DNA from: a virus
DNA length: 64,000 bases
Direction: 5' to 3' (one strand)
Virus record (IMG/VR): IMGVR_UViG_3300010316_000006
Coordinates: 1-64,000 of that record
The translations under genes were made by a program, and so were the position numbers. The notes under the pieces were generated by a model that was not told the DNA's origin, searched no databases, and saw only the letters and a program-made list of their open reading frames with translations. Of the stretch, positions 1-64,000 are shown in pieces. The stretch's first letter is position 1. Each line of letters begins with the position of its first letter.

Positions 1-1
1 A

Positions 2-607
2 GTGGAAAATTGGATAACTGACGCAGATTACGCGAAGCTACTAGACTACATTAAAACCAATATGGAAGATGAAGTTGAAGAAGAAGGCGTTGATCTGGAT
101 AACAAGCGATTAGTTATTGATTTTGCATTGGAATTCATTGAAGAGTTTAAGGCAGCAGCACATATGGCGGCGATGGATGATGCTAGCGTCGGTGCCGAGA
201 ATGAAGTTTATGAAACACTTCGATCAGCACTAAATGGCGGTGTTGAACATCCTGTATCGGGCGGGTTGTCGGCTACCGTTATGTTCCACGAACAACCGTA
301 TCAAGACAAAGATGCCGGTAAAAAGAAAGATATATCAATGAAAACATTATCCAAGGAATACTCCATTGATTCAACAGTATGGGTTATCTTCCCGAAGAAA
401 GATATATTAAAAGTATTCAATGATGCATATTTTTCTGATCATTGGATTGAACACGGATTTGAAGATTTGTCAGAATTCAATGGAAGCGATGAAAAAGTTA
501 TTAATATTGATGAACCATATCACGGTTGGTCAGGTCATGATGAAGACGCTGCTAAAGAAAGTTTCGAAAATAGACTCCACGATGAAATGAGTTCCGTCTG
601 GGATTAA
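2..607 (+). CDS. Acidic hypothetical protein, 5' end possibly outside window
   Basis: Open from the first bases of the window. A GTG at position 2 could be the start, but no ribosome-binding site can be seen, so the real start may lie upstream. About 201 codons are visible, ending in TAA. The product is acidic with an E-rich stretch near residues 21-30 and no motif I recognise. It converges with the leftward pth2-like gene 2 bases further on. Confidence 0.6.
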   Translation: MENWITDADYAKLLDYIKTNMEDEVEEEGVDLDNKRLVIDFALEFIEEFKAAAHMAAMDDASVGAENEVYETLRSALNGGVEHPVSGGLSATVMFHEQPYQDKDAGKKKDISMKTLSKEYSIDSTVWVIFPKKDILKVFNDAYFSDHWIEHGFEDLSEFNGSDEKVINIDEPYHGWSGHDEDAAKESFENRLHDEMSSVWD

Positions 608-609
608 TG

Positions 610-969
610 TTATCTGAGTAACTTCAATTCTTTCAAGCTCTTAGGCTGTTCACTATCTCGAATAGGACCGATGCCTAATACAGTATTTGTAGGACCATCA
701 AACACAGTTAGACCAGCATCACGAATAAGTTGCATCGGTACTTTGCCTTTAAGTTCATCCATCAAAGATTGAACTTCTTCCATATCAGCCTTCAATACAA
801 CTTTGCCATGATAGCTTGATTCATCATATTCTTTCCAGCGTTTCGGATCACTGGATTTGCATTTCATGGCAACCGTAACAAACGCGTGTCCGCATTGGGC
901 GGCAATCTTTCCACGATTATCACCCATGACAGCAAGTGCTTCGTTAAGAACGATGGCATACATTTTCAT
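610..969 (-). CDS. Pth2-family peptidyl-tRNA hydrolase-like protein (copy A)
   Basis: 119 aa, the usual length of the Pth2 (PTH2) fold. Family signatures in order: an N-terminal strand MYAIVLNE, the GKIAAQCGHA helix near residues 20-29, a KVVLKA strand near 56, and a C-terminal TVLGIGPI strand near 95-102. Known Pth2 enzymes release peptides from peptidyl-tRNA and are typical of archaea and eukaryotes; bacteria mainly use the unrelated Pth1. This is one of three divergent copies in the window (others near 23.1-23.5 and 31.0-31.4 kb). GAGGATAATATT precedes the ATG. Activity is inferred from family only. Confidence 0.8.
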   Translation of the reverse strand: MKMYAIVLNEALAVMGDNRGKIAAQCGHAFVTVAMKCKSSDPKRWKEYDESSYHGKVVLKADMEEVQSLMDELKGKVPMQLIRDAGLTVFDGPTNTVLGIGPIRDSEQPKSLKELKLLR

Positions 970-1014
970 AATATTATCCTCATCTTAGATTTATCATACA
1001 TATAACCAACCGGG

Positions 1015-1043
1015 TTGACAAGAAGAGTTTCACCGTGTAAATA
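1015..1043 (+). promoter_or_regulatory. Sigma70-like promoter for the HNH gene
   Basis: TTGACA at 1015-1020, a 17-base spacer, TAAATA at 1038-1043; the HNH start codon is 24 bases downstream. Confidence 0.65.
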
Positions 1044-1066
1044 TAATTTAAGCATAGGAGATTATC

Positions 1067-1774
1067 ATGAGCTTGCCGTTTGACAAGATGACGTATCAAG
1101 AAGTCCTTGCTGCTACTGCTGGACAACTTGGTCACCTTGACCATTTCAGAATTCTTGTTCTGAATGCCGATTACAACCCATTTAGCGTAATTCCGATATC
1201 TGCTATCGGTTGGCGCGAAGCTGTGGTTGGCGTCATCACGGAAAAGTATGATGTAGTTGCGGAATATCAGAACGTGGCTATCAGGTCACCATCAATTTCT
1301 GTTCCGCTGCCATCCATCGTGGCCGTCAAGAAATATCAGAAGCCGGAACAAACACTTCCGTTTAGCAAGAAGAATATCTTCCTGCGAGACAATTATACCT
1401 GCCAGTATTGCAGTAAGCATTTCTCTGGTTCCGAATTGACGTTTGACCACGTTATCCCTCGCTCAAAGGGCGGTGGAACCGATTGGTATAACATTGTGTC
1501 GGCTTGTGATGTTTGTAATCGCAAAAAAGGCAACAGCGAAACATGGGTTGGTCCATCTGGGAAGAAGGGTCCGATTCATAAGCCATACAAGCCCGATTAC
1601 TTCGATCTTGCAAACAAGATGAAGAAGAGAAAGCTTATCATTCCTGAGAAATCTGGATGGGAAGAATATCTAAATTGGGAAGGTCCATTGTTCATTCGTA
1701 ATAGTAATGGATCGACATTTCAAATATCCGGTCCAGAGTGTGAACCAGTTGGTGTAGAAGCACTCGGATATTAG
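1067..1774 (+). CDS. HNH endonuclease
   Basis: 235 aa. Residues 1-100 form the N-terminal region seen in stand-alone HNH proteins (LVLNADYNPF). The nuclease core follows: CQYC near residue 112, the HNH strand LTFDHVIPRSKGG near 123-135, and CDVCNRKKGN near 148-157, giving two zinc-binding CxxC pairs around the catalytic His. The gene is intact, has its own promoter and terminator, and faces away from its left neighbour, so it looks like a free-standing (homing-type) nuclease. It ends in TAG; reading through would add eight codons to a TAA inside the terminator. Confidence 0.88.
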   Translation: MSLPFDKMTYQEVLAATAGQLGHLDHFRILVLNADYNPFSVIPISAIGWREAVVGVITEKYDVVAEYQNVAIRSPSISVPLPSIVAVKKYQKPEQTLPFSKKNIFLRDNYTCQYCSKHFSGSELTFDHVIPRSKGGGTDWYNIVSACDVCNRKKGNSETWVGPSGKKGPIHKPYKPDYFDLANKMKKRKLIIPEKSGWEEYLNWEGPLFIRNSNGSTFQISGPECEPVGVEALGY

Positions 1775-1781
1775 AACCACG

Positions 1782-1827
1782 AAACACCCGTTGCTTACTA
1801 AATAGTAAAAGCAACGGGTGTTTTTCT
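1782..1827 (+). terminator. Rho-independent terminator after the HNH gene
   Basis: Stem AAACACCCGTTGC (1782-1794) pairs with 1811-1823, extended by TTACTA/TAGTAA with a two-base bulge, then TTTTTCTT. The next gene starts at 1829, so that gene needs transcription that escapes here or starts nearby. Confidence 0.85.
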
Positions 1828-1828
1828 T

Positions 1829-2197
1829 ATGGATGAAATAAAACAAAAAATCAAATTGATCATCGAGTCTGAACAACTTGATGAGATGCCAGAAATGGTA
1901 AAGACCGCTGGTCGTAAAATTAAAAAATTCTTATCACGGGCGGAACTAAAGCCATTTGCCGACGAAGCATCACTCGTTGCAGCATTCGGTGCTAAAAACG
2001 TGATGGCAATCCCATTAAGTGAAAAATATAAAGAAATATGGGGGGAAGGTGAAACCTTTCCAGATCAAATCTTTATAGATAGTGATCCTAAAGGTGTTTA
2101 CCTTGGGTGCTATTTTGCGGTCAGTCGTAATGTTTATAATATTGATAAGAACTTCAATAAGAAACGCTCCGTTGTAGTCAAAGCAGGTGGAAGATAA
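1829..2197 (+). CDS. Hypothetical protein with leader-like N-terminus
   Basis: 122 aa, unrecognised. The N-terminus MDEIKQKIKLIIESEQ is amphipathic and contains an I-I-E-S site resembling the capsid-targeting leaders discussed in the findings, though this match is weaker than the others. The middle is Lys-rich. Its TAA overlaps the next ATG (TAATG), so it is translationally coupled to the following gene. The start codon sits directly after the terminator T-tract. Confidence 0.65.
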   Translation: MDEIKQKIKLIIESEQLDEMPEMVKTAGRKIKKFLSRAELKPFADEASLVAAFGAKNVMAIPLSEKYKEIWGEGETFPDQIFIDSDPKGVYLGCYFAVSRNVYNIDKNFNKKRSVVVKAGGR

Positions 2198-2970
2198 TGA
2201 AAACCTTTAGCACTCAAAGAGAAATGTTAGAATTCTTCGGCATTGATAACATAACAATGATGTATGACACTCCACTATTCACCCGCCTATTAGACGTTGG
2301 TTACAACATCATTGCGATCTACGAAGTACAGACATCCGATGCCGGATGGGTAATTAAGGGCATCACTAAAGAAAAACGCGTTCTTACAATTGATGCGACC
2401 GGCGAAGTTATCGAGAAAACCGAAAACCTATACCCCGGTAATTCAGCCGCCATTAAAAGTTTGAAAAAGAAAAAACTAGCCCATGGTAATAATATGAACG
2501 TGGCCGATCTAGAACAAAAAGAGCGTTCTGCCAAGAATGACGAAAGAGAAGCTGCCGCGAAAGAGAGGGGAGTTCAAGCCTTAATAAAATGGACCGATGC
2601 CGAAATAGAAAAAATGAATCAGCGGAATATGCAGAGTGTTGCTAAAGCACTCAACAAGAATGCCGCTGCGTCAGAGATTGCTGCCCTAGCCGCAACTATG
2701 TTAAACAACGATTGCATGATCATCGTTCAAGCTTATTCTGAACCAACCGTTATAGAAAAAGACAAAATAATGACGCTCGCAAGAAAAGCTATCTCCGAAC
2801 TGTTCAAACAATATATTAATAAATTTAAAATGGAACCATCACTTATAGTGAAAGGCAATGGTAACGAGAAGCAAAAACAACAACTAACCGTTGATATGTT
2901 CATCAGTAAAATAAAATATAAAAAACTCAAACCCGGCCCAGAAAGCAATATGAGTAATGAAGCTCAATAA
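2197..2970 (+). CDS. Hypothetical protein with coiled-coil middle
   Basis: 257 aa, unrecognised. It begins MKTFSTQREMLEFFGID; residues 105-145 are rich in E, K, R and A and look like a coiled coil. Middle gene of a three-gene set with TAATG coupling upstream and a 14-base overlap with the next gene. Confidence 0.65.
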   Translation: MKTFSTQREMLEFFGIDNITMMYDTPLFTRLLDVGYNIIAIYEVQTSDAGWVIKGITKEKRVLTIDATGEVIEKTENLYPGNSAAIKSLKKKKLAHGNNMNVADLEQKERSAKNDEREAAAKERGVQALIKWTDAEIEKMNQRNMQSVAKALNKNAAASEIAALAATMLNNDCMIIVQAYSEPTVIEKDKIMTLARKAISELFKQYINKFKMEPSLIVKGNGNEKQKQQLTVDMFISKIKYKKLKPGPESNMSNEAQ

Positions 2971-3433
2971 ACTTTTAGAACGCAGTTTTATTAAAACCAA
3001 GGACGGTCAGGTTGATATCACAATTTATATTGACCCGTCTTGGTTTAAGGTCAAAAGCGTTTTACCTAGCTTCCGATTAAACGAAGGCCGGTTTCTAGTT
3101 TATGATAATACCATGTTTCTGTTTGCGGCTGGTCTTGGTACTCATCTAACCATATTAAACGTACTTGAGAAACAAGAAGGGTACAGTTTTAATATGGGTA
3201 TCCCATATGCGATGGGTTTCGTAACACCGCAAAACCAAGAACCAACCCCGAGCGAATGGAAGTATTCATCCACCAACTTACAAGGTAGATACCGATTCGA
3301 AGGTTTGGATTTTGCGTTTTATACCGGATCGGACAGTGGTTGGGATCGTTTTAAAACTGAAACCCAACAGCGTTTATGCAAACAAATATTATCTAATGGT
3401 GTAGACATATCAGGGTCAGCGAAAGGTGTTTAA
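2957..3433 (+). CDS. Hypothetical protein
   Basis: 158 aa, unrecognised, apparently globular. N-terminus MKLNKLLERSF carries an L-L-E-R sequence. The ATG lies inside the end of the previous gene. Its stop codon falls in the loop of an inverted repeat, which probably ends the three-gene transcript. Confidence 0.62.
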   Translation: MKLNKLLERSFIKTKDGQVDITIYIDPSWFKVKSVLPSFRLNEGRFLVYDNTMFLFAAGLGTHLTILNVLEKQEGYSFNMGIPYAMGFVTPQNQEPTPSEWKYSSTNLQGRYRFEGLDFAFYTGSDSGWDRFKTETQQRLCKQILSNGVDISGSAKGV

Positions 3434-3450
3434 ATTCTTTCGCTGACCCT
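3412..3450. terminator. Inverted repeat between convergent genes
   Basis: AGGGTCAGCGAAAG (3412-3425) and its perfect complement at 3437-3450 enclose an 11-base loop holding the stop codon of the rightward gene. The T-tract is weak, so termination is likely but not classical. Confidence 0.6.
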
Positions 3451-3513
3451 TCTACGCAAAGGATAATCAGAACATGAAGTACCGTCATACAGCTAACCAC
3501 GCCAGTATGACAA

Positions 3514-4977
3514 TCAGATACTGGCACGCTTCCGAATGGTTGTAAAGGTGTCATCGATTAAAATTTCACCATTACGGTAAATTTCCCGCAGTAGGTTTTT
3601 ATCCAAGTAGCCCAAATTACATTCACGCAATGTGTTGTAGCCACGAGAACCAACGCCGCTGGTTTCAATAAGTGCCAATCGACCCTTCTTTGAAATTTTC
3701 ATAGCATCCGTAACCGGCTGCTTGAACACATCCCGAACTTCATCACCAACCCGAATCTCAGAAGCCTTCATGGCGAATTTGTGATCATCACGCATATGAC
3801 CCTGAAGCAACTCACCGCCCATACCGAACACAATGTTTTCCACCGACAGTCCAGCACGCTTCATGTTTTCAAGAATGGCACGAATGGAATTGATGTTGAT
3901 ACCATCACCCTGAAGCACACCGATATATGGTGGCAATACCTTATACCCAAGATCATTAGTCGTGTATCCAAAGACTTCCATCAGTAGTTTAACACAATCG
4001 ATAGGAACCGTTGTTGGATCACCACTGTCTGGACGAACGACCAACTTGCTACCCATTTTTGAAGCAGCGATAACAGCTTCCTTCAATGTGCCACCCCAAA
4101 GATTGGTGATCGCATTGTAAATGTCATAGCTATCAGATACCACCGAGATAATCGGGTAGTTGCCTTGGAATTGTTCCAGCATATTCAAGAAACTAGCTTC
4201 TTCGCCTTCCGGTCCACCCCAAGTCGTCGTGGTGCTATGCTCAGCGGCTGGCACCGAGAACCCGGCCATAGGCTCACTATACAGTGCAGAGAGCCATACA
4301 GCGGCTTCAACGGTATCAGTTCCCATGAAGTTCACCAGATGGGCAGCGCCACCAATCATGGCCGATTCTTGAGAAGAAACACCACGGGCACCGAAATCAT
4401 GAAGTTTGAATTCCAAACCATCACGATTGCCAACCGTATCATCCATATATTTGGCAATAACCTTTTTGATTTCCCGGCTCTTGGTAGCCACGGAAACTGG
4501 ATACCACACGGCGCGAAGCAATGCAGTTTCCAGAAACGAGGTCAACCAGTACAACCGAGAGTCAGTATTGATTACTTGAACCATAACATTGTGTGCACTG
4601 ATGACTGTTCCTTCTGGAATAGCCTGAATACTGACAGGGTAATAGCCGTTGTAATCATTCACGATTATTTCAAAGCCACGACGATTGAATGGTTCACCAT
4701 GATTCTTGCAGAATTTTTCAGCTTCATCAATATGTTGGGGTGTGATTTGGCGAGACAGGTAACGCTTGATAAATCCTTGGATACCAAAGAATACCAACTC
4801 GTTGTCGAGGCCACTGTTGACCAATTCGGTACACATGCCGCGAGATTCAATGTAGCTATTCACATACAAAGATTTTTGTGGGTATTGCTTCCAATGTGAA
4901 AACTTATACGAATCTGACATAAGAATCGGATTGGAAAGAATGCGTTCGATTTCATTTACGTTTACAATGATGGTCAT
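3514..4977 (-). CDS. nadV: Nicotinamide phosphoribosyltransferase
   Basis: 487 aa, full length for the NAMPT/NadV family. The enzyme joins nicotinamide and PRPP to make NMN, the first step of NAD salvage. Signatures: MSDSYKFSHW near 20-29, FGARG near 195-199, AAEHST at 244-249 with His247 at the position of the catalytic His of human NAMPT, SVVSDSYD, VRPDSGDP, and QGDGIN with FGMGG near the end. It lies just downstream of nadM-Nudix in the same direction, giving both steps from nicotinamide to NAD. AAGGAAA precedes the start. Confidence 0.97.
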   Translation of the reverse strand: MTIIVNVNEIERILSNPILMSDSYKFSHWKQYPQKSLYVNSYIESRGMCTELVNSGLDNELVFFGIQGFIKRYLSRQITPQHIDEAEKFCKNHGEPFNRRGFEIIVNDYNGYYPVSIQAIPEGTVISAHNVMVQVINTDSRLYWLTSFLETALLRAVWYPVSVATKSREIKKVIAKYMDDTVGNRDGLEFKLHDFGARGVSSQESAMIGGAAHLVNFMGTDTVEAAVWLSALYSEPMAGFSVPAAEHSTTTTWGGPEGEEASFLNMLEQFQGNYPIISVVSDSYDIYNAITNLWGGTLKEAVIAASKMGSKLVVRPDSGDPTTVPIDCVKLLMEVFGYTTNDLGYKVLPPYIGVLQGDGININSIRAILENMKRAGLSVENIVFGMGGELLQGHMRDDHKFAMKASEIRVGDEVRDVFKQPVTDAMKISKKGRLALIETSGVGSRGYNTLRECNLGYLDKNLLREIYRNGEILIDDTFTTIRKRASI

Positions 4978-4981
4978 GATA

Positions 4982-5143
4982 TTAATTTCCTTTTTCTTTT
5001 TCGGTTTCGGCCTTCAATGCTTTGATTACCAGCCGGTTCTGTGTGATACGCTCGCGAGCAGCGGCGATTTCAATTTCATATAGATCGATTTCATCAACCA
5101 TATCTTTCAGTTTTTGAATGATTTGATAGGTGTCATCTTCCAT
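4982..5143 (-). CDS. Small coiled-coil protein between nadM and nadV
   Basis: A 53-aa gene fitting exactly between the two NAD genes. GAGGAG lies six bases before the ATG at 5143, the stop is five bases before the nadV start, and the reading frame is clean. The sequence is almost wholly helical and charged, with heptad-like hydrophobics (IIQKLKDMVDEIDLYEIEI). Function unknown; the location suggests a partner or spacer in NAD salvage, but this is inference. Confidence 0.7.
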   Translation of the reverse strand: MEDDTYQIIQKLKDMVDEIDLYEIEIAAARERITQNRLVIKALKAETEKEKGN

Positions 5144-5153
5144 AGTGTTCTCC

Positions 5154-6305
5154 TCACAAATCTTTTGTCAGTTTGCGAATGATGAATGCATGGTCTTCAA
5201 AAAATGCACTTGGATCAACTTTATTCAATGGCAACCAGAATGCACAGGCGGCATCATCGGCACCCTTAACCGTTGGAAGCTTGGCGCGATCTTGAAGTTT
5301 GAACAAACCACACTCAGTAATGATGCGGCCACGATCAGACCGGCGTGGATCACTGAACTGTTCACGTTTCACAAAACCGGCACGAAGAACCGTATCACTC
5401 ACATCAATTTGAGTTTCTTCACGAAGTTCCCGAAGGATGGCATGATCAACCGGTTCAAATTCATTAAGGAAGCCACCCGGAAGAGCAAACAGTCCTTTAC
5501 CCGGACGCCAGCGACGTTGAACAACCAACACGTGACCCGACTGAACAACACATGCATCAACCGTATGATCGATGACGGGATATTCATTACCTTTTTGGCG
5601 GTTGTTACGATACGTGTTGATAAAACCCCATTCTTCTTTGATGTCTTCATACTCAGATCGCATCGTAAAGGCATACAGCAACCGTGCGATTTCAGGAGGA
5701 CACGCTTTATGAATAAACTCGTATTCTTCATTAATGATGCGACCAGAACCGGGACCGGGATTATAACTATTCTTTTGAAGGAATACAGCTTTGCGAACAT
5801 CAGTACTGTTCAACGGCACCTTGAATTCAACACCAATGTTGCCCCACTGCGGAAACAGACCAAGGTAATAACTGGTGTGATCTTTCTCACAACCAATCAG
5901 ACTGATAGTCTTTGCAGTTTTATTCTTGAGAACATCGTGTTCAACGATATCTTGAACCTGTTCGAGCCAATCGGCATCAGCGTAGGTGTGATCATCCAGT
6001 GGACGAAGCACAAGACGGCCATCATCAATCGCTTCCTGATATTGGGAAGCAATCATCGCGTAGCGTTCTTGATATGTAAAGGTGTTGTAAAGAGTTCGTC
6101 CGACATTTGCCGAACCTACCAAGATCAATGTTTGCTTGGCGCGAGTAAGAGCAATATCGATTACTCGCATGTGTCCATAATGCAATGGCTGAAAACGGCC
6201 AATGAATACCAACAGGTCATGCTTTTGATCCGGCCCGAGAGAATCGGTTAGGATTTTTCCGTCATTATATACGGCACGGGGATCAACCCCTGTTAGTTTG
6301 GACAT
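5154..6305 (-). CDS. nadM: Bifunctional NMN adenylyltransferase / Nudix hydrolase
   Basis: 383 aa. The N-terminal nucleotidyltransferase domain has GRFQPLHYGH with the HxGH motif at residues 42-45; it makes NAD from NMN and ATP. The C-terminal Nudix domain has the box G-x5-E-x7-REL-x-EE near residues 275-300, with Gln in place of the usual Gly near its end. Bacterial homologues of this fusion act as ADP-ribose pyrophosphatases. An upstream in-frame ATG at 6317 exists, but GGAG at 6312-6315 sits six bases before the ATG at 6305, so I chose 6305. Driven by a TTGACA-N17-TATAAG promoter at 6362-6390. Confidence 0.96.
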   Translation of the reverse strand: MSKLTGVDPRAVYNDGKILTDSLGPDQKHDLLVFIGRFQPLHYGHMRVIDIALTRAKQTLILVGSANVGRTLYNTFTYQERYAMIASQYQEAIDDGRLVLRPLDDHTYADADWLEQVQDIVEHDVLKNKTAKTISLIGCEKDHTSYYLGLFPQWGNIGVEFKVPLNSTDVRKAVFLQKNSYNPGPGSGRIINEEYEFIHKACPPEIARLLYAFTMRSEYEDIKEEWGFINTYRNNRQKGNEYPVIDHTVDACVVQSGHVLVVQRRWRPGKGLFALPGGFLNEFEPVDHAILRELREETQIDVSDTVLRAGFVKREQFSDPRRSDRGRIITECGLFKLQDRAKLPTVKGADDAACAFWLPLNKVDPSAFFEDHAFIIRKLTKDL

Positions 6306-6361
6306 AACACACTCCATGTTATTATAGCCAAGACGCCTTCAGCAGTGTCTCGTTAATATTA

Positions 6362-6390
6362 CTTATAGGCAGAATGATTTTCCTTGTCAA
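6362..6390 (-). promoter_or_regulatory. Sigma70-like promoter for the NAD operon
   Basis: TTGACA (6385-6390), 17-base spacer, TATAAG (6362-6367). It reads leftward into nadM, the 53-aa gene and nadV. Confidence 0.75.
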
Positions 6391-6417
6391 TTATAATTTT
6401 GCAGCTATAAATTAATC

Positions 6418-6834
6418 ATGGAAGATTTTTTGGATACCGATGAATTAGATAATGATCTGAAGGAGATGTTTGATCCGCAGACAGAAATCAAACGGGTGAT
6501 TCTCGGTGCACCAATGTATCGAATTGAATTTCTATGCAGCGTTATATTGGATTGTGGATTACGAATCGCGTGTGAAACTGATTTTGCCGAAACCAATGAT
6601 GATAAGTTCACCGTCTTAAAGAAATGTCTTACCAATTGGAATTTCGATGGTAATGCGTATCTTTATACTTCCAGAATCATTGCAGCTTCATGTGCTTGTT
6701 ATAGAGCATATAATTTAAAAGACCGAGAGTTATTAGCAGCAAAATGTTTTCATCTATTGAAAACGTTAAAGAAATATGATATATACTGGACAGATAAAAT
6801 CTTTGACGCAATGGAACAAATCGATGTTGACTGA
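6418..6834 (+). CDS. Hypothetical acidic/helical protein
   Basis: 138 aa, unrecognised. Acidic first 25 residues, then a helical Cys-containing region. It starts divergently from nadM, with TATAAATT at 6406-6413 only four bases before the ATG and no Shine-Dalgarno, much like the late-type sites described in the findings. Confidence 0.7.
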   Translation: MEDFLDTDELDNDLKEMFDPQTEIKRVILGAPMYRIEFLCSVILDCGLRIACETDFAETNDDKFTVLKKCLTNWNFDGNAYLYTSRIIAASCACYRAYNLKDRELLAAKCFHLLKTLKKYDIYWTDKIFDAMEQIDVD

Positions 6835-6841
6835 TTATCCA

Positions 6842-6865
6842 TCCCAACCGGCTACTGGTTGGGTT
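6842..6865. repeat. Inverted repeat after the 6418-6834 gene
   Basis: CCCAACC and GGTTGGG arms around a short loop, in the gap between convergent genes. There is no T-tract on either strand, so terminator function is only possible. Confidence 0.35.
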
Positions 6866-6917
6866 GGATACAACGTTTTGGGAACACTATGGATGGCACA
6901 CCGGGAACGAATCAACG

Positions 6918-7118
6918 TTATCTGATACGCACTCGACATTCGGCCAGCGGAATATCATGTTCCACACACGCCTGTTGTAATTCCATACCGGCAATTCCCA
7001 CTTCACTCATAGCTTTATTTCGCATTATATCGGACACAGTAAAACCCGATAGAACAATAATGACACCGATAATCGCCACACTATACACGACAGTTTTATT
7101 ATAATCCGATTTATTCAT
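6918..7118 (-). CDS. Small single-pass membrane protein
   Basis: 66 aa. Residues 9-28 form a hydrophobic membrane segment after a short basic N-terminus, followed by a polar tail with two Cys (QQACVEHD, LAECRV). GGAG lies about six bases before the ATG, and the start overlaps the end of the upstream gene. Function unknown. Confidence 0.62.
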   Translation of the reverse strand: MNKSDYNKTVVYSVAIIGVIIVLSGFTVSDIMRNKAMSEVGIAGMELQQACVEHDIPLAECRVRIR

Positions 7119-7392
7119 GTCCAGCTCCTATTTCCATATTTTCCATGATTTTAATACGATCCATAATAACGCCTCGTTCGGCATCTTTCTCATCATCGCG
7201 AATCAACATGACCACGATCCGACAATTATTTCTCGGTTGATCTGCTGCTACAGCAGGAATGATAATATCTCGATACCACTTTTCGACCATAGATCGAAAT
7301 TCTTCAGTGGCTGTGCCAATATCATTTTGAAACTGGTGGTTTTCTGAAGCCATAAACTGGGTCCATTCCATGTTGGTTGATTTTTTCGACAT
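7111..7392 (-). CDS. Hypothetical protein, start uncertain
   Basis: About 93 aa from the ATG at 7392; the frame is open to 7443 and a shorter start at 7353 would reduce the overlap with the upstream gene from 71 to 32 bases. None of the candidate starts has a strong ribosome-binding site. The C-terminal half alternates charged and hydrophobic residues. It overlaps the small membrane protein downstream by 8 bases. Confidence 0.55.
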   Translation of the reverse strand: MSKKSTNMEWTQFMASENHQFQNDIGTATEEFRSMVEKWYRDIIIPAVAADQPRNNCRIVVMLIRDDEKDAERGVIMDRIKIMENMEIGAGHE

Positions 7393-8068
7393 CGGTTGCA
7401 GTCGGGTCCAAGTCTTTATCTTCCGGGTTCTGCAACATACCAAGATACATACTGATTTCTTGGAAGGCGGTATATGGATCGATTAGATTACCGAACCCAT
7501 AATCTTTCAGACACGGGTTGATGATATGATTAACTTCACTAACATCATGATATATTGGTCTAAAAGCTTGGCGTTGTTCGATTGTACCAAAAACTTCAAC
7601 AACAATGGGTGACTGATATCGTTGATTCAATTCATCATCGATAATTACATTCCATTCATTGGCCATATCGAATGGCTCACCGGGATTGTATGCATGCCGA
7701 CTTTTTTCACGGCTAACTGAATATTCCTTCGATACTGATTCATTATCCCAATAATATTCAGTCCACTCTCGTATCACATCCTCGCCAGTCTTACGGTCAC
7801 GACCGATCTTTTCAGATTTGAAAAGACGATAGAATGGATACACCATACCACAGAAGTGAAGATAATTCGGTTGTAATCGATACCAGCTGGGACTATTAAT
7901 ACCATAGCGAGTTGGGCGATTATCACGAAGCCGGACCTCGCGTGTGTTCGAACCATTCACCATCTTGATACGTTCAACATGTTCGGTACGAGTATAAACG
8001 ATATTTTCGTCAACACCGTATGCCAGACCACAATCATAGTAGTCTTGGAATTTCGAAACAATTTTCAT
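7322..8068 (-). CDS. Conserved phage protein of unknown function
   Basis: 248 aa. The opening MKIVSKFQDYYDCGLAYG and the aromatic-rich body recall a protein found in many large phages, but no catalytic motif is evident and no function is known to me. Several Tyr/Trp and paired His occur. Ends in TGA within the next gene. Confidence 0.72.
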   Translation of the reverse strand: MKIVSKFQDYYDCGLAYGVDENIVYTRTEHVERIKMVNGSNTREVRLRDNRPTRYGINSPSWYRLQPNYLHFCGMVYPFYRLFKSEKIGRDRKTGEDVIREWTEYYWDNESVSKEYSVSREKSRHAYNPGEPFDMANEWNVIIDDELNQRYQSPIVVEVFGTIEQRQAFRPIYHDVSEVNHIINPCLKDYGFGNLIDPYTAFQEISMYLGMLQNPEDKDLDPTATDVEKINQHGMDPVYGFRKPPVSK

Positions 8069-8080
8069 CGTACTGGTTCT

Positions 8081-8182
8081 TTATATAAATTTGTCCAGTG
8101 GATTTTTACCGAACACCACATAATGTGCTAGTGGTAACACAATCACGGCAACAATACAACCAATAATTATTACATATATCAT
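8081..8182 (-). CDS. Possible 33-aa membrane peptide
   Basis: A short ORF filling the gap between two leftward genes: residues 2-23 are almost all hydrophobic (one TM helix), followed by a polar tail NPLDKF. It lacks a Shine-Dalgarno sequence, but GATAAATA lies exactly five bases before the ATG, a spacing repeated at three other genes. Real if that element is a promoter for leaderless mRNA; otherwise doubtful. Confidence 0.42.
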   Translation of the reverse strand: MIYVIIIGCIVAVIVLPLAHYVVFGKNPLDKFI

Positions 8183-8187
8183 GAAGG

Positions 8188-8195
8188 TATTTATC
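8188..8195 (-). promoter_or_regulatory. Late-type element GATAAATA, 5 bases from ATG
   Basis: GATAAATA on the minus strand overlaps the TGA stop of the upstream gene and ends five bases before the ATG at 8182. Confidence 0.45.
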
Positions 8196-8457
8196 AAGCG
8201 GCCAGATGTTTGCGTATCATGTTAGAAACGGCCAAATGTGTTTCGGGTGTATCATGATTGACATTGATTTCCACAACATAGACCAAACACTGAAGACGGA
8301 ACTCTTCGACGCCCTCGATGGCCATAATGTCTGCATCTGGCGAGTTGTTATTATGAAACCGATCACCCCGTTGGAACAGCACCCGCCGTTGTTCATTTGT
8401 CAGGGGCACCATATAATTGGTTGAAAACTTCACAAATTCAAAAGGATTGCTAGACAT
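8194..8457 (-). CDS. Hypothetical protein
   Basis: 87 aa, unrecognised. GGGAACTACT precedes the ATG and a good promoter lies at 8485-8513. Soluble mixed composition (begins MSSNPFEFVKFSTNYMVPL). Confidence 0.65.
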   Translation of the reverse strand: MSSNPFEFVKFSTNYMVPLTNEQRRVLFQRGDRFHNNNSPDADIMAIEGVEEFRLQCLVYVVEINVNHDTPETHLAVSNMIRKHLAA

Positions 8458-8484
8458 AGTAGTTCCCTAAGTGATTATGCTATC

Positions 8485-8513
8485 ACTCTAATAGGTCTAC
8501 AACTATATGTCAA
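8485..8513 (-). promoter_or_regulatory. Sigma70-like promoter
   Basis: TTGACA (8508-8513), 17-base spacer, TAGAGT (8485-8490), reading into the 87-aa gene; overlaps the end of the 54-aa gene upstream. Confidence 0.6.
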
Positions 8514-8674
8514 GTATTCTCAGTGACAACTTTCAGTGTTATAGTAATCGTGTCTCCATCACCCCATGGAATAACAATGGGTGCCGTGACATCGAAATCA
8601 TATATTTCTTTCAAGTCAGCTACAGTTTCTTCGGTGATATGAATCGTTGGGAATAATTCTACTTTTCTGTTCAT
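8510..8674 (-). CDS. Small hypothetical protein (54 aa)
   Basis: Clean 54-codon frame from ATG at 8674 to TGA at 8510, with AGGA eight bases upstream. Begins MNRKVELFPTIHITEETVADL and ends in an alternating beta-like stretch (DTITITLKVV). No known family. Lies between the 87-aa gene and tRNA-Met, leftward. Confidence 0.65.
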   Translation of the reverse strand: MNRKVELFPTIHITEETVADLKEIYDFDVTAPIVIPWGDGDTITITLKVVTENT

Positions 8675-8697
8675 AATTATTCCTACGTAAAACTGGG

Positions 8698-8769
8698 AGC
8701 GGGTGGTGGACTCGAACCACCGGTTTTCAGATTATGAGTCTAACGAGATGACCAACTTCTCTAACCCGC
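8698..8769 (-). tRNA. tRNA with CAT anticodon (Met or Ile2)
   Basis: 72 bases: acceptor GCGGGT/ACCCGC, anticodon stem TTAGA/TCTGA with loop CTCATAA, T stem GGTGG/CCACC with loop TTCGAGT. CCA is not encoded (the 3' side reads TCCC). It is not an initiator-type stem. A second CAT tRNA is at 22361-22437, so one of the pair could be read as Ile after lysidine modification. Confidence 0.85.
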
Positions 8770-8778
8770 AAGATAATA

Positions 8779-8806
8779 CTTATAGCACGTTTCACTCCAT
8801 GTGCAA
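8779..8806 (-). promoter_or_regulatory. Promoter for tRNA-CAT
   Basis: TTGCAC, 16-base spacer, TATAAG (8779-8784), ten bases before the tRNA 5' end. It diverges from the Y-RNA promoter. Confidence 0.5.
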
Positions 8807-8843
8807 CAAAAAAGAGAAAAATGCAGAAAAATCATAAAACCGT

Positions 8844-8872
8844 TTGACACCCCGAATTATTACCCTTAAGTA
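8844..8872 (+). promoter_or_regulatory. Sigma70-like promoter for the Y-RNA/Ro60 unit
   Basis: TTGACA (8844-8849), 17-base spacer, TAAGTA (8867-8872). The first Y-RNA helix begins about 19 bases downstream. Confidence 0.7.
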
Positions 8873-8890
8873 TATCCACATCGCAATAAG

Positions 8891-8958
8891 ACTGCGGGCC
8901 GGATGAAGTGGGTTATCTTGCAACGATGAACCCCCATTTCAAACAATTTGCTCGCAGT
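8891..8958 (+). ncRNA. Y-RNA-like ncRNA 1 (no tRNA module)
   Basis: ACTGCG (8891-8896) pairs with CGCAGT (8953-8958). Inside are CCGGATG (8899-8905), GGGTTATC (8910-8917), AACCC and CAATTTGCTC (8944-8953). These 5' and 3' elements recur in all five units and match the layout of the Ro-binding helix of Y RNAs: a terminal stem, a conserved bulged helix, and a variable loop. Followed by four more units and the TROVE gene. Confidence 0.78.
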
Positions 8959-8967
8959 ACTAAAGCG

Positions 8968-9036
8968 GTTACGTGCCGGATGAGAGTGGGTTATCTTTTG
9001 TTGATGAACCCCCATTTTCAACAATTTGCTCGTAAC
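8968..9036 (+). ncRNA. Y-RNA-like ncRNA 2 (no tRNA module)
   Basis: GTTACG (8968-8973) pairs with CGTAAC (9031-9036). Contains GCCGGATG, GGGTTATC, AACCC and CAATTTGCTC (9022-9031) at the same relative positions as unit 1. The two short units differ in their terminal stems by compensating changes, which supports real RNA helices. Confidence 0.78.
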
Positions 9037-9067
9037 TACTAACGACTGAACAAAGAAGGAAATGATT

Positions 9068-9214
9068 TAAGACGTGTCGGAGATTTAGGGTTATCTAAGG
9101 AACAGTGAGTATTACAGGTTCAAGTCCTGTCTCCCCGACCAATCTAACGGGGAGTGGCGGAATTGGTAGACGCAACTGTATATTATCCCTTTGTCATTTC
9201 ATTTACTCGTCTTA
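9068..9214 (+). ncRNA. YrlA-type Y RNA 3 with permuted tRNA module
   Basis: Outer stem TAAGACG (9068-9074) with CGTCTTA (9208-9214); Y elements TCGGAG, GGGTTATC (9088-9095) and CATTTACTC (9200-9208). The loop is tRNA parts in swapped order: T arm ACAGG-TTCAAGT-CCTGT (9114-9130), 3' acceptor half CTCCCCG plus ACCA (9131-9141), a short linker, 5' acceptor half CGGGGAG (9148-9154), then a D arm (9155-9173). The acceptor pairs perfectly over seven bases. The 19-base D arm is identical to that of the tRNA-Leu(TAG) at 26401-26485. Confidence 0.85.
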
Positions 9215-9220
9215 CTAAAA

Positions 9221-9364
9221 TGGCTTTGTGAGCCGGATGAAAATAGGTTATCCACTTGTAATGGAGAGGTCGTTGGTTCGAATCCAACTCAGGTCGTTCG
9301 CGGCTTGGTAGCTCAGCGGTAGAGCGCTTAAACCCTATTTTCTATACATTTGCTCACAAAGCCA
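9221..9364 (+). ncRNA. YrlA-type Y RNA 4 with TTCG-capped tRNA module
   Basis: A perfect 12-bp outer stem (9221-9232 with 9353-9364), then GCCGGATG, AGGTTATC, and CATTTGCTC (9347-9355). The tRNA-like loop has T arm GTTGG-TTCGAAT-CCAAC (9272-9288), an acceptor-like stem (9290-9296 with 9301-9307, two wobbles) closed by a TTCG tetraloop, and D arm GCTC-AGCGGTA-GAGC (9311-9325). This is a circularly permuted tRNA fold with the anticodon arm replaced by the Y helix, as in bacterial YrlA RNAs. Confidence 0.87.
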
Positions 9365-9383
9365 TATTAGTAATATAGTAATA

Positions 9384-9466
9384 TTAACGTGCCGGATGTA
9401 ATGGATTATCATAATCAGACTCATACTTTGACAAACCATATCCACTGCAACTCATTTGCTCGTTAA
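9384..9466 (+). ncRNA. Y-RNA-like ncRNA 5, in the leader of the TROVE gene
   Basis: TTAACG (9384-9389) pairs with CGTTAA (9461-9466); GCCGGATG, GGATTATC (9403-9410), matching ATCCA, and CATTTGCTC (9453-9461). The loop has no tRNA parts. It ends 64 bases before the TROVE start codon, so on a long transcript it would lie in the 5' untranslated region and could feed back on Ro60 synthesis (inference). Confidence 0.75.
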
Positions 9467-9530
9467 GATATCCGCTTCGTCTTATATTGTCTTATTAAAG
9501 AGAAAGTATAAGAGAGAAGGAAATAATATT

Positions 9531-11162
9531 ATGGCAACTGCATATAAGAATGTCGGAACTCGTAACCGACAAACCCCACAAACAGAAGCAGCTTCCCCTA
9601 AGCAGGCGGAAAACAACGCGGGCGGATATTCGTTCACGCTGGATAGCTTCGGTCGTCTTGAACGATTCCTGATTCTTGGATCGGATGCACCATCATATTA
9701 TGCATCCGCTCGTGAACTCACGCTTAGCAATGCAGACTCCATGAAGACGGCAATCGCTGAAAATGGTTTCCGTGCAGTCGATCTTATTGTTGACGTTTCT
9801 GTTAACGGTCGTGCATATCGTAACGATGCAGCTCTGTTTGCACTCGCAATGGCTTGTGATCCAGCTAACCCAAAGGTTGCTGCATACGCTCTTGCGGCTC
9901 TGCCTCGTGTTGCTCGTATCGGTACACACCTGTTCCAGTTCGCGGAATTCATAGAACAGTTCCGTGGTTGGGGTCCAGCGCTTCGTCGTGCTGTCGGTAA
10001 TTGGTATATCAACCAAACGGTTGATGATCTTGCCTATCAGACAACGAAGTATCGTCAACGCGAAGGTTGGACACACCTTGACCTGCTTCGTCTGGCACAC
10101 CCTAAGACAGACGACACAGAGCGTAACTCGCTCTTCCGTTGGCTGTCCGGGCGTCCAGTAGATGCCGCTAACCTGCCTGCTATCATCACTGCATACGAAA
10201 TGGTGAAGACAGCAACAGTGAAGGAAACGATTGATCTGATCAAGAACGCTAACCTGCCTCGTGAAGCACTTCCAACGGAAATGTTGAACGAACCAAAGGT
10301 TTGGGAAGCTCTTTTTGATAAGATGCCAATGACCGCTATGATCCGTAATCTCGGAAATATGTCTTCGGATAAGATCAATCTATTCAAGCCAATGTCCGAG
10401 TTTGAACAAGAAGCAGTGCGTCGTCTTACGGACCAAAATTTGATCCATAAGTCACGTATCCACCCAATGGCGGTGCTTCTTGCTCTGAAGACTTACGAAA
10501 GTGGTAAGGGTTTCCGTGGTAATAACACATGGAATGTTAATGGAAACATTACGTCCGCTCTTGAAGAAGCATTTATGTTGGCCTTCAAGAATGTTGTTCC
10601 TACTGGAAAGCGTCATCTGCTTGCACTTGATGTTTCCGGCTCAATGGGTTGGGAAAACATTATGAATACCAATCTGACTGCACGTGATGCTTCAGCTGCA
10701 ATGGCTCTCATCACAATGAAGACAGAACCGGTTACTCATACTGTTTCTTTCACGAGTCCTTCACGTGGTGGTTGGGGTCGTGGATCGTCTTCGGTAGGTG
10801 ATCGTGGTGTCACGCCACTAAACTTTGGCCGGGCGTCAACGCTTAGTGGCGTGATTAGCAAGGTCAGTGGTCTTCCATTCGGTGGAACCGATTGCGCAGC
10901 ACCAATGCTTTATGCAATGGATAATGGTATTGAAGTTGATGTCTTTGTTATCTACACGGATAATGAAACATGGGCTGGTGGCATTCATCCACATGAAGCA
11001 CTTCGTGACTATCGCAAGAAGACCGGCATCAACGCAAAGCTGGTTGTTGTTGGTATGACTGCAACGGAGTTCACTATTGCTAACCCAGACGATCCGGGCA
11101 TGCTCGACATCGTTGGATTTGATGCTAACGCACCATCGGTAATGGCTGAATTCGTTCGGTAA
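9531..11162 (+). CDS. Ro60/Rsr-type TROVE domain RNA-binding protein
   Basis: 543 aa, close to human Ro60 (538) and Deinococcus Rsr (531). The N-terminal two-thirds is the helical-repeat TROVE ring, which in known Ro proteins binds the ends of misfolded RNAs in its hole and Y RNAs on its outside. The C-terminal VWA domain has MIDAS residues: DVSGSMG at 367-373, Thr453 in GGTDCA, Asp477 in YTDNE. Although the frame is open upstream to 9456, that would overlap Y RNA 5; GAGAAGG sits ten bases before the ATG at 9531. Directly preceded by five Y-RNA-like genes. Likely role: RNA surveillance or remodelling of tRNA/rRNA during infection. Confidence 0.95.
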   Translation: MATAYKNVGTRNRQTPQTEAASPKQAENNAGGYSFTLDSFGRLERFLILGSDAPSYYASARELTLSNADSMKTAIAENGFRAVDLIVDVSVNGRAYRNDAALFALAMACDPANPKVAAYALAALPRVARIGTHLFQFAEFIEQFRGWGPALRRAVGNWYINQTVDDLAYQTTKYRQREGWTHLDLLRLAHPKTDDTERNSLFRWLSGRPVDAANLPAIITAYEMVKTATVKETIDLIKNANLPREALPTEMLNEPKVWEALFDKMPMTAMIRNLGNMSSDKINLFKPMSEFEQEAVRRLTDQNLIHKSRIHPMAVLLALKTYESGKGFRGNNTWNVNGNITSALEEAFMLAFKNVVPTGKRHLLALDVSGSMGWENIMNTNLTARDASAAMALITMKTEPVTHTVSFTSPSRGGWGRGSSSVGDRGVTPLNFGRASTLSGVISKVSGLPFGGTDCAAPMLYAMDNGIEVDVFVIYTDNETWAGGIHPHEALRDYRKKTGINAKLVVVGMTATEFTIANPDDPGMLDIVGFDANAPSVMAEFVR

Positions 11163-11183
11163 CTACTGAACCACCACAAAGAT

Positions 11184-11220
11184 AAAACCCGTTGGAGCAA
11201 TCCAGCGGGTTTTATTTTAT
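11184..11220 (+). terminator. Terminator of the Ro60 gene
   Basis: AAAACCCGTTGGA pairs with TCCAGCGGGTTTT (one wobble) across a four-base loop, followed by ATTTTAT. It overlaps the stop end of the convergent gene. Confidence 0.85.
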
Positions 11221-11538
11221 CTTGAAACTGGTAGGAAGCTTTATAAAATTACCACGAACCATTGATCGTTTGAAAATCTGTAATCCTTCAGGGGGAGAAT
11301 AGCGGTTTTTTAATACGAGGTCGAACCCACCATGATATATTAAAATCACGTCACACGTATACCCACACCGACTAGGGATAATATCAAATATACGACTCTG
11401 ACTTATACCAGCATGGACATCAATATGAATATAAAGATGAATTGGTCGATCAAATATACGACTGTGTTTTACCTTATTATCAATCGTTGATGACCGCATC
11501 CCCGGTTTCCACCAAATGATCACTGGTTTCTCCGACAT
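11212..11538 (-). CDS. Hypothetical protein, start uncertain
   Basis: About 108 aa from the ATG at 11538, which has AAAGG eight bases upstream; alternatives are ATGs at 11544 and 11499 (the latter reduces the overlap with the upstream gene to 20 bases). Contains a beta-rich His/Ile segment (HLYIHIDVHAGI). No known family. Confidence 0.5.
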   Translation of the reverse strand: MSEKPVIIWWKPGMRSSTIDNKVKHSRIFDRPIHLYIHIDVHAGISQSRIFDIIPSRCGYTCDVILIYHGGFDLVLKNRYSPPEGLQIFKRSMVRGNFIKLPTSFKIK

Positions 11539-11665
11539 TGACATAACCTTTGTATGGACCACCTTGAACACATCTATTGAATTTCAAATCAAAGCGACAT
11601 GTTTCACAACAAGGACACGAATAGACTTTATATCTACCCGGCTCATCTTTTTGTGGTTTTTTCAT
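11480..11665 (-). CDS. Small Cys-rich hypothetical protein
   Basis: 61 aa from ATG at 11665. CPCCETC-x9-C suggests a small zinc-binding knuckle. The frame is open into the tRNA-Ser upstream, so starts before 11665 were rejected. No strong ribosome-binding site. Confidence 0.5.
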   Translation of the reverse strand: MKKPQKDEPGRYKVYSCPCCETCRFDLKFNRCVQGGPYKGYVNVGETSDHLVETGDAVIND

Positions 11666-11684
11666 GAAGGGAACTCGTGAAGCT

Positions 11685-11776
11685 TGGCGGATGGGGAGGG
11701 ATTCGAACCCTCGGAACAATTTTCATCGCTCACTCACTTAGCAGGCGAGCACCTTAAGCCTCTCGGTCACCCATCC
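11685..11776 (-). tRNA. tRNA-Ser(GCT)
   Basis: 92 bases including encoded CCA. Acceptor GGATGGG/CCCATCC, discriminator G, anticodon loop CTGCTAA, and a long variable arm typical of serine tRNAs. It has its own promoter at 11786-11814. Confidence 0.93.
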
Positions 11777-11785
11777 AATACTGTA

Positions 11786-11814
11786 CTTATAGATTAATAA
11801 TTGAAGCTTGTCAA
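11786..11814 (-). promoter_or_regulatory. Promoter for tRNA-Ser(GCT)
   Basis: TTGACA (11809-11814), 17-base spacer, TATAAG (11786-11791), ten bases before the tRNA. Confidence 0.75.
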
Positions 11815-12201
11815 TTATAATTCAAAACCATTTGCATTCAGAAAATCTACCAACTTGGCACCATCTTCAGTCGTGTGACTCATTACAATTTTAGTCTTAT
11901 GTCTCAATGAAAGCTGACTGACCATCTCAGCAGCAATACCAAGACCACGATATATCTCATTGGTTTCTATCATCTTAATAATGGTTTCTTCATTATTATA
12001 TATTCCATAAGTGATGACACCATATATCTCTTTTGAAACCTTATGATCCCAATCAAAGTCAGGGGTAATACAAATAAATTCACCAAAGGTTTCATTATTA
12101 TGATGATCATGAACACCATCATAAAATCGAGGCAATGGTAAATCGCGCTTTTTGAATTCATCGACTTTAAGAAATCGGTATTGTAAAGATTGAACATTCA
12201 T
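11815..12201 (-). CDS. Putative GNAT-family acetyltransferase
   Basis: 128 aa. Residues 77-100 (IKMIETNEIYRGLGIAAEMV) fit GNAT motif A: a strand ending in V/I-x-x-x-x-R/Q-x-x-G-x-G/A that binds the acetyl-CoA pyrophosphate; a later strand and ending LVDFLNANGFEL match the usual C-terminus. Substrate unknown. A late-type CATAAATA lies five bases before the ATG and there is no Shine-Dalgarno. Confidence 0.6.
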   Translation of the reverse strand: MNVQSLQYRFLKVDEFKKRDLPLPRFYDGVHDHHNNETFGEFICITPDFDWDHKVSKEIYGVITYGIYNNEETIIKMIETNEIYRGLGIAAEMVSQLSLRHKTKIVMSHTTEDGAKLVDFLNANGFEL

Positions 12202-12206
12202 GGGTT

Positions 12207-12214
12207 TATTTATG
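12207..12214 (-). promoter_or_regulatory. Late-type element CATAAATA, 5 bases from ATG
   Basis: CATAAATA on the minus strand ends five bases before the ATG at 12201 and overlaps the TAA of the upstream gene. Confidence 0.45.
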
Positions 12215-12407
12215 AATTTATATCATCTTTAATGGGATATAAGATACCAGCATCGCCAATTACCAAAATATCATCTGTTACCGAATCACCCGCACCGCCA
12301 TAAGCAATAATATCAGTAAAGACCAATGATGCAGGTAAGATAACAACACAGTCTTTTACGTGGTCGGCATGGCCCATAAACACATTACCAGTTGCAATAA
12401 GTTTCAT
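12210..12407 (-). CDS. Hypothetical protein (65 aa)
   Basis: Begins MKLIATGNVFMGHADHV; predicted beta-rich and small. AAGGA lies about eight bases before the ATG. Unknown family. Confidence 0.6.
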   Translation of the reverse strand: MKLIATGNVFMGHADHVKDCVVILPASLVFTDIIAYGGAGDSVTDDILVIGDAGILYPIKDDINS

Positions 12408-12423
12408 ATCATTCTTCCTTTGT

Positions 12424-12508
12424 TGGTAGGGATAGAGGGAATCGAACCCCCACGCCTTGCGGCAACAGATTTTGAATCTGTCGTGTCTACCAGTTCCACC
12501 ATATCCCC
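12424..12508 (-). tRNA. tRNA-Leu(CAA)
   Basis: 85 bases including CCA. Acceptor GGGGATA/TATCCCT, anticodon loop TTCAAAA, D arm TGGTGGAACTGGTAGACAC and a long variable arm. Confidence 0.93.
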
Positions 12509-12520
12509 ATAACCAGTGGA

Positions 12521-12550
12521 TATTTAGTCATAATAAATGCTAGTAGTCAA
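12521..12550 (-). promoter_or_regulatory. Promoter for tRNA-Leu(CAA)
   Basis: TTGACT (12545-12550), 18-base spacer, TAAATA (12521-12526), reading leftward into the tRNA. Confidence 0.5.
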
Positions 12551-12873
12551 GGCGTGTTTGAACATCAGAAAAATGAAACCCGTTTTCTTATCTAAGGTCT
12601 TGACGGCTGATGTTCAACACTAACATACTAACACAATATCACAATCGAACTCATACTCACATCTTAACAATGAAGTCCGTCTATTGCATGAGCTTGTTGC
12701 AGGCACAACACGATGTGGGTCTACCAACCACAAATCTAACAAAGGGAAGACCAAGGGTATTTCAATCGCTGCCTAATTCGATTTCTTCATGGCCTCGTTG
12801 GGCTTACATAAAGGTCGCCAACATGATTATCATATGATAATTACAGGCATTCGTAAGAGACATACACCGGAAT

Positions 12874-12881
12874 AATAAATA
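12874..12881 (+). promoter_or_regulatory. Late-type element AATAAATA, 7 bases from ATG
   Basis: AATAAATA ends seven bases before the ATG at 12889; weak match to the late-type motif. Confidence 0.3.
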
Positions 12882-12888
12882 TATAACT

Positions 12889-13392
12889 ATGATTTTTGAT
12901 AAGTCACATAAGCCATTGATTATAAAAGACGATAAAATCGCACTCGGAAAGAGCCGCGAAACGTCTAGAATATGGCATCTTCCAAAAGCCAATGAATGCT
13001 GCACCGTGCCAGCATATCCACCCACCTTAAGCCATTCACGGGTGGTACTACTTGATCAAAAATATTTCAAAATAACAAAAAAATTCCGAAGAACGGAAAT
13101 ACCAGAATATTACGGACCAATCCTATATGCGGCGATGAAACGTGGTGCAGTCAGAGTCTTAATCGATATCAACAAACCACACATTCATTCATCAATCGAA
13201 GGCGTCAACATAGATGACCTAATACAAACCGCACAATGGATCAATTCTAAAGTTATCATATTAACCCTGTCTATTATAATCAGACAAAGCAAAGATGATA
13301 GCAGTAGAGTAGTACACACTCTACATCATCATGATGGATCATTAAAATCCTTTTGTGATAGCGGCCAAACCCCCGCGCCATCACCGGTCTAA
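12889..13392 (+). CDS. Hypothetical protein, paralogue of the next gene
   Basis: 167 aa. The C-terminal half, with TAQWINSK near residue 114 followed by a hydrophobic strand, matches STAQWIQSK in the next gene, and the surrounding order (aromatic helix, strand, acidic turn, terminal F-x-x-G) is the same. So the two are diverged tandem copies. No known family. No clear Shine-Dalgarno. Confidence 0.62.
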   Translation: MIFDKSHKPLIIKDDKIALGKSRETSRIWHLPKANECCTVPAYPPTLSHSRVVLLDQKYFKITKKFRRTEIPEYYGPILYAAMKRGAVRVLIDINKPHIHSSIEGVNIDDLIQTAQWINSKVIILTLSIIIRQSKDDSSRVVHTLHHHDGSLKSFCDSGQTPAPSPV

Positions 13393-13399
13393 GAACCGG
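13384..13399 (+). promoter_or_regulatory. Hairpin overlapping a ribosome-binding site
   Basis: CCGGT-CTAAGA-ACCGG; the 3' arm includes the first GG of the GGAGG at 13398-13402, so it could mask translation start of the next gene. Confidence 0.3.
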
Positions 13400-13408
13400 A
13401 GGATTATT

Positions 13409-13867
13409 ATGATTATGAATCTCTTCGAAGACAATCTACCCAATATGGAAACCTATTCTATATTATCATACAGACAACTATTATGTAATATTGATAAAGG
13501 AATAATAATACCATCAGCACACAAAGACTCATTTGCAGAACTAATTAGAAACAACCAAGAACACTTTGATTTACACTTCACGGATGATGATAATGAATTA
13601 TGTTATAATGCTCTAAATCAAGGCTGGACAAAAATATTCACCAATACAATAGCAAGTGATGAAAAAATACGTATCGAAGGCACCGATAAAAAAGTAATTC
13701 ATTCCACCGCACAATGGATTCAATCAAAATCCCCAATCATCCATTTGATTATTGTGAAACGGCTTGGCGTTAACCATGATGATATCGATGTCTATCTACT
13801 AGAAGACAAAGCACTGAATGCATTTCTGGAAAAAGGTTATATATCCGGTGGTGATAAAATTAGCTGA
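13409..13867 (+). CDS. Hypothetical protein, paralogue of the previous gene
   Basis: 152 aa from ATG at 13409, with GGAGG six bases upstream; the frame is open further back but that overlaps the previous gene. Shares AQWI-x-SK and flanking pattern with the upstream gene. Converges with, and overlaps by 8 bases, the leftward gene. Confidence 0.65.
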   Translation: MIMNLFEDNLPNMETYSILSYRQLLCNIDKGIIIPSAHKDSFAELIRNNQEHFDLHFTDDDNELCYNALNQGWTKIFTNTIASDEKIRIEGTDKKVIHSTAQWIQSKSPIIHLIIVKRLGVNHDDIDVYLLEDKALNAFLEKGYISGGDKIS

Positions 13868-14885
13868 TGTCTTCACGCATCATGTCTGGTCGTGGTATAA
13901 TGCCTCGTTTTATAAAGAGAGGAATAGCATCAACGCTCTCGTTCTTGTAGAAACGAACACCTTTCACATTACCAGTAATACGTAAATCCAATGTATAAAC
14001 ATCAATCATCTTACTGAATTGATCTTCAAACACCTTCATTGATTTGCGTATCGGTAATGAATCACCATGCAAACCAATAGTGGTGCCATCATCATTCTGC
14101 CACATAAGTCCACGAACCCACTTGAAACCAAACATCGCATCCAAAACTGCATCATCCCAAGGACTCGTTGTCGAATCAACTCGATTATCTAAATCACTCG
14201 CTATCCCCGAATGCTCAATCCGAGAATCATGCCACATATATATGACGCCCGTAGTAGCATTCATCCAAAACTTACCCTCACGAGTAATTGGAAATTTCTC
14301 TATGGAAACCCAACCACTACGACCATCATATTGACCATCATCAGATTCTGTAAGAGCAGGCATACGACGCGGTAGCTTACCACTGGAAATAAATGCACTA
14401 ATATCATCCTGATCATCAATCACCGTATAACCAGTCATGGATGTCTCTAAAACAAGATCATTGATAACGCGGAACAATGGACCAAAGACGCGACCAGTAC
14501 GTTTGATGTATCCCATGTCAGAATGATGGATGCACAGCGATACAGCATCATCTGTTATGCGATCATTGTTATATCCAAGACTTACCCGAACCCAACCATT
14601 ACCAAACATCTTATTAATGGTCGCTATATCATAATCAACCGTCAACTTGTCCTTGATCGTATTATCAACGAATGGTGCCATCTGCGTATGGTGTACACGT
14701 ATAGCAATCGTATGCGCCCAACACTCACGCGTTTTAACATTCCACCAGACAGACATGAATCTGTTTTCTGGTATCAATGGTAACAACTCGGATAGATCAT
14801 GAACCTGAATGATACCACGCTCAATGGCATCCCAATCAAAATCACCCTCTAATAAAATAGACTGAAGAACCGAACGCGTAATCAT
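13860..14885 (-). CDS. Internally duplicated hypothetical protein with leader-like N-terminus
   Basis: 341 aa made of two related halves: MFGNGWVRVSLGYNND, a dispensable-looking strand, then IDDQDDISAFISSGKLPRR (about 103-190), and MFGFKWVRGLMWQNDD then DAIPLFIKRGIIPRP (about 250-335). The N-terminus SILLEGDFDWD matches the L-x-E leader pattern. Last gene of a leftward late operon with the tail fibre; start overlaps the upstream stop (ATGA). Possibly a virion or packaged protein. Confidence 0.68.
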   Translation of the reverse strand: MITRSVLQSILLEGDFDWDAIERGIIQVHDLSELLPLIPENRFMSVWWNVKTRECWAHTIAIRVHHTQMAPFVDNTIKDKLTVDYDIATINKMFGNGWVRVSLGYNNDRITDDAVSLCIHHSDMGYIKRTGRVFGPLFRVINDLVLETSMTGYTVIDDQDDISAFISSGKLPRRMPALTESDDGQYDGRSGWVSIEKFPITREGKFWMNATTGVIYMWHDSRIEHSGIASDLDNRVDSTTSPWDDAVLDAMFGFKWVRGLMWQNDDGTTIGLHGDSLPIRKSMKVFEDQFSKMIDVYTLDLRITGNVKGVRFYKNESVDAIPLFIKRGIIPRPDMMREDIS

Positions 14886-15604
14886 ATGACTGACCGTATC
14901 GCAGTAATAGCAGAACGAACCACATCAGCGGTGCCAGCCGAATACGCTAAGGTCGCCGTAATGCGTAACTTATATTCACCGCCAGCTTTAAAAATAGTAC
15001 TAACAATATTCACGGGCACACCATGATATATCACAGTCTTCTTTGCACCCATCATCTTGGTCTTATCACTCAACATACCAATAGGCTTATCTGGTTCACT
15101 ACCATTGCCCGGTATAACCGCTGTAGTATCGAGACTATGGGCAACACGCTTGATAATCTCTTTCGGGTTGATACCTTTATCAAGCGTTAATAATATTTGT
15201 GGAGTTTCGATATTATCAATAATAGTGAAATCCATTGTCCTCTCACCAATGATGGCTTCAAACATATAAGGTTCACCATTACCATCATATGACAAATAAA
15301 CATAACCCTTGCTCAACTTGACTTCAGGAATGGATGAAATATCAGCTTGTAATGCTTCATCATATCCTTCACGCCGAACCCCACTAACAAACAATGGTTC
15401 CTTTATAAAGATTACCTTGTCATTAACCGATGTAGTATTATCTTTTACTGTTGTCGCAACACCAGAAATGAATTCCATTATTCCACTACCAATCAATGAC
15501 ACAGTACGGTAAACAACACATTCATCATGTGTCATCCTTACCGTCATACCATCACTCACGTCTTCAGTAAGAATGATGTTCACACGCCGCTTGATATTAC
15601 CCAT
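14882..15604 (-). CDS. Hypothetical protein of the fibre operon
   Basis: 240 aa from the ATG at 15604, coupled to the upstream stop by TAATG and preceded by GGAAG; an open extension to 15643 lies inside the upstream gene. Beta-rich with Gly turns, unrecognised. Co-transcribed with the tail fibre and HExxH gene. Confidence 0.68.
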   Translation of the reverse strand: MGNIKRRVNIILTEDVSDGMTVRMTHDECVVYRTVSLIGSGIMEFISGVATTVKDNTTSVNDKVIFIKEPLFVSGVRREGYDEALQADISSIPEVKLSKGYVYLSYDGNGEPYMFEAIIGERTMDFTIIDNIETPQILLTLDKGINPKEIIKRVAHSLDTTAVIPGNGSEPDKPIGMLSDKTKMMGAKKTVIYHGVPVNIVSTIFKAGGEYKLRITATLAYSAGTADVVRSAITAIRSVI

Positions 15605-16527
15605 TAGTGCTTCCCTCTGGTTCGACCCTCGCGATCTTTCCAATAATCCGCAGGGAAATTCATACCCTCATGATACTCACCCCGATAAAATGCTCTGAAA
15701 TATGCAAAGAACATTTTATGAATCGCCATCGCCCGACCCTTGTCTTGGGTTATATACGCACCCGGATCACTGCCACCACCCGTATGGGATAATATGTTCT
15801 TCACAAACGATAACCTGTCCGGTAAAAATTCTCTGACGAAATGACCATAATCATCTCTGAACCCACGCTTCTTCATAAATCCAGCCGCATTCCCATTCCC
15901 TTGTTGTAACATCGTGGCAACAAACTTGGCCAACGAGGTTGCAACAACCGCTTCAATTTCATGAATCAATTTACCATGCGGTATCTTCTGATCATCAAAT
16001 ACCGATTGTGTCGAATGCCACCATTCGTGAAATAATACACTAAACGCATTCGAATTCAATAAGGTGAATTGTCCCGGTGACCCAGAATAAGATAAAGCCG
16101 AATACATTCCATTATAACAATTGAATGATCCAAGTCCCGGTAACTCAGTACGGCCACAATACTCACCGCCTTCAGCACTACTAATAAATGCAATACCAAC
16201 ACGACCATAACGGGCTATCCGATTCTCCAATGGTTGGGAATAAAAATTAGGCGTTCGGCGTTCTTCCTTAGTTAAACCTTCATACTTGTCAGGCTTCTCA
16301 CCGGTTGCTGCCTTGGTCTGCTTAGCATCCGCATTATGTGCACGCTTGGCATCATTGTCTGCCTTGACGGTTTCACGATGGGCACTCAACTCAGCCATAT
16401 ATCTATTACGCAATTCCCGAACTTCAGGAATGATACCTTCACGCCATTCTAGAAAATTAGAAACATTCTGAATAATGTCCTGTCCTTCAGTCGCAGTATA
16501 CGCTTCAAATAAATCTTTAATATACAT
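15604..16527 (-). CDS. Putative zinc metallopeptidase (HExxH), leader-like N-terminus
   Basis: 307 aa. FHEWWH at residues 166-171 is an HExxH zinc motif; E190/E192 in HEIEA could be the third ligand. An Ala/Lys-rich linker spans about 55-80. The N-terminus MYIKDLFEAYTA has L-F-E followed by A, matching the T4 prohead-protease rule (L/I)-x-E/A. It lies between the tail-collar fibre and two unknowns, coupled by TAATG on both sides, behind the late-type site at 17771. Suggests a virion-carried protease; substrate unknown. Confidence 0.7.
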   Translation of the reverse strand: MYIKDLFEAYTATEGQDIIQNVSNFLEWREGIIPEVRELRNRYMAELSAHRETVKADNDAKRAHNADAKQTKAATGEKPDKYEGLTKEERRTPNFYSQPLENRIARYGRVGIAFISSAEGGEYCGRTELPGLGSFNCYNGMYSALSYSGSPGQFTLLNSNAFSVLFHEWWHSTQSVFDDQKIPHGKLIHEIEAVVATSLAKFVATMLQQGNGNAAGFMKKRGFRDDYGHFVREFLPDRLSFVKNILSHTGGGSDPGAYITQDKGRAMAIHKMFFAYFRAFYRGEYHEGMNFPADYWKDREGRTRGKH

Positions 16528-17750
16528 TATAATTTCACAATCTTGCTAACTACCAGAAATGGCGACATGTTACTATGTGCTGTACCAGAACCAATCACGG
16601 ATGTTGGTGACTTGGTTGGGGTCAAGGTTGGATGTGCACCATCAGCAAACAATACATAGTTTCTATCACTACCCGAACCACGACGATGGATTGATAAGGT
16701 CGTAGAAGGGAAAGCCGATGTTGCACCACTCGCTAGGTCTTGGTCAATACCATTGTCCGTAACCGTGTAATGCTTATGAGCCGGTAATTGGGCAGCTGTT
16801 AGAATATGAGTTTCACTACCACCAGAAGCACCCAACACATTACCACCAGCGGTCGCTGTAGCCGTTGTTAGACGATTAGTAGACGTGGCTTCCATATTAT
16901 CACGACCAGCACTCATACGCCCTCTAAGGTCCGGTAAGGCGATTGTCTTATTCGCACTAAAGTCTGCTGTAGCCGAAGCACCACGGCCACCAGAAACGGC
17001 AGCTTGAGCATCAGCAAAGTTATCCCACAACACAGTAAACAATGCGCTCGTATCAGCGTTTGCTCGTCCCGTTGCACCAGAGGCGGCATTACCAATCGTT
17101 CGACCATTCGCTAATACCCATCCACTCGGTGCAGCAATTCCACAATAATCCATCATAACACCTGCCGGTAAAATGTTACCAGACCATGTAGGTAAACCAT
17201 TCTTTACCGCTAATACCGAATCAGCGGTTCCAACTGGTACACGTGTCCATGTTCCATCAGTTTCTGTAGCCACAAAGATATCACCCTTCGTGCCCTTTAC
17301 ATAATCGGTAGGGGTTATTGAGAAATCTTCTATCTCAGTCGTGCCAACCGCACTTGCTGCCAGTTTCAAACGCGTCACACTACCGTCTATCAATTCAGGG
17401 GTGCCAACAGATAATAATGCATGTTTGATTTGAGTAACAGCCCGATCTGCTAAAGCGGTAGTTCCAATAGAACCAATCTTATATGCACCCGATGGGATAG
17501 ATACTGCACCATAATGGTTTTCAATAATTGCAGCTGCGGCTATCTTAGCACTGGTTACAGCGGATGCTCCTAATGCAACATCATTTACCGAACCGACTTT
17601 ATATGCCGCTGTTGGAATACTGGTAGCGGCATACGCTGCTTCGACGATAGCACCTGTGCCAACCTTTGTAGATGTGACACTGGCCGTTCCGAGTTGAGTA
17701 CTCGTGATAGAACCGTCGATTATTAATGTACCGGGAACCTTTGTAGTCAT
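16527..17750 (-). CDS. Tail fibre protein with phage tail collar domain
   Basis: 407 aa from ATG at 17750 (AAAGGTGA ten bases upstream). Residues 10-125 hold two copies of a roughly 40-residue unit (SIPTAAYKVGSV and SIPSGAYKIGSI). The collar domain starts near residue 200 (APSGWVLANGRTIG) with LPDLRGRMSAGRDNM, then LPAHKH, and ends in SNMSPFLVVSKIVKL, the usual closing strand of collar fibres. Structural role in host binding. First gene of a late operon. Confidence 0.92.
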   Translation of the reverse strand: MTTKVPGTLIIDGSITSTQLGTASVTSTKVGTGAIVEAAYAATSIPTAAYKVGSVNDVALGASAVTSAKIAAAAIIENHYGAVSIPSGAYKIGSIGTTALADRAVTQIKHALLSVGTPELIDGSVTRLKLAASAVGTTEIEDFSITPTDYVKGTKGDIFVATETDGTWTRVPVGTADSVLAVKNGLPTWSGNILPAGVMMDYCGIAAPSGWVLANGRTIGNAASGATGRANADTSALFTVLWDNFADAQAAVSGGRGASATADFSANKTIALPDLRGRMSAGRDNMEATSTNRLTTATATAGGNVLGASGGSETHILTAAQLPAHKHYTVTDNGIDQDLASGATSAFPSTTLSIHRRGSGSDRNYVLFADGAHPTLTPTKSPTSVIGSGTAHSNMSPFLVVSKIVKL

Positions 17751-17770
17751 TTGATAATCACCTTTTATAG

Positions 17771-17778
17771 TATTTATC
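17771..17778 (-). promoter_or_regulatory. Late-type promoter GATAAATA for the fibre operon
   Basis: GATAAATA on the minus strand, 20 bases before the fibre ATG, with AAAGGTG between: the arrangement of a T4 late promoter plus ribosome-binding site. Confidence 0.6.
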
Positions 17779-17875
17779 AAAAACTGGTCACTTAAAGGAT
17801 GTATAGCGTTTAACCATTACCCTATCATCTGTTATGGGCGATCCACATAACACTAAGTATTTGATATTGCGGGGT

Positions 17876-17909
17876 AAATTCCACCCGACATTGCCTAGTG
17901 GTGGAATTT
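17876..17909. repeat. Perfect 10-bp inverted repeat next to the HUH gene
   Basis: AAATTCCACC (17876-17885) and GGTGGAATTT (17900-17909) around a 14-base loop, 13 bases past the HUH gene stop. No T-tract. Could be a terminator or a recognition hairpin for the HUH protein. Confidence 0.5.
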
Positions 17910-17922
17910 GAACATGGGGGAT

Positions 17923-18387
17923 TTACGAGAGGAAGACACATTCGATGTGATTGTTCACATCTTTAAGGACATACGATATTGCACGATCTGAATTTACGAG
18001 TTTTCTGATATCGGTCTGACAATTTGGAAAATCATTTTTGAATTTGTTACACAGCAGTTGTTTGACGATGGGTGTTTTACTATCGAATATGATGGTTTGG
18101 TCTTCAGTAAGAAACAGTAATCCATGGTAGTGGACGGGTTTGATGTTTTCATACTTATCATGTGTTTCGCGCGTCACCAACATTTTTATATTTTGGTTGC
18201 GCAGTCCCGAAGTTCTCTTTATGATATTGGCAACATGATTAGTATGGGTGGTGTATTCGTTACAGATTGTATGATTCCATTTGACCACATCATTTATCTT
18301 GTCGGGTGATTCAAGAGTTAATGTAACCATATGAGATGGTTCATCATCGTTGAGCGAAAGAAGATGTTGTTGAATGGATGGTTTCAT
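17923..18387 (-). CDS. Putative HUH single-strand endonuclease (Rep-like)
   Basis: 154 aa from ATG at 18387 (AAGGGTGAT just upstream). Three Rep motifs occur in order: motif I VTLTLE at 21-26, motif II VHYHGLLFL with His86 and His88, motif III ISYVLKD with candidate nucleophile Tyr139 and Lys142. HUH enzymes nick single-stranded DNA hairpins and form a 5'-phosphotyrosine link in rolling-circle replication, conjugation and some transposition. No helicase domain. Unusual in a T4-like phage. The adjacent inverted repeat is a possible target. Activity is inferred from motifs only. Confidence 0.6.
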   Translation of the reverse strand: MKPSIQQHLLSLNDDEPSHMVTLTLESPDKINDVVKWNHTICNEYTTHTNHVANIIKRTSGLRNQNIKMLVTRETHDKYENIKPVHYHGLLFLTEDQTIIFDSKTPIVKQLLCNKFKNDFPNCQTDIRKLVNSDRAISYVLKDVNNHIECVFLS

Positions 18388-18409
18388 ATCACCCTTATCA
18401 TATGACAGG

Positions 18410-18417
18410 CATAAATA
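18410..18417 (+). promoter_or_regulatory. Late-type element CATAAATA
   Basis: CATAAATA 29 bases before the ATG at 18447, with AAGGA between them. Confidence 0.45.
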
Positions 18418-18446
18418 AACCAAACCCGTTTCTCAAGGAATAACTC

Positions 18447-19052
18447 ATGACCGATATGTTTCGCAGTAAATTAAATTCAATCCTATTTGAACAAGAACGG
18501 CCAGAACACGATGGTGGTGCTAATTCTCAACCCGGTTATTATATCTATTTCGCGGACAAACCCGAAGGACAAGATATACGTGGGCCATTCAGTAGCATGA
18601 GTGAGGCAATGAAACAGACATTGGATATCGGTAGTGATGGTAAACCGATGCCATCGGCAGTGAGACAAATTGAACATTTAGCCGTATTGTTGTTCGATGA
18701 GGAATGGTATGTTCAGATTGGACCAAAGAGTGCATCACGCGGTTATGCATCACTAGATGACGCCAAAGCGCGCGGCGACCGGCTTGTTGAAGAAATGCGC
18801 GGCACAATTTCACGCGAACAGTATATGGAATTAATTATACGTTTCCTAGAAACTGAGGGTAAAACGTATGATGACGGGATGGCTGGCGGTAATACTCACA
18901 CGGTTGATACCGATGATGAAGATTTTAATATTGCTGACGCCCTTGGTGAATCAGTGCCCGGAACAATGAAACGTCGCCGTGAACGTGAAGCCGGTAATAA
19001 ACCCGGTCCTATTAGCAAAGAAGAACAAGACGAGGAAGAGTTTAATGCGTAA
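18447..19052 (+). CDS. Acidic hypothetical protein with leader-like N-terminus
   Basis: 201 aa, starting MTDMFRSKLNSILFEQERP: an amphipathic leader ending L-F-E-Q. A compact alpha/beta region spans about 30-140 (GYYIYFADKPEG, DEEWYVQIGP), then an acidic, Arg-containing tail. Unrecognised. CAAGGA precedes the ATG. Overlaps the next gene by 8 bases. Confidence 0.68.
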   Translation: MTDMFRSKLNSILFEQERPEHDGGANSQPGYYIYFADKPEGQDIRGPFSSMSEAMKQTLDIGSDGKPMPSAVRQIEHLAVLLFDEEWYVQIGPKSASRGYASLDDAKARGDRLVEEMRGTISREQYMELIIRFLETEGKTYDDGMAGGNTHTVDTDDEDFNIADALGESVPGTMKRRREREAGNKPGPISKEEQDEEEFNA

Positions 19053-19863
19053 GCCTACATCTAAAAATCTCAATGGTATTCTAGATGGTTCGATTAAACC
19101 GACATCACGTGGTGATACTGGCCCTGTCACTTCTAAGAAACTGAATCGGATTGTTGAAAACGAATTGGTTGAAGATTGGGGTTCATCTGATTGGACAGCT
19201 GCCATGGATTACATGAATGGTGCGTTGAGTGATCTTGGTGCAGTTAATCCAGAGAACATTGAAGAAGCAGCAAGACAAACCGCTGAATTTTATCATGAGA
19301 ACATGGGTTATGATAGAGCTGAAGATGCAGTAGATAGCATCATTGGTATGTATATGAGACGCAGCGGTTTTGCCTCATTGTTAGCAAAGCCGGAAGACAC
19401 TGATGATGTTTTTGAAGATGTTGTTAATGAATCCGCAAAACTAGATCGCCACGGTCGTATTGATGTTGCACATTGGGGTTCGGATGATGAAAACGAAACT
19501 GGCACCGTAAAGGCTCAACTTCGTAAATTTCCACCGAAGAGAAATGTTTCAAAGAAGAAAGCAAAAGTTTCTGAAAACAAGACTGATAAAGAAACCATCA
19601 GCGAAATGTATGATATCATGAAGTCATGGGGATTTTATAAAAAGAACAATAAAAATAAATTAGACTTGATTGATTATTTTTATGATAAAGAATCCATGTT
19701 GAGTGCGATCAAGCTTAGACTCAAGCGTCCAGATGTTAGTATTAGTAACAAACACACCGATACCAAAGAATATTACTGGCAGTACAACGTGTTGATTTTT
19801 AATAGAAAAAGTGATTACTATGTCATTGATAGACGGCCACGTGCATTACGCGGTATAAAATAA
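19045..19863 (+). CDS. Hypothetical protein
   Basis: 272 aa from ATG at 19045, with GAGGAAGAG immediately upstream inside the previous gene; the open GTG extension to 18979 is rejected. Basic N-terminus, helical middle, Lys-rich linker near 165-185, and a C-terminal YYVIDRRP strand. Unknown function; co-transcribed with the leader-bearing gene before it. Confidence 0.66.
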   Translation: MRKPTSKNLNGILDGSIKPTSRGDTGPVTSKKLNRIVENELVEDWGSSDWTAAMDYMNGALSDLGAVNPENIEEAARQTAEFYHENMGYDRAEDAVDSIIGMYMRRSGFASLLAKPEDTDDVFEDVVNESAKLDRHGRIDVAHWGSDDENETGTVKAQLRKFPPKRNVSKKKAKVSENKTDKETISEMYDIMKSWGFYKKNNKNKLDLIDYFYDKESMLSAIKLRLKRPDVSISNKHTDTKEYYWQYNVLIFNRKSDYYVIDRRPRALRGIK

Positions 19864-19868
19864 TAAGC

Positions 19869-19900
19869 AAAAGAGCCGGTTTTTACACCGGCTCTTTCGT
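19869..19900. terminator. Bidirectional terminator
   Basis: AAAGAGCCGGT (19870-19880) pairs with ACCGGCTCTTT (19887-19897), six-base loop rich in T, A/T flanks on both sides, between two convergent genes. Confidence 0.85.
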
Positions 19901-19901
19901 A

Positions 19902-21032
19902 TTACACTTCATTATCAGTAGCGTTCGCTATTTCCCGACACATTACCGCCAGTCTAAAATCATGAAGACGTTGTGCCGCTTCTTGGTTCGTGTCACCCGG
20001 CAGTATAGCATTATGAAATTTGACCATCATGGCTTTTTCACGTGCTTTCAACATCATCGATACCAATTGGTTATCAGCATGATTTTGAACAAAACGAAAA
20101 ATCGGACTTTGATCATCAAACAGTTCGAGTTTATCGACCGCTATTTTGGCCATTTCCGCCGGGGATACTTTATCACCCCAGTATACCCTGTGTACACATT
20201 GGATGGCCATGTCAGCTTTGACTTGATTATGTGTAGCAGTTGATGCCTTCAGGAACTTCAACAGGTCTTCGAAACCATGAACCATTTCAACGGCACACGA
20301 AAAACGATGTTTGTTGGTTTTTATTCGTTTAACCTGAATCAACTCAGCGCGTGACAGGTCAAGATGGCCCATGTTGACTTTAAAATTCACCGGAACCATC
20401 TGTTCGATGATTTCTTCAAACAGTGGCCGACCCATGATCTTGGTGGTGAAGAAGAGATACCAATGTGGTTCTGACATCGCCTTCATCATTTCAGCAAGAA
20501 CACGTTCCTTGACCAGATGTTCAAACTCACCTGAATCACGCATATCAACCAGCAGCTCGACCAGTTCATCAGCCATCTTCCAGTTGTTACCAAACCGGGC
20601 AAGGAACCGAAGAACACGAAGAGCACGAACCGGGTCTTCAGCAAATGCTTCGCGGCTAACCGGACGAAGAACACGATCATAGATATCACGTTGCCCGTTA
20701 AACGGATCAACAACCACGCCATCGTCATCCATAGCGATTGCATTGATGGTCAGGTCACGACGAGCCAAATCTTCGATCAGGGTTACCGAAGGATCAAAGA
20801 CAACTTCAAACCCGTTGTAGCCCGTACCAGTCTTGCGCTCGCGACGTGCCAGTGCGTATTCGTCCTTGGTTTCAGGATGAAGGAAGACTGGAAAGTCTGC
20901 ACCAACCTTGGTGAAACCATTGGAAAGCATTTGTTCAGGAGTGGAACCAACAACAACGAAATCGTTGTCCTTTGATTTCCGGTTCATCATGCTATCACGG
21001 ACAGCGCCGCCAACCAGATAAGTTTTCATCAT
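19902..21032 (-). CDS. cca: CCA-adding tRNA nucleotidyltransferase
   Basis: 376 aa, class II nucleotidyltransferase. LVGGAVRDSMMNRKSKDNDF near residues 6-25 carries the GG-x-RD and D-x-D metal site; RRDLTINAIA near 92 and EDPVRALRVLRFLARFG near 138 are the nucleotide-selection region of the PolyA_pol/CCA family. The enzyme adds or repairs the 3' CCA of tRNA, fitting a phage with many tRNA genes, at least one of which (8698-8769) lacks an encoded CCA. GGGAGAGATTATT precedes the start. Promoter at 21058-21085. Confidence 0.95.
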   Translation of the reverse strand: MMKTYLVGGAVRDSMMNRKSKDNDFVVVGSTPEQMLSNGFTKVGADFPVFLHPETKDEYALARRERKTGTGYNGFEVVFDPSVTLIEDLARRDLTINAIAMDDDGVVVDPFNGQRDIYDRVLRPVSREAFAEDPVRALRVLRFLARFGNNWKMADELVELLVDMRDSGEFEHLVKERVLAEMMKAMSEPHWYLFFTTKIMGRPLFEEIIEQMVPVNFKVNMGHLDLSRAELIQVKRIKTNKHRFSCAVEMVHGFEDLLKFLKASTATHNQVKADMAIQCVHRVYWGDKVSPAEMAKIAVDKLELFDDQSPIFRFVQNHADNQLVSMMLKAREKAMMVKFHNAILPGDTNQEAAQRLHDFRLAVMCREIANATDNEV

Positions 21033-21057
21033 AATAATCTCTCCCTCAACTTGTATT

Positions 21058-21085
21058 ACTATATACGTGATGTAATATTAGTCAA
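21058..21085 (-). promoter_or_regulatory. Promoter for the CCA-adding enzyme
   Basis: TTGACT (21080-21085), 16-base spacer, TATAGT (21058-21063). Confidence 0.6.
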
Positions 21086-21097
21086 GTAGTAATTACA

Positions 21098-21502
21098 CTA
21101 TTCATTGATACGGGGTTGGCGAAAAGTACCATCTTCGTTTTGTATTACCCGTAAACAAATAACAAAGGAACGATATTCTTCAGGACGGCGGTCCAATATC
21201 ATCACCGCTTCTTGGGTATATCGACAATGAGCCATGGTGACATATTCTACTGGAGTCGTTCCACCAATACGAACATCCAAACGACCGTATCGATCAGTAT
21301 CATTCACTGATCCAAGTGTTTGGTATTCCGGTTGGTCACCGAATTCACCATACTCGACAAAACCATAACCAATCATCCGTGCCATTGGGAGTGGTTCGGA
21401 TTCGGTGATATCAAGTGGATAGAAGATGGCCAGCGCGCCTCCGATCATCAGAGAAACCAGCATAGCACCAATCAAAATAACAAGTCGATTAAAATACTTC
21501 AT
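21098..21502 (-). CDS. Membrane-anchored or secreted hypothetical protein
   Basis: 134 aa. Residues 7-28 form one membrane helix or signal anchor, the rest is polar, with two Cys (AHCRY, VICLRV) that could pair outside the cytoplasm. GGGAGAGATTATT precedes the ATG, the same leader as the CCA gene. Ends in TAG. Promoter at 21529-21557. Confidence 0.66.
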   Translation of the reverse strand: MKYFNRLVILIGAMLVSLMIGGALAIFYPLDITESEPLPMARMIGYGFVEYGEFGDQPEYQTLGSVNDTDRYGRLDVRIGGTTPVEYVTMAHCRYTQEAVMILDRRPEEYRSFVICLRVIQNEDGTFRQPRINE

Positions 21503-21528
21503 AATAATCTCTCCCGTTGTTGATATAA

Positions 21529-21557
21529 CTTATAAACGGGAGAGAACTATTTGTCAA
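21529..21557 (-). promoter_or_regulatory. Sigma70-like promoter
   Basis: TTGACA (21552-21557), 17-base spacer, TATAAG (21529-21534); overlaps the stop of the upstream gene. Confidence 0.75.
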
Positions 21558-21922
21558 GCATCATTATCAGTAATAAAGGTTTTAGCTATTCTATCAGTAC
21601 CCATGAAAATACAAATCAATAATAGAATACCAACAACACCAGCCACACTAAACACAAAGCTGTACAACACGCCGGTCAGTATGATAAACATTATTATACC
21701 GCCAACAAAATAACCCACTATAATAGCCATGAGGGCATCACCATCATCTGTAATTGGTCGGTTACCATTTTGTATTTTGTGTAAGTTGATGAGAGATGCA
21801 ATAATTATTGTCCACACAATTATCCATATCACCAACAATTCAGCAGCACCAACGGTGGTTATAAACGGTCTAGCTACCTTGGTAACCCATTCGGCATTCA
21901 TTCTAGTCAACCATTCAAACAT
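21554..21922 (-). CDS. Multi-pass membrane protein, paralogue A
   Basis: 122 aa with three hydrophobic spans (about 28-46, 66-82, 85-110). Shares the start MFEWL, size, topology and acidic tail with the gene upstream (21960-22343), so they are tandem copies. Unknown function; small phage membrane proteins of this kind are often early host-takeover or superinfection factors. Confidence 0.66.
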   Translation of the reverse strand: MFEWLTRMNAEWVTKVARPFITTVGAAELLVIWIIVWTIIIASLINLHKIQNGNRPITDDGDALMAIIVGYFVGGIIMFIILTGVLYSFVFSVAGVVGILLLICIFMGTDRIAKTFITDNDA

Positions 21923-21959
21923 TTCAGTATTCCCTTATATACGATAACCGTTTTGAACA

Positions 21960-22343
21960 CTACTCGTTATCGGTTGAACTGTCTACAGGATCAGTCATGA
22001 TGTTTACTATCATTGATGTGGCATTTGAAATATAGAAGAGAAACAAGGCCATAATCGCCAATCCCAATATAAACATCGGGATATTAGTGAGTAGAACAAC
22101 AATCCCACCAAACATTCCACCGAAAATAAGATATAAAACGAACCCGCCCCAAACCACATCGGGAGAGAAATCGTGTTTCTCTGGTGGTGACAGTTTGAAC
22201 ATAACCGTTATAAAGACGACCACTATCACTGTCCATAAAACCCATACACCGAACCAGAATTCAGATACACCTATACTATCAATGAACGCCCGTATGTATT
22301 GCGTCACTATTTCATTATTGGTAGTGATAAGCCATTCAAACAT
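21960..22343 (-). CDS. Multi-pass membrane protein, paralogue B
   Basis: 127 aa with three hydrophobic spans and the same MFEWL start as its neighbour. Tail DSSTDNE is acidic. Ends in TAG. Unknown function. Confidence 0.66.
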   Translation of the reverse strand: MFEWLITTNNEIVTQYIRAFIDSIGVSEFWFGVWVLWTVIVVVFITVMFKLSPPEKHDFSPDVVWGGFVLYLIFGGMFGGIVVLLTNIPMFILGLAIMALFLFYISNATSMIVNIMTDPVDSSTDNE

Positions 22344-22360
22344 CGGGCATTCCTAAAAAG

Positions 22361-22437
22361 TGGTCGGCACGGCAGGATTCAAACCTGCGATCAATCAGTT
22401 ATGAGCTGACGGCATTAGATCGCTATGCTACGTGCCG
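22361..22437 (-). tRNA. tRNA with CAT anticodon (Met or Ile2)
   Basis: 77 bases including CCA. Acceptor CGGCACG/CGTGCCG begins C1-G72 (paired, so not an initiator), anticodon stem GTCAG/CTGAT with loop CTCATAA, T stem GCAGG/CCTGC. Second CAT tRNA in the window. Confidence 0.9.
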
Positions 22438-22442
22438 ATATG

Positions 22443-22760
22443 TTAGTGTTTCGGAAGACAGCTCATTAATATTCTACACCAAGCACCAATGATCTTACCA
22501 ATGAAGTAAAATATCTTAGTGATGATCCATCCCCATAACAAAGGTGGGAAAAAACACGATATCACGACGAAGTGACTAGGGTTATATCCTGATTCCCCCC
22601 ATTTTGTCACACAGTAACGATCAATATATGCACTGTTTGATCCTGTCACTTCTCGTAAAATACCTTTCAGCATATTCCAAAACAGCATATGAACAAATAT
22701 CATACCGGCATAACTACCTAGTACAATAAATGGGATTAGGTTGAGTGGTTCCGGTTCCAT
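22443..22760 (-). CDS. Two-pass membrane protein
   Basis: 105 aa with hydrophobic spans at about 8-30 and 62-90 and a polar connector with YIDRYCVTKWGE. Similar in length and layout to the next gene. Unknown function. Confidence 0.62.
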   Translation of the reverse strand: MEPEPLNLIPFIVLGSYAGMIFVHMLFWNMLKGILREVTGSNSAYIDRYCVTKWGESGYNPSHFVVISCFFPPLLWGWIITKIFYFIGKIIGAWCRILMSCLPKH

Positions 22761-22763
22761 GAT

Positions 22764-23075
22764 TTATTTAACCACTCGTTTGATGGTTTTACCAATCAGT
22801 ATCAACCAATTTGCGACAATCCATTTGATTGCGAAGTATATCGAGTAACCCGGAATCACCATGAAGCACTGAAACACATCCTTCTTTGGACTGTCTGAAC
22901 GAGAACTACCGGTGAAAAATTCATGATGATTGATTTCCATACCAATCATGATTTGTTTCATAGCTTGAAAAACCAACCACCAGAAAAACATGTTTCCAAA
23001 ATATATGAATAATATAAAGCCCATCAATGCGGCTGGTTTTGCATATACTGGTAGTGCGGCAAAGAACTCAAACAT
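22764..23075 (-). CDS. Two-pass membrane protein
   Basis: 103 aa from ATG at 23075, which follows two bases after the TAA of the Pth2-like gene; an open extension to 23117 overlaps that gene and is rejected. Hydrophobic spans near the N-terminus and at 65-95, with a polar loop between, like its neighbour. Unknown. Confidence 0.62.
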   Translation of the reverse strand: MFEFFAALPVYAKPAALMGFILFIYFGNMFFWWLVFQAMKQIMIGMEINHHEFFTGSSRSDSPKKDVFQCFMVIPGYSIYFAIKWIVANWLILIGKTIKRVVK

Positions 23076-23077
23076 TA

Positions 23078-23515
23078 TTAAATCCCATACCCAGTACGAT
23101 GAAGATCGATAGTCCATTGTTGAAGAATAATATCAATTTGGGATTTCATTCCGAAGAGCACACCGCATGTATTGACGCTGGCCAGATGAATGAATGAGCC
23201 ATCATGAATTGGATATGTTGGATCATTCACCATTGCCGCGAACACAGTTTTGGTTAATTCTTTTTGAACATCATCCACGATATTCTTGATTGTTTCTTCA
23301 TTGTGGGCATCAAACACCAGACAGGTGCCGAAACCTTGAGTGGTGGTGTTTTCCCATTTATCGTATGCCTTACTCATTTCGTCTGTGAAACTTGGTAGGG
23401 CCGCTGCAAGAACGCTTGATGCATGTGCAGCTTGGGCCATGCCACGACCCGGAGTCATAGAAGCCAAATCGGATCGCATCAGAATAATCTGAACTGGGTA
23501 ATCTTCGGTCTTCAT
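23078..23515 (-). CDS. Diverged Pth2-like protein (copy C)
   Basis: 145 aa. IILMRSDLASMTPGRGMAQAAHASSVL near the N-terminus (written in parts: strand IILMRSDL, loop, then GRGMAQAAHA) follows the Pth2 strand-loop-helix where GK-x-x-x-Q-x-x-HA is usual; later strands TCLVFDA and CGVLFGM take the places of KVVLKA and TVLGIGP. The GK lysine is replaced (GRG), so catalytic activity is uncertain. Followed by the SLOG gene's product upstream in the same transcript. Confidence 0.6.
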   Translation of the reverse strand: MKTEDYPVQIILMRSDLASMTPGRGMAQAAHASSVLAAALPSFTDEMSKAYDKWENTTTQGFGTCLVFDAHNEETIKNIVDDVQKELTKTVFAAMVNDPTYPIHDGSFIHLASVNTCGVLFGMKSQIDIILQQWTIDLHRTGYGI

Positions 23516-23899
23516 TTAGAACTCTCCGAAACAAACGGTGCCGTTATCATCTTTCGATACTTCTACCACCATAATATTATTTTGTCTACCCTGTCTTTTC
23601 ATATTTTCAGTACCCACTCCACCGGGGAATGCGACAATGATATCAGGATGACCTTCTTTAATCATTTGAGTGTTTCGTAACACGCCTGCCTTTTTACCAT
23701 GTTCATTCCATAATGCTACAAACGCTGAGATAGATTCAATGTGATTCTTTGAACCCCATCCTGCACCCATAAGGTCTGCACCTTTAGCGGCACCATGGAT
23801 TATGCAACTGATACCAACATTATCATGTATGGTTCGTAAAGCTTGATCTAACATTACTGAGTCGTCAAAATTTCGACCACCGCAAACTAAAACTCTCAT
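23516..23899 (-). CDS. SLOG-superfamily protein (DUF2493/YspA-like)
   Basis: 127 aa Rossmann-like. VLVCGGRNF near residues 3-11, IIHGAAKGADLMGAGW near 33-48, and FPGGVGTENM near 91-100 are the nucleotide-binding signatures of the SLOG fold (YspA/DprA relatives). Members are proposed to sense or process NAD/ADP-ribose-type nucleotides; role here is inference but fits the phage's NAD salvage genes. Its stop abuts the next ATG. Confidence 0.8.
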   Translation of the reverse strand: MRVLVCGGRNFDDSVMLDQALRTIHDNVGISCIIHGAAKGADLMGAGWGSKNHIESISAFVALWNEHGKKAGVLRNTQMIKEGHPDIIVAFPGGVGTENMKRQGRQNNIMVVEVSKDDNGTVCFGEF

Positions 23900-23923
23900 G
23901 GCGCACCTGTATAACCTTCTAGA

Positions 23924-23931
23924 TATAAATA
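23924..23931 (+). promoter_or_regulatory. T4-late-like promoter TATAAATA
   Basis: Exact TATAAATA 21 bases before the ATG at 23953, with AAGGGA between. Confidence 0.6.
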
Positions 23932-23952
23932 TTACATCTAAGGGAATTTATT

Positions 23953-24378
23953 ATGGAAGAACAATCAATAATCCAAATGATACAATCCAAGCTTGGTATC
24001 ATTGCCAGCATTGTTGGTTCTGTGGTTGTCATCGTTTCAGCTGTAATTGCATTTCAATCCTCGCCGTTCGCATTGGCACAAAAGGGTTGGGTTGACGCCC
24101 GGTTAGAAGAAAACAATCGCCTTCGTGATAGTACCACATTGCGCGAACGCGGTATAATGTTAGAAGGCAATATTCGTAATTGGACCATTCAGTTTGTTGA
24201 TTTGAACGAAAGTCGTCGAGCCGCCATTGAACAGATAGCAGATTTGAACACTTTAATTCAAAAAAATATTAACCAAAATATGGATAATACACCAGAACAC
24301 CAAATACTCGTAACCTTACTGGCACGTGCTCAATCTGATTATGATAGTATTCAACACCAAATTGAATCCAATCAATAA
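23953..24378 (+). CDS. Membrane-anchored coiled-coil protein
   Basis: 141 aa: one membrane helix at about 15-35, then a charged helical region (residues 45-135) with heptad-like spacing. The layout recalls an inner-membrane spanin or a structural accessory, but no cysteine/lipobox or overlapping partner is present, so the role is open. Under an exact TATAAATA site. Converges with the zinc-knuckle gene. Confidence 0.65.
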   Translation: MEEQSIIQMIQSKLGIIASIVGSVVVIVSAVIAFQSSPFALAQKGWVDARLEENNRLRDSTTLRERGIMLEGNIRNWTIQFVDLNESRRAAIEQIADLNTLIQKNINQNMDNTPEHQILVTLLARAQSDYDSIQHQIESNQ

Positions 24379-24951
24379 TTATTCTGTATGGTCACATAGT
24401 TGAACAGGATTGGGTTTCTTTATAACTGATGGATCACCACCAACAGGATTTATTGAGTGTTTATTAATTTTCGGTAAATCATGTTTGAAATCTGGTATGA
24501 GTTCTTTGTAAATCGCCGGATCATACATGTAATAATTGTTATAAGATCGAAACCCGTTACTACAGAAATGACCGTTCAAAACCTTTCGGTCTTTGAATGA
24601 TCTTTCAAATCTACGCATGAACGGTTCTAATGTTTTGATTTTTTTACGTGGGAGACTAGCCGGTTTATTATCATACCATGATTGAAATAGCATCCGGTTT
24701 ACTGATTCGCATAATCCACATTGCCACACAACTTCTTCATCATTGATGTTCCAGTAATCACCACCAGTACATCCATGAGGCGAAGTGTACCATTGCGTGG
24801 AATAGATGGTGATGTCTTTAAATTTTGACGACTCATCACAAATGCGGCAAGGCCAAGTATGTTCACCACGCACGATGCGAACCCGTTCATCAAAAGCATC
24901 ACTCAATCTATTTAATTCGGTTTCCATTGCCAGAATTTCGACTTCGGTCAT
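24379..24951 (-). CDS. Hypothetical protein with Cys pairs
   Basis: 190 aa. CRIC near residue 35 and CGLC near 78 look like a zinc ribbon; a basic stretch follows (RRFERSFKDRKVL). No known family. Lies upstream of nothing obvious and downstream of tRNA-Ile in the same direction. Confidence 0.64.
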   Translation of the reverse strand: MTEVEILAMETELNRLSDAFDERVRIVRGEHTWPCRICDESSKFKDITIYSTQWYTSPHGCTGGDYWNINDEEVVWQCGLCESVNRMLFQSWYDNKPASLPRKKIKTLEPFMRRFERSFKDRKVLNGHFCSNGFRSYNNYYMYDPAIYKELIPDFKHDLPKINKHSINPVGGDPSVIKKPNPVQLCDHTE

Positions 24952-24979
24952 TGGAACACTCCTGAATATGCTGATGGGA

Positions 24980-25057
24980 TGGTTGTCGCGACGAGAATTG
25001 AACTCGCATCTGACACTTATAAGGTATCTGCTCTAGCCATTGAGCTACACGACGACA
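24980..25057 (-). tRNA. tRNA-Ile(TAT)
   Basis: 78 bases including CCA. Anticodon stem GATAC/GTGTC with loop CTTATAA, T stem GCGAG/CTCGT, loop TTCAATT. The acceptor (TGTCGTC with CGCGACA) has one wobble and one mismatch, and two extra bases occur before the D stem, so it is slightly irregular. Confidence 0.82.
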
Positions 25058-25062
25058 AGTAG

Positions 25063-25150
25063 TGGCGGAAGGTAATGGACTCGAACCATCAACCCGTAAG
25101 GGTGGGCAAGCTTTCCAAGCTCGTTAAGGCACCGTGCCTTCCTACCTTCC
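25063..25150 (-). tRNA. tRNA-Ser(GGA)
   Basis: 88 bases including CCA. Acceptor GGAAGGT/ACCTTCC, discriminator G, loop TTGGAAA, long variable arm. Very similar to the Ser(CGA) tRNA at 35418-35503, suggesting duplication followed by anticodon change. Confidence 0.92.
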
Positions 25151-25182
25151 AGTAGATTTACTTATCATGAAAGTCGTATGCG

Positions 25183-25524
25183 TCAAACATAAAGTTTCAA
25201 TGGTCTGCCTTTATATACAGGTGGTATCCGATTGCCCTTATAATGAACCCATCCCCCTTCGCCCGGATCATCATGATAATCACGATGTTTATCCATGACA
25301 TAATTGTAGAATTCATAAATTGCTTGACCCGAAGATATGAATGGACCCGTAACACCACCCTGATAATCAGAATAAAACCATTGGGTTGGAAGCTGGTCGA
25401 ACCCGGTTGGAATATAACTTATAACTAACCCGGATGGTGCTAATGGCCAACCGGATTTACCAGTTCTCAGTTTTATTCGAACTACTTTATCTTCCAGTGG
25501 GGTAAATTTGATTGTTTTGGACAT
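25183..25524 (-). CDS. Hypothetical protein
   Basis: 113 aa, unrecognised; beta-rich, with a His/Asp-rich segment (KHRDYHDDPGEGGW). Start lies 43 bases inside the upstream gene. Confidence 0.6.
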   Translation of the reverse strand: MSKTIKFTPLEDKVVRIKLRTGKSGWPLAPSGLVISYIPTGFDQLPTQWFYSDYQGGVTGPFISSGQAIYEFYNYVMDKHRDYHDDPGEGGWVHYKGNRIPPVYKGRPLKLYV

Positions 25525-25880
25525 GATGTATCTTCTGTTGCTACACCAATCTCTGGTCTGACATTCATGTCAAGAATATAACCGATGATAGTGTTAACTT
25601 CGTTGATATCGTTTGTGTATATTCTTTTATGCGGCCCGTATTCTCCAAAATTGCGAGAATGATTATTACCAACAATGGTTGGTAGTTGGCCTTCCTTCAA
25701 CGCTGCACGGATACGTGCAGCAATAGCATCACGCCAATCTGACATTTCCTGAGTGATAAACCCATGGGTGTAATCTGGACCCCATCCATAACTAACGACT
25801 ACAGAATAGCGATACTTCTTATAAAAAAGTTTCTTCTGTCGGTTAACTATTACTTCGGGTCCAAAATCGACTTCGGGCAT
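25482..25880 (-). CDS. Hypothetical protein
   Basis: 132 aa, unrecognised. Aromatic N-terminal half, then a helix with ARIRAALKEG. Ends in TAG, two codons before an in-frame TAA. Confidence 0.6.
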   Translation of the reverse strand: MPEVDFGPEVIVNRQKKLFYKKYRYSVVVSYGWGPDYTHGFITQEMSDWRDAIAARIRAALKEGQLPTIVGNNHSRNFGEYGPHKRIYTNDINEVNTIIGYILDMNVRPEIGVATEDTSCPKQSNLPHWKIK

Positions 25881-25888
25881 CGGTGTTC

Positions 25889-26377
25889 CTACTCATTGAT
25901 TTCGTAAATGTGAAAAACATAGACTTCTTCGATGACGGGTTCGTCATAAAGGTATTCACATGTCGGCTCTTCTGTACCGATGTACTCACCCCATTTATGC
26001 CAACGCCATCCACCTTCTGAATATTGTTCAGATTTGCGCATTGGTGTGCACAGGATGCAAAATTTACGTTGGCTCAAACTGGTTAGTTCATGATATTTAT
26101 CAATGATCTGTTCATAATTATCAGCAACGCCATAGGATGGAAAATCAACATCCTCGGGATAATTAATGAGCTTCGTCTTGATGTTGTATGAATAATTCAG
26201 ATCACAGATGTAGACACCCTCGGTTGGGTTTTCGTTCCATAAATGATTTTCAACAAAGGTCTGGATACCAGTAAAGTCAGTATGTTTTTGAATATAATCC
26301 AGCAAGGATTGAACCCCTTCTTTATCCATTGGATCAAGAAAATCATCAACCGTTTTGATTTCAACATTACACAACAT
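25889..26377 (-). CDS. Conserved phage protein of unknown function
   Basis: 162 aa. Contains CILCTPMRKSEQ and GGWRWHKWGEYIG near residues 110-135, a sequence style I associate with a conserved small phage protein, function unknown. Ends in TAG. Confidence 0.68.
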   Translation of the reverse strand: MLCNVEIKTVDDFLDPMDKEGVQSLLDYIQKHTDFTGIQTFVENHLWNENPTEGVYICDLNYSYNIKTKLINYPEDVDFPSYGVADNYEQIIDKYHELTSLSQRKFCILCTPMRKSEQYSEGGWRWHKWGEYIGTEEPTCEYLYDEPVIEEVYVFHIYEINE

Positions 26378-26400
26378 TAGAAATATTCTTTCTTAAATGA

Positions 26401-26485
26401 TGGTAGGGATGGAGAGACTCGAACTCCCACGTCTTGCAACACCAGAACCTAAATCTGGGGCGTCTACCAATTCCGCCACATCCCC
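26401..26485 (-). tRNA. tRNA-Leu(TAG)
   Basis: 85 bases including CCA. Acceptor GGGGATG/CATCCCT, loop ATTTAGG giving TAG, long variable arm. Its D arm TGGCGGAATTGGTAGACGC is identical to that in Y RNA 3. Confidence 0.92.
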
Positions 26486-26509
26486 ATACGATCAATTACG
26501 TACAACTTA

Positions 26510-26538
26510 CTTATAGCAGAGTGTTTGTCCTATAGCAA
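26510..26538 (-). promoter_or_regulatory. Promoter for tRNA-Leu(TAG)
   Basis: TTGCTA (26533-26538), 17-base spacer, TATAAG (26510-26515). Confidence 0.5.
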
Positions 26539-26551
26539 GAACTTTTTATTA

Positions 26552-26580
26552 TTGACTCATATGGAATGACATGATAAATA
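26552..26580 (+). promoter_or_regulatory. Promoter for the HD hydrolase gene
   Basis: TTGACT (26552-26557), 17-base spacer, TAAATA (26575-26580). The -10 also reads GATAAATA, the late-type motif, so it could serve both programmes. Confidence 0.6.
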
Positions 26581-26637
26581 ACACCAATAGAGAAAATCTA
26601 GAAATGATAAGCAATTCGGCTTATAAAGGAAAAGAAA

Positions 26638-27159
26638 ATGAATATAGTAGAAAAGGCACGCGCTACAGCCTTAGAAGCGCACGAAGGACAAGTACGAAAG
26701 TACACGAGCCTTCCATATTTCACACATGTTGAAGAAGTTGCTAAGAGTGTCGAGTTCCATGGTGGAACTGCTGAACAGGTTGCAGCAGCTTATCTTCACG
26801 ATATTGTGGAAGACACCCATTGGTCACATCCACTGGTGTATCAAGAATTCGGTAAAACGGTTTCTGATTATGTGGTCTATCTGACCGATGTCAGTAACGG
26901 GTTGAAGTTGAGCCGGGCCGAACGCAAGAAGCGTGACCGTGAGTTCATCGCGTCGGCACCACCCGAAGTCAAGACGATCAAACTGGCAGATTTGAAATCA
27001 AATCTCAAAGATATTGTTAAGAATGATCGTGATTTCGCACGGGTCTATTTTAAAGAGAAGGTGTTACTGCTTGGTGTTCTCACCGAAGGTAACCGTTTCC
27101 TTTATATGGATGTTCTTGAAATCTTGTCACGGGATTGGTCCCTCGTATTTTCCGATTAA
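26638..27159 (+). CDS. Small alarmone hydrolase-like HD protein (SpoT/MESH1 type)
   Basis: 173 aa, about the size of stand-alone (p)ppGpp hydrolases. The SpoT HD signature runs in order: HEGQVRK (15-21), YFTH with His30, YLHDIVEDT with His54-Asp55 and Glu58-Asp59, and IKLADLKSN with Asp118. No synthetase domain. Such enzymes remove the 3' pyrophosphate of (p)ppGpp; the animal relative MESH1 also acts on NADPH. Plausible role: blunting the host stringent response during infection (inference). Own promoter. Confidence 0.85.
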   Translation: MNIVEKARATALEAHEGQVRKYTSLPYFTHVEEVAKSVEFHGGTAEQVAAAYLHDIVEDTHWSHPLVYQEFGKTVSDYVVYLTDVSNGLKLSRAERKKRDREFIASAPPEVKTIKLADLKSNLKDIVKNDRDFARVYFKEKVLLLGVLTEGNRFLYMDVLEILSRDWSLVFSD

Positions 27160-27202
27160 TGTCATATGGTATTAATGTGTTAAACATTAATCGGAGAATC
27201 CA

Positions 27203-27385
27203 ATGCAGCGAATTCACACCGTCTTGGTATATAAGTTTGTGACCGGTCGCGGAAGCAGTCTTATGCCAGAACTTTGCCAGTCTTATTCTGACATCGAAGT
27301 CGCGGAAGAATATCAAGCCGAACAAACCGATTCGGAATTCAGAGAAACGCGATCTGCGTTAATCATTAGTAATAAATTGGTTTAA
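27203..27385 (+). CDS. Small hypothetical protein (60 aa)
   Basis: GGAG six bases before ATG at 27203; begins MQRIHTVLVYKFVTG. Its stop overlaps the stop of the convergent HExxH gene by 4 bases. Unknown family. Confidence 0.62.
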   Translation: MQRIHTVLVYKFVTGRGSSLMPELCQSYSDIEVAEEYQAEQTDSEFRETRSALIISNKLV

Positions 27386-27747
27386 TCGTTGAATGCAGTT
27401 TGTGCGTAATCTCTCAAAATGATTCCGGCAACTGCATTCGCTTCGTTTTCATCATCTGATCCAGTTTGACCATCCGGTGTGTACGTCGCTGATTGTTTGT
27501 AGTGAACCATCTCATGTGCTATGGTTCTCATCACATCAATCTGGTGACGCCCACCTTTGGCAACGGTGATGCTTCTATCCATTAGATTATGACACCCGAA
27601 CGCGGTGAGTCCTTCGATAACATCAACGATGTCGATCTTCGGTTCTTCATCCAGCTTTAAGTGTTTGGTAGCGAATGCAATAAATGGTTTGAAATCAAAC
27701 TCTGCATTTTCGCTTTCTGTCAAAATGTAATTCAATAGTTTTTTCAT
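27382..27747 (-). CDS. Putative zinc metallopeptidase (HExxH), leader-like N-terminus
   Basis: 121 aa from ATG at 27747. AHEMVHYKQ carries HExxH at 78-82, and ENEANAVAG at 100-108 supplies the downstream Glu typical of small gluzincin-like peptidases. The N-terminus MKKLLNYILTESEN ends in L-T-E-S, fitting the L-x-E cleavage rule. An exact TATAAATA lies 20 bases upstream. Frame is open to 27816 but without a start that has this arrangement. Likely packaged or late-acting protease; substrate unknown. Confidence 0.75.
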   Translation of the reverse strand: MKKLLNYILTESENAEFDFKPFIAFATKHLKLDEEPKIDIVDVIEGLTAFGCHNLMDRSITVAKGGRHQIDVMRTIAHEMVHYKQSATYTPDGQTGSDDENEANAVAGIILRDYAQTAFND

Positions 27748-27767
27748 TGCGCATCCAATCGTAGTAG

Positions 27768-27775
27768 TATTTATA
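27768..27775 (-). promoter_or_regulatory. T4-late-like promoter TATAAATA
   Basis: Exact TATAAATA on the minus strand, 20 bases before the ATG at 27747. Confidence 0.6.
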
Positions 27776-27784
27776 ATTAATGTT

Positions 27785-28003
27785 ATGGCTAAGTCACCAC
27801 ACACCACTTTTCCCAAATCAGCACACGTGTTTGTGAAGTTGAAAGATGGAACAAACTTTCTCGATCAATGGGAAAGCAAGAAAGGAAATTATGTATATTT
27901 CCGAAAGCATGAACGTGTGCGAACAGCTGACATCAAGGCGATGACCTTCAAACGATTACAATCAACCGAGAATAAAAATCATCCACCGGTCGTATCATCG
28001 TGA
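27785..28003 (+). CDS. Small basic hypothetical protein
   Basis: 72 aa, basic, with a compact beta pattern (VFVKLKDGTNFLDQW). Divergent from the HExxH gene and convergent (25-base overlap) with the next. No clear Shine-Dalgarno. Confidence 0.55.
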   Translation: MAKSPHTTFPKSAHVFVKLKDGTNFLDQWESKKGNYVYFRKHERVRTADIKAMTFKRLQSTENKNHPPVVSS

Positions 28004-28413
28004 GTTCCAACTAAAATAAATCTTATAATTTTGCTCTTATTGTTGATCGAGTACGCCATAACATATCTACCTTTGGTTTGAGTAGAAGGGATATGGGCTT
28101 GCCACATACGAAACCCGGCTTGATTATGTCGATTGAATAATGCTTGTCCCTTACGAGAGTTAGAAAATTTAACAATATGAGCATTGAACCGATTTTTATA
28201 TAATTCTTCTTCCTCGGGTGAACGCGTTGGTCCCTTGGTAGCCAGCATTTCAAATACGAGAATATTCTTTTTGAGAATAGGATCACTTTTTGATAGCGTC
28301 TCTTTGGTTTTCTCATACTTGTTGGTCAACTCAACCGCAAATACAGAAGAAACCGGTTGCTGTGGTTGCACCGGTTTCTTTTTATTCTTTTCAAATAAAT
28401 CTACCAATCTCAT
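27979..28413 (-). CDS. Leader-bearing hypothetical protein, paralogue of the next gene
   Basis: 144 aa from ATG at 28413. N-terminus MRLVDLFEKNKKK has L-F-E, followed by a Lys/Pro/Gln-rich linker. The body matches the upstream gene over its whole length (SDPILKKN, TRSPEEEEL, WQAHIPS, RFILVGTHDDT). GATAAATA lies five bases before the ATG and no Shine-Dalgarno is seen. The C-terminal strand pattern vaguely recalls RelE-type folds, but I do not assign it. Confidence 0.68.
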   Translation of the reverse strand: MRLVDLFEKNKKKPVQPQQPVSSVFAVELTNKYEKTKETLSKSDPILKKNILVFEMLATKGPTRSPEEEELYKNRFNAHIVKFSNSRKGQALFNRHNQAGFRMWQAHIPSTQTKGRYVMAYSINNKSKIIRFILVGTHDDTTGG

Positions 28414-28418
28414 ATGGT

Positions 28419-28426
28419 TATTTATC
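28419..28426 (-). promoter_or_regulatory. Late-type element GATAAATA, 5 bases from ATG
   Basis: GATAAATA overlaps the TGA stop of the upstream paralogue and ends five bases before the ATG at 28413. Confidence 0.5.
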
Positions 28427-28769
28427 AACCAGATGTATCGGCGTGTGTCCCGACTAGAAGAAACCTGACTACCTTCGATTTAGCATCGATTGCCATAGCC
28501 ACGATGTGTTGAGTATTGCTACCCGATGATGGGATGTGCGCTTGCCATATACGAAAATTGCCACGCTGATGTTGTTTGAATAACGCTTTACCCTTTCGGG
28601 TATTGGCATGTTTGATCACATGTGGATTGAATCGTTTTAATAGGTCTTCTTCTTCGGGCGTCCTATTGTGACCCTTAATAATTAGCTTTTCGAATATGCT
28701 GACGTTTTTCCTGAAAATAGGGTCAGCCTTGGAGATGGCTTCCCTCGATTTAATATACCTATTGCTCAT
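28425..28769 (-). CDS. Paralogue of the leader-bearing gene, without leader
   Basis: 114 aa. Aligns with the body of 27979-28413 (SKADPIFRKN, RTPEEEDL, WQAHIPSSG, RFLLVGTHADT) but starts after the leader and linker. So one copy gained or lost a roughly 35-residue N-terminal extension. Function unknown. Confidence 0.65.
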   Translation of the reverse strand: MSNRYIKSREAISKADPIFRKNVSIFEKLIIKGHNRTPEEEDLLKRFNPHVIKHANTRKGKALFKQHQRGNFRIWQAHIPSSGSNTQHIVAMAIDAKSKVVRFLLVGTHADTSG

Positions 28770-28801
28770 AGTATGATCAATCGTTGATGATTAAAAACGG
28801 A

Positions 28802-28954
28802 TTAGGCGGTGAGAACGTTCTTCTGGGACTCGTTTTCCATTTCCTCGATCAAGCGAAGGTTCTCGCGGATGAGGTCATCACCGGACATACGGGTGATCTT
28901 CGAATTATTGAGTTGTTCGTTGGCTTCGATCAGGAGTTGTTCAATATCGCTCAT
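28802..28954 (-). CDS. Small helical hypothetical protein
   Basis: 50 aa, helical and acidic. The frame is open to an ATG at 28996, but that ATG lies inside the TATAAT of the promoter, so the start must be the ATG at 28954, which has GAGG four to five bases upstream. Confidence 0.6.
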   Translation of the reverse strand: MSDIEQLLIEANEQLNNSKITRMSGDDLIRENLRLIEEMENESQKNVLTA

Positions 28955-28994
28955 AGCATCCTCGTTTAATTTCTTTAGTACCGACACAAATGAC

Positions 28995-29021
28995 ATTATA
29001 CGTTTACCTTGTTCTTGTCAA
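28995..29021 (-). promoter_or_regulatory. Promoter with TATAAT box
   Basis: TTGACA (29016-29021), 15-base spacer, TATAAT (28995-29000). Confidence 0.55.
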
Positions 29022-29030
29022 GTATTAATT

Positions 29031-29106
29031 TGGTGCCGTCTACTGGAGTCGAACCAGTGACCTTTACAATACCAATGTAACGCTCTGCCAACTGAGCTAA
29101 GACGGC
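29031..29106 (-). tRNA. tRNA-Thr(GGT)
   Basis: 76 bases including CCA. Acceptor GCCGTCT/AGACGGC, anticodon stem TTACA/TGTAA with loop TTGGTAT, T stem CTGG/CCAG. Confidence 0.93.
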
Positions 29107-29120
29107 AATCTTGTTAATAC

Positions 29121-29372
29121 TTATAGCGAATGTCTAATAATGGCTCGCCACCAGTCTCGGTTTTGAATTCGGTCGTGTTCCATCTTCTCGGCAACTGTTC
29201 TTAGAAACACTATTTTATTATTTCTGTCAACATAACAAACATTAATTCGTTGGTTCAAATACTTTTCATATCTTCGTTTGGCACGATTAGGCATGAAAAG
29301 GGATTCCACACTCATATAAAAGAACAACACGGCCATGCTGCCACTTACTATACTGAGTATGAAATCCACCAT
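29121..29372 (-). CDS. Small membrane protein
   Basis: 83 aa: membrane helix at about 4-26 then a basic region (PNRAKRRYEKYL). Its ATG directly follows the TAG of the upstream gene and is in the same frame, so TAG readthrough would fuse the two products. Confidence 0.62.
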   Translation of the reverse strand: MVDFILSIVSGSMAVLFFYMSVESLFMPNRAKRRYEKYLNQRINVCYVDRNNKIVFLRTVAEKMEHDRIQNRDWWRAIIRHSL

Positions 29373-29768
29373 CTATTGACCTGCCTTGGCTAATGCACGT
29401 TGGCCAGCAGCACGGTCTTCTTTCTTCTTTGCTGCTGCTTCGGCTAATACAATTCCTTCCGCCTGTGCATCTTTCATAGTTTTGATGTAATCAAGTTCGT
29501 CGCGGCTCAATTCAGGGGATAAGAACATACCTTGTGCCAAGGCACGTCGAGCGACTTCCACTAAGAAATCTTCACCATTTTCCGTTAGCTTGATCATACT
29601 AGAATCAGGATCAGCCGAACGGTTCACCAGACAAGCATTATATAGGCGCGTTGCCATATCGGTATCACCACAGTCAAACCATTGACCATCCTGATTTGGA
29701 TAGTAAGCATCACACAAGCACGCTAAATCGGTACTGTTGGCTGACAATAATATTTTTGCAAAATACAT
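29373..29768 (-). CDS. Hypothetical protein ending in TAG
   Basis: 131 aa. Cys-containing N-terminal part, then an Ala/Lys-rich helical tail (AEAAAKKKEDRAAGQRALAK). Ends TAG followed at once by the ATG of the next gene in the same frame. Unknown family. Confidence 0.64.
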   Translation of the reverse strand: MYFAKILLSANSTDLACLCDAYYPNQDGQWFDCGDTDMATRLYNACLVNRSADPDSSMIKLTENGEDFLVEVARRALAQGMFLSPELSRDELDYIKTMKDAQAEGIVLAEAAAKKKEDRAAGQRALAKAGQ

Positions 29769-29769
29769 T

Positions 29770-30270
29770 TTATAATTTCTTTTCTATTTCTGCCAATCGT
29801 TTTTGCAAACGCTCACGTTCTTCGTTCAATTTCACCTGTGTCTGATCCTTGGCGCGAATCTTATCAAGCTTTTCCTGTTCAACTCGACGCACCAATTCAG
29901 CAGCGATCTTGTCCTTGTTGTCTTCTTCCCATTTCTCAAACACTTTGAGTTTCTTTTCGTATGCGAGTAGATGGGCTTCACATAAACGATCAGACGGGCG
30001 AACCATGCATCGAACTTCTAGATGTGGGGAAGCATGACAATCATATTCATAATCATCATTATCTGCTTCAAATTTTAATTTATAAACATCAATCGGGTCC
30101 GGTATCACAATATTTTCGTGACGTTTATTAAACTCATGCATCTTATCAAGCAGTTGTTTAACAATCTCTTCAAGAGTGAACTCATCACTGCCATAAGCAC
30201 GACTAAGATGTACTTCAATAACTTCATCAGGAAGCTCTTTGAACTTGGGCTTTTGTTTAATCTTGAACAT
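29770..30270 (-). CDS. Coiled-coil hypothetical protein
   Basis: 166 aa; residues 100-166 are a long charged coiled coil (RVEQEKLDKIRAKDQ, RERLQKRLAEIEKKL). N-terminal part folded and acidic. Separated by one base from the next gene. Unknown function. Confidence 0.65.
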   Translation of the reverse strand: MFKIKQKPKFKELPDEVIEVHLSRAYGSDEFTLEEIVKQLLDKMHEFNKRHENIVIPDPIDVYKLKFEADNDDYEYDCHASPHLEVRCMVRPSDRLCEAHLLAYEKKLKVFEKWEEDNKDKIAAELVRRVEQEKLDKIRAKDQTQVKLNEERERLQKRLAEIEKKL

Positions 30271-30284
30271 GCATCACCTATTAA

Positions 30285-30359
30285 TGGAGCCGATTAACAG
30301 AATCGAACTGTTATCTCCTGAGTACGAAACAGACATCTTAGCCATTGGACGAAATCGGC
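30285..30359 (-). tRNA. tRNA-Thr(CGT)
   Basis: 75 bases including CCA. Acceptor GCCGATT/AATCGGC, discriminator T, anticodon loop TTCGTAC with one T-T mismatch in the stem, T stem AACAG/CTGTT. Anticodon read as CGT. Confidence 0.82.
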
Positions 30360-30368
30360 ATTATTAAC

Positions 30369-30397
30369 ATGTTACAGTACTTATGTATCAATGTCAA
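30369..30397 (-). promoter_or_regulatory. Promoter for tRNA-Thr(CGT)
   Basis: TTGACA (30392-30397), 17-base spacer, TAACAT (30369-30374). Confidence 0.6.
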
Positions 30398-30412
30398 CGT
30401 CTATATATGATA

Positions 30413-30438
30413 TCGGGGAGCCGGTTAAGACTCCCCGA
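30413..30438 (-). terminator. Terminator-like hairpin after the HD gene
   Basis: TCGGGGAG pairs with CTCCCCGA across ten bases, followed leftward by A/T-rich sequence. Confidence 0.55.
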
Positions 30439-30442
30439 ACAA

Positions 30443-31036
30443 TCATTTTTGACAAAGTATTTCGGCAATGCGACCACCATACTTGTTCATGGCCTTCCAC
30501 TTGATTTTGAAGCCCGTGGATGAGATTCCACCAAACATACGCGCATTGCTGTGAAGTTCACATAAACCCGTTATAAGCAACGTTGCTGCCTCTTTACGAG
30601 ATGCGAATTCTTCAATCCCATCTGCACGCATCAAATGAATATCCATATCCATTCGCATCAAATCGGAAATCTGTTGATCACCCATTAGATGCATCCATAG
30701 ATCAGCTGATATATTAGCATGATCTGGGAAATGGTGACGACCTTCCGTATCGATGGTTCTACAGAATGGTTTACCACAATCGTGATAGATTTGATATGTA
30801 CGAATCGTCTTGTGATCTAATAGTTGATCCCATAACTTTTCATTATAAATCCAATTAGGTAATTTCCATTCATATGTTGTAGGTGAATCATAAAGTATAT
30901 GATCCTGAAGATCACGGAAGTAATCATAGATTGAATATCCGTGTTCCAACACATCTTGATCCTTGAACTGTTTGCATTTCATCATCATGCATCCAAGTTC
31001 ATCAATATTTTTGATTTTCGTATAATCCTTGGCCAT
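30443..31036 (-). CDS. HD-domain phosphohydrolase-like protein
   Basis: 197 aa from ATG at 31036 (TGATG overlap with the Pth2-like gene). YHDCGKPFCR near residue 84 is an HD motif and HHFPDHANIS near 100 supplies further His/Asp ligands, in the style of the HD domains linked to tRNA nucleotidyltransferases and nucleotide phosphohydrolases. Substrate unknown; coupling to a Pth2-like gene hints at an RNA role. Confidence 0.65.
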   Translation of the reverse strand: MAKDYTKIKNIDELGCMMMKCKQFKDQDVLEHGYSIYDYFRDLQDHILYDSPTTYEWKLPNWIYNEKLWDQLLDHKTIRTYQIYHDCGKPFCRTIDTEGRHHFPDHANISADLWMHLMGDQQISDLMRMDMDIHLMRADGIEEFASRKEAATLLITGLCELHSNARMFGGISSTGFKIKWKAMNKYGGRIAEILCQK

Positions 31037-31413
31037 CACACGCACCCAAACTTTTTAATGATCGGGTAAATCTCTTCGCGGCGACACGGACCAATACCAA
31101 GCGCCGTGATGATGGGATTACCATCAAAGTGCGGCGGCATGATATGTTTCTGATCCACGATCAAGGCACAAGGAATGCCAGATTCGCGAATTCGATTATA
31201 GGTATTGATGAGTTGGGTTTCGCCCTTGGCTTTCAGAACGACTTTCGATCCACCATGGCCGGTACGGTAATTATGAAACCGTTCAGGTGATTGATCTAAA
31301 GCCTGACAAAGACTGTCAGTGAAAGCATGACCAGCTTGGGACGCAAGCTTGCCCGAAGGCATTTCAAGGTCTTTGCGAATGATAGCGTAAAGATAAAGAT
31401 TATTATCCGACAC
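31036..31413 (-). CDS. Pth2-family peptidyl-tRNA hydrolase-like protein (copy B), amber at codon 3
   Basis: 125 aa from a GTG at 31413: LYAIIRKDLEMPSGKLASQAGHA, given as strand YAIIRKDL then GKLASQAGHAF, with KVVLKAKGE and ALGIGPC downstream; all Pth2 hallmarks incl. the GK lysine. The GTG has no ribosome-binding site. A much better start lies 48 bases upstream in frame: AGGAG, six bases, ATG at 31461, then ACG and TAG (31453-31455), then 13 sense codons to the GTG. So the natural N-terminus is cut off by an amber codon unless it is suppressed; a CTA tRNA lies 600 bases away. Confidence 0.85.
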   Translation of the reverse strand: MSDNNLYLYAIIRKDLEMPSGKLASQAGHAFTDSLCQALDQSPERFHNYRTGHGGSKVVLKAKGETQLINTYNRIRESGIPCALIVDQKHIMPPHFDGNPIITALGIGPCRREEIYPIIKKFGCV

Positions 31414-31452
31414 TTCGTTCGTGTTATTCTTAAGTAGTTCTTGTTTAGTAAT

Positions 31453-31472
31453 CTACGTCATGACTATCTCCT
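31453..31472 (-). promoter_or_regulatory. Strong ribosome-binding site with ATG-ACG-TAG
   Basis: AGGAG (31468-31472), six-base spacer, ATG (31459-31461), ACG, TAG (31453-31455), in frame with the Pth2-like gene. Could be a leader minigene, a regulated readthrough site or a simple start mutation. Confidence 0.65.
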
Positions 31473-31489
31473 GTGGTTGTCATATTATA

Positions 31490-31518
31490 TAGTTATCAAG
31501 ATGTATTAGGGTTGTCAA
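31490..31518 (-). promoter_or_regulatory. Promoter for the Pth2-like/HD pair
   Basis: TTGACA (31513-31518), 17-base spacer, TAACTA (31490-31495), with TATAAT just after. Confidence 0.6.
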
Positions 31519-31796
31519 CCCATCAGTATATCACATCCTGCATATTTTAATTGAATCGACTTGATATCAATTCCTTTGGCTTTCGCTGCCTCAACAATTT
31601 TAAGCATTAATAGATTATCAATGCAGCGAACTTCACATCCCAATAAAACAACTTGGTCAGTTAGGTATGGTTCTGCTAACTCTTTGAATGCTATAGCTAA
31701 TTCGAAATCACTCATTGGGAAAACAATTGCTGCCCAATTATATGAAGCTGCGTATGAATCCAAAAACACTTTAAAGTTCAAGATCGTTGTCGCCAT
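31515..31796 (-). CDS. Hypothetical protein
   Basis: 93 aa, helical, unrecognised (MATTILNFKVFLDSYAASY). Overlaps the end of the upstream gene by 26 bases. Confidence 0.58.
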   Translation of the reverse strand: MATTILNFKVFLDSYAASYNWAAIVFPMSDFELAIAFKELAEPYLTDQVVLLGCEVRCIDNLLMLKIVEAAKAKGIDIKSIQLKYAGCDILMG

Positions 31797-32064
31797 AAGG
31801 CTTGACCTTGAATTGGATGTTCAGTTCATCTTTAACGATTCCGCAAAGTTTACGAAATCCATCAGGACAGCTGATCTTAACCGTTTTATCATCTGTGAGG
31901 AAGAAAACGTTATCACCAAGGGTTTTGCTGTTCTTCAGAACCCAATCCTTGATTTTTTCAAGATCAGACTTCGAAGATGGAATAATTGCCCACCACATTC
32001 TGGCGACACTGTTTCTCCACTCATCAAGAGTGTAAACCCGGTCAGTTGTTTTATCTTTTGACAT
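31771..32064 (-). CDS. Hypothetical protein
   Basis: 97 aa from ATG at 32064 (another ATG at 32070); the open frame continues into the tRNA upstream and that part is rejected. Contains WRNSVARMWWAIIP. Unknown. Confidence 0.58.
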   Translation of the reverse strand: MSKDKTTDRVYTLDEWRNSVARMWWAIIPSSKSDLEKIKDWVLKNSKTLGDNVFFLTDDKTVKISCPDGFRKLCGIVKDELNIQFKVKPYGDNDLEL

Positions 32065-32084
32065 ATTCATCGCTCTGTAAAATT

Positions 32085-32161
32085 TGGTGGCTGGTATGGG
32101 ACTTGAACCCATATCTGGGAGTTTTAGAGGCTCCGACTTTGACCAATTAAGCTAACCAGCC
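32085..32161 (-). tRNA. Candidate amber suppressor tRNA, anticodon CTA
   Basis: 77 bases including CCA, canonical cloverleaf: acceptor GGCTGGT/ACCAGCC, D stem GCTT/AAGT, anticodon stem GGAGC/ACTCC (C-A mismatch next to the loop), loop CTCTAAA, variable CAGAT, T stem ATGGG/CCCAT. Position 33 is T and 34-36 are CTA, which reads the UAG codon; position 37 is A. Any symmetrical reading of the loop gives CTA. The amino acid cannot be told from sequence alone. Confidence 0.82.
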
Positions 32162-32197
32162 GTTGAAGACATCAATATACAGGGTGAACCATCAATG

Positions 32198-32557
32198 TCA
32201 ATTAATAGTTTCAGCTGATACATCACATCTATGATCTTTCATATATGATATTAGTAACTCGCTTGCTTGTAACTGGAACATCGGCTCGTTTAGGATATTA
32301 ATTGTATCACCATACTCGTCCATTGGAAAAGTCTCTAAAACTTCACAGATGATGGTTTGATCTTTTTCTTCTTTGCCAACGACCAATACCCATGTGTACG
32401 GTAATTCTCGACCAAGTGATTCTTCTATGAACTTTGCTTGAGTCTTCACCTTCCAATGTAAGATGTTACCATCTTCATCAAATTCCGCAAAGGCTAGATT
32501 ATTATCGTGTCGAACTGCAAGAGTAAGTTCTTTCATGAACTTACTTATAACCATCAT
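32198..32557 (-). CDS. Hypothetical protein
   Basis: About 119 aa from ATG at 32557 or 32554 (the latter overlaps the upstream TGA as TGATG). Mixed alpha/beta, unrecognised. Confidence 0.6.
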   Translation of the reverse strand: MMVISKFMKELTLAVRHDNNLAFAEFDEDGNILHWKVKTQAKFIEESLGRELPYTWVLVVGKEEKDQTIICEVLETFPMDEYGDTINILNEPMFQLQASELLISYMKDHRCDVSAETIN

Positions 32558-32865
32558 TCGGAAAGTATAATTACTTTTCCTTCTGGTATCCATGGATACA
32601 ACACATCGACCAGTTCACGGGTTGGAACATCTTTATACTCGTAGGGAATAATGCCAACGATCCAGAAGTCATCATCGACTCTCAATCCTGTTGCACCTTC
32701 GGGTAAGGTTTCACTACAACCCGGTTCAAGAACTTCTTTTGTGAAATCATATGATGGCAATTCAGAAGACCAGAAATATTCACCAATACGTTGTTCACCA
32801 TCAGCAGATACTGATTGCTTCATATATTCTTTTAATTGCGGAATTAACGGATGATCATCAAGCAT
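32554..32865 (-). CDS. Hypothetical protein
   Basis: 103 aa from ATG at 32865; open frame upstream runs into the tRNA-like gene and is rejected. Begins MLDDHPLIPQLKEYMKQS. Unknown. Confidence 0.6.
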   Translation of the reverse strand: MLDDHPLIPQLKEYMKQSVSADGEQRIGEYFWSSELPSYDFTKEVLEPGCSETLPEGATGLRVDDDFWIVGIIPYEYKDVPTRELVDVLYPWIPEGKVIILSE

Positions 32866-32879
32866 AATATACTCATTAA

Positions 32880-32962
32880 TGGTGGACAGGATGGGAATTG
32901 AACCCATGGGGTTTGCATTTGTTCATTAACGCCGCAGCGGTTTCCCTACCAGAGTCCTGCCC
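32880..32962 (-). tRNA. Irregular tRNA-like gene, isotype unclear
   Basis: 83 bases with acceptor GGGCAGG/CCTGTCC (one wobble), encoded ACCA, and a perfect T arm ATGGG-TTCAATT-CCCAT. The D region is too long and poorly paired (GGTAGGGAAACC and GCTGCGGC), and the anticodon arm GCGTT/AATGC has an eight-base loop in which TGAA would give GAA with an unusual base after it. May be a decayed or highly derived tRNA. Confidence 0.5.
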
Positions 32963-32963
32963 G

Positions 32964-33149
32964 CTATTTGTCGTAGAGTTTGGTTGTGAAATTATATGAC
33001 TTGTTCGCAGAATGTGGATTATAATACCCAAACCGAAACGGACCCATTGTAAATGATTTACACCCCATGGCATCGGTGCAACCCCATTTCCACCTTAAGG
33101 GCATGAAGGTTATAGTAAATGCTGTGTCTTTGTGTCGTTTTAACATCAT
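32964..33149 (-). CDS. Small hypothetical protein
   Basis: 61 aa, with RWKWGCTDAMGCKSFTMG: a Cys/Trp/Gly-rich core that looks conserved and folded. Starts ATGATG at 33149. Unknown. Confidence 0.58.
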   Translation of the reverse strand: MMLKRHKDTAFTITFMPLRWKWGCTDAMGCKSFTMGPFRFGYYNPHSANKSYNFTTKLYDK

Positions 33150-33161
33150 ATACTCAATCGG

Positions 33162-33422
33162 TTAATGGAATCGGTCTTCCAAGAAATGATACGGGATGTA
33201 TTCATCTCGCCACGTTTCATAATCAGGATGACGTAAATCTTGTGCTATATGAGCTATGATGCAGAACTTATATCCGTATTCATCAAGATATTCTTCTGGT
33301 GTATCATAACCCGTATCTTCTTGAAAAGCAGCTAGATTTGCGGGCGTCGAATGAATCCACTCAACCAACTCTTTCTGGTGGCGGGCTTTTAGGTTTTGAT
33401 ATTCTACATACGGGTCTGACAT
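33162..33422 (-). CDS. Hypothetical protein
   Basis: 86 aa, helical and aromatic (TPEEYLDEYGYKFC). AAAGG six bases before the ATG. Unknown. Confidence 0.62.
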   Translation of the reverse strand: MSDPYVEYQNLKARHQKELVEWIHSTPANLAAFQEDTGYDTPEEYLDEYGYKFCIIAHIAQDLRHPDYETWRDEYIPYHFLEDRFH

Positions 33423-33444
33423 GAAAAACCTTTCATGAGGGGAA

Positions 33445-33520
33445 TGGTGCCGCCACGAGGATTCGAACCCCGGACATCCTGCTTACAAGGCAGGCGCTCT
33501 GCCAACTGAGCTATGACGGC
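33445..33520 (-). tRNA. tRNA-Thr(TGT)
   Basis: 76 bases including CCA. Acceptor GCCGTCA/TGGCGGC (one wobble), anticodon stem CCTGC/GCAGG, loop CTTGTAA, T stem CGGGG/CCTCG. Confidence 0.92.
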
Positions 33521-33526
33521 ATATAA

Positions 33527-33907
33527 TCACGGTGTACTAAGGATAGGATCGGATGTCAATAGTCTATTACTTAGGGCAAAATCTGATTCATCCCAATTAT
33601 CCAACCAGCGAGAGCAATAACGAAGATCAATCCCACGACATTCTGGTTTGATATCAATCTTGTACCAATAAACTTTACCCATATTGCATGTTTCTGAAAA
33701 GGTTAAACCAAATTGCATGAACCATTTAACGACATCATCAACACTATGATATTGTGCTGGTTCCAATCCTTCAGCAGCTGTGACCACTTCGGATAGATAT
33801 GCTTTGATCTTCTCACCGAAATCAGACATGATTCCATATGGATAATCAGACACAAAGCAAATGTTTGTGCCAGTGGTATGTATCTGTATATGAGCACGGT
33901 TGGTCAT
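33527..33907 (-). CDS. Hypothetical protein
   Basis: 126 aa, unrecognised; four-base overlap with the upstream gene (ATGA). Contains CRGIDLRYCSRWLDNWD. Confidence 0.62.
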   Translation of the reverse strand: MTNRAHIQIHTTGTNICFVSDYPYGIMSDFGEKIKAYLSEVVTAAEGLEPAQYHSVDDVVKWFMQFGLTFSETCNMGKVYWYKIDIKPECRGIDLRYCSRWLDNWDESDFALSNRLLTSDPILSTP

Positions 33908-34269
33908 GGGTTTGCTCTTTTCATATTGTGTGCGATTTTATCACAAACCATACAGTGTTCTTTGAACAGAAATTCAAGTCTGGCACGATCATTTCGGATA
34001 AATTGATTTACCAAATTTATAAAATCCGCAGGAGTGTCAAAGTCATCCTCCATAACATAGCTAAGATCAGCACCATGACTAGATTCATGCAAATACCACA
34101 ACACGTCGCCGATATACGCTTTATGGTTCTCTACATACCAAACATCATATGTATTACCACCGGGTTTATGTGTAGCTTCCACAACCCGAATTATATTTTC
34201 TGCTTTTGCCGGATTGTGACCTTTGTATATTACAAGCCACTTCTTAACGCAGGGTTCCGTTGCCATCAT
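33904..34269 (-). CDS. Hypothetical protein
   Basis: 121 aa, unrecognised. Start overlaps the end of the beta-solenoid gene by 26 bases. A CMVC pair lies near the C-terminus. Confidence 0.6.
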   Translation of the reverse strand: MMATEPCVKKWLVIYKGHNPAKAENIIRVVEATHKPGGNTYDVWYVENHKAYIGDVLWYLHESSHGADLSYVMEDDFDTPADFINLVNQFIRNDRARLEFLFKEHCMVCDKIAHNMKRANP

Positions 34270-34699
34270 CAGTTTCCTTGCTATATCTCACAGAACCACC
34301 AGCATCAACTGATCCTTCAATATTCATACAGTTCACAGAACCACCAGAATCAACATTACCGGTAATATTCATACAGTTCACAGAACCACCAGAATCAACT
34401 GGACCATCAATGTTACCACAGGTGATCGATCCACCTGCTACAACATGACCATCAACCTGACCACAACCAACGGAACCACCGGCTTCAACATTACCGTTCA
34501 CACTACCCAGAACCGAAACGTCGCCCTTATCAACCTTGAGAGAACCGACATCACCTTCAATGGTAATAGAAATCAGTGGCTCTGAACCATCCGCTTTATA
34601 TTCTTTACCATCAATGTAGAGTTTACTTCCAACGATAGAGACTTCACTACCATTGGGAATTTGAACACGTTGTCCATTGACGATTGCGAAACTGTTCAT
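34244..34699 (-). CDS. Beta-solenoid repeat protein (bactofilin-like)
   Basis: 151 aa from ATG at 34699 with AAGGAA eight bases upstream. After an 80-residue N-terminal part, five consecutive 15-residue repeats of the form G-x-V-x-(A/S)-G-G-S-(V/I)-x-C-x-x-(I/V)-x occur. One turn per repeat with inward V/I is the pattern of a right-handed beta-helix like bactofilins. In DNA this is a 45-base tandem repeat. Role unknown; such folds often polymerise. Confidence 0.75.
   Translation of the reverse strand: MNSFAIVNGQRVQIPNGSEVSIVGSKLYIDGKEYKADGSEPLISITIEGDVGSLKVDKGDVSVLGSVNGNVEAGGSVGCGQVDGHVVAGGSITCGNIDGPVDSGGSVNCMNITGNVDSGGSVNCMNIEGSVDAGGSVRYSKETDDGNGTLR
34282..34506 (-). repeat. 45-base coding tandem repeat, about five copies
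   Basis: Encodes the 15-residue GGS turns of the beta-solenoid protein; the two middle copies are nearly identical, suggesting recent duplication. Confidence 0.65.
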
Positions 34700-35250
34700 G
34701 CTGCTAGTTCCTTTTCGATAAACTTGGCCCATGGTTGTGCCCGCACGCCTTCCCAGCCGGGATCGACAAACATACAATTGAAAAAGCCTTCGAATTCTGT
34801 CATCGGCATTGTTGCGATAGTCGCAAAGAAAGTCAACGCGATATGTTTGGCCGTGTCGGTGAGAGCAACATGGTCTGATGATTTATCTGGTATAGGATAG
34901 CCACCCACCATTCCCCATTCGGGATGTGTCATAAGATTAAATTCATATGTTTGCATGGCTTCATACAAAATATGTTTCAACATTTCCCGCTGATCACCAA
35001 CCGTGAGCTTTCGTTGTGTACAACCGGCTTCAGCATCAAATGGATAATATCGATAGCTCTTATTTTCAGGAATATCGGAAGATTGCAGCTTTGCCCGCAC
35101 GTGCTTGATATAGTCTGACCAAATCCGATTATCGATCAACTGAAACAGATTGAACATGGCAACAGACCACTTAGAGTCAGCATACTTGCGAGTAAACACT
35201 TGGAAGCGCATACCGAAGTCATCAATATCCAGAGTGCGTGTGTCAGACAT
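34696..35250 (-). CDS. Hypothetical protein
   Basis: 184 aa, helical, unrecognised. GGGAGAGAATATATT precedes the ATG, the same leader style as the CCA gene. Stop overlaps the next ATG. Promoter at 35277-35305. Confidence 0.66.
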   Translation of the reverse strand: MSDTRTLDIDDFGMRFQVFTRKYADSKWSVAMFNLFQLIDNRIWSDYIKHVRAKLQSSDIPENKSYRYYPFDAEAGCTQRKLTVGDQREMLKHILYEAMQTYEFNLMTHPEWGMVGGYPIPDKSSDHVALTDTAKHIALTFFATIATMPMTEFEGFFNCMFVDPGWEGVRAQPWAKFIEKELAA

Positions 35251-35276
35251 AATATATTCTCTCCCGTGTTAAGTTT

Positions 35277-35305
35277 AACTTAAACGGTTCAATAGTATTT
35301 GTCAA
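35277..35305 (-). promoter_or_regulatory. Sigma70-like promoter
   Basis: TTGACA (35300-35305), 17-base spacer, TAAGTT (35277-35282). Confidence 0.7.
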
Positions 35306-35316
35306 GTAAAAAGACT

Positions 35317-35407
35317 TGGCGGATAGGGAGGGAGTCGAACCCCCAAGGCGCTTTCACGCTCACACGGTGTTCAAAACCGGCTCCGTCGCCAATCGGATTG
35401 CCTATCC
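35317..35407 (-). tRNA. tRNA-Ser(TGA)
   Basis: 91 bases including CCA. Acceptor GGATAGG/CCTATCC, discriminator G, loop TTTGAAC, long variable arm. Confidence 0.92.
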
Positions 35408-35417
35408 ATAGCCAATG

Positions 35418-35503
35418 TGGCGGAAGATAATGGATTCGAACCATCAACCGTAAGGTGGGCGGGCTTTCGAAACCCGTTAAGGCACCAAGCCTTCCTATCT
35501 TCC
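35418..35503 (-). tRNA. tRNA-Ser(CGA)
   Basis: 86 bases including CCA. Acceptor GGAAGAT/ATCTTCC, discriminator G, loop TTCGAAA, long variable arm. Near-copy of Ser(GGA) at 25063-25150. Confidence 0.92.
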
Positions 35504-35526
35504 AATGATATACTTATACATAAAGT

Positions 35527-35815
35527 TTGGGAGAGGCAAGGGGTGACGCCCCTTATACCTCTCCCAAGTAACTCTCTTACCAGTCACGTCCGTTTGTTCG
35601 ACATTTACCTATGGTGTTCTACTCAATCCGCATTCACCCTTATCATCGGTCTTTCGTCGGTCTTCATTAAAGAAGTTATCGAGTGTCAGCACCATTGAAT
35701 ATATAAAGTACAACTTTATATGTCTTTCCAATAGTCCTAACCATATCTCAGTCGTGAAGAAATGAACGTTTTCTTCGTCTTGTTTTCAGTTAACAGGTCA
35801 CCCCGTCTTCCTATG
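35527..35815 (-). ncRNA. Candidate structured ncRNA with strong promoter
   Basis: A 370-base stretch without a gene (35504-35875) lies behind a perfect leftward promoter (35822-35850). The predicted transcript holds a perfect ATATAAAGT hairpin (35701-35721), a repeated GAAAGACCGA-like element, and ends in a two-tier hairpin (TTGGGAGAGG with its complement, 35527-35567, enclosing AAGGGG/CCCCTT). Only 22- and 14-codon ORFs occur, without ribosome-binding sites. Two Ser tRNAs lie downstream. Could be a regulatory RNA or the leader of the tRNA transcript. Confidence 0.5.
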
Positions 35816-35821
35816 CTTATA

Positions 35822-35850
35822 TGTATAGCCGGTTGAAATCAGAATGTCAA
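35822..35850 (-). promoter_or_regulatory. Strong sigma70-like promoter of the candidate ncRNA
   Basis: TTGACA (35845-35850), 17-base spacer, TATACA (35822-35827). Confidence 0.72.
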
Positions 35851-35875
35851 ACGGTTTTTTCAACAAAATGCATTT

Positions 35876-36115
35876 TTATGCAGTTTGTTTTATTAACATG
35901 ATGTTTATTGATTTTGTATTATTAAGAGACGTGTGAAGTTCAACAATGAGTTTGGAATCAGAATACATGTTCCATAGCATGGTAGTTTCGCCCTTGACCA
36001 ACATACGAATGAGTTCGATTGTAAATTGTTGATCAATAAGTTTCCAAAGGTCTTCACCCATATTGCTTCTTGGTGAATACGGAATTCGTTTGTATCGTTG
36101 GGAAATCTTATTCAT
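35876..36115 (-). CDS. Small hypothetical protein after the topoisomerase gene
   Basis: 79 aa from ATG at 36115, coupled to the topoisomerase stop as TGATG. Helical, with ELIRMLVKGE. Unknown; location suggests expression with the topoisomerase. Confidence 0.64.
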   Translation of the reverse strand: MNKISQRYKRIPYSPRSNMGEDLWKLIDQQFTIELIRMLVKGETTMLWNMYSDSKLIVELHTSLNNTKSINIMLIKQTA

Positions 36116-37980
36116 CAGATAGCGACCTCTAACCAATCTTTACGATCATCTGCACGTTTACCATTAAACATCAAATCTAATGTTTCTTTCATTTTCCCAT
36201 TTTCCCAGAAGGAAATCAGTTTCGGGTTACCTAGAATATCTTTCCACTCCGGGCTTTCAAGCGTACCAAGCCCCTTAGCACGAGTGATTTCCCATCCCTT
36301 ATATTTTGATGGATCGAATTTATGATAATCGGTTTGATAAACATATTTCCGCTGATCACCTTTCTTCAAAATGATGAAGGGCGTCATGATCTTCGAAGCG
36401 AATGGTTTATTCTTATCGGCGAATAGTTCAGGCCAATACGTATACAGGAAGTTGATAAAGAGACACAAGATATGATAACCGTCATGATCTTCGTCTGTCG
36501 CAATATGAATTTGACCATATCGCAACTCATGTCGTTTTGCCGTCTTACCGTATACCAAACCAAGAGCTGAAATAATATCGGCCAGCGCTGGCGATTTCAC
36601 AGCATCAGAAACTTTGACGCCGTGAACATTCATGATCTTCCCTCGCAATGGAAGGATACCATGAATCGCATTGATCCGTTCACTGGTGATAAGGTTGACA
36701 GCTGAATCGCCTTCACCAATAATCAAAATACATTTGGACCGATCACGACCAGTGGCATCAATCAATTTGACAACATTAGTCTTACCAGCTTTTTTGGTGA
36801 ACGATTGTGCGTCCTTGATATCTTTTGCGCTTGAACGAACAGCAGCACGATCAATAATTGATTCGATCCACTTAGGATGCTTGCGCTTAATGGTGGCAAA
36901 GACTTTTTCATCCAAGCCCTGTGTGATCCATTTACCAGCAGCAGCGTTCACAAGAAAATGTTTCGACTGTGAATTAAAGTTTGGTGCATCCATATGAGTG
37001 ACCGCGAACACCAATAGTCCAGCAGCGACATCAGAACGGTTAGGAACGACCTTACGCTGTTTGGCTTCCTTGGCGATGTTGGTAAGCATCGATGAAAAGA
37101 ACTTCGCACGAAATGCCTTGACGTGTTCGCCACCAGTGAATGCACAGATACCATTAACAACCGCATGCATATGTTCCTCATTCCCATCGTGGAAGTTTGG
37201 AACAATATAAAAGGTGTTATAGAATTTCTTATCAGGCAAATTCACATCAACCCGAATGAATTCATGTCCTTTGAACAGATCAGTCGTTTTGATAATTTGA
37301 TTATTAAAATAAAATTTGATTTTCGGATAGATGAAAGACAATTCGTGAATTCGGGCACGAATCAATCCTTCTGGCAACACCATATGTTTGAAGACGGTTG
37401 ACGATGGAGTGAATTGTACACGCGTACCACGTTTGCGCCCAACAGGACTCTTACGTGGTGGTTTGATTACAATTTCTTCGTTGTTAATATTATCTTCTTC
37501 ATATGATTGTTCGTAATGAACACTATTAGCCCAAACATCAACTTTAAAGTTTGAAGATACGAAGTTGACAGCAGAAGCACCAATACCATTTGTACCCACT
37601 ACTTGTTCACGGTCATTAAAATTCGAACCGGCACGAAGGCGAGTAAAAACCATTTCAACCTGATCAACAGGAATACCAGCACCGTTATCTTGCACCGACA
37701 TAGTTAAAGTATTCGGGTCAAACGTTACTTTGATAATATTACCATTACCATGACCAACGATTTCATCCATGGCATTATCTAGCAATTCCCGAAACGCGGT
37801 CATAAGTGCCGGAACATATTGAACTTCTTGGAGTTCAAGTTTCTTACCGGTATAGTTAACGATGGTATCGGTCGAGATATCACGTGATCCAAGATACATC
37901 TCAGTCTTAAGACGCACGTGTTGCCAATCACTCAACTCTTTGTTTTGGCGTTGCTTTGGGGATGATGGGGTACGTGCCAT
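36115..37980 (-). CDS. 39: DNA topoisomerase II large subunit (gp39/GyrB-like)
   Basis: 621 aa from ATG at 37980. GHKL ATPase motifs: LDNAMDEIVG, DNGAGIP, and GTNGIGASAVN (the ATP lid). TOPRIM motifs: IIGEGDSAV and ATDEDHDGYH with the metal-binding D-x-D. Together with the gp52-like gene it forms the type II enzyme that T4-type phages use in replication. It lacks a separate C-terminal domain, as in T4. Divergent from the other subunit across a 78-base promoter region. Confidence 0.95.
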   Translation of the reverse strand: MARTPSSPKQRQNKELSDWQHVRLKTEMYLGSRDISTDTIVNYTGKKLELQEVQYVPALMTAFRELLDNAMDEIVGHGNGNIIKVTFDPNTLTMSVQDNGAGIPVDQVEMVFTRLRAGSNFNDREQVVGTNGIGASAVNFVSSNFKVDVWANSVHYEQSYEEDNINNEEIVIKPPRKSPVGRKRGTRVQFTPSSTVFKHMVLPEGLIRARIHELSFIYPKIKFYFNNQIIKTTDLFKGHEFIRVDVNLPDKKFYNTFYIVPNFHDGNEEHMHAVVNGICAFTGGEHVKAFRAKFFSSMLTNIAKEAKQRKVVPNRSDVAAGLLVFAVTHMDAPNFNSQSKHFLVNAAAGKWITQGLDEKVFATIKRKHPKWIESIIDRAAVRSSAKDIKDAQSFTKKAGKTNVVKLIDATGRDRSKCILIIGEGDSAVNLITSERINAIHGILPLRGKIMNVHGVKVSDAVKSPALADIISALGLVYGKTAKRHELRYGQIHIATDEDHDGYHILCLFINFLYTYWPELFADKNKPFASKIMTPFIILKKGDQRKYVYQTDYHKFDPSKYKGWEITRAKGLGTLESPEWKDILGNPKLISFWENGKMKETLDLMFNGKRADDRKDWLEVAI

Positions 37981-37993
37981 GTGTGAATTCCCG

Positions 37994-38039
37994 CTTGACT
38001 TATGAAAGGGAACGGTATAGTAGTTATGTCGAATTGTCA
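37994..38039. promoter_or_regulatory. Divergent promoters between topoisomerase genes
   Basis: Rightward TTGACT (37994-37999) with TATAGT (38015-38020); leftward TTGACA (38034-38039) with TATACC (38013-38018). Both spacers are 15 bases and the two -10 boxes overlap, so the genes probably compete for polymerase. Confidence 0.5.
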
Positions 38040-38058
38040 ACAAAGGATTTCAGTGAAC

Positions 38059-39468
38059 ATGTCAGCCAATACCATATTTTTGGAAGAAGCGTATCACGGG
38101 TTCGCTGTTTACGTTAATAAGAATCGGGCAATCCCTGATGCTCGCGATGGTTTGAAACAAGGGCAACGTATTGCGTTGTACCTTATGCGAAATCGGCGCG
38201 ACAAAATTAAAACGATTGCTCTTGCAGGCACAATGATCGCTGAAGAACTTTATGTTCATGGTGATACGGCTGCTGCGGATTCAATTTCACAATTGGCTGG
38301 ACCGTTCAAGAACAATGTGCCCTTGCTTCTCGGTAAGGGTTCGTTCGGATCACTTCTGAAACCAACCGCGTTCGCTAGTGCACGTTATACCTATGTGAAG
38401 AAACCCGAATATACCAACAGTTTGCTTTACATGGATGCCGATATTATTCCAATGGTTGAGAATCATGATGGTTCTCGATTGATGCCAGAAACATTTTTCC
38501 CGATGGTGCCAACTCACCTGTTGAACGGTGCAGAAGGAATCGGTGTTGGTTACAGTGATCGGGTTTTCCCTCGCAATCTCAATGACTTAATCGATGCTAT
38601 CTCCGTTTGTCTTCGTGATGATAAATCCGAAGAGTTTCCACGGTTGGCACCATCGTTTGATTTTATGAACAATCAACGCGGTGTATTCAAGGGATATAAT
38701 AAATCCGGTGGCATGGTTTGGGTATTCACTGGTAAGGTCGAAGTGAAAGACGCGAGCACACTGGTGGTTACTGAATTGCCAGCGATGAATCTCACCATTG
38801 ATTCGTTTAAAGAACAATTAAACGAGATGATGGATGCTGGTGAAATCAATGATGTTAAAGATTTTTCATCCCGAACCATCAACATTGAAATCAAACTTCG
38901 TCGTGGCCGTTGTCGCACATGGACAGAAGAAGACGCGATCACCTTTCTCAAACTTCGTAAAGAAGCGAGTGAAACGTTTGTCGTTACCACGTTTGATGGC
39001 AAGGGCATTGTTCAATATATTCATGATGCTAAACAGAAATATGCTGATCCTGTTGAACGATATCTTCGCGAATGGACCAAGTGGCGGTTCAGTCAATATC
39101 TTGTTCGATATGAAAACCTGATCAAGCTGGCGGAAGCTGAACTTCTTTATCTTCTTTGCATCAAGGCGTGCTTTGATCACAAGATGCCAGATCGAATTTC
39201 AAAAAAGAAAAATCGAGCTGACATGAAATCTGACATCATTAATTGTGCGAGTCGTGATGGTCTTATGGCTAGTGATGATATTGCTGATCGTATATCGGCA
39301 CGAGCATCATATTCATGGACTCAGGAAGCATATCAAAAGATTATTTCTGAAATCACTCGTTTGAAAAATGACATTTCCAAATATAAAGGATTGGTGATGT
39401 CTAATACAAAACGCCGCAATGTGTTCGCTTCAGAATTAAAAGAGCTAAAGAACCTCAAAGTTCGATAA
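38059..39468 (+). CDS. 52: DNA topoisomerase II medium subunit (gp52/GyrA-like)
   Basis: 469 aa from ATG at 38059; an in-frame GTG at 38053 with AAGGA five bases upstream may be the true start. IPDARDGLKQGQRIALY and GKGSFGSLLKPTAFASARYTYVK are GyrA/ParC breakage-reunion motifs, the latter with the DNA-linking Tyr. GAEGIGVGYS follows. C-terminal third is a coiled coil. No beta-pinwheel, as in T4 gp52. Confidence 0.95.
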   Translation: MSANTIFLEEAYHGFAVYVNKNRAIPDARDGLKQGQRIALYLMRNRRDKIKTIALAGTMIAEELYVHGDTAAADSISQLAGPFKNNVPLLLGKGSFGSLLKPTAFASARYTYVKKPEYTNSLLYMDADIIPMVENHDGSRLMPETFFPMVPTHLLNGAEGIGVGYSDRVFPRNLNDLIDAISVCLRDDKSEEFPRLAPSFDFMNNQRGVFKGYNKSGGMVWVFTGKVEVKDASTLVVTELPAMNLTIDSFKEQLNEMMDAGEINDVKDFSSRTINIEIKLRRGRCRTWTEEDAITFLKLRKEASETFVVTTFDGKGIVQYIHDAKQKYADPVERYLREWTKWRFSQYLVRYENLIKLAEAELLYLLCIKACFDHKMPDRISKKKNRADMKSDIINCASRDGLMASDDIADRISARASYSWTQEAYQKIISEITRLKNDISKYKGLVMSNTKRRNVFASELKELKNLKVR

Positions 39469-39471
39469 ATA
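39464..39471 (+). promoter_or_regulatory. Late-type element GATAAATA, 5 bases from ATG
   Basis: GATAAATA overlaps the TAA of gene 52 and ends five bases before the ATG at 39477. Confidence 0.5.
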
Positions 39472-39476
39472 AGAAT

Positions 39477-39851
39477 ATGCGTATTGTAGACTTATTAGAA
39501 AATAGCACCAACAAGTTCGACATCGAAGAAAAAGCACAGGGCGAGAATATCGTGGTCCTTGCTATTTCTCGCGGTGAGAAGACTGATATGGTATGTAAGA
39601 TTGTCATCAGTGATGCGACCATCATCCAGATTGAACTCGATGATGAAGCATCTAATAAAAGTGATGCTATGTTAGAAGTGCTACAATATATTTGTAAAAG
39701 ACAAGACGAGCAGAATTTACCACTCGCTGTTGTTATTGATGGAATCAAATCATCCATGAAACGTAAACTTCAAAGTTTCGGTTTCGTAACGGGTGAAGAT
39801 AATATTATGGTTCGAAGACCCGGTGCGGTGCTTCCAATTGCGTTTATCTGA
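39477..39851 (+). CDS. Leader-bearing hypothetical protein, GNAT-like C-terminus
   Basis: 124 aa. Leader MRIVDLLENSTN ends in L-L-E-N. The body has a beta-meander and ends KRKLQSFGFV then MVRRPGAVLP, resembling the last part of small GNAT-like phage proteins, though motif A is not evident. No Shine-Dalgarno; GATAAATA five bases upstream. Confidence 0.66.
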   Translation: MRIVDLLENSTNKFDIEEKAQGENIVVLAISRGEKTDMVCKIVISDATIIQIELDDEASNKSDAMLEVLQYICKRQDEQNLPLAVVIDGIKSSMKRKLQSFGFVTGEDNIMVRRPGAVLPIAFI

Positions 39852-39893
39852 TTTGGTCCCTAAATATACCTAATAAGTATATTGGATACAATA

Positions 39894-40220
39894 ATGAGTG
39901 TTAAAGATTATATTCCCGAAGATGTGAACCGGTTAAAGCGATCAAAAGAAGAAGCATTGGAAATTTTAAACCAAGCTTTTCTATTTTCCTTCAAAGATAA
40001 AATTAAGCGTCAACGCAAATCTATGAAGATGAAGCAATCTGATCTTGCAGAATCGGTGGGTTTGAAACAGCCCGCTATTAGTAGAATTGAAAATCATGAA
40101 AATAAAAGTTTATCATTGACGACTCTTCAGGATATTGCATCAGGGCTTGATTGCATACTGACTGTCGATTTAGTTCCACGCACGGTGATGTTAGATAAAC
40201 TGTTATCTGATGATGATTGA
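39894..40220 (+). CDS. XRE-family helix-turn-helix protein
   Basis: 108 aa from ATG at 39894. The HTH lies at about residues 42-80: MKQSDLAESVGLKQPAISRI, then SLTTLQDIASGLDC, the usual Cro/C1-type five-helix layout. N-terminal extension helical. No toxin partner is clear next to it. Likely DNA-binding regulator. Confidence 0.85.
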   Translation: MSVKDYIPEDVNRLKRSKEEALEILNQAFLFSFKDKIKRQRKSMKMKQSDLAESVGLKQPAISRIENHENKSLSLTTLQDIASGLDCILTVDLVPRTVMLDKLLSDDD

Positions 40221-40223
40221 TTG

Positions 40224-40251
40224 TTGACTTATATATCCGCCGTGCTATGAT
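40224..40251 (+). promoter_or_regulatory. Promoter for the MoxR-VWA pair
   Basis: TTGACT (40224-40229), 16-base spacer, TATGAT (40246-40251). Confidence 0.6.
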
Positions 40252-40284
40252 GAATTACGGCAATTAATCAAGGTTCATCAAATT

Positions 40285-41673
40285 ATGCAAAATCTTTCCC
40301 GCGTATCAATTGATAAAGTACCCGGTATTCTGGCAGTATTATGGAAGTCCAACAAAGTGGCCATGATTTGGGGTCCACCGGGTGTTGGTAAATCCGTTAT
40401 GATTCGTGAAATTGCTTCAGAGCAATATTATACCGTACAAATTGACGAACGGCTTCTTAAGCATTTTCATGAAACGTTCAAAGACGTTTGTGGTAAAACA
40501 TTCAAGGGTCGTCGGGTATTTGATAATCGTCTTCTATTGATGAACCCTACCGATATTAAGGGTCTTCCTGTATTCAATGCACAAAAGGAAGAAGCCGAAT
40601 GGTTGGCTACCAATAACTTCCCGATGTCACCCAAGCGCTTGGAAGAACTGATCGAACGTATCACCCGTGTTGACGCTCATGGTAATCTGTTGGCCGATGC
40701 CGACATGATCAACCGTTTGATGCCGCGTATTCTATCCGGTCTACACGATCAACATGCTGTTGTTTTCCTTGACGAATTGTCCCTTGCTCCGAAATTGGTT
40801 CAAGGTGCTGCACTTCAATTGGTTCTGGATCGTGCAGTTGGTGAATATATGTTGCCGGAAAATGTGGACATGGTTGCCGCTGGTAATCGGGTTGAAGACA
40901 AGGTTGGTGCCACAGCGATGTCACCGGCTCTGGTTTCTCGTATGACTCACATCCACATCGATGAACCAACATATAACAAATGGCGTCATTGGGCTTTTGC
41001 TAATGATGTCGTTCCAGAAGTTCTTGGCTTCTTGAACTTTAAACCAGAAATGATTTTTGAATTCGATGCCAACACAATGGCTGGTCGCGGCGGTTCATCT
41101 TCGTACCCTTGTCCTCGTACTTGGGAAATGGCTTCTGATATTTATAAAGATATCAAGATGTTACCGGATTCCGAGAAAGACCTTCGTACAATCACAGAAG
41201 CAGTTCTGTCGGGCACACTTGGTGAAGGTGTTGCTGCTGACTTCATGGCTTGGGTTGATATTTATGTCCATCTTCCTAAGCCAGAAACGGTGTTGAGCGG
41301 CAAGGTCAAGGATATTGACTTCGAAGCGGTCGTGAAGAAATCAGGCAACGTGTCTAATGATCGCCAGATTAAATCTAAAGCGCTTTCTATGAAGTTTGCC
41401 TTCATCAATTCGTTGATTAGCACGATGACTAAGAGCTTCACGGTTGAGTCGGCACAAAATGTTGCCGCCTTCATCAACAAAAAAGGAATTGAAGATGCTG
41501 AATGGGCTATGATGCTCATCAAGCGGACAACTTCATTCTATATTGATACCGATGATCCCAAGATCACACAAATTTACACTGAAGTTCTTGGTGATGCTGG
41601 TGGTCACTGGATCACGATGCAGAACGAGCTTTCAAAAGTGATGAACTCTTCTGATCTGCGAAAGGCAGGTTAA
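40285..41673 (+). CDS. MoxR-type AAA+ ATPase
   Basis: 462 aa. Walker A GPPGVGKS at 30-37, Walker B VVFLDELS near 160, sensor region MVAAGNRVED near 195, arginine-rich end of the core SPALVSRMTHI near 215. MoxR proteins work with VWA partners as chaperone-like assembly or metal-insertion factors. The VWA gene follows after two bases. AAA+ plus VWA pairs are known in phages but their substrates are mostly unknown. Confidence 0.9.
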   Translation: MQNLSRVSIDKVPGILAVLWKSNKVAMIWGPPGVGKSVMIREIASEQYYTVQIDERLLKHFHETFKDVCGKTFKGRRVFDNRLLLMNPTDIKGLPVFNAQKEEAEWLATNNFPMSPKRLEELIERITRVDAHGNLLADADMINRLMPRILSGLHDQHAVVFLDELSLAPKLVQGAALQLVLDRAVGEYMLPENVDMVAAGNRVEDKVGATAMSPALVSRMTHIHIDEPTYNKWRHWAFANDVVPEVLGFLNFKPEMIFEFDANTMAGRGGSSSYPCPRTWEMASDIYKDIKMLPDSEKDLRTITEAVLSGTLGEGVAADFMAWVDIYVHLPKPETVLSGKVKDIDFEAVVKKSGNVSNDRQIKSKALSMKFAFINSLISTMTKSFTVESAQNVAAFINKKGIEDAEWAMMLIKRTTSFYIDTDDPKITQIYTEVLGDAGGHWITMQNELSKVMNSSDLRKAG

Positions 41674-41675
41674 TC

Positions 41676-43073
41676 ATGGACCCGAAAACAATTATCAAAA
41701 ACTTTCTTAACCCCAACCAACCAAAATTGGATGTGGATAAGTTAGGGTTTGATCCGTATAGCGAATTGACCAGATTGCGTATCTCGATCAGCAACGATAT
41801 GCCATTCTTTGCCAATTTCGTTATCTCATATCCTACGGTTATTTGTGCACCGGGTCATCCATTGATTTCGACGGCTGCTACTGATGGATTCAACTTTTAT
41901 TTCAATGCACTGTTTATGCATCTGTTGAATCCGAAGTCTGGCAAAATTACCAACGATGAGCAGAAGTTCGTGTTCTGTCATGAAATCATGCATGTCGTTT
42001 TTGATTCCATGGGTCGTCGTGGTTCTCGTGATCCGCAGTTATGGAATGTTGCTACCGATTATGTAATCAATCAAACCTTGGTTGAATTCGGTATGCCTAT
42101 GCCTCGTCTCGATGTAATGCAAGCTGCCATTGAAGAAACCAAAAAGTATATCGATCCAGAACATCTGGAAATGGTTGAGAAGATGAACGAAGCGTTCGGC
42201 AAAAGCGATACTGATTACATTGGATTGTATGATACTCGCTTCGCCGGTCTTTCTGCTGAACAAGTATATGAAGTTCTGTTGGAAGAAGACGAAGGACAGA
42301 AGGGTGGATCGGGTTCTGGTCTTCATCGTGATAAACAAACCATTGATACACATCTCATGGATGAGTTGGACGAAGAAGATAAGAAAGAGATTGCGCGTCA
42401 AGCTCGATCAACCACGCTTCAAGCAGCTAATGAGGCCAAGGAACGTGGTCAAGGTCGTGGCGACATTCCAGCCGGTATTTTGCGACTGATTGACGAATGG
42501 ATCAAACCACGTGTTCCGTGGGCTAGCTATATCACCGCTGAAATGGATTCGCTTCGGGTTTCTGATTATTCCCCACTTCGGGTTGATCCTCGTATGTTTT
42601 CTAGCGGCATTACTCTAGAAGGCATGGAATATGAAACATCGGTTCGTATCGGTGTTATCGTTGATACATCTGGATCAATCGGTGAAGAAGACCTGCGCAA
42701 AGTGCTTGGTGAACTATATGGTATCATCAGTCAGTTTGACTCTTATGATATCGATGTCATCTCGTGTGATACTCAAGTTTATAATCATCGTCATTATGAT
42801 TTGGATAACGGTGATGAAATTCTTCAATACCCATTCCATGGTGGTGGTGGCACGATCTTCGAACCAGCCGTACAATGGATGAAGGACAAATCACTAGAAG
42901 CTGGTGATCCATATGATGCCATTGTTTTCTTCACTGATGGATATGGTGAAGGTTGGTGTGAAGATCACAAGTCGTGGATCACTAAAATGATTTGGGTGAT
43001 TGTTCAAAGTTGGGGTGGCAATCTCCCAGTACCGTCTTGGGGCGTCACAATTAATTATGATGAGTACGAATAA
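41676..43073 (+). CDS. VWA protein with HExxH metallopeptidase-like domain (DUF2201)
   Basis: 465 aa. N-terminal part has FCHEIMHVVFD with HExxH at 102-106; a charged linker near 205-260; then a VWA domain with DTSGSIG near residue 330, GGGGTIF and FFTDGYGE as the other metal-site loops. This pairing of putative peptidase and VWA is typical of DUF2201 proteins, partners of MoxR ATPases. Whether the HExxH site cuts protein is unknown. Confidence 0.88.
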   Translation: MDPKTIIKNFLNPNQPKLDVDKLGFDPYSELTRLRISISNDMPFFANFVISYPTVICAPGHPLISTAATDGFNFYFNALFMHLLNPKSGKITNDEQKFVFCHEIMHVVFDSMGRRGSRDPQLWNVATDYVINQTLVEFGMPMPRLDVMQAAIEETKKYIDPEHLEMVEKMNEAFGKSDTDYIGLYDTRFAGLSAEQVYEVLLEEDEGQKGGSGSGLHRDKQTIDTHLMDELDEEDKKEIARQARSTTLQAANEAKERGQGRGDIPAGILRLIDEWIKPRVPWASYITAEMDSLRVSDYSPLRVDPRMFSSGITLEGMEYETSVRIGVIVDTSGSIGEEDLRKVLGELYGIISQFDSYDIDVISCDTQVYNHRHYDLDNGDEILQYPFHGGGGTIFEPAVQWMKDKSLEAGDPYDAIVFFTDGYGEGWCEDHKSWITKMIWVIVQSWGGNLPVPSWGVTINYDEYE

Positions 43074-43517
43074 TCAAATCATCAAGTAACAAATTTTGGT
43101 ATCTTCCTCGGTAGAAAACCAAATTCGATCATCGAAAACCGACCACGGTGATTTACAAAAAACTGCTACCGTCTTTCTTACACGGTCAATGGGTTTTACC
43201 CGTTGGCCGTGTAATAGTATTCCGCCATACTCATTATCTCTTTTAAACCAAAATATTCCATCAGCTTTAAAATGAAACCCATTTGACACACCACCCGTTG
43301 CAAAAAAGTCAGCGCGCGATAATTCGTTATTATAAAGCGCGCATTCTATATTAAGTCTAGTTGAGTTTCGTCCAATAATGATTCCATCGGATGTTTCTAT
43401 TAAATGATTCTTAACAAGTTGTGTCATAAGTGATGCTGGCATGTGCTCAATAATCTTACCCACTATACTGTGTGTATCATTGTCAGCCAATACTAAATCT
43501 GGTGCCGATTCATTCAT
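43074..43517 (-). CDS. Hypothetical protein
   Basis: 147 aa, unrecognised, on the opposite strand to its neighbours. Contains a long intragenic hairpin (43178-43214). Begins MNESAPDLVLADNDTHSIV. Confidence 0.62.
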   Translation of the reverse strand: MNESAPDLVLADNDTHSIVGKIIEHMPASLMTQLVKNHLIETSDGIIIGRNSTRLNIECALYNNELSRADFFATGGVSNGFHFKADGIFWFKRDNEYGGILLHGQRVKPIDRVRKTVAVFCKSPWSVFDDRIWFSTEEDTKICYLMI

Positions 43518-43585
43518 AATAAGGATACCGCTCTGCTGTAAGTAAATTCACATCCTAAGATAATTTATAGCACTCGGAGCATTTA

Positions 43586-45934
43586 ATGGACGCGAGAATA
43601 TCATATTCTGGTAATGACACCTTAGTTCATATACCGGAGAAAACGAGTATGCCCACTACCTCTAATATAATCGTAACAAAGCGCAATGGTTCTAAAGAAC
43701 CACTAGACCTAGACAAAATTCATAAAGTATTATTCTGGGCGTGTGAAGACATCACCGGTGTATCTGTTTCGAAAATTGAACTAAGCGCCAAATTACAATT
43801 TACAACCGGTATCAAAACATCTGAAATACATAACACCCTGATCCGATCTGCGGCTGATTTGATTTCAGAAAATACCCCTAATTATCAATACGTTGCGGCC
43901 CGCTTGGTTAACTACCAATTACGGAAAGAACTCTATGGTGAACACGAACCGTGGCCTATTCGTAAAATTGTTGAACGTAACGTCACGCTCGGTGTTTATG
44001 ATAAGAGTCTTTTGACTTTCACGGACGAAGAGTTTGAAGAGTTTGAAAATATTATCAAACATAATCGTGATTTCTCGTTGGTGTATGCAGCGGTTGAACA
44101 ATTCCGTGGAAAGTATCTAGTAAAGAACCGGGTGAATGAAACTTTTCACGAAACACCACAGGTCGCATATTTGATGATTGCCGCCACCATGTTTATTAAC
44201 GAACCTATTGATCGTATGGTTTGGATCAAGGAATATTATGATGCAATCTCCCTTCATGATATTTCTTTACCAACACCGGTGATGGCTGGTGTCAGAACAC
44301 CTACTCGTCAATTTGCGTCCTGTGTCCTCATAGCGACCGGTGACACGATGATGAGCATCGAAGCTACCACGTCAGCCATCTACCGTTACATCTCACGTAG
44401 AGCAGGCTTAGGGATCGATGTTGGGCCTATTAGATCAGTCGGCTCGGGTATCCGTGGTGGTGAAACTGAATCTACCGGACTTCAGCCATTTCTTAGATCA
44501 TTTCAGGGTGCGGTGAAGTCTTGTTCACAGGGTGGTATTCGTGGTGGCTCCGCAACGATCACTTATCCATTTTGGCACGCTGAGTTTGAATCTCTCGTGA
44601 TGCTCAAATCATCCAAGGGTATTGAAAAAGATCGTATCCGTATGTTGGATTATTGCGTTCAAGCAAATCGCTTGCTGTATACCCGTCTTATCAAGGGTGG
44701 TGATATTTCATTCTTCTCTCCATCCGAAGCACCGGGATTGATCGAAGCTTTCCATGCTGGTGATAATGATTTGTTTGAGTCCCTGTATGCCAAATACGAA
44801 AACGATCCATCCATTCGTAGTTATTCTATATCGGCGATTGAATTCTTTACAACCCTGATGACCCAACGTAAAGAAACTGGTCGTATCTATATTCAGAACA
44901 TCGATCACTGTAATTCACATGGCTCATATATTCCAGAAGTAGCACCAATCAGACAAACCAATTTATGTGTTGAAATAACGCAACCAACAAGACCAATGCA
45001 AGGCATCGAAGACCCTGATGGGTTGATCGCTCTTTGTACCCTATCTGCACACAATCTCGGAAAGATCAAATCAACGGATCAATTTGAACGTATTGCGCGT
45101 TTGACGGTTCGGGCACTTGATAACCTATTGGATTATCAAGACTACCCGGTATTAGCGGCCAAGAAACATACTATGGATTACCGCCCACTTGGTATTGGTA
45201 TGATCAATCTTGCATACTTTTTGGCTAAGAACGATTGTCGTTATGATGACAATGCCTTGGAACTCGTACAAGAATATGCAGAAGCATGGTCCTTCCATCT
45301 GATCAAGGCGTCAATGGAATTAGCTATTGAGCGCGGTCCTTGTCTTATGGTTGAGCACACTAAATATGCTCAAGGTATTCTACCTATCGACACTTATAAA
45401 AAATCAGTTGATCAATTAGTTCCACACCAAGAGCGAGTTGATTGGGAATGGCTTCGCGGCATGTTGAAAGAGCATGGGATTCGTAATGCTACAGTGATGG
45501 CACTTATGCCTAGCGAAACCAGTGCTCAAATTGCTAATGCGACCAACGGCATTGAACCACCAAGGGCGCTTGTGTCTGAGAAGGTTTCAAAGCATGGTGT
45601 TTTCAAGCAGGTGGTTCCTGAAATTGGCAAACTCAAAAACAAATACGATCTGTTATGGGATCAAGTATCACCAAAAGGATATTTGCACATAACAGCTGTG
45701 CTACAAAAATACATCGATCAAGCTATTTCGGTCAACGTGAGTTATAATCCAGAACTGCGAGAAAACGGTTCTTTATCAATGACTGAAATGATTGGTGATA
45801 TTCTTGAGCATTACAAATATGGTGGTAAAACCTTGTATTATCAAAATACATATGATGCTGCCGAAGAAGAAAACAAAGCGGATGCGCAAGAAGTCATCGA
45901 AGATGAAGAAGAATGCGAATCTTGTATCCTCTAA
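43586..45934 (+). CDS. nrdA: Ribonucleotide reductase class Ia, alpha subunit
   Basis: 782 aa. ATP-cone at about 27-110 (VTKRNGSKEPLDLDKIH). Active-site residues: SCVLIATGD, the N-L-C-V-E triad, LCTLSAHN as the second redox Cys, YY in KTLYYQNT for radical transfer, and a C-terminal ECESC redox pair. Makes dNDPs for phage replication with NrdB and the glutaredoxin downstream. CGGAG seven bases before ATG. Confidence 0.97.
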   Translation: MDARISYSGNDTLVHIPEKTSMPTTSNIIVTKRNGSKEPLDLDKIHKVLFWACEDITGVSVSKIELSAKLQFTTGIKTSEIHNTLIRSAADLISENTPNYQYVAARLVNYQLRKELYGEHEPWPIRKIVERNVTLGVYDKSLLTFTDEEFEEFENIIKHNRDFSLVYAAVEQFRGKYLVKNRVNETFHETPQVAYLMIAATMFINEPIDRMVWIKEYYDAISLHDISLPTPVMAGVRTPTRQFASCVLIATGDTMMSIEATTSAIYRYISRRAGLGIDVGPIRSVGSGIRGGETESTGLQPFLRSFQGAVKSCSQGGIRGGSATITYPFWHAEFESLVMLKSSKGIEKDRIRMLDYCVQANRLLYTRLIKGGDISFFSPSEAPGLIEAFHAGDNDLFESLYAKYENDPSIRSYSISAIEFFTTLMTQRKETGRIYIQNIDHCNSHGSYIPEVAPIRQTNLCVEITQPTRPMQGIEDPDGLIALCTLSAHNLGKIKSTDQFERIARLTVRALDNLLDYQDYPVLAAKKHTMDYRPLGIGMINLAYFLAKNDCRYDDNALELVQEYAEAWSFHLIKASMELAIERGPCLMVEHTKYAQGILPIDTYKKSVDQLVPHQERVDWEWLRGMLKEHGIRNATVMALMPSETSAQIANATNGIEPPRALVSEKVSKHGVFKQVVPEIGKLKNKYDLLWDQVSPKGYLHITAVLQKYIDQAISVNVSYNPELRENGSLSMTEMIGDILEHYKYGGKTLYYQNTYDAAEEENKADAQEVIEDEEECESCIL

Positions 45935-45952
45935 TATAGAAAGAACTTACCA

Positions 45953-47113
45953 ATGAATTCAATGTTCAAACCACGTAGTATTAGTCATTTAGATACAAAG
46001 ATGTTCTTTGACCCTAATGGTGGTGTTGACGTGGCTCGTTATGAAACCGTGAAGTACAAAGACTTGGATATGTTGTATCGTAAGATGCGCAGTTTCATTT
46101 GGACACCGGACGAAGTTGATACCTCAACCGATAAGAAAGACTTCTTACAACTGAGTGATCACGAGAAACACATCTTCACGTCAAATCTCAAGCGTCAGAT
46201 TCTGTTGGATAGTATTCAGGGTCGTGCAGTCAGTATTGCCTTGCTACCCTATGTGACGCTTCCTGAAATGGAACCACTGATTTCGTGGTGGGGTGCTTTT
46301 GAAACCCTACACAGTGATTCGTATACACATATCATTCGTGGAGTTTACCCTGACCCCTCTGTTGTATTTGATGAAGTCACTGATATTAAAGAGATTTTAG
46401 ATTGCGCTGATGATATCACCAAATATTACGATAGCTTCATTGAATATGCGAAACTATGGAGTTCGTTTGGATATGGTATACATGAGATTAAATCTTCATC
46501 GGTTGCAAACGTTTACACCACGACCACTCATAACATCACCGAGTATGAGCTGAAGAAGAAATTATGGCTCTGTCTGACAGCTATTAATATCCTTGAAGGT
46601 ATTCGGTTCTATGTATCGTTTGCTTGTTCATGGGCTTTCGCTGAAAACAAACGGATGGAAGGCAATGCTAAGATCATCAAATTCATCGCACGTGATGAGA
46701 ATTTGCATTTGTCCATTTCCCAAAAACTATTACGAAACCTGATGATCGCGGATGATCCAATCTTTCAGCAAATCAAGGATGATACTACCGAAGAGTGTCT
46801 TGGTATGTACGAGACAGCCATGAACCAAGAAAAAGATTGGGCCGAATATCTTTTCAAAGATGGGTCGATCCTTGGTTTGAATGAACCTATTTTGAAAAAC
46901 TATGTGGATTATATTGGTGCACAGCGCATTCGAGCAGTTGGACTAAAACCACGTCACGATTTTCCGGCAGCAAATCCATTGCCTTGGACCGAATCGTGGA
47001 TTTCATCGCGTAGCCGTCAGGTCGCGCCACAAGAAACCGAAGTCGAGTCATACGTTATTGGTAAGGTTGACCAAGATGTTGATTCAGACTCATTTACAGA
47101 TATGGAACTATAA
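45953..47113 (+). CDS. nrdB: Ribonucleotide reductase class Ia, beta subunit
   Basis: 386 aa. Di-iron ligands in WGAFETLHSDSYTHII (E, H) and ARDENLHLSISQKL (E, H). C-terminus ends acidic with FTDMEL, the alpha-binding tail. 18 bases after nrdA. Confidence 0.96.
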   Translation: MNSMFKPRSISHLDTKMFFDPNGGVDVARYETVKYKDLDMLYRKMRSFIWTPDEVDTSTDKKDFLQLSDHEKHIFTSNLKRQILLDSIQGRAVSIALLPYVTLPEMEPLISWWGAFETLHSDSYTHIIRGVYPDPSVVFDEVTDIKEILDCADDITKYYDSFIEYAKLWSSFGYGIHEIKSSSVANVYTTTTHNITEYELKKKLWLCLTAINILEGIRFYVSFACSWAFAENKRMEGNAKIIKFIARDENLHLSISQKLLRNLMIADDPIFQQIKDDTTEECLGMYETAMNQEKDWAEYLFKDGSILGLNEPILKNYVDYIGAQRIRAVGLKPRHDFPAANPLPWTESWISSRSRQVAPQETEVESYVIGKVDQDVDSDSFTDMEL

Positions 47114-47123
47114 AGGAAAAAAC

Positions 47124-47354
47124 ATGTATACCATCTATTCACGTGACAACTGTGGTTATTGCACTAAAGCCAAATCATTATTGGAAACCAACGGTCTTCT
47201 GTTCGAAGAAGTCGAAGCTTCAACCAACCGAGATATCTTAATCGAACGAGTTGTTAGATCAGGACACCCAGAACCACGCACAGTACCACAAATATTCCAA
47301 GGCGATACCTATATTGGTGGGTATATGGAATTACAAAATTCTTTAAATAAATAA
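47124..47354 (+). CDS. Glutaredoxin
   Basis: 76 aa from ATG at 47124 (AAAGGA upstream). Active site NCGYC at 10-14, cis-Pro loop RTVPQIF near 53-59, GGYME near the end. Electron donor for the adjacent ribonucleotide reductase. Confidence 0.93.
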   Translation: MYTIYSRDNCGYCTKAKSLLETNGLLFEEVEASTNRDILIERVVRSGHPEPRTVPQIFQGDTYIGGYMELQNSLNK

Positions 47355-47436
47355 ATAAATATAATACGATTCGTATATATTAGCAGTGGGTATTTGCATT
47401 TATAGTAAATACCTGTTGGCTATTAGGAATCGGTTT

Positions 47437-48012
47437 ATGAAAGACGAATTTAAAGTACTACATTATATGATCGATCAAGCAGAAATTGCTCGTGCGAAAG
47501 TTGAGGATGAAACCAATACCAATTATGAGTTATTCTCCATTGTTCAAAACGCACCCTTACCATTTTGGGCAAAGGAACGCCTGAGTGATGGTAATTGGCG
47601 GATGTGGTTCGTTAACAGAGAATACGCTAGACAGTTTCTTAATAATGATGCCACAACCTATTTGAATAAAACCGACGAAGAAGTATGGGGACCAGAAGTA
47701 GCTGCCGATTTCTTGTCAAAAGATGAACGAATTTGGCAAACCAAACAACCAGAACTCGTCATCGAAGAAATACCTGATATCGATGCCATATTACAAAACC
47801 GAACAGACACGCCGCCACCAAAACAGATATTCAGTTACAAATGGCCTGTTTCAAGCGGACGTGATTTTGTATGTGGTATGTTGATACCGTGTATTTCAGC
47901 TTTACCAGAAGGTGCTGCCGAATTTATACGAAAATCCACAAAGGAATTAGATGAACGGGCTAATTTAAAGAATAAAATTACAAAAAAAGAGACTGATAGT
48001 AATGGAGGGTAA
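47437..48012 (+). CDS. PAS-like domain protein at the head of the lysis cassette
   Basis: 191 aa from ATG at 47437 (AGGA nine bases upstream). Residues 30-120 follow a PAS fold: NAPLPFWAKE, MWFVNREYARQFL, then DEEVWGPEVAADFLSKDERIW and ELVIEEIPD, as in N-x-x-Y/F ... G-x-x-x-x-x-F-x-x-D-x-x-V. No output domain. C-terminus is Lys-rich. Directly upstream of a TM protein and the endolysin, so it may sense ligand or redox state and influence lysis timing (inference). Confidence 0.62.
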   Translation: MKDEFKVLHYMIDQAEIARAKVEDETNTNYELFSIVQNAPLPFWAKERLSDGNWRMWFVNREYARQFLNNDATTYLNKTDEEVWGPEVAADFLSKDERIWQTKQPELVIEEIPDIDAILQNRTDTPPPKQIFSYKWPVSSGRDFVCGMLIPCISALPEGAAEFIRKSTKELDERANLKNKITKKETDSNGG

Positions 48013-48013
48013 C

Positions 48014-48325
48014 ATGTCAACAGAAATCGAACTCTTCAAACAACAGGCATATGTTATGGAAAAGATGGATACCAAGATCAGTAAAATGGAAGAACAAGTT
48101 AATTCCATGACCGTTCTGGTTGCGCGTATTGATGAAAGACTAAAACAAGTACCATCCAATTCGGGCAAGATCGATTCCATGGATAAAAAAATAATCGATA
48201 TTAATAAAGCATTAGCGGTCACCGCTAATACGGGTAAGATCACGAATACCATCTTTGGGGCAATCGCCGGTGCTGCAACAGCATTAATTGTTGGTCTACT
48301 TGTTAGATTTTTATCTGGTGGTTGA
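48014..48325 (+). CDS. Tail-anchored coiled-coil protein (lysis cassette)
   Basis: 103 aa from ATG at 48014 (GGAGG five bases upstream). Coiled coil over residues 1-70, single C-terminal membrane helix (about 78-99). Topology fits a tail-anchored holin-type or spanin-like accessory; placed just before the amidase. Confidence 0.65.
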   Translation: MSTEIELFKQQAYVMEKMDTKISKMEEQVNSMTVLVARIDERLKQVPSNSGKIDSMDKKIIDINKALAVTANTGKITNTIFGAIAGAATALIVGLLVRFLSGG

Positions 48326-48354
48326 TAAGTACTATTCTTTGAAGGAATAGTACT

Positions 48355-49263
48355 ATGGGAATTAGTGAATTACCAGAGATGAAAGATATAGACGGTGGTG
48401 ATGTGTTCACTATCGTTGATCACATGGTTTATCGGAACGGGGTTCAAATCCCATATCTACCACACGAGAAACGTGCCGGTCGAGCCACCATTGAACCAAA
48501 ATACTTTGTATACCATTATACAGCTGGTCGTTACGGTATCGATGGGGTTACAGCCTTCTTGCGTGATAAAGACACCCAAGCCGATGTTCACTTGATATTA
48601 GATACTGGTGGTCGTGTGGTTCAACTAGCACCCCTCAACGAAAAATGTTGGCATGCCGGGCGATCTGCCTATGAAGGTTATACTGGATTGAATAGTTATT
48701 CGTGTGGCATAGAAGTCATTAACCCCGGTCCATTAGATATTATTTCTCCCGGTGTTTATAAAACTTGGTACGGGGATGTATATTTCAACTCATTGATCAT
48801 CAACACCAAAGCATTACGTGATCGTGGATATCGTGAACGAGTTGATATCGTAGAATCAACCCATAATCTTTATCCCAATGAACCAATAAAGGGTTGGATT
48901 CCTTATTCCAAAGAACAAATCAACGTGATGATAGGATTAACCAAGACCATCAATGCGACGTATGGTTCTAAGTTAGTAGGCCACGATGAAATAACATCAC
49001 GAAAACGTGATCCGGGTCCATTGTCACAGATAGACCGCATCAGAGGCATTATAGCAAGCCGCGATGATGACAAAGCTGATGTAGAGGAAGAAGTAACGAT
49101 TATTCAAGATGCACCAATCAGACGTGTGTTCCATATCGATACACAGGGTGCAGCTGATCAACCGACTAATTCCACGATATTACATCCCCGAGAACTACCA
49201 CCACTAAATAGTGGTAGAACACTCGGCGGTTTTTTCCAACGGTGGTTCAAACCAAAGAGATGA
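48355..49263 (+). CDS. Endolysin, N-acetylmuramoyl-L-alanine amidase (Amidase_2)
   Basis: 302 aa. Amidase_2 (PGRP-like) core: YHYTAGRYG with the first zinc His, ADVHLILDTGGRVVQLAP, KCWHAGRSAY with the second His, and VGHDEITSRKRDPGP near residue 218 with the third ligand region. Cuts the amide bond between MurNAc and L-Ala. Residues 235-302 form a low-complexity tail. GAAGGA precedes the ATG. Confidence 0.92.
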   Translation: MGISELPEMKDIDGGDVFTIVDHMVYRNGVQIPYLPHEKRAGRATIEPKYFVYHYTAGRYGIDGVTAFLRDKDTQADVHLILDTGGRVVQLAPLNEKCWHAGRSAYEGYTGLNSYSCGIEVINPGPLDIISPGVYKTWYGDVYFNSLIINTKALRDRGYRERVDIVESTHNLYPNEPIKGWIPYSKEQINVMIGLTKTINATYGSKLVGHDEITSRKRDPGPLSQIDRIRGIIASRDDDKADVEEEVTIIQDAPIRRVFHIDTQGAADQPTNSTILHPRELPPLNSGRTLGGFFQRWFKPKR

Positions 49264-49267
49264 AAGC

Positions 49268-49666
49268 ATGCCCAAATCCCACGGAACACCCCTTGAAGAA
49301 GATAAAAACCTTTATTGGAAGAATAATTTTGCATTCAAGTGGTTGAGATTCTTCAACCTTCTGGAACCCGGTCGTGCCGTTCTGAGTCTATCAAAAGCAT
49401 TGGTCTGGATTAATATCGTTGTGATGCTAGTTGTGTTAGGATATTATCCAGACCAACTGGTAGCCGTCATTGGTGCATCTGCATCATCAGCTGCTACTAT
49501 GTTGAACTACGCATATCGTAGACATATTGAATATCAACGAGACACAACACTTGCGAATTTACCACCAGCTCCAAGTAGTCCAACTGTTCCCTCGCTTGAA
49601 AATATTACAAACTCGTTGATTAATAGATCACATTCACCTGATGGACAAGAAGTAGATGAACGTTAA
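49268..49666 (+). CDS. Putative holin-like membrane protein
   Basis: 132 aa from ATG at 49268, four bases after the amidase stop. Two hydrophobic segments (about 47-65 and 68-85) joined by a tight turn, with polar ends; C-terminal tail Pro/Ser-rich. Position beside the endolysin suggests a holin, not proven. Confidence 0.6.
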   Translation: MPKSHGTPLEEDKNLYWKNNFAFKWLRFFNLLEPGRAVLSLSKALVWINIVVMLVVLGYYPDQLVAVIGASASSAATMLNYAYRRHIEYQRDTTLANLPPAPSSPTVPSLENITNSLINRSHSPDGQEVDER

Positions 49667-50360
49667 ACTAGTAGATGGCAAACCATTCCTAGTAACAAAT
49701 TATCACGATCTATGCGAACACCATATTTCGCGACCGGACGAAAGTATTCTGAAGGAAGCGACATATAAAGATATTCAAATGTTCATCGATAATGACTTTT
49801 TGAAACAACGGGTTCGTGCAAATGCTCTTGAAGGCGTTAGATGGAAGGGTGTTGAAGATGGAACCATCATGTTCAACATCAAATCCAGTCTCCACAAAGA
49901 CAATAATATAACCTACACCAATGCTTTTAAATTGAATTCATGGGATGCCTTTGTGGATGAAACAGAATTCAATCCAATCGAGCGTGCTAGATTGATGATG
50001 ATGGAAGATGATTTGATGGTTCATTGTACCTGTCCATCGTTTCTTTATTGGGGATATCAATATCTTCTAACTCAAATTGATGCTGCCCTAGTACCAGAAG
50101 ACCGTTTACCCAAAATCAGAAACCCCAAACAACGTGGTATTGTGTGTAAACATTTGAACAGATCACTAAGATCATTCCCGTTCTTTACATCTGACCTAGC
50201 ACAATACATCAAGCATAACCATAATTCCAAACATGGCAAAGATAATACGGAAGATAAACAATCTAAAATGACCGAAGCTGCTTATTCTAGCAATGACGGG
50301 GATGTGTTATATGAGGAAATATTAAAATGGAACAAGGTGAAGAAGACGAACAATTCATGA
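49656..50360 (+). CDS. SWIM zinc-finger protein
   Basis: 234 aa. CTC at 124-126 and CKH at 164-166 give C-x-C-x(n)-C-x-H, the SWIM-type zinc finger, within VHCTCPSF and GIVCKHLNRSL. SWIM fingers bind DNA or protein. N-terminal part unknown, C-terminus Lys/Asn-rich. ATG overlaps the upstream gene. Confidence 0.75.
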   Translation: MNVKLVDGKPFLVTNYHDLCEHHISRPDESILKEATYKDIQMFIDNDFLKQRVRANALEGVRWKGVEDGTIMFNIKSSLHKDNNITYTNAFKLNSWDAFVDETEFNPIERARLMMMEDDLMVHCTCPSFLYWGYQYLLTQIDAALVPEDRLPKIRNPKQRGIVCKHLNRSLRSFPFFTSDLAQYIKHNHNSKHGKDNTEDKQSKMTEAAYSSNDGDVLYEEILKWNKVKKTNNS

Positions 50361-50638
50361 TTGCCATGAATTCTCGCTACCCAACGAAGAATTATCAATT
50401 AAAATTCAGCAACCCACAGCGAAAAAATAATAATAGCATCAGAGATTTCATGTCTTTTCTCATGAGTTTGTCTTTACGGGGAAAGAGTGAAGAACAAATT
50501 GAAAACCGAATATTAAAAGAATATCCAACACACAGCGTAAATGTCATATTATTAGATGATGAAGGCGAAGCGTTCGAGATTGATATCATCGGACCAAGAA
50601 TTGTCGCCTCATTGATTTATGAGGATGTTATCAGATGA
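50327..50638 (+). CDS. Hypothetical protein
   Basis: 103 aa, unrecognised; GAGGAAA upstream, 34-base overlap with the SWIM gene and ATGA overlap with the next. Confidence 0.62.
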   Translation: MEQGEEDEQFMIAMNSRYPTKNYQLKFSNPQRKNNNSIRDFMSFLMSLSLRGKSEEQIENRILKEYPTHSVNVILLDDEGEAFEIDIIGPRIVASLIYEDVIR

Positions 50639-51048
50639 GAACGCTTATATTAACACGTGGTCCAGACAATCTAAGAAAGCCGGTCGTTGCTGAATTGATG
50701 TCCTTACTGAACACCGATGTTAATAATATCACAGCCACCTTCTTATCATTCTCTGATTACGATTATTTGCGCGATCCTAAAGCCGCATATGCTTCTGTTA
50801 AGAAATCCTTAAAGGTGGAAGTCAATAATCAAAACAGACACATCGTAATAGATTCAGAGTCGCCCGGATTACAATCATGGACCGGGTTTGCTTCGGCGCT
50901 GAAGGGAACGTCGATCTATACAATCGGATTGGATTGTACCGAAGAACCTATTATTTTCAATCCCAAAACAGCCTTCACAATGTTTCAGTGTGTTCATTCG
51001 TCTCATATACAGCATATACTTAAAACAAATAACATATTGACTAATTAG
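50635..51048 (+). CDS. Hypothetical protein, possibly P-loop-like
   Basis: 137 aa. Opens RTLILTRGPDNLRKPVVAEL, which sits where phage kinases have a P-loop, but the GK-S/T is missing; later strand HIVIDSESP. Could be a decayed nucleotide-binding fold. Confidence 0.58.
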   Translation: MRTLILTRGPDNLRKPVVAELMSLLNTDVNNITATFLSFSDYDYLRDPKAAYASVKKSLKVEVNNQNRHIVIDSESPGLQSWTGFASALKGTSIYTIGLDCTEEPIIFNPKTAFTMFQCVHSSHIQHILKTNNILTN

Positions 51049-51074
51049 AAACACGTTGATATAATACTTGTATT

Positions 51075-51449
51075 ATGTTTGCTAACGAAACTGCCGCCTT
51101 TTTCTTACTAGCTCGTTATAGCGACGAGAACTTTGACCAGACAGGTGATCTGTCTGCCGAAGACGCGCTTCTGCATGCACAGACTTTCATTGATTCTATA
51201 CTGGATTTATTCGGTCGCATCAACAGCGATATGGGTGAAGTTGAACTTCAGACTCATTTTTATGATGTTGGTAAGGAATATTACGGAGGTCCACAAAACC
51301 TTCGTGCATTTTTCCGTGATTGTTACCTGATGTTGACAGGACGACCAGAAGGTTCACGCATCGGTGTAATGGTTTACATATTGGGAGTTGATGAATTCAA
51401 GTCTCGTATGTGTCGCCGAATGAATGATCCGTTAGGCGAATTTAAGTAA
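51075..51449 (+). CDS. Stand-alone domain resembling the C-terminus of class I LysRS
   Basis: 124 aa. HFYDVGKEYYGG, LRAFFRDCYLMLTG, then EGSRIGVMVYILGVDEFKSRM match the order and spacing of the last segment of class I lysyl-tRNA synthetases (V-Y-x-V-G-K, W/F-F-x-x-L-Y-x-V-L-L-G, G-P-R-x-G-S-F, L-x-G-V), the anticodon-binding end, as in alphaproteobacteria. No catalytic domain. Judged from memory of the family, not a search. Could alter host LysRS or bind tRNA. Confidence 0.5.
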   Translation: MFANETAAFFLLARYSDENFDQTGDLSAEDALLHAQTFIDSILDLFGRINSDMGEVELQTHFYDVGKEYYGGPQNLRAFFRDCYLMLTGRPEGSRIGVMVYILGVDEFKSRMCRRMNDPLGEFK

Positions 51450-51490
51450 TGGTGCATATCGGAGTTATTCTTCAATCCGATATGCACCAT
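51449..51490. terminator. Perfect 15-bp inverted repeat between convergent genes
   Basis: 51449-51463 pairs with 51476-51490 around a 12-base A/T loop; both stop codons lie at its edge or inside. No T-tract. Confidence 0.55.
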
Positions 51491-52235
51491 ATTCTCTGGG
51501 ATCATCAACAATCTTAATAGCATGTGACGTTCCCACGATTTCACCAGCATCAAAATCCACATAGGCCAGTTTGCCGCCTTCATAGGTTTGGTGACCTAGA
51601 TCAACGAAATGAGCTGTACCGCCATCGGTGGTGAAAGACAGAATATCATTCATCGACAAGATGTGGTGACCAATGAAAACGTTGCGGCCTTCAGGGATAT
51701 AATCAAACCAATCCAGTAGGCGCATAGGAAGCCCATTCTCCCCGATAACGCCATTGGTCATTCCATAGACCAAACGGCTTCTCAGGATGTCTTCTTCCTT
51801 CTTGGATCGCTCTGTTTCATCGGCGATAGGGTGGTAAGAAGCATGGGCGAAGAAATTCTTCCCATAATTCACATACCAAGGGATATTGCCCATGAATGTC
51901 TTGTACCGTTCAACAAACGCTTCACCCTTCGCATCAATATCGATTCGGGTCAGCTTATGCGTTTCTGATACAGATACAGGCCGACCCTGATAGAATCGGT
52001 AATGCTTCCAACCGTGATTGGACATAACCACATGACCTTTACCTTGGTCATTCAGGTCCATCATCAGTTCAATGCATTTAGCAGGGTCTGGTCCACGGTC
52101 TTCAAGGTCACCCAGTTGCAGAACATACCTGTCCTGTTCAACGGCTTCCGTGACCATTGCTTCAAATTCGTCAAACCCACCGTGAACATCACCAATGGCT
52201 CTAACATTTTTATCTTTATCAATAACAAATTCCAT
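51465..52235 (-). CDS. PPP-family metallophosphatase
   Basis: 256 aa. GDVHGGF near 17-23, GDLEDRGPD near 42-50, SNHGWK near 73 (in place of GNHE), FAHASYH near 128 and GHH near 190 are the metal-site motifs of the calcineurin-like/PPP phosphatases. Likely a phage protein or nucleotide phosphatase like lambda PP; substrate unknown. Confidence 0.9.
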   Translation of the reverse strand: MEFVIDKDKNVRAIGDVHGGFDEFEAMVTEAVEQDRYVLQLGDLEDRGPDPAKCIELMMDLNDQGKGHVVMSNHGWKHYRFYQGRPVSVSETHKLTRIDIDAKGEAFVERYKTFMGNIPWYVNYGKNFFAHASYHPIADETERSKKEEDILRSRLVYGMTNGVIGENGLPMRLLDWFDYIPEGRNVFIGHHILSMNDILSFTTDGGTAHFVDLGHQTYEGGKLAYVDFDAGEIVGTSHAIKIVDDPREYGAYRIEE

Positions 52236-52243
52236 AATATATA

Positions 52244-52270
52244 TGTATACGTGTTTTATAGCATAGTCAA
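52244..52270 (-). promoter_or_regulatory. Possible promoter for the phosphatase
   Basis: TTGACT (52265-52270), 15-base spacer, TATACA (52244-52249). Confidence 0.4.
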
Positions 52271-52273
52271 TAT

Positions 52274-52310
52274 AATAAAGCGGCCAACCGATGTGAACCG
52301 GCTGGCCGCT
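52274..52310 (-). terminator. Leftward terminator
   Basis: AGCGGCCA arms (52279-52286 and 52303-52310) plus inner CCG/CGG pairs; followed leftward by TTTATTATATT. Confidence 0.7.
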
Positions 52311-52340
52311 CTCTTCTACGCAGGCGAAGTACCAGAACTC

Positions 52341-52685
52341 CTACGTAGGGGTTGAACAACTGATACGTTGTTCACCACTGTTACTGTTTCGCTGGACCGC
52401 ACACGATAAGGTGTCTGGCCGAACGTACAGAATACGGACTAAAGCTGAATGGTCTGAAGTATATGTCCGGGTAAGACCATCACCACAATCAACACGAACA
52501 CGAAGTGAACCACCGTTTAGTGTTACGGCGATTGGGCATTCGCGGGTTTCTTCGGTTTCCCACTTGGAAGTAGACCATGGAAGGAAATTGTTGAATAAAA
52601 GAATCCAAACCAGTGACACAACGATGACGATAGCAAACGCGGGGGGAATACTAGTGCGTTTTAACAGGAAGTAGGAAAAATTCAT
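52341..52685 (-). CDS. Membrane-anchored protein with outer domain
   Basis: 114 aa. Membrane helix at about 13-33, then a polar domain with four Cys (TRECP, VDCGD, LSCAV, ISCST) that could form disulphides outside the cytoplasm. Start overlaps the upstream stop (TAATG). Confidence 0.64.
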   Translation of the reverse strand: MNFSYFLLKRTSIPPAFAIVIVVSLVWILLFNNFLPWSTSKWETEETRECPIAVTLNGGSLRVRVDCGDGLTRTYTSDHSALVRILYVRPDTLSCAVQRNSNSGEQRISCSTPT

Positions 52686-53341
52686 TACGGTTGACCTTCT
52701 ACTGCATCATCATCGGAAACGATGGTAACGATTGGACAGAAATTATCCTTGAACATGGTATAAACCATGGCCACGAACGATGCAATGACCGGAATTAATC
52801 CAAACAAGGATAGAACCCAGCCAACAAATTTCACAACGCGTAGAAATCCAGTCGCCATAATATCCATAAACTTTGAATCTGTGGTTTCTGATTTATCACG
52901 GAAATCAGGTTCGATACGACCATGGCGTTTCTTCAGACGTTGATGCGAAATCATATCGCTACCCGCAGAAAATAACCACAACCCACCAATGACGAAAAGA
53001 ACTATAATGGTGGCATAAAGGTAATACATATATGTTCCCATATGGCCCGTTGCGGCAGGATATATGAAAACAGCTGTCAGGGGGATTGCAATGAGTAGGA
53101 TTGGCACCAATGCATATAGCACGGCCCACACCAAATGGCGACACACTTCACAGAAATTCATCTTGTTGCCAGAAAAACGTCCCAACAGAGGGTTCATTTT
53201 ATATTCGATGTATTCACCGTATTCACCATCTGGTGAGAATTCATGTCTTATTTTACTTTCATATGCGTGTGAATTGAAGGTTACAGCGCCCAATAGAATA
53301 TTGTGCATCATGCTACCTTTTTTGATTTCCCATAATTTCAT
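52685..53341 (-). CDS. Multi-pass membrane protein
   Basis: 218 aa from ATG at 53341 (GGAG upstream; open frame beyond rejected). Polar N-terminal 65 residues, then hydrophobic spans at about 72-93, 105-127 and 175-195. Conserved-looking MKLWEIKKG start. Unknown. Confidence 0.66.
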   Translation of the reverse strand: MKLWEIKKGSMMHNILLGAVTFNSHAYESKIRHEFSPDGEYGEYIEYKMNPLLGRFSGNKMNFCEVCRHLVWAVLYALVPILLIAIPLTAVFIYPAATGHMGTYMYYLYATIIVLFVIGGLWLFSAGSDMISHQRLKKRHGRIEPDFRDKSETTDSKFMDIMATGFLRVVKFVGWVLSLFGLIPVIASFVAMVYTMFKDNFCPIVTIVSDDDAVEGQP

Positions 53342-53405
53342 ATCGGTGTCTCCAAGGTTGATTTCCCCTTGGTATGAAATTATGAAACTAATGTCAATAA
53401 ACAAT

Positions 53406-53434
53406 TTGACATCATATACCAAAACATCTATAAG
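53406..53434 (+). promoter_or_regulatory. Promoter for tRNA-Cys
   Basis: TTGACA (53406-53411), 17-base spacer, TATAAG (53429-53434), ten bases before the tRNA. Confidence 0.75.
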
Positions 53435-53444
53435 TAATTCAGAT

Positions 53445-53521
53445 GGCGCGGTGGTCCGAATGGCTTAGGCACTAGATTGCAAATCTGGTTTATGTGGGTT
53501 CAAATCCCACCCGCGCCTCCA
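53445..53521 (+). tRNA. tRNA-Cys(GCA)
   Basis: 77 bases including CCA. Acceptor GGCGCGG/CCGCGCC, loop TTGCAAA, T stem GTGGG/CCCAC. Only rightward tRNA in the window. Confidence 0.93.
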
Positions 53522-53531
53522 ACTTATTGAA

Positions 53532-53744
53532 TTAACCTAGCGTACCATCATTGAAATCACAAACTGATCCGCCCCAACGGTCGGCCAAATCTTGTGCGAA
53601 CGCATACGCCTGTGCACGTGTGCCACGTTTTGTGCCTCTTCTTGTAGCCTGTTTTCCGTTCCTTTTTGATTTACAAAGCTTGTATCGCCAATTACGAACT
53701 TTATTAGGATCGGTCCTAGCTTCAAAAATATCTAATAGTTTCAT
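53532..53744 (-). CDS. Small basic leader-bearing protein
   Basis: 70 aa from ATG at 53744. Leader MKLLDIFEARTDPN has I-F-E followed by A, a perfect (L/I)-x-E/A cleavage site. Mature part is strongly basic (SKRNGKQATRRGTKRGTRAQA), like T4 internal proteins packed with DNA. GATAAATA 26 bases upstream. Confidence 0.7.
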   Translation of the reverse strand: MKLLDIFEARTDPNKVRNWRYKLCKSKRNGKQATRRGTKRGTRAQAYAFAQDLADRWGGSVCDFNDGTLG

Positions 53745-53770
53745 AATGCTTCTCGTCCAGATTATTTTAT

Positions 53771-53778
53771 TATTTATC
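53771..53778 (-). promoter_or_regulatory. Late-type element GATAAATA
   Basis: GATAAATA on the minus strand, 26 bases before the ATG at 53744, with a GAGAAG ribosome-binding site between. Confidence 0.5.
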
Positions 53779-53780
53779 AC

Positions 53781-53808
53781 TTGACGATGGTATGGTTGAT
53801 ATGATAAT
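53781..53808 (+). promoter_or_regulatory. Possible promoter for the PH-domain gene
   Basis: TTGACG (53781-53786), 16-base spacer, GATAAT (53803-53808); back to back with the leftward late-type site. Confidence 0.45.
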
Positions 53809-53816
53809 TAAGTGGT

Positions 53817-54275
53817 ATGAACGAGCATATTGAAAAATCCGACAACATAGATATATTGTATTGCTCGTCACCGGCCATGTTTCGTGATGCGCCGTTGAGA
53901 TTCATTGCACTCGCTCTATTATTTGCATCTTCGGTTATCCTTCCGTGGTTTTGGAATCCGTTGTTTATGTTTTCTATCGGGGTATTTGTTTTATCCTCGA
54001 TAGCCATATTTGATTGGATTTGGAAAACCGTACAGACCAGAGTCATCATAACCAATAGTTATATCAGGGTTATTACTGGTATCTTTGATCAAGACACTAC
54101 GCAGATTTTCATTAAGGATATTACTAAGTTCAGATGCAAACAAACTGTATGGCAGCGGGTTATGGGCATCGGTCGAATCGAAGTTAGTTCGTCCGCATCA
54201 TCAGAAACCGAGATAGAGATTGATTCTCTACCCCGGCCTCATATGATTATTCAAGCTATCAATTCAAATCGTTAG
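53817..54275 (+). CDS. Membrane protein with bacterial PH-like domain (DUF304)
   Basis: 152 aa. Two membrane helices (about 30-48, 50-68), then TRVIITNSYIRVITG, QIFIKDITKFRCKQTVWQRVMGIGRIEV, given in parts as ITNSYIRV, IKDI and MGIGRIEVSS, which is the strand order of the DUF304 (YdbS/YdbT) PH-like domain. Unknown role at the inner membrane. Confidence 0.8.
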   Translation: MNEHIEKSDNIDILYCSSPAMFRDAPLRFIALALLFASSVILPWFWNPLFMFSIGVFVLSSIAIFDWIWKTVQTRVIITNSYIRVITGIFDQDTTQIFIKDITKFRCKQTVWQRVMGIGRIEVSSSASSETEIEIDSLPRPHMIIQAINSNR

Positions 54276-54601
54276 ACGAGTGACTTCTTAACGCGTCCAC
54301 GCTGGTGCAGACGGATGTAACAGACTTCCGATTCACTGGTGCTGTTACCAAAGTCACGATCCTTATCAGACTTCACTGATTGACGTGAAAGCGAAAGACG
54401 GGTGTTGGCATTCTCGCCTTCCATCAGGTCTTGAAGACGGGACATAACCGCATTAACAAATGCCGGATTACCGTCGATACGAATTCCACATGCACCAAAG
54501 GTCGAACCCTTGGCACCATAAGGCACCGGAGTCATCACGGGCAGGATAGCCTGATCAGGCTTCATCTCGCCCCATTCATTCATTGTGTCTTGCTTGCTCA
54601 T
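54272..54601 (-). CDS. Conserved phage protein of unknown function
   Basis: 109 aa. ACGIRIDGNPAFVNAVMSRL and EVCYIRLHQRG look like a conserved small phage family; no function known. GGGAGAGATATT precedes the ATG. Confidence 0.68.
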   Translation of the reverse strand: MSKQDTMNEWGEMKPDQAILPVMTPVPYGAKGSTFGACGIRIDGNPAFVNAVMSRLQDLMEGENANTRLSLSRQSVKSDKDRDFGNSTSESEVCYIRLHQRGRVKKSLV

Positions 54602-54625
54602 AATATCTCTCCCTGATACAATAGT

Positions 54626-54654
54626 ATTGTATCAGGTTTTATCAGTATTGTCAA
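54626..54654 (-). promoter_or_regulatory. Sigma70-like promoter
   Basis: TTGACA (54649-54654), 17-base spacer, TACAAT (54626-54631). Confidence 0.7.
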
Positions 54655-54725
54655 GCACTTATATCAGTAATGATTTTTATCATATATGGTCTACGTTTTA
54701 GGATCACTGGTCGATAATTATATGT

Positions 54726-55328
54726 ATGAAAGATAAAGCTATGTCTATTTCCGGTTATGACCGGATTGAAAATGATGCATATTTCACCATTGAGGAATGG
54801 TGCACTGACGCATTATTAAAAACGCTTGGTGATCGTTATCCCAAGAATGAAACCATATGGGAACCAGCATGTGGAGCCGGTCACATGACTGATGTTCTCA
54901 AACGTTGGGGATACAATGTAAAATCCACCGACATCAAAGATTGGGGATATCATGATCTATTGGCGGTAGAAGACTTCACACATACCAAGGTCGCACAAGG
55001 TATGCATATAATCACCAATCCGCCATATGCTAAAAAAGATGCCGAAGCGTTTGTCCGACACGCGGTGAAGATGATTGAGGACAATAAGGTTATATCAGTA
55101 GCGATGTTGATGCGCAATGAATGGGATAGTGCAAGTGGAAGAATGGACCTTTTTGCAAATTGTCCATACTTCCATAGTAAGATCGTGCTTCTAAAAAGAC
55201 CAAGATGGTTTGAGAAACGAGAAAACGATTCTTCACCAAGGCACAACTACAGTTGGTTCTATTTTACCATAGCAAATGCATTAAAACCCGACGAAAGCCC
55301 TAACCTTATGTATTATCGACCATCTTAG
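54726..55328 (+). CDS. Adenine-specific DNA methyltransferase-like protein
   Basis: 200 aa. SAM-binding motif WEPACGAGHM near 46-55 and catalytic NPPY near 97-100 are those of N6-adenine methyltransferases. Short, without an obvious target-recognition domain. Possible function: marking phage DNA against host restriction. A second ATG at 54741 may be the start. Confidence 0.85.
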   Translation: MKDKAMSISGYDRIENDAYFTIEEWCTDALLKTLGDRYPKNETIWEPACGAGHMTDVLKRWGYNVKSTDIKDWGYHDLLAVEDFTHTKVAQGMHIITNPPYAKKDAEAFVRHAVKMIEDNKVISVAMLMRNEWDSASGRMDLFANCPYFHSKIVLLKRPRWFEKRENDSSPRHNYSWFYFTIANALKPDESPNLMYYRPS

Positions 55329-55467
55329 AAACAAAAGTCCATCCCTCGAATGATTTTCGCCTACCACGGATTAAGTCAACTATTGAATAGTAAGACATAC
55401 CAAAGTCTTTACAAAATAAAGGAGCATCGAACACACCCATCCAAACCCATTCGTGCAATACTATCAC
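55306..55467 (-). CDS. Possible remnant of a homing endonuclease (HTH part)
   Basis: 53 codons from a GTG at 55467; no ATG and no ribosome-binding site. FCKDFGMSYYSIVDLIRG and then KSFEGWTFV match the style of the small DNA-binding helices (NUMOD type) at the end of HNH/GIY homing nucleases. Overlaps the methyltransferase end. May be a fragment left after loss of a nuclease. Confidence 0.4.
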   Translation of the reverse strand: MIVLHEWVWMGVFDAPLFCKDFGMSYYSIVDLIRGRRKSFEGWTFVSKMVDNT

Positions 55468-55479
55468 CCCAACAAATAA

Positions 55480-56112
55480 TTATACGGTTTGAACTGTCAC
55501 ATTGGCACCGTTTTTAGTAAACGTTACATTATCAAGATCAATAGAAAGATTTGTATTTCCAATCAATGTAGTTGAATTAGTATATATAGTACCAGACCCG
55601 CTAGCCGAAAACGTATGAGTATAAAACGGATATTTCGAATCCTCATAGGAAGACATCAAAGCTGACATCATCGGCATATCGGATTGCTTTTCAAACGCGA
55701 CAACCTGACCATTCATGAAATCCAATACCCATATTTTACCAGTGAACATATTCACTGTTTCCCAAAACTTAAATATGACAGGTGTTATTATGGCTGGTTT
55801 CATTGTAATGCGTTTTCTCTCATCAATATCCAAGTAACATCCGGCATCAAGTGAACCAGTTTCCCTGATCATATCTTTTTCTGATCTGAATAGGGTGTTG
55901 GATGATAATTTGTAATCATCAATATCCTTTAGCCAAAAGCTAAATGCTTCTGCATCTTCCTTCTTCAAAAATTGTATCATTGTACCGTGATGATAATATT
56001 GATCATTGTACTTAGACAAGTGTGATTTGATATTAAGCTGCTGGTTCATATCTTCAGATATACTAATATTATCTTTGAATTTAATATCTACTGAATATAA
56101 AGTCTTAATCAT
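55480..56112 (-). CDS. Hypothetical protein
   Basis: 210 aa from ATG at 56112, overlapping the stop of the RNase H gene. Alpha/beta N-terminal half, Ser/Thr/Asn-rich beta C-terminus. Unknown. Confidence 0.65.
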   Translation of the reverse strand: MIKTLYSVDIKFKDNISISEDMNQQLNIKSHLSKYNDQYYHHGTMIQFLKKEDAEAFSFWLKDIDDYKLSSNTLFRSEKDMIRETGSLDAGCYLDIDERKRITMKPAIITPVIFKFWETVNMFTGKIWVLDFMNGQVVAFEKQSDMPMMSALMSSYEDSKYPFYTHTFSASGSGTIYTNSTTLIGNTNLSIDLDNVTFTKNGANVTVQTV

Positions 56113-57148
56113 GATTGTATCTCGCTGCAAGCATTGTTCCGTATGGTGTGGCGTGTTCAGCCAATTTTATCAAATTATTCATAGAGCAATATCTAAGAAA
56201 ATGAAAACCAACTTGTTTAATGTCGGCCTTACTTGTTTGACGTTCAATGACTTCATCTATCAAACCAACAATCTCTGCTGGTTGTAGAGTAAGATCAACC
56301 AAAAGTTTATTACGTTCATACAAATCTTGTACTTTGATATCTTTCACAAAGTTCAACCCAGACTCATCCTTATAAACTACTCGTTCGTAGATGCCGTCCA
56401 TCATGTTTGACCATGCTGCACCACCCGGATTATCAAATGCTTCACGTATTTTGGTGGTTCTATATCTAGGAATATGCGCTGCTGGAATATTATCGGACTT
56501 ATCACCCTTCATGATTTTCAGAAAGAGTTCCCATTCCGGTTCAATGACAACGGGATCATCCGTGATTTCAGTTTTGGTTTTGATAAGTTTCTGTTTCCAC
56601 GTCTCACCGTAATATTTTCGACGTGGGTATTTCTTATCCTGTTGTCCATCTTGAAAAAAGACCCCATCAACCGTAATCAGCTCACCGTTTACGCCGTTGT
56701 ATATATTAACGTTTTCCGAAATCAGTTGTTTGAAATCAGCATCAGCAGAAATAATAATGTGCTCATCGTTGGGATGAAGGGCGATCCAACGGGCAATGAA
56801 GTCATCTGCCTCGATCAAATCATTACGAAGCATTGTTACGTTTGTGCGTTTGTCCAAGAATTCACTTAATTCATCCACTACTCGATAAATGCTTTCATTA
56901 ACCTTTTCATCAATAGCGGTCAGGTTTTCTTTTCTATGTGCTTTATATTGCTCATAAAAGATTTTACGCCACGATGATGTGTCGAAGCACGCAACTACAT
57001 GATCTGTGTTGAATTTATGGAACACCCGATTGAGTGACATAAAGGTGGTATGTAGACACATCGGCACGACATCATCAATATCGTTCGTTTGCTGAACGTG
57101 ACGTGCTCTATGAATCATATTGTTGGCATCGATTAAACAGAATTTCAT
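56105..57148 (-). CDS. rnh: Ribonuclease H / 5'-3' exonuclease (T4 RNase H, FEN type)
   Basis: 347 aa. FCLIDANNMIHRAR, EADDFIARW, IISADADFKQL and IMKGDKSDNIP supply the acidic metal-binding residues and the H2TH of the FEN/5'-nuclease family. Removes RNA primers from lagging strands. Start overlaps the next gene by a base; sits with clamp and DsbA-like genes as in T4. Confidence 0.93.
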   Translation of the reverse strand: MKFCLIDANNMIHRARHVQQTNDIDDVVPMCLHTTFMSLNRVFHKFNTDHVVACFDTSSWRKIFYEQYKAHRKENLTAIDEKVNESIYRVVDELSEFLDKRTNVTMLRNDLIEADDFIARWIALHPNDEHIIISADADFKQLISENVNIYNGVNGELITVDGVFFQDGQQDKKYPRRKYYGETWKQKLIKTKTEITDDPVVIEPEWELFLKIMKGDKSDNIPAAHIPRYRTTKIREAFDNPGGAAWSNMMDGIYERVVYKDESGLNFVKDIKVQDLYERNKLLVDLTLQPAEIVGLIDEVIERQTSKADIKQVGFHFLRYCSMNNLIKLAEHATPYGTMLAARYNHD

Positions 57149-57498
57149 CAGTTGTTTCCACGCTTGTGAACATATGTTCCAGCTGCATCGTCATCATAGT
57201 CAGGATCACTGGTGTCTTCTGCTGGTTCAATATTATCATATGCATCATGATTTGTGATCATAACGCGTTGTATATAATGGCGAATTGCATCGTCAGGATC
57301 ATCATCATCAAAACCACCCTCACGAACTCTATTCAACATGGGGTTATTATAATCGAACACCACGACAACCATTTCGGCTCGGCGATCATATTTGAAGTCA
57401 GTATAAATGAATGGCCATCCAAATATATCACAGAAAAATCGTTCTACCCTTTTCAAAACAGGCAAATCAACGGCGTCATCGTCATCATCTTTACTCAT
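57148..57498 (-). CDS. Acidic hypothetical protein
   Basis: 116 aa, very Asp-rich at both ends (SKDDDDDAVD; DDDDPDD), with an aromatic middle. Lies between clamp and RNase H with single-base overlaps on both sides. Acidic composition could mimic DNA; function unknown. Confidence 0.68.
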   Translation of the reverse strand: MSKDDDDDAVDLPVLKRVERFFCDIFGWPFIYTDFKYDRRAEMVVVVFDYNNPMLNRVREGGFDDDDPDDAIRHYIQRVMITNHDAYDNIEPAEDTSDPDYDDDAAGTYVHKRGNN

Positions 57499-58310
57499 TA
57501 TACTTGAACTCCTATTGTTTTCTTAGGCAGGCGAATATGATATGAAACGCCATCACCCGTATATTTGATATCCAAGAACGAACCACCAATGGTTAGATCA
57601 CCATTCGCATAATTAAGAATTGATCCAATAACACGTTCCATCTTTTCAGCATCAAATCGAAGATCATTCACAATAGTGTCATCCTTAACACCAGTGGTCA
57701 TAATCAAATCAATCGAATTGGAACTATAAGGAAGTCTGAAAACCAGATTATCCCCATCATGAATAATTTTAACAACCGCATCATCTTTTGTTGCCATCAT
57801 TTTTTGTAGCATGGCGGCTTGTCTAAACTCTTCAGCGATGGTGGGTTCCACTGAGAATACTAAATCGCCTTCCATCTTATTAATGAGTGGGGGGAATTTC
57901 TTAAGTCTGGCGCGTTCCTTTAGAACCCGTGGATCGACAGCACTATAATTGATAGTCAGGCGTGGACCGGCGAATTTAATTCCAGTGAATATGTCATCGC
58001 CTTGAAAACTTTCACCTTCTAGTAATTCCATCGTGCCTTTGCTGCCCATGATTTGTTCTTGGTCGAATATTTTCTTCAAGAAATTCAGATTACCGAGACA
58101 CATCATTGTGTCGAATTCGGTAAATGATCCCATGTTTGCGGTGATCATCATCGATTTGGTTGGATCAATGCCGGTGGCGATTGTTTCACCCTCTTCATTG
58201 TTAGCGATGATAATGAACTCTAGCGCCTTGAACTGGGTCATGTTTGCTAAAGTGGTCTTCAGGATATTTTTCAATGCGTCCTCCAAAAATTCTGCGCATG
58301 TCATATACAT
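57498..58310 (-). CDS. 45: Sliding clamp-like protein (gp45 type)
   Basis: About 270 aa from ATG at 58310 (another at 58304). Repeated strand-helix-strand pattern of a two-domain clamp: FLEDALKNILKTTLAN, CLGNLNFLKKIF, then SVEPTIAEEFRQAAMLQ and GGSFLDIKY. Length and neighbours (RNase H, DsbA-like, polymerase) agree with gp45. No single diagnostic motif exists, so confidence is moderate. Confidence 0.68.
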   Translation of the reverse strand: MYMTCAEFLEDALKNILKTTLANMTQFKALEFIIIANNEEGETIATGIDPTKSMMITANMGSFTEFDTMMCLGNLNFLKKIFDQEQIMGSKGTMELLEGESFQGDDIFTGIKFAGPRLTINYSAVDPRVLKERARLKKFPPLINKMEGDLVFSVEPTIAEEFRQAAMLQKMMATKDDAVVKIIHDGDNLVFRLPYSSNSIDLIMTTGVKDDTIVNDLRFDAEKMERVIGSILNYANGDLTIGGSFLDIKYTGDGVSYHIRLPKKTIGVQV

Positions 58311-58379
58311 AGTATAAATCAGCAACGCATCACAGTGAGCGTTCAGTATTTTTTGTTAACCAGTTAAGGAAACTGATCC

Positions 58380-58691
58380 ATGTCTGAAGGCCAATCCCTC
58401 GATTTTCATCAGCTTAGTGCTGAAGACCTAAACAAGCTCGTCACTGCGGTGAGCACACTAGCAGCATATAACCTTGAGCGAAAGGAAATTGGTGAAGCTG
58501 TCAAGGAAACTCTTGAAAGCTTAGCCGCTGATATGAAGGCCGATAAAGATGCGGCCAAGGATATCAAACGCTTCGTTCGTAAAGCTGCCACCATCTATGC
58601 CAATAACAAAACAGATGATGTTCGTTATGAAAACGAAATTGTCGAACTACTGCTTGAAAAAACCAATCGTTCTTCAATCGAGAGCGAATAG
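58380..58691 (+). CDS. DsbA-like double-stranded DNA-binding protein
   Basis: 103 aa, helical and charged. Size, EIGEAVKETLESL and IVELLLEKT pattern and location next to rnh recall T4 DsbA, which binds late promoter regions. Ends in TAG; readthrough would add 13 codons to a TGA overlapping the next start. Confidence 0.5.
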   Translation: MSEGQSLDFHQLSAEDLNKLVTAVSTLAAYNLERKEIGEAVKETLESLAADMKADKDAAKDIKRFVRKAATIYANNKTDDVRYENEIVELLLEKTNRSSIESE

Positions 58692-58728
58692 CAGATAACT
58701 ACCAGCACATATATATTGGAGCAACCAT

Positions 58729-60399
58729 ATGAGTGATAGCAAATATAGAAACCTTACACCACGCGAACAAGCGATTGATGCTTTTTACGAGGCGGGATCA
58801 ATTCGGGGCGCAGCGCGGCTTCTTGGTAAGGACGAATCAACTGTTCGCAAGCAGCTTAAGCAAGCCGGATTGAATACCCATCGAGAAAAAAACAATTTTG
58901 CTCTTGATAAGAAGAATAAGCCACTCGCGGGTGGTGACTACAAGATGGAAGAACCAGAAAAGAACCCTCTTCCAGAAAAAGGTGAAGTGTTTCGTTATAT
59001 TTTAACATCAGCTCAAAACAATACCTATGTGCACGAACGATTCATGAAAAATATCTTGGCATTTGCCGATGAGATGGATGCCAAGATATATATCTGCCGC
59101 AGCACGTATAATCTAACCGGGTATCGTAACAGGGGCACTGGTGAAAAACCCGGTGCTTCAACCCACGGTTCCACCACCGATGAGAATTGGTTCGATCCAC
59201 AAGTTCAAGACTATATTATGGATCGAACCGTTCAACTCGCACCGGGATTGATATGGTGTGGTGAACAGCAAATTTCGGTTACTGCACAAACCCCATTATC
59301 CGGGTTTGATGATTACCGAGGTTTGAACTCATTGATTTTCCCATCATCTACAATTTCAATGCGAACCGTACCTACAGCAAAATACCAAGACCCCAAAATG
59401 CTTTATACAACCGGTACGGTTACAAAGCGTAATTATACCAAGACGAAGGCAGGACATAAAGCTAGTTGGAATCATGTATACGGTTTCCTTATTGTGGAAG
59501 TTGATAGTGATGGTGACTGGTTTGTCAGACAGGTTTCGTCACGTGATGATGATGGTTCATTCCAAGATATGAATTATCGCGTGGTTGGCGGCAAAGTATA
59601 TCATAATGGCGAAATCGAAATACTGACGCCGGGTGATATACATGTGGATTTGTTAGACGATAATATCCGTCGAGCGATGCACGGAATGATTGATGATTTC
59701 AGACCAAATGAAATTCATTATCATGATTGTTTAGATTTCCAGTCAAGATCACACCACGATCTTAAAGATCATCAACTAATGTTCGATAAGTTCATCAACG
59801 GGTGCGAAAGCGTCGAGGGCGAATTATCACGACTGGTCGCATTCTTTAATGAAATGGACCGGCCTTGGATGAAACCGGTTGTGGTTTATTCCAATCATGA
59901 TGATCATCTTCGGAAATGGTTGGTCGATAAACCCGATGCATATGCCAAAGACCCGATCAACGCTATCACCTTCCTAGAATTACAATTATCAGTATATAAG
60001 GCAACCCGTGACAAGAACAAAAGCTTCCATCTATTGGAAGATGTTTGTAAAAAGCTCGGACTGAAGTCTGATGTCAAATTTCTTCGGAAGAATGAAGAAT
60101 ATATCAAACTGAATATCGAATGTGATCTTCATGGTGATAGAGGGCCGAATGGTTCCCGTGGTTCCATGGTCAATCTCTGTAAGAGTGGTAACAAGGTCAA
60201 CATCGGTCATAGTCATACTGCTGGTATCACTCGTGGCGCTTATCAGGCCGGTGTGATGGCTGATATGGATATGGGATACAATGATGGTCCGTCTAGCTGG
60301 TCTAGATCACTGATCGTCACTTATGAAAATGGTAAACGCTCCATTATCACAATGCGTGGTAACAAATGGCGAGCAAAAGAAAAAGGAACAGTACAATGA
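58729..60399 (+). CDS. T5 A1-like protein: helix-turn-helix plus metallophosphoesterase
   Basis: 556 aa, the length I recall for T5 A1. N-terminal HTH at about 10-50 (AIDAFYEAGSIRGAARLLGK); C-terminal calcineurin-like motifs DCLDF, YSNHDDH near 385-391, HGDRGPNG, and IGHSHTAG near 510. In T5, A1 is needed for host DNA breakdown and second-step DNA entry; relatives occur in large myoviruses. Role here is inferred. Confidence 0.82.
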   Translation: MSDSKYRNLTPREQAIDAFYEAGSIRGAARLLGKDESTVRKQLKQAGLNTHREKNNFALDKKNKPLAGGDYKMEEPEKNPLPEKGEVFRYILTSAQNNTYVHERFMKNILAFADEMDAKIYICRSTYNLTGYRNRGTGEKPGASTHGSTTDENWFDPQVQDYIMDRTVQLAPGLIWCGEQQISVTAQTPLSGFDDYRGLNSLIFPSSTISMRTVPTAKYQDPKMLYTTGTVTKRNYTKTKAGHKASWNHVYGFLIVEVDSDGDWFVRQVSSRDDDGSFQDMNYRVVGGKVYHNGEIEILTPGDIHVDLLDDNIRRAMHGMIDDFRPNEIHYHDCLDFQSRSHHDLKDHQLMFDKFINGCESVEGELSRLVAFFNEMDRPWMKPVVVYSNHDDHLRKWLVDKPDAYAKDPINAITFLELQLSVYKATRDKNKSFHLLEDVCKKLGLKSDVKFLRKNEEYIKLNIECDLHGDRGPNGSRGSMVNLCKSGNKVNIGHSHTAGITRGAYQAGVMADMDMGYNDGPSSWSRSLIVTYENGKRSIITMRGNKWRAKEKGTVQ

Positions 60400-60575
60400 A
60401 AGTAACAGTAACTCTGGATCACGATGATCTTAAAAAAGCCCTCGTGGAGTATTTGGCGGATAATGGTCATCCACCAACCAAGGACAACAACTCGATTGAC
60501 GTGATGGTTGATATCGATGGCGATTATCTCAAATTGTTTGATCTGATAGGGCCGAACATCACAATCGACATTTGA
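60396..60575 (+). CDS. Small hypothetical protein
   Basis: 59 aa from ATG at 60396, overlapping the A1-like stop (ATGA). Ferredoxin-like strand pattern (MKVTVTLDHDDLKKAL, SIDVMVDIDGDY). Unknown. Confidence 0.66.
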   Translation: MKVTVTLDHDDLKKALVEYLADNGHPPTKDNNSIDVMVDIDGDYLKLFDLIGPNITIDI

Positions 60576-60617
60576 TTCATCACGGGTATGTCATATTCTA
60601 AATAGACAGGAGAAAAC

Positions 60618-63329
60618 ATGACATACATCGATGCATTCAGACGCGGAAATTACATATGCGTGTCAGAACGGAACAGTGCGGGCAAACGAATTGAAAAACG
60701 TGCGCCCGCACCATTCTATTATTATATCAATCATCCAGACGGCACATATAAGTCTATGTTTGGTCACAAGTTGGCCAAGGTTACAGAGAATTCGTTTGCA
60801 AATTTCAAACATTCTATTGAAGAATTTCAAGATAACAACGTAGAAACATTTGAATCAGATATTAAATCAGAATATCGATACCTTGAAGACCAGTATGTTA
60901 ACGCCAAACCACCACAATTACACATAGCCATTCTCGATATCGAGTCCGATAGAGAATTATCCCGTGGGTGGTCACGGCCTACAAACCCGTATTCGATCAT
61001 CACGGCTATCACAATCGATAGAAAATGGCTCAACGAAGTCATCACCGTAACGGTAAAACCACCAACACTAACATTAGAAGAAGCTGAAGAACTCATCAAA
61101 GACATGGATAATACCTATGTCGTTGAAACAGAAGAGGAATTACTTCTATTCACGTTGGAAATTTTAGAAGATGCGGATGTAATCAGCGGATGGAATAGTG
61201 AATTTTACGATCTTCCCATGATCATTCAGCGTATTCGTATCACCCTTGGTGGCGAAAGTCTTGAAGCTGTTAGTAATCTTGAAGTGTATGAAGTTTCTGA
61301 TCTGTCAAGGTCGCATCTGTCAAAACTGTGTCTGTTTGGTGAAATACCAGTTCCACGCACGGTTGAACGATATGGCGCTGATGAATGGATGTTTGTGCTC
61401 AAGGGCAAGGTGCATCTGGATTATCTTGACCTTTATACGAAATTCAGCTTCACCGAACTTCATAGTTATAAGCTAGACTATGTTCTTGAAGTTGAGATTG
61501 ATGAAAAGAAAGTTGAATACGAAGGATCACTTGATGAACTTTGGCGGAATGACTTTCGAACTCACACACTTTATAACCGACAGGATACGATTGGTCTTAG
61601 CAAGGTAGATGATAAACGAAAATTCATCATCCTCGCTAACCAGATGGCACATACCGCCTGTGTTCTTTTAAAAGACACTCTTGGCTCGGTGGTGATCATT
61701 GAACACGCTATTCTGTGCGAACTTCACAAAAGAAATCTAGTAGCACCAGATAAGAAGCACGTGGAACAAGCCGGGAAGGTCGCAGGAGCCTTCGTGAAGC
61801 TTCCCGTGGGTGGCATGTACGAATGGATCACATCGTTCGATATCAACTCTCTGTACCCCTCTGTGATCCGCATGTTGAACATTTCACCAGAGACGGTGGT
61901 AGGCCAATTTGATATATCACGAACAACTAGAAAGATTGATGAACTTATTGCTTCGAAGACTGCCAAGGATACAACCGAAGCATGGCATAACTTCACGGGC
62001 GTTCTTGAATATCACGACATCCAAGAGGGTAATCAGTTTGAAGATATCAAATTGGTTTACGAGGATGGTGATACCGAAACAATGAGTGGTTCGGACTGGA
62101 AAGATTGGCTCGAATCAAACCCTGTCAATGTCAGTGCCAACGGGACTGTCTTTTTCACAGAAGAACAAGGTATTATTCCATACTGTCTTGAAAAATGGTA
62201 TAACGAACGGGTCGAGTTTAAGGCAAAATCCAAAGAATATTATATTGATGGTAATAAGGAACAGGCCGAATATTGGGATACAATCCAACAGGCTCGCAAA
62301 CTATTCCTGAATTCCACATATGGTGCCTTGCTCAATAGATTTTTCCGCTTCTATGATCCACGCTTCGGTCAATCTGTTACCCTGTCCGGTCGCGTTGTCA
62401 CCAAGCATATGATTCGGAAAGCATGTGAAATCATTGACGGCAAATATAATTTTGGCGAGTCTGCTATCTATTCAGATACTGACTCCGTGTACATGTCATT
62501 GGCTAAACTGATAACCGATACAACCCCATTGGAAGACATCATTGAATTAGCAGACCATGTTGGTGATCTGATTAACCAATCTTATCCCGGTAAGATGGTT
62601 GAATCATTCTTCGTGTCACAGGAAAGCGGTACGGTTATTGAATCTGGTCGTGAAGTGGTTGCTCGCCGTGGCATCTTTAAATCCGATACCAAAAAGAGAT
62701 ACGCTCTACACGTGGTGGATGATGAAGGCAAAAAAGTAGACAAACTCAAAATCATGGGCTTGGAAACACAGCGTTCGGATACACCAAAATGGATTCAGAA
62801 CTTTCTATTAGAATGCTTGAAGTCTGTTGTTCAACGGGGAGAGGGTGAAGATACACTGGTTGATATGATCATGGCGTTTAGAACCAAATTCTACGAAAAG
62901 GATGCGTGGCAACTTGGTTCACCAAAGAGAGTTAAGAACTTACAAAAGAAAACACACGAGCTTGAACTATTCGAAGCAGACAAGTTAGAGAAAAAGCCTC
63001 TTGTATATTATGTCATTCAGGCATCTCTCAACTTCAATGCTTATCTGAAGTATCATCAAGACATGCAAATACCACCTATATCAGATGGTGATAAAGTAGA
63101 AGTAATGTACTTGAATGAAAATGATCTTCATGGAAATCCATTAGGGTTTAGAATTATAGCTATTCCGGTTGGATTAAAAGATCACACCGGCTGGATTAAA
63201 GAACTGCCACTAAGCGTAACCCTTGCATACGAGGGATTGGTGACCAGAAAGCTTACCAATATTTTCGATATGTTTAATTGGGATTTCGATCCCCCTGCTA
63301 CAACCGCTAACGATGTATTTGATTGGTAA
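60618..63329 (+). CDS. 43: DNA polymerase family B (gp43-like)
   Basis: 903 aa, close to T4 gp43 (898). Exonuclease motif LDIESDRE near 112, polymerase motif A DINSLYPSVIR near 415, motif B KLFLNSTYGALLNR near 566, motif C YSDTDSVYM near 622. AGGAGAAAAC precedes the ATG. C-terminus FDMFNWDFD resembles the clamp-binding tail of gp43. Its TAA overlaps the ligase start. Confidence 0.97.
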   Translation: MTYIDAFRRGNYICVSERNSAGKRIEKRAPAPFYYYINHPDGTYKSMFGHKLAKVTENSFANFKHSIEEFQDNNVETFESDIKSEYRYLEDQYVNAKPPQLHIAILDIESDRELSRGWSRPTNPYSIITAITIDRKWLNEVITVTVKPPTLTLEEAEELIKDMDNTYVVETEEELLLFTLEILEDADVISGWNSEFYDLPMIIQRIRITLGGESLEAVSNLEVYEVSDLSRSHLSKLCLFGEIPVPRTVERYGADEWMFVLKGKVHLDYLDLYTKFSFTELHSYKLDYVLEVEIDEKKVEYEGSLDELWRNDFRTHTLYNRQDTIGLSKVDDKRKFIILANQMAHTACVLLKDTLGSVVIIEHAILCELHKRNLVAPDKKHVEQAGKVAGAFVKLPVGGMYEWITSFDINSLYPSVIRMLNISPETVVGQFDISRTTRKIDELIASKTAKDTTEAWHNFTGVLEYHDIQEGNQFEDIKLVYEDGDTETMSGSDWKDWLESNPVNVSANGTVFFTEEQGIIPYCLEKWYNERVEFKAKSKEYYIDGNKEQAEYWDTIQQARKLFLNSTYGALLNRFFRFYDPRFGQSVTLSGRVVTKHMIRKACEIIDGKYNFGESAIYSDTDSVYMSLAKLITDTTPLEDIIELADHVGDLINQSYPGKMVESFFVSQESGTVIESGREVVARRGIFKSDTKKRYALHVVDDEGKKVDKLKIMGLETQRSDTPKWIQNFLLECLKSVVQRGEGEDTLVDMIMAFRTKFYEKDAWQLGSPKRVKNLQKKTHELELFEADKLEKKPLVYYVIQASLNFNAYLKYHQDMQIPPISDGDKVEVMYLNENDLHGNPLGFRIIAIPVGLKDHTGWIKELPLSVTLAYEGLVTRKLTNIFDMFNWDFDPPATTANDVFDW

Positions 63330-64000
63330 TGATTATGCGCCCTTGGGAACTACTTGAATTAATAAGCGATACGCCGGGTCGTAATGACAAGATGGCGATA
63401 CTACAAACCATTGCTGATGATGAAGATAATGAATTCTGGCAAGGGGCATCCTATGCTCTTGATCCATTCAAGATGTATCACATCAAGAAGATGCCGGAAC
63501 CAATGGAATACGGAACCGGTGTTAAGTGGCCCACCTTTGTTAAATTATTGAATGCCCTCACCAATAGAGAAATCACAGGCAATAATGCACGTGATACAGT
63601 TTTGGCCTTGGCTTCATCATGCACTGAGGAACAATGGAACAATTGGTATTATCACATCTTAAGAAAAGACTTACGATGTGGTATAAAAACATCAACGATT
63701 AATAAGATCATACCAGCAAAATGGTATATCAACACATTCGATTGCCAATTGGCTCAACCATTTCATAAGGTTGCTCACAAGAACCTACCCACCAATGCTT
63801 TCGTTGAGGGGAAATATGATGGTGCCAGAGCGCTATGGGCAATCCAGAAAGATGGACCAGTCCGATGCTTTTCACGAACCGGGATTGAGTATACGAATTT
63901 TAGTAAAATCTCGGAAGTATTTGAAAACCTTAAACAATATCCGGGTTTTCCTGATTGTGGGTTAATGATTGATAGTGAGGTTTTATCAAATGATTTCCAG
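63329..64000 (+). CDS. 30: ATP-dependent DNA ligase (gp30-like), partial at window end
   Basis: 224 codons visible from ATG at 63329 (TAATG) or ATG at 63335. Adenylation motif I EGKYDGAR near residue 158 with the AMP-binding Lys; FSRTG follows (motif Ia). Long helical N-terminal domain as in T4 gp30. The rest lies outside the window. Confidence 0.93.
   Translation, partial: MIMRPWELLELISDTPGRNDKMAILQTIADDEDNEFWQGASYALDPFKMYHIKKMPEPMEYGTGVKWPTFVKLLNALTNREITGNNARDTVLALASSCTEEQWNNWYYHILRKDLRCGIKTSTINKIIPAKWYINTFDCQLAQPFHKVAHKNLPTNAFVEGKYDGARALWAIQKDGPVRCFSRTGIEYTNFSKISEVFENLKQYPGFPDCGLMIDSEVLSNDFQ

Follow-up and report, generated by a model that had tools for sequence, protein, structure and literature searches.

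What would a phage do with only the end of a class I lysyl-tRNA synthetase (LysRS)? The question is raised by a small open reading frame (ORF) in a 64,000-nucleotide stretch of viral DNA (hereafter the window), which is part of a 79,572-base IMG/VR virus record, itself a fragment. Whole tRNA synthetases and tRNAs are known in phages, but we found no record of the anticodon-binding piece alone as a phage gene. The ORF runs from an ATG at 51075 to a stop codon at 51447-51449, and its codon-position composition is of the coding type (36% G at position 1). The features of the locus are collected in Table 1.

Table 1. Features in and around the LysRS-like ORF (window coordinates).
Feature	Position	Strand	Details
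Two upstream genes, function unknown	50327..51048	+	Order kept in relatives, 31-54% identity
Predicted sigma70-type promoter, TTGACT-N17-TATAAT, extended TG	51037..51065	+	ATG at 51075
ORF, freestanding C-terminal (anticodon-binding) subdomain of class I LysRS	51075..51449	+	124 aa
Segment homologous to class I LysRS, model 446-517 of 528	51183..51404	+	Residues 37-110
Perfect 15-bp hairpin between convergent genes	51449..51490	.	z=-6.1, -25.3 kcal/mol
Metallophosphatase, related to bacterial Pnkp phosphatase domain	51465..52235	-	Convergent neighbor of ORF

When compared to NCBIfam (hmmscan), the ORF product matched only two families at E<=10, both class I lysine--tRNA ligases: NF001968 (E=2.2e-8, the aligned segment being given in Table 1) and TIGR00467 (E=2.2e-5, model positions 445-511 of 515). 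The original prediction, which described the ORF as an orphan C-terminal domain of class I LysRS, holds up in that a class I synthetase profile is matched significantly (NF001968), the matches are specific to class I LysRS and C-terminal only, and the four motifs it named occur in order (VGKE at residues 65-68, FFRDCYLMLTG at 79-89, GSRIG at 93-97 and LGV at 103-105). The profile it had proposed for the check, tRNA-synt_1f, was not recovered, since a Pfam search reported no family, and it was the two class I LysRS families that gave significant matches instead. A PDB sequence search with the product reported nothing, and PHROGs returned one weak family of unknown function (E=0.044).

A DNA polymerase search of IMG/VR retrieved three records with a 67% identical polymerase, one of them a 5.6-kb fragment. 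The other two, of 335,552 and 52,867 bases (the 335-kb and 53-kb relatives), each have an uninterrupted, freestanding version of the ORF. These full-length orthologs (126 aa at 48% identity and 128 aa at 43%, E~1e-25) also match NF001968 at its C-terminal end (E=5.9e-11 and 4.6e-8). The homologous segment carries the conserved pattern VGK...LRxFF...Y..L.G...G.R.G...G, and the LysRS-invariant residues G66, K67, L76, F80, Y84, G89, G93, R95, G97 and G104 are present in the ORF product as in both orthologs. Of the near-invariant LysRS motif GPRxG, the G, R and G are retained, and the P is replaced by S, S and V in the three phage proteins. Together, the NCBIfam, LysRS-profile, ortholog and hhalign matches (the profile and hhalign results are given below) rule out a chance or weak resemblance to LysRS. 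Judged from these alignments, the homology of the ORF product extends over the final ~70-95 residues of class I LysRS, the alphaproteobacterial type being nearest.

Bacterial GluRS shares a C-terminal domain with class I LysRS (Anticodon_2, PF19269), and a GluRS origin was considered and rejected: a profile built only from alphaproteobacterial LysRS C-termini gave 41.5 bits for the window protein (E=1.1e-9, Z=177,635; 40.0 bits with another build), vs. 10.3 bits (E=5.5) for a GluRS C-terminal profile built from three sequences only. Similarly, hhalign of the three-phage-ortholog profile gave a probability of 98.7 against LysRS-only C-termini, with no rows in common between the two profiles, and 88.8 against GluRS. 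In a tree, the window protein falls among LysRS and outside GluRS, but on a branch of 7.9 changes per column, and its exact place is thus imprecise. A genome-contig scan with a small profile found 28 loci, each of which can be placed in the Alphaproteobacteria from its title or lineage (one titled only Proteobacteria), and 23 of the 24 examined lie in LysRS-length frames (536-791 aa), the remaining one (L007, 301 aa) being interrupted by a contig end. The middle row of our alignment A2 is a LysRS C-terminus that served as a search probe only, and alignment A5, with an artificial hybrid row, entered no search.

The C-terminus of Pyrococcus horikoshii LysRS (1IRX, whose sequence was verified letter for letter) is assigned to PF19269, so that the part of LysRS matched by the ORF is the Anticodon_2 part. 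Homology of the ORF product to this domain rests on the LysRS C-terminal profile and hhalign; PF19269 itself was not reached, one phage ortholog having a weak match (E=0.078, under the Pfam gathering score). An all-helical fold is predicted for the phage protein: an AF2 model with 20 LysRS relatives in the alignment reached a pLDDT of 78.6 and a pTM of 0.71, although these LysRS rows lean the model towards that family. Of its eight best fold matches in the PDB, seven are GluRS chains (E 0.4-2.9, none at E<=0.001); unlike GluRS Anticodon_2, however, the phage sequence is LysRS-like, and it scores below the Pfam gathering score. Single-sequence prediction was poor (pLDDT 46.9), and a profile of only the three orthologs found no relative among solved structures (the best match, at E=0.35, being an amylase). 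Overall, the protein is acidic (pI 4.6-5.0), with an acidic N-terminal half and a basic C-terminal half (pI 9-10) in all three phages.

Evolutionarily, dN was 0.51-0.57 among the three orthologs with dS at least 2.1 or saturated (from a codon tool marked experimental), and a dN of ~0.5-0.6 with saturated dS corresponds to a maintained gene under purifying selection at the protein level rather than a decayed fragment. The gene order is common to the three phages (ribonucleotide reductase small subunit, glutaredoxin-like gene, endolysin, small genes, ORF and convergent phosphatase), with a tRNA-Pro between the small genes and the ORF in the two relatives. Gene decay is ruled out by the intact orthologs (43-48% identity), this conserved order and a dN well below dS, and with a conserved promoter position (see below) and coding-type composition added, we regard it as extremely improbable, despite the small size and missing catalytic domain, that the ORF arose by chance or is what remains of a formerly complete phage LysRS in decay. 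A further record of 35 kb, from a different metagenome, is 99.96-99.98% identical to the window record and adds no independent or selection evidence. In each of the three phages the ORF has this phosphatase as its neighbor (58-59% identity). An AAA_33 kinase (Pfam) is encoded near the phosphatase and ORF in the 53-kb relative, and the 335-kb relative has an ORF resembling it; phosphatase and nearby kinase possibly form an RNA-repair pair.

Eight sites in the 79.6-kb record match at 11 of 12 positions, the predicted promoter among them. Because the ATG lies 9 nt after the -10 element, transcription is predicted to start at ~51072, about three bases before the ATG, without a Shine-Dalgarno sequence. 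The orthologs have comparable promoters (TTGACT...TATAAT and TTGACA...TATACA, with the ATG 7 and 6 nt past the -10 element), and the ORF mRNA is predicted to be leaderless or nearly so in all three phages, and probably transcribed early by the host RNA polymerase from the gene's own promoter. Many genes of these phages have a sigma70-like -10 element ending 4-12 nt before the start codon, which suggests a class of leaderless early genes; the arrangement is thus that of a gene class in these phages and not unique to the ORF. Downstream, the hairpin between the convergent genes is a probable transcription end, and a different hairpin, identified by eye, occupies the same site in the 53-kb relative.

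The 79.6-kb record comes from a T4-like phage and contains T4-type genes (topoisomerase II, ribonucleotide reductase and DNA polymerase), and its polymerase is nearest to those of Sinorhizobium phage Phosso and Agrobacterium phage Atu_ph07 (36%), both jumbo phages of Alphaproteobacteria. The alphaproteobacterial host originally suggested is favored by the closest similarity being to alphaproteobacterial LysRS, by this polymerase affinity and by an alphaproteobacterial-type permuted tmRNA in the 335-kb relative (RF01849, 110 bits; L102 6936-7276, minus strand). The ORF is maintained in a group of jumbo phages whose hosts are probably alphaproteobacterial.

These phages are rich in translation-directed genes. 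The window includes 14 tRNA genes and a CCA-adding enzyme, and the 335-kb relative ~45 tRNA genes, three of them tRNA-Lys, together with a T4 Rnl1-type RNA ligase and Rnl2-type ligases. In the 79.6-kb record, itself a fragment, neither a tRNA-Lys nor an RNA ligase was seen. The RNA ligases may simply repair cleaved tRNA as in T4, and by themselves they do not demonstrate a protein that shields it. Three ORFs of the window, all on the minus strand, are of the PTH2 peptidyl-tRNA hydrolase type (610-969, 31036-31413 and 23078-23515; E 1e-19, 2e-21 and 7e-7 against PF01981).

The catalytic part of LysRS was predicted to be missing, and this is what we found: TIGR00467 matched nothing beyond the C-terminal stretch in the 79.6-kb record, nor in the 335-kb, 53-kb and near-identical records. 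Whole-model scores of the ORF product against the two class I LysRS families were likewise far below the curated cut-offs (33 bits vs. 648 and 23 vs. 147.55). Lacking a catalytic domain, the protein is unable to charge tRNA. It could still be one half of a split LysRS with the catalytic part elsewhere in the phage genome, since complete class I LysRS are known in phages (IMG/VR L037, L038 and L039; halovirus HGTV-1); with only the C-terminal stretch visible to TIGR00467 in its own record and in the 335-kb relative (possibly incomplete), we find this very unlikely. A separate catalytic LysRS gene in these phages is accordingly judged unlikely from the records searched, which may be incomplete genomes. 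The three IMG/VR records (578, 8 and 149 kb) carry complete alphaproteobacterial-type class I LysRS genes, and HGTV-1 gene 197 (L035 574-1701) a compact one of 375 residues vs. ~530 in cells.

What function, then, would an anticodon-binding subdomain serve alone? We propose, as the best-supported reading and with a probability of roughly 40%, that it binds the anticodon arm of tRNA-Lys and withholds that tRNA. A phage would have captured the helical last subdomain, part of the anticodon-binding module in the full enzyme, from an alphaproteobacterial class I LysRS and maintained it as a separate gene; early transcription by the host RNA polymerase from its own promoter would yield a (near-)leaderless mRNA; and the protein would bind the anticodon arm of tRNA-Lys, whether host- and/or phage-encoded, keeping it most likely from host anticodon nucleases or, alternatively, from host LysRS. 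Binding is supported by the LysRS-invariant residues and the basic C-terminal half, as well as by the tRNA-directed gene context and the recurrent targeting of tRNA-Lys by defense nucleases, namely PARIS AriB (PMC12409363) and PrrC (PMC2610378). In the anticodon itself, U35 and U36 are determinants for class I LysRS (PMC9976931). Several points count against it: the phage protein has only the last of the two subdomains of the anticodon module, and RNA binding by this one alone may be weak; the GPRxG proline is replaced and the whole protein is acidic; and the 79.6-kb record, a fragment, has neither tRNA-Lys nor RNA ligase. If tRNA-Lys is bound, this would represent a new viral way to manage or protect a tRNA repeatedly attacked by bacterial defenses, as well as a small natural tRNA-binding module for laboratory use.

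It is tempting to speculate on a more specific version, which we hold to be quite unlikely as it stands, in which the subdomain, taken from host LysRS, occupies the tRNA-Lys anticodon arm early in infection and protects it from host anticodon nucleases. Such a shield is hypothesized to be a protein counter-defense alongside phage tRNAs and RNA repair. The same tRNA is protected by the decoy tRNAs of T5 against PARIS (PMC12409363) and by phage tRNA repair enzymes against PrrC (PMC2610378), but these replace or repair the tRNA, whereas the hypothesized shield would act before cleavage.

Alternatively, the free subdomain might compete with, or dock onto, the host class I LysRS itself (as a dominant negative or allosterically), lowering or redirecting lysylation during infection. 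A class I LysRS C-terminal domain is encoded in 309 of 385 sampled alphaproteobacterial genomes, this type is the one that the phage domain resembles most, and a promoter predicted for the host RNA polymerase fits host takeover. Blocked lysylation would be costly, however, for phages whose own proteins need lysine and of which one, the 335-kb relative, has three tRNA-Lys genes, and we consider this scenario unlikely.

A somewhat better case can be made for exaptation, in which the fold was kept but now serves a different RNA or protein partner, such as mRNA, the processing of phage tRNAs or the neighboring phosphatase, without any link to tRNA-Lys. The very long tree branch, the lost GPR proline, the acidic N-terminal half of all three phage proteins and the Pnkp-phosphatase-type enzyme as a constant neighbor are all consistent with such a change of partner. 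The residues shared with LysRS are nonetheless its invariant ones, so that the same surface or core seems constrained, and on balance we deem exaptation improbable, if plausible.

Among known systems, alphaproteobacterial class I LysRS (NF001968) is homologous to the protein over its last ~70-95 residues. The protein shares with it the conserved G-K, L-R, F, Y, L-G and G-R-G, but lacks the catalytic domain, the first subdomain of the anticodon module and the GPRxG proline. The class I LysRS of HGTV-1 and of the three IMG/VR records are also virus-borne, yet retain the catalytic domain (375 to ~550 aa). Cells likewise have a synthetase part as a separate gene in Glu-Q-RS/YadB (PMC9437257), where a catalytic domain occurs without an anticodon domain, the reverse of the phage gene.

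The window protein had no relative among 50,697 annotated phage records, in which a LysRS C-terminus significantly matched only HGTV-1; in seven annotated jumbo-phage relatives, no match to profile A3 was better than E=0.02, and an IMG/VR scan with the three-ortholog profile added no members to those already found. Both the IMG/VR and the genome-contig scans were pattern-based, and distant members may escape them. In the 385 alphaproteobacterial genomes, the strong matches among those listed are in LysRS-size frames, and upon re-examination of 14 genomes with extra or weak matches, frames <300 aa were limited to fragments in a single genome, two of them at contig ends. Among the matches listed, none of these genomes thus has a freestanding LysRS C-terminal gene, one genome having the fragments. 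The tblastn matches in Rhizobium megaplasmids were rejected as chance, in a region without a LysRS ORF. As far as the collections and literature searched here extend, a freestanding LysRS anticodon subdomain gene was previously unrecorded.

Two further observations concern the tRNAs of these phages. A tRNA with a CTA (amber) anticodon, called tRNA-Pyl by ARAGORN, is encoded in the window (32085-32161, minus strand) and in the 335-kb relative (L108 14867-14942), and TAG serves as stop in 11 of 119 selected ORFs. One of the three phage tRNA-Lys genes (L104 8818-8892, minus strand) has a G2-U71 pair, which in Borrelia is known as an identity element for class I LysRS (PMC9976931), and the other two are without it.
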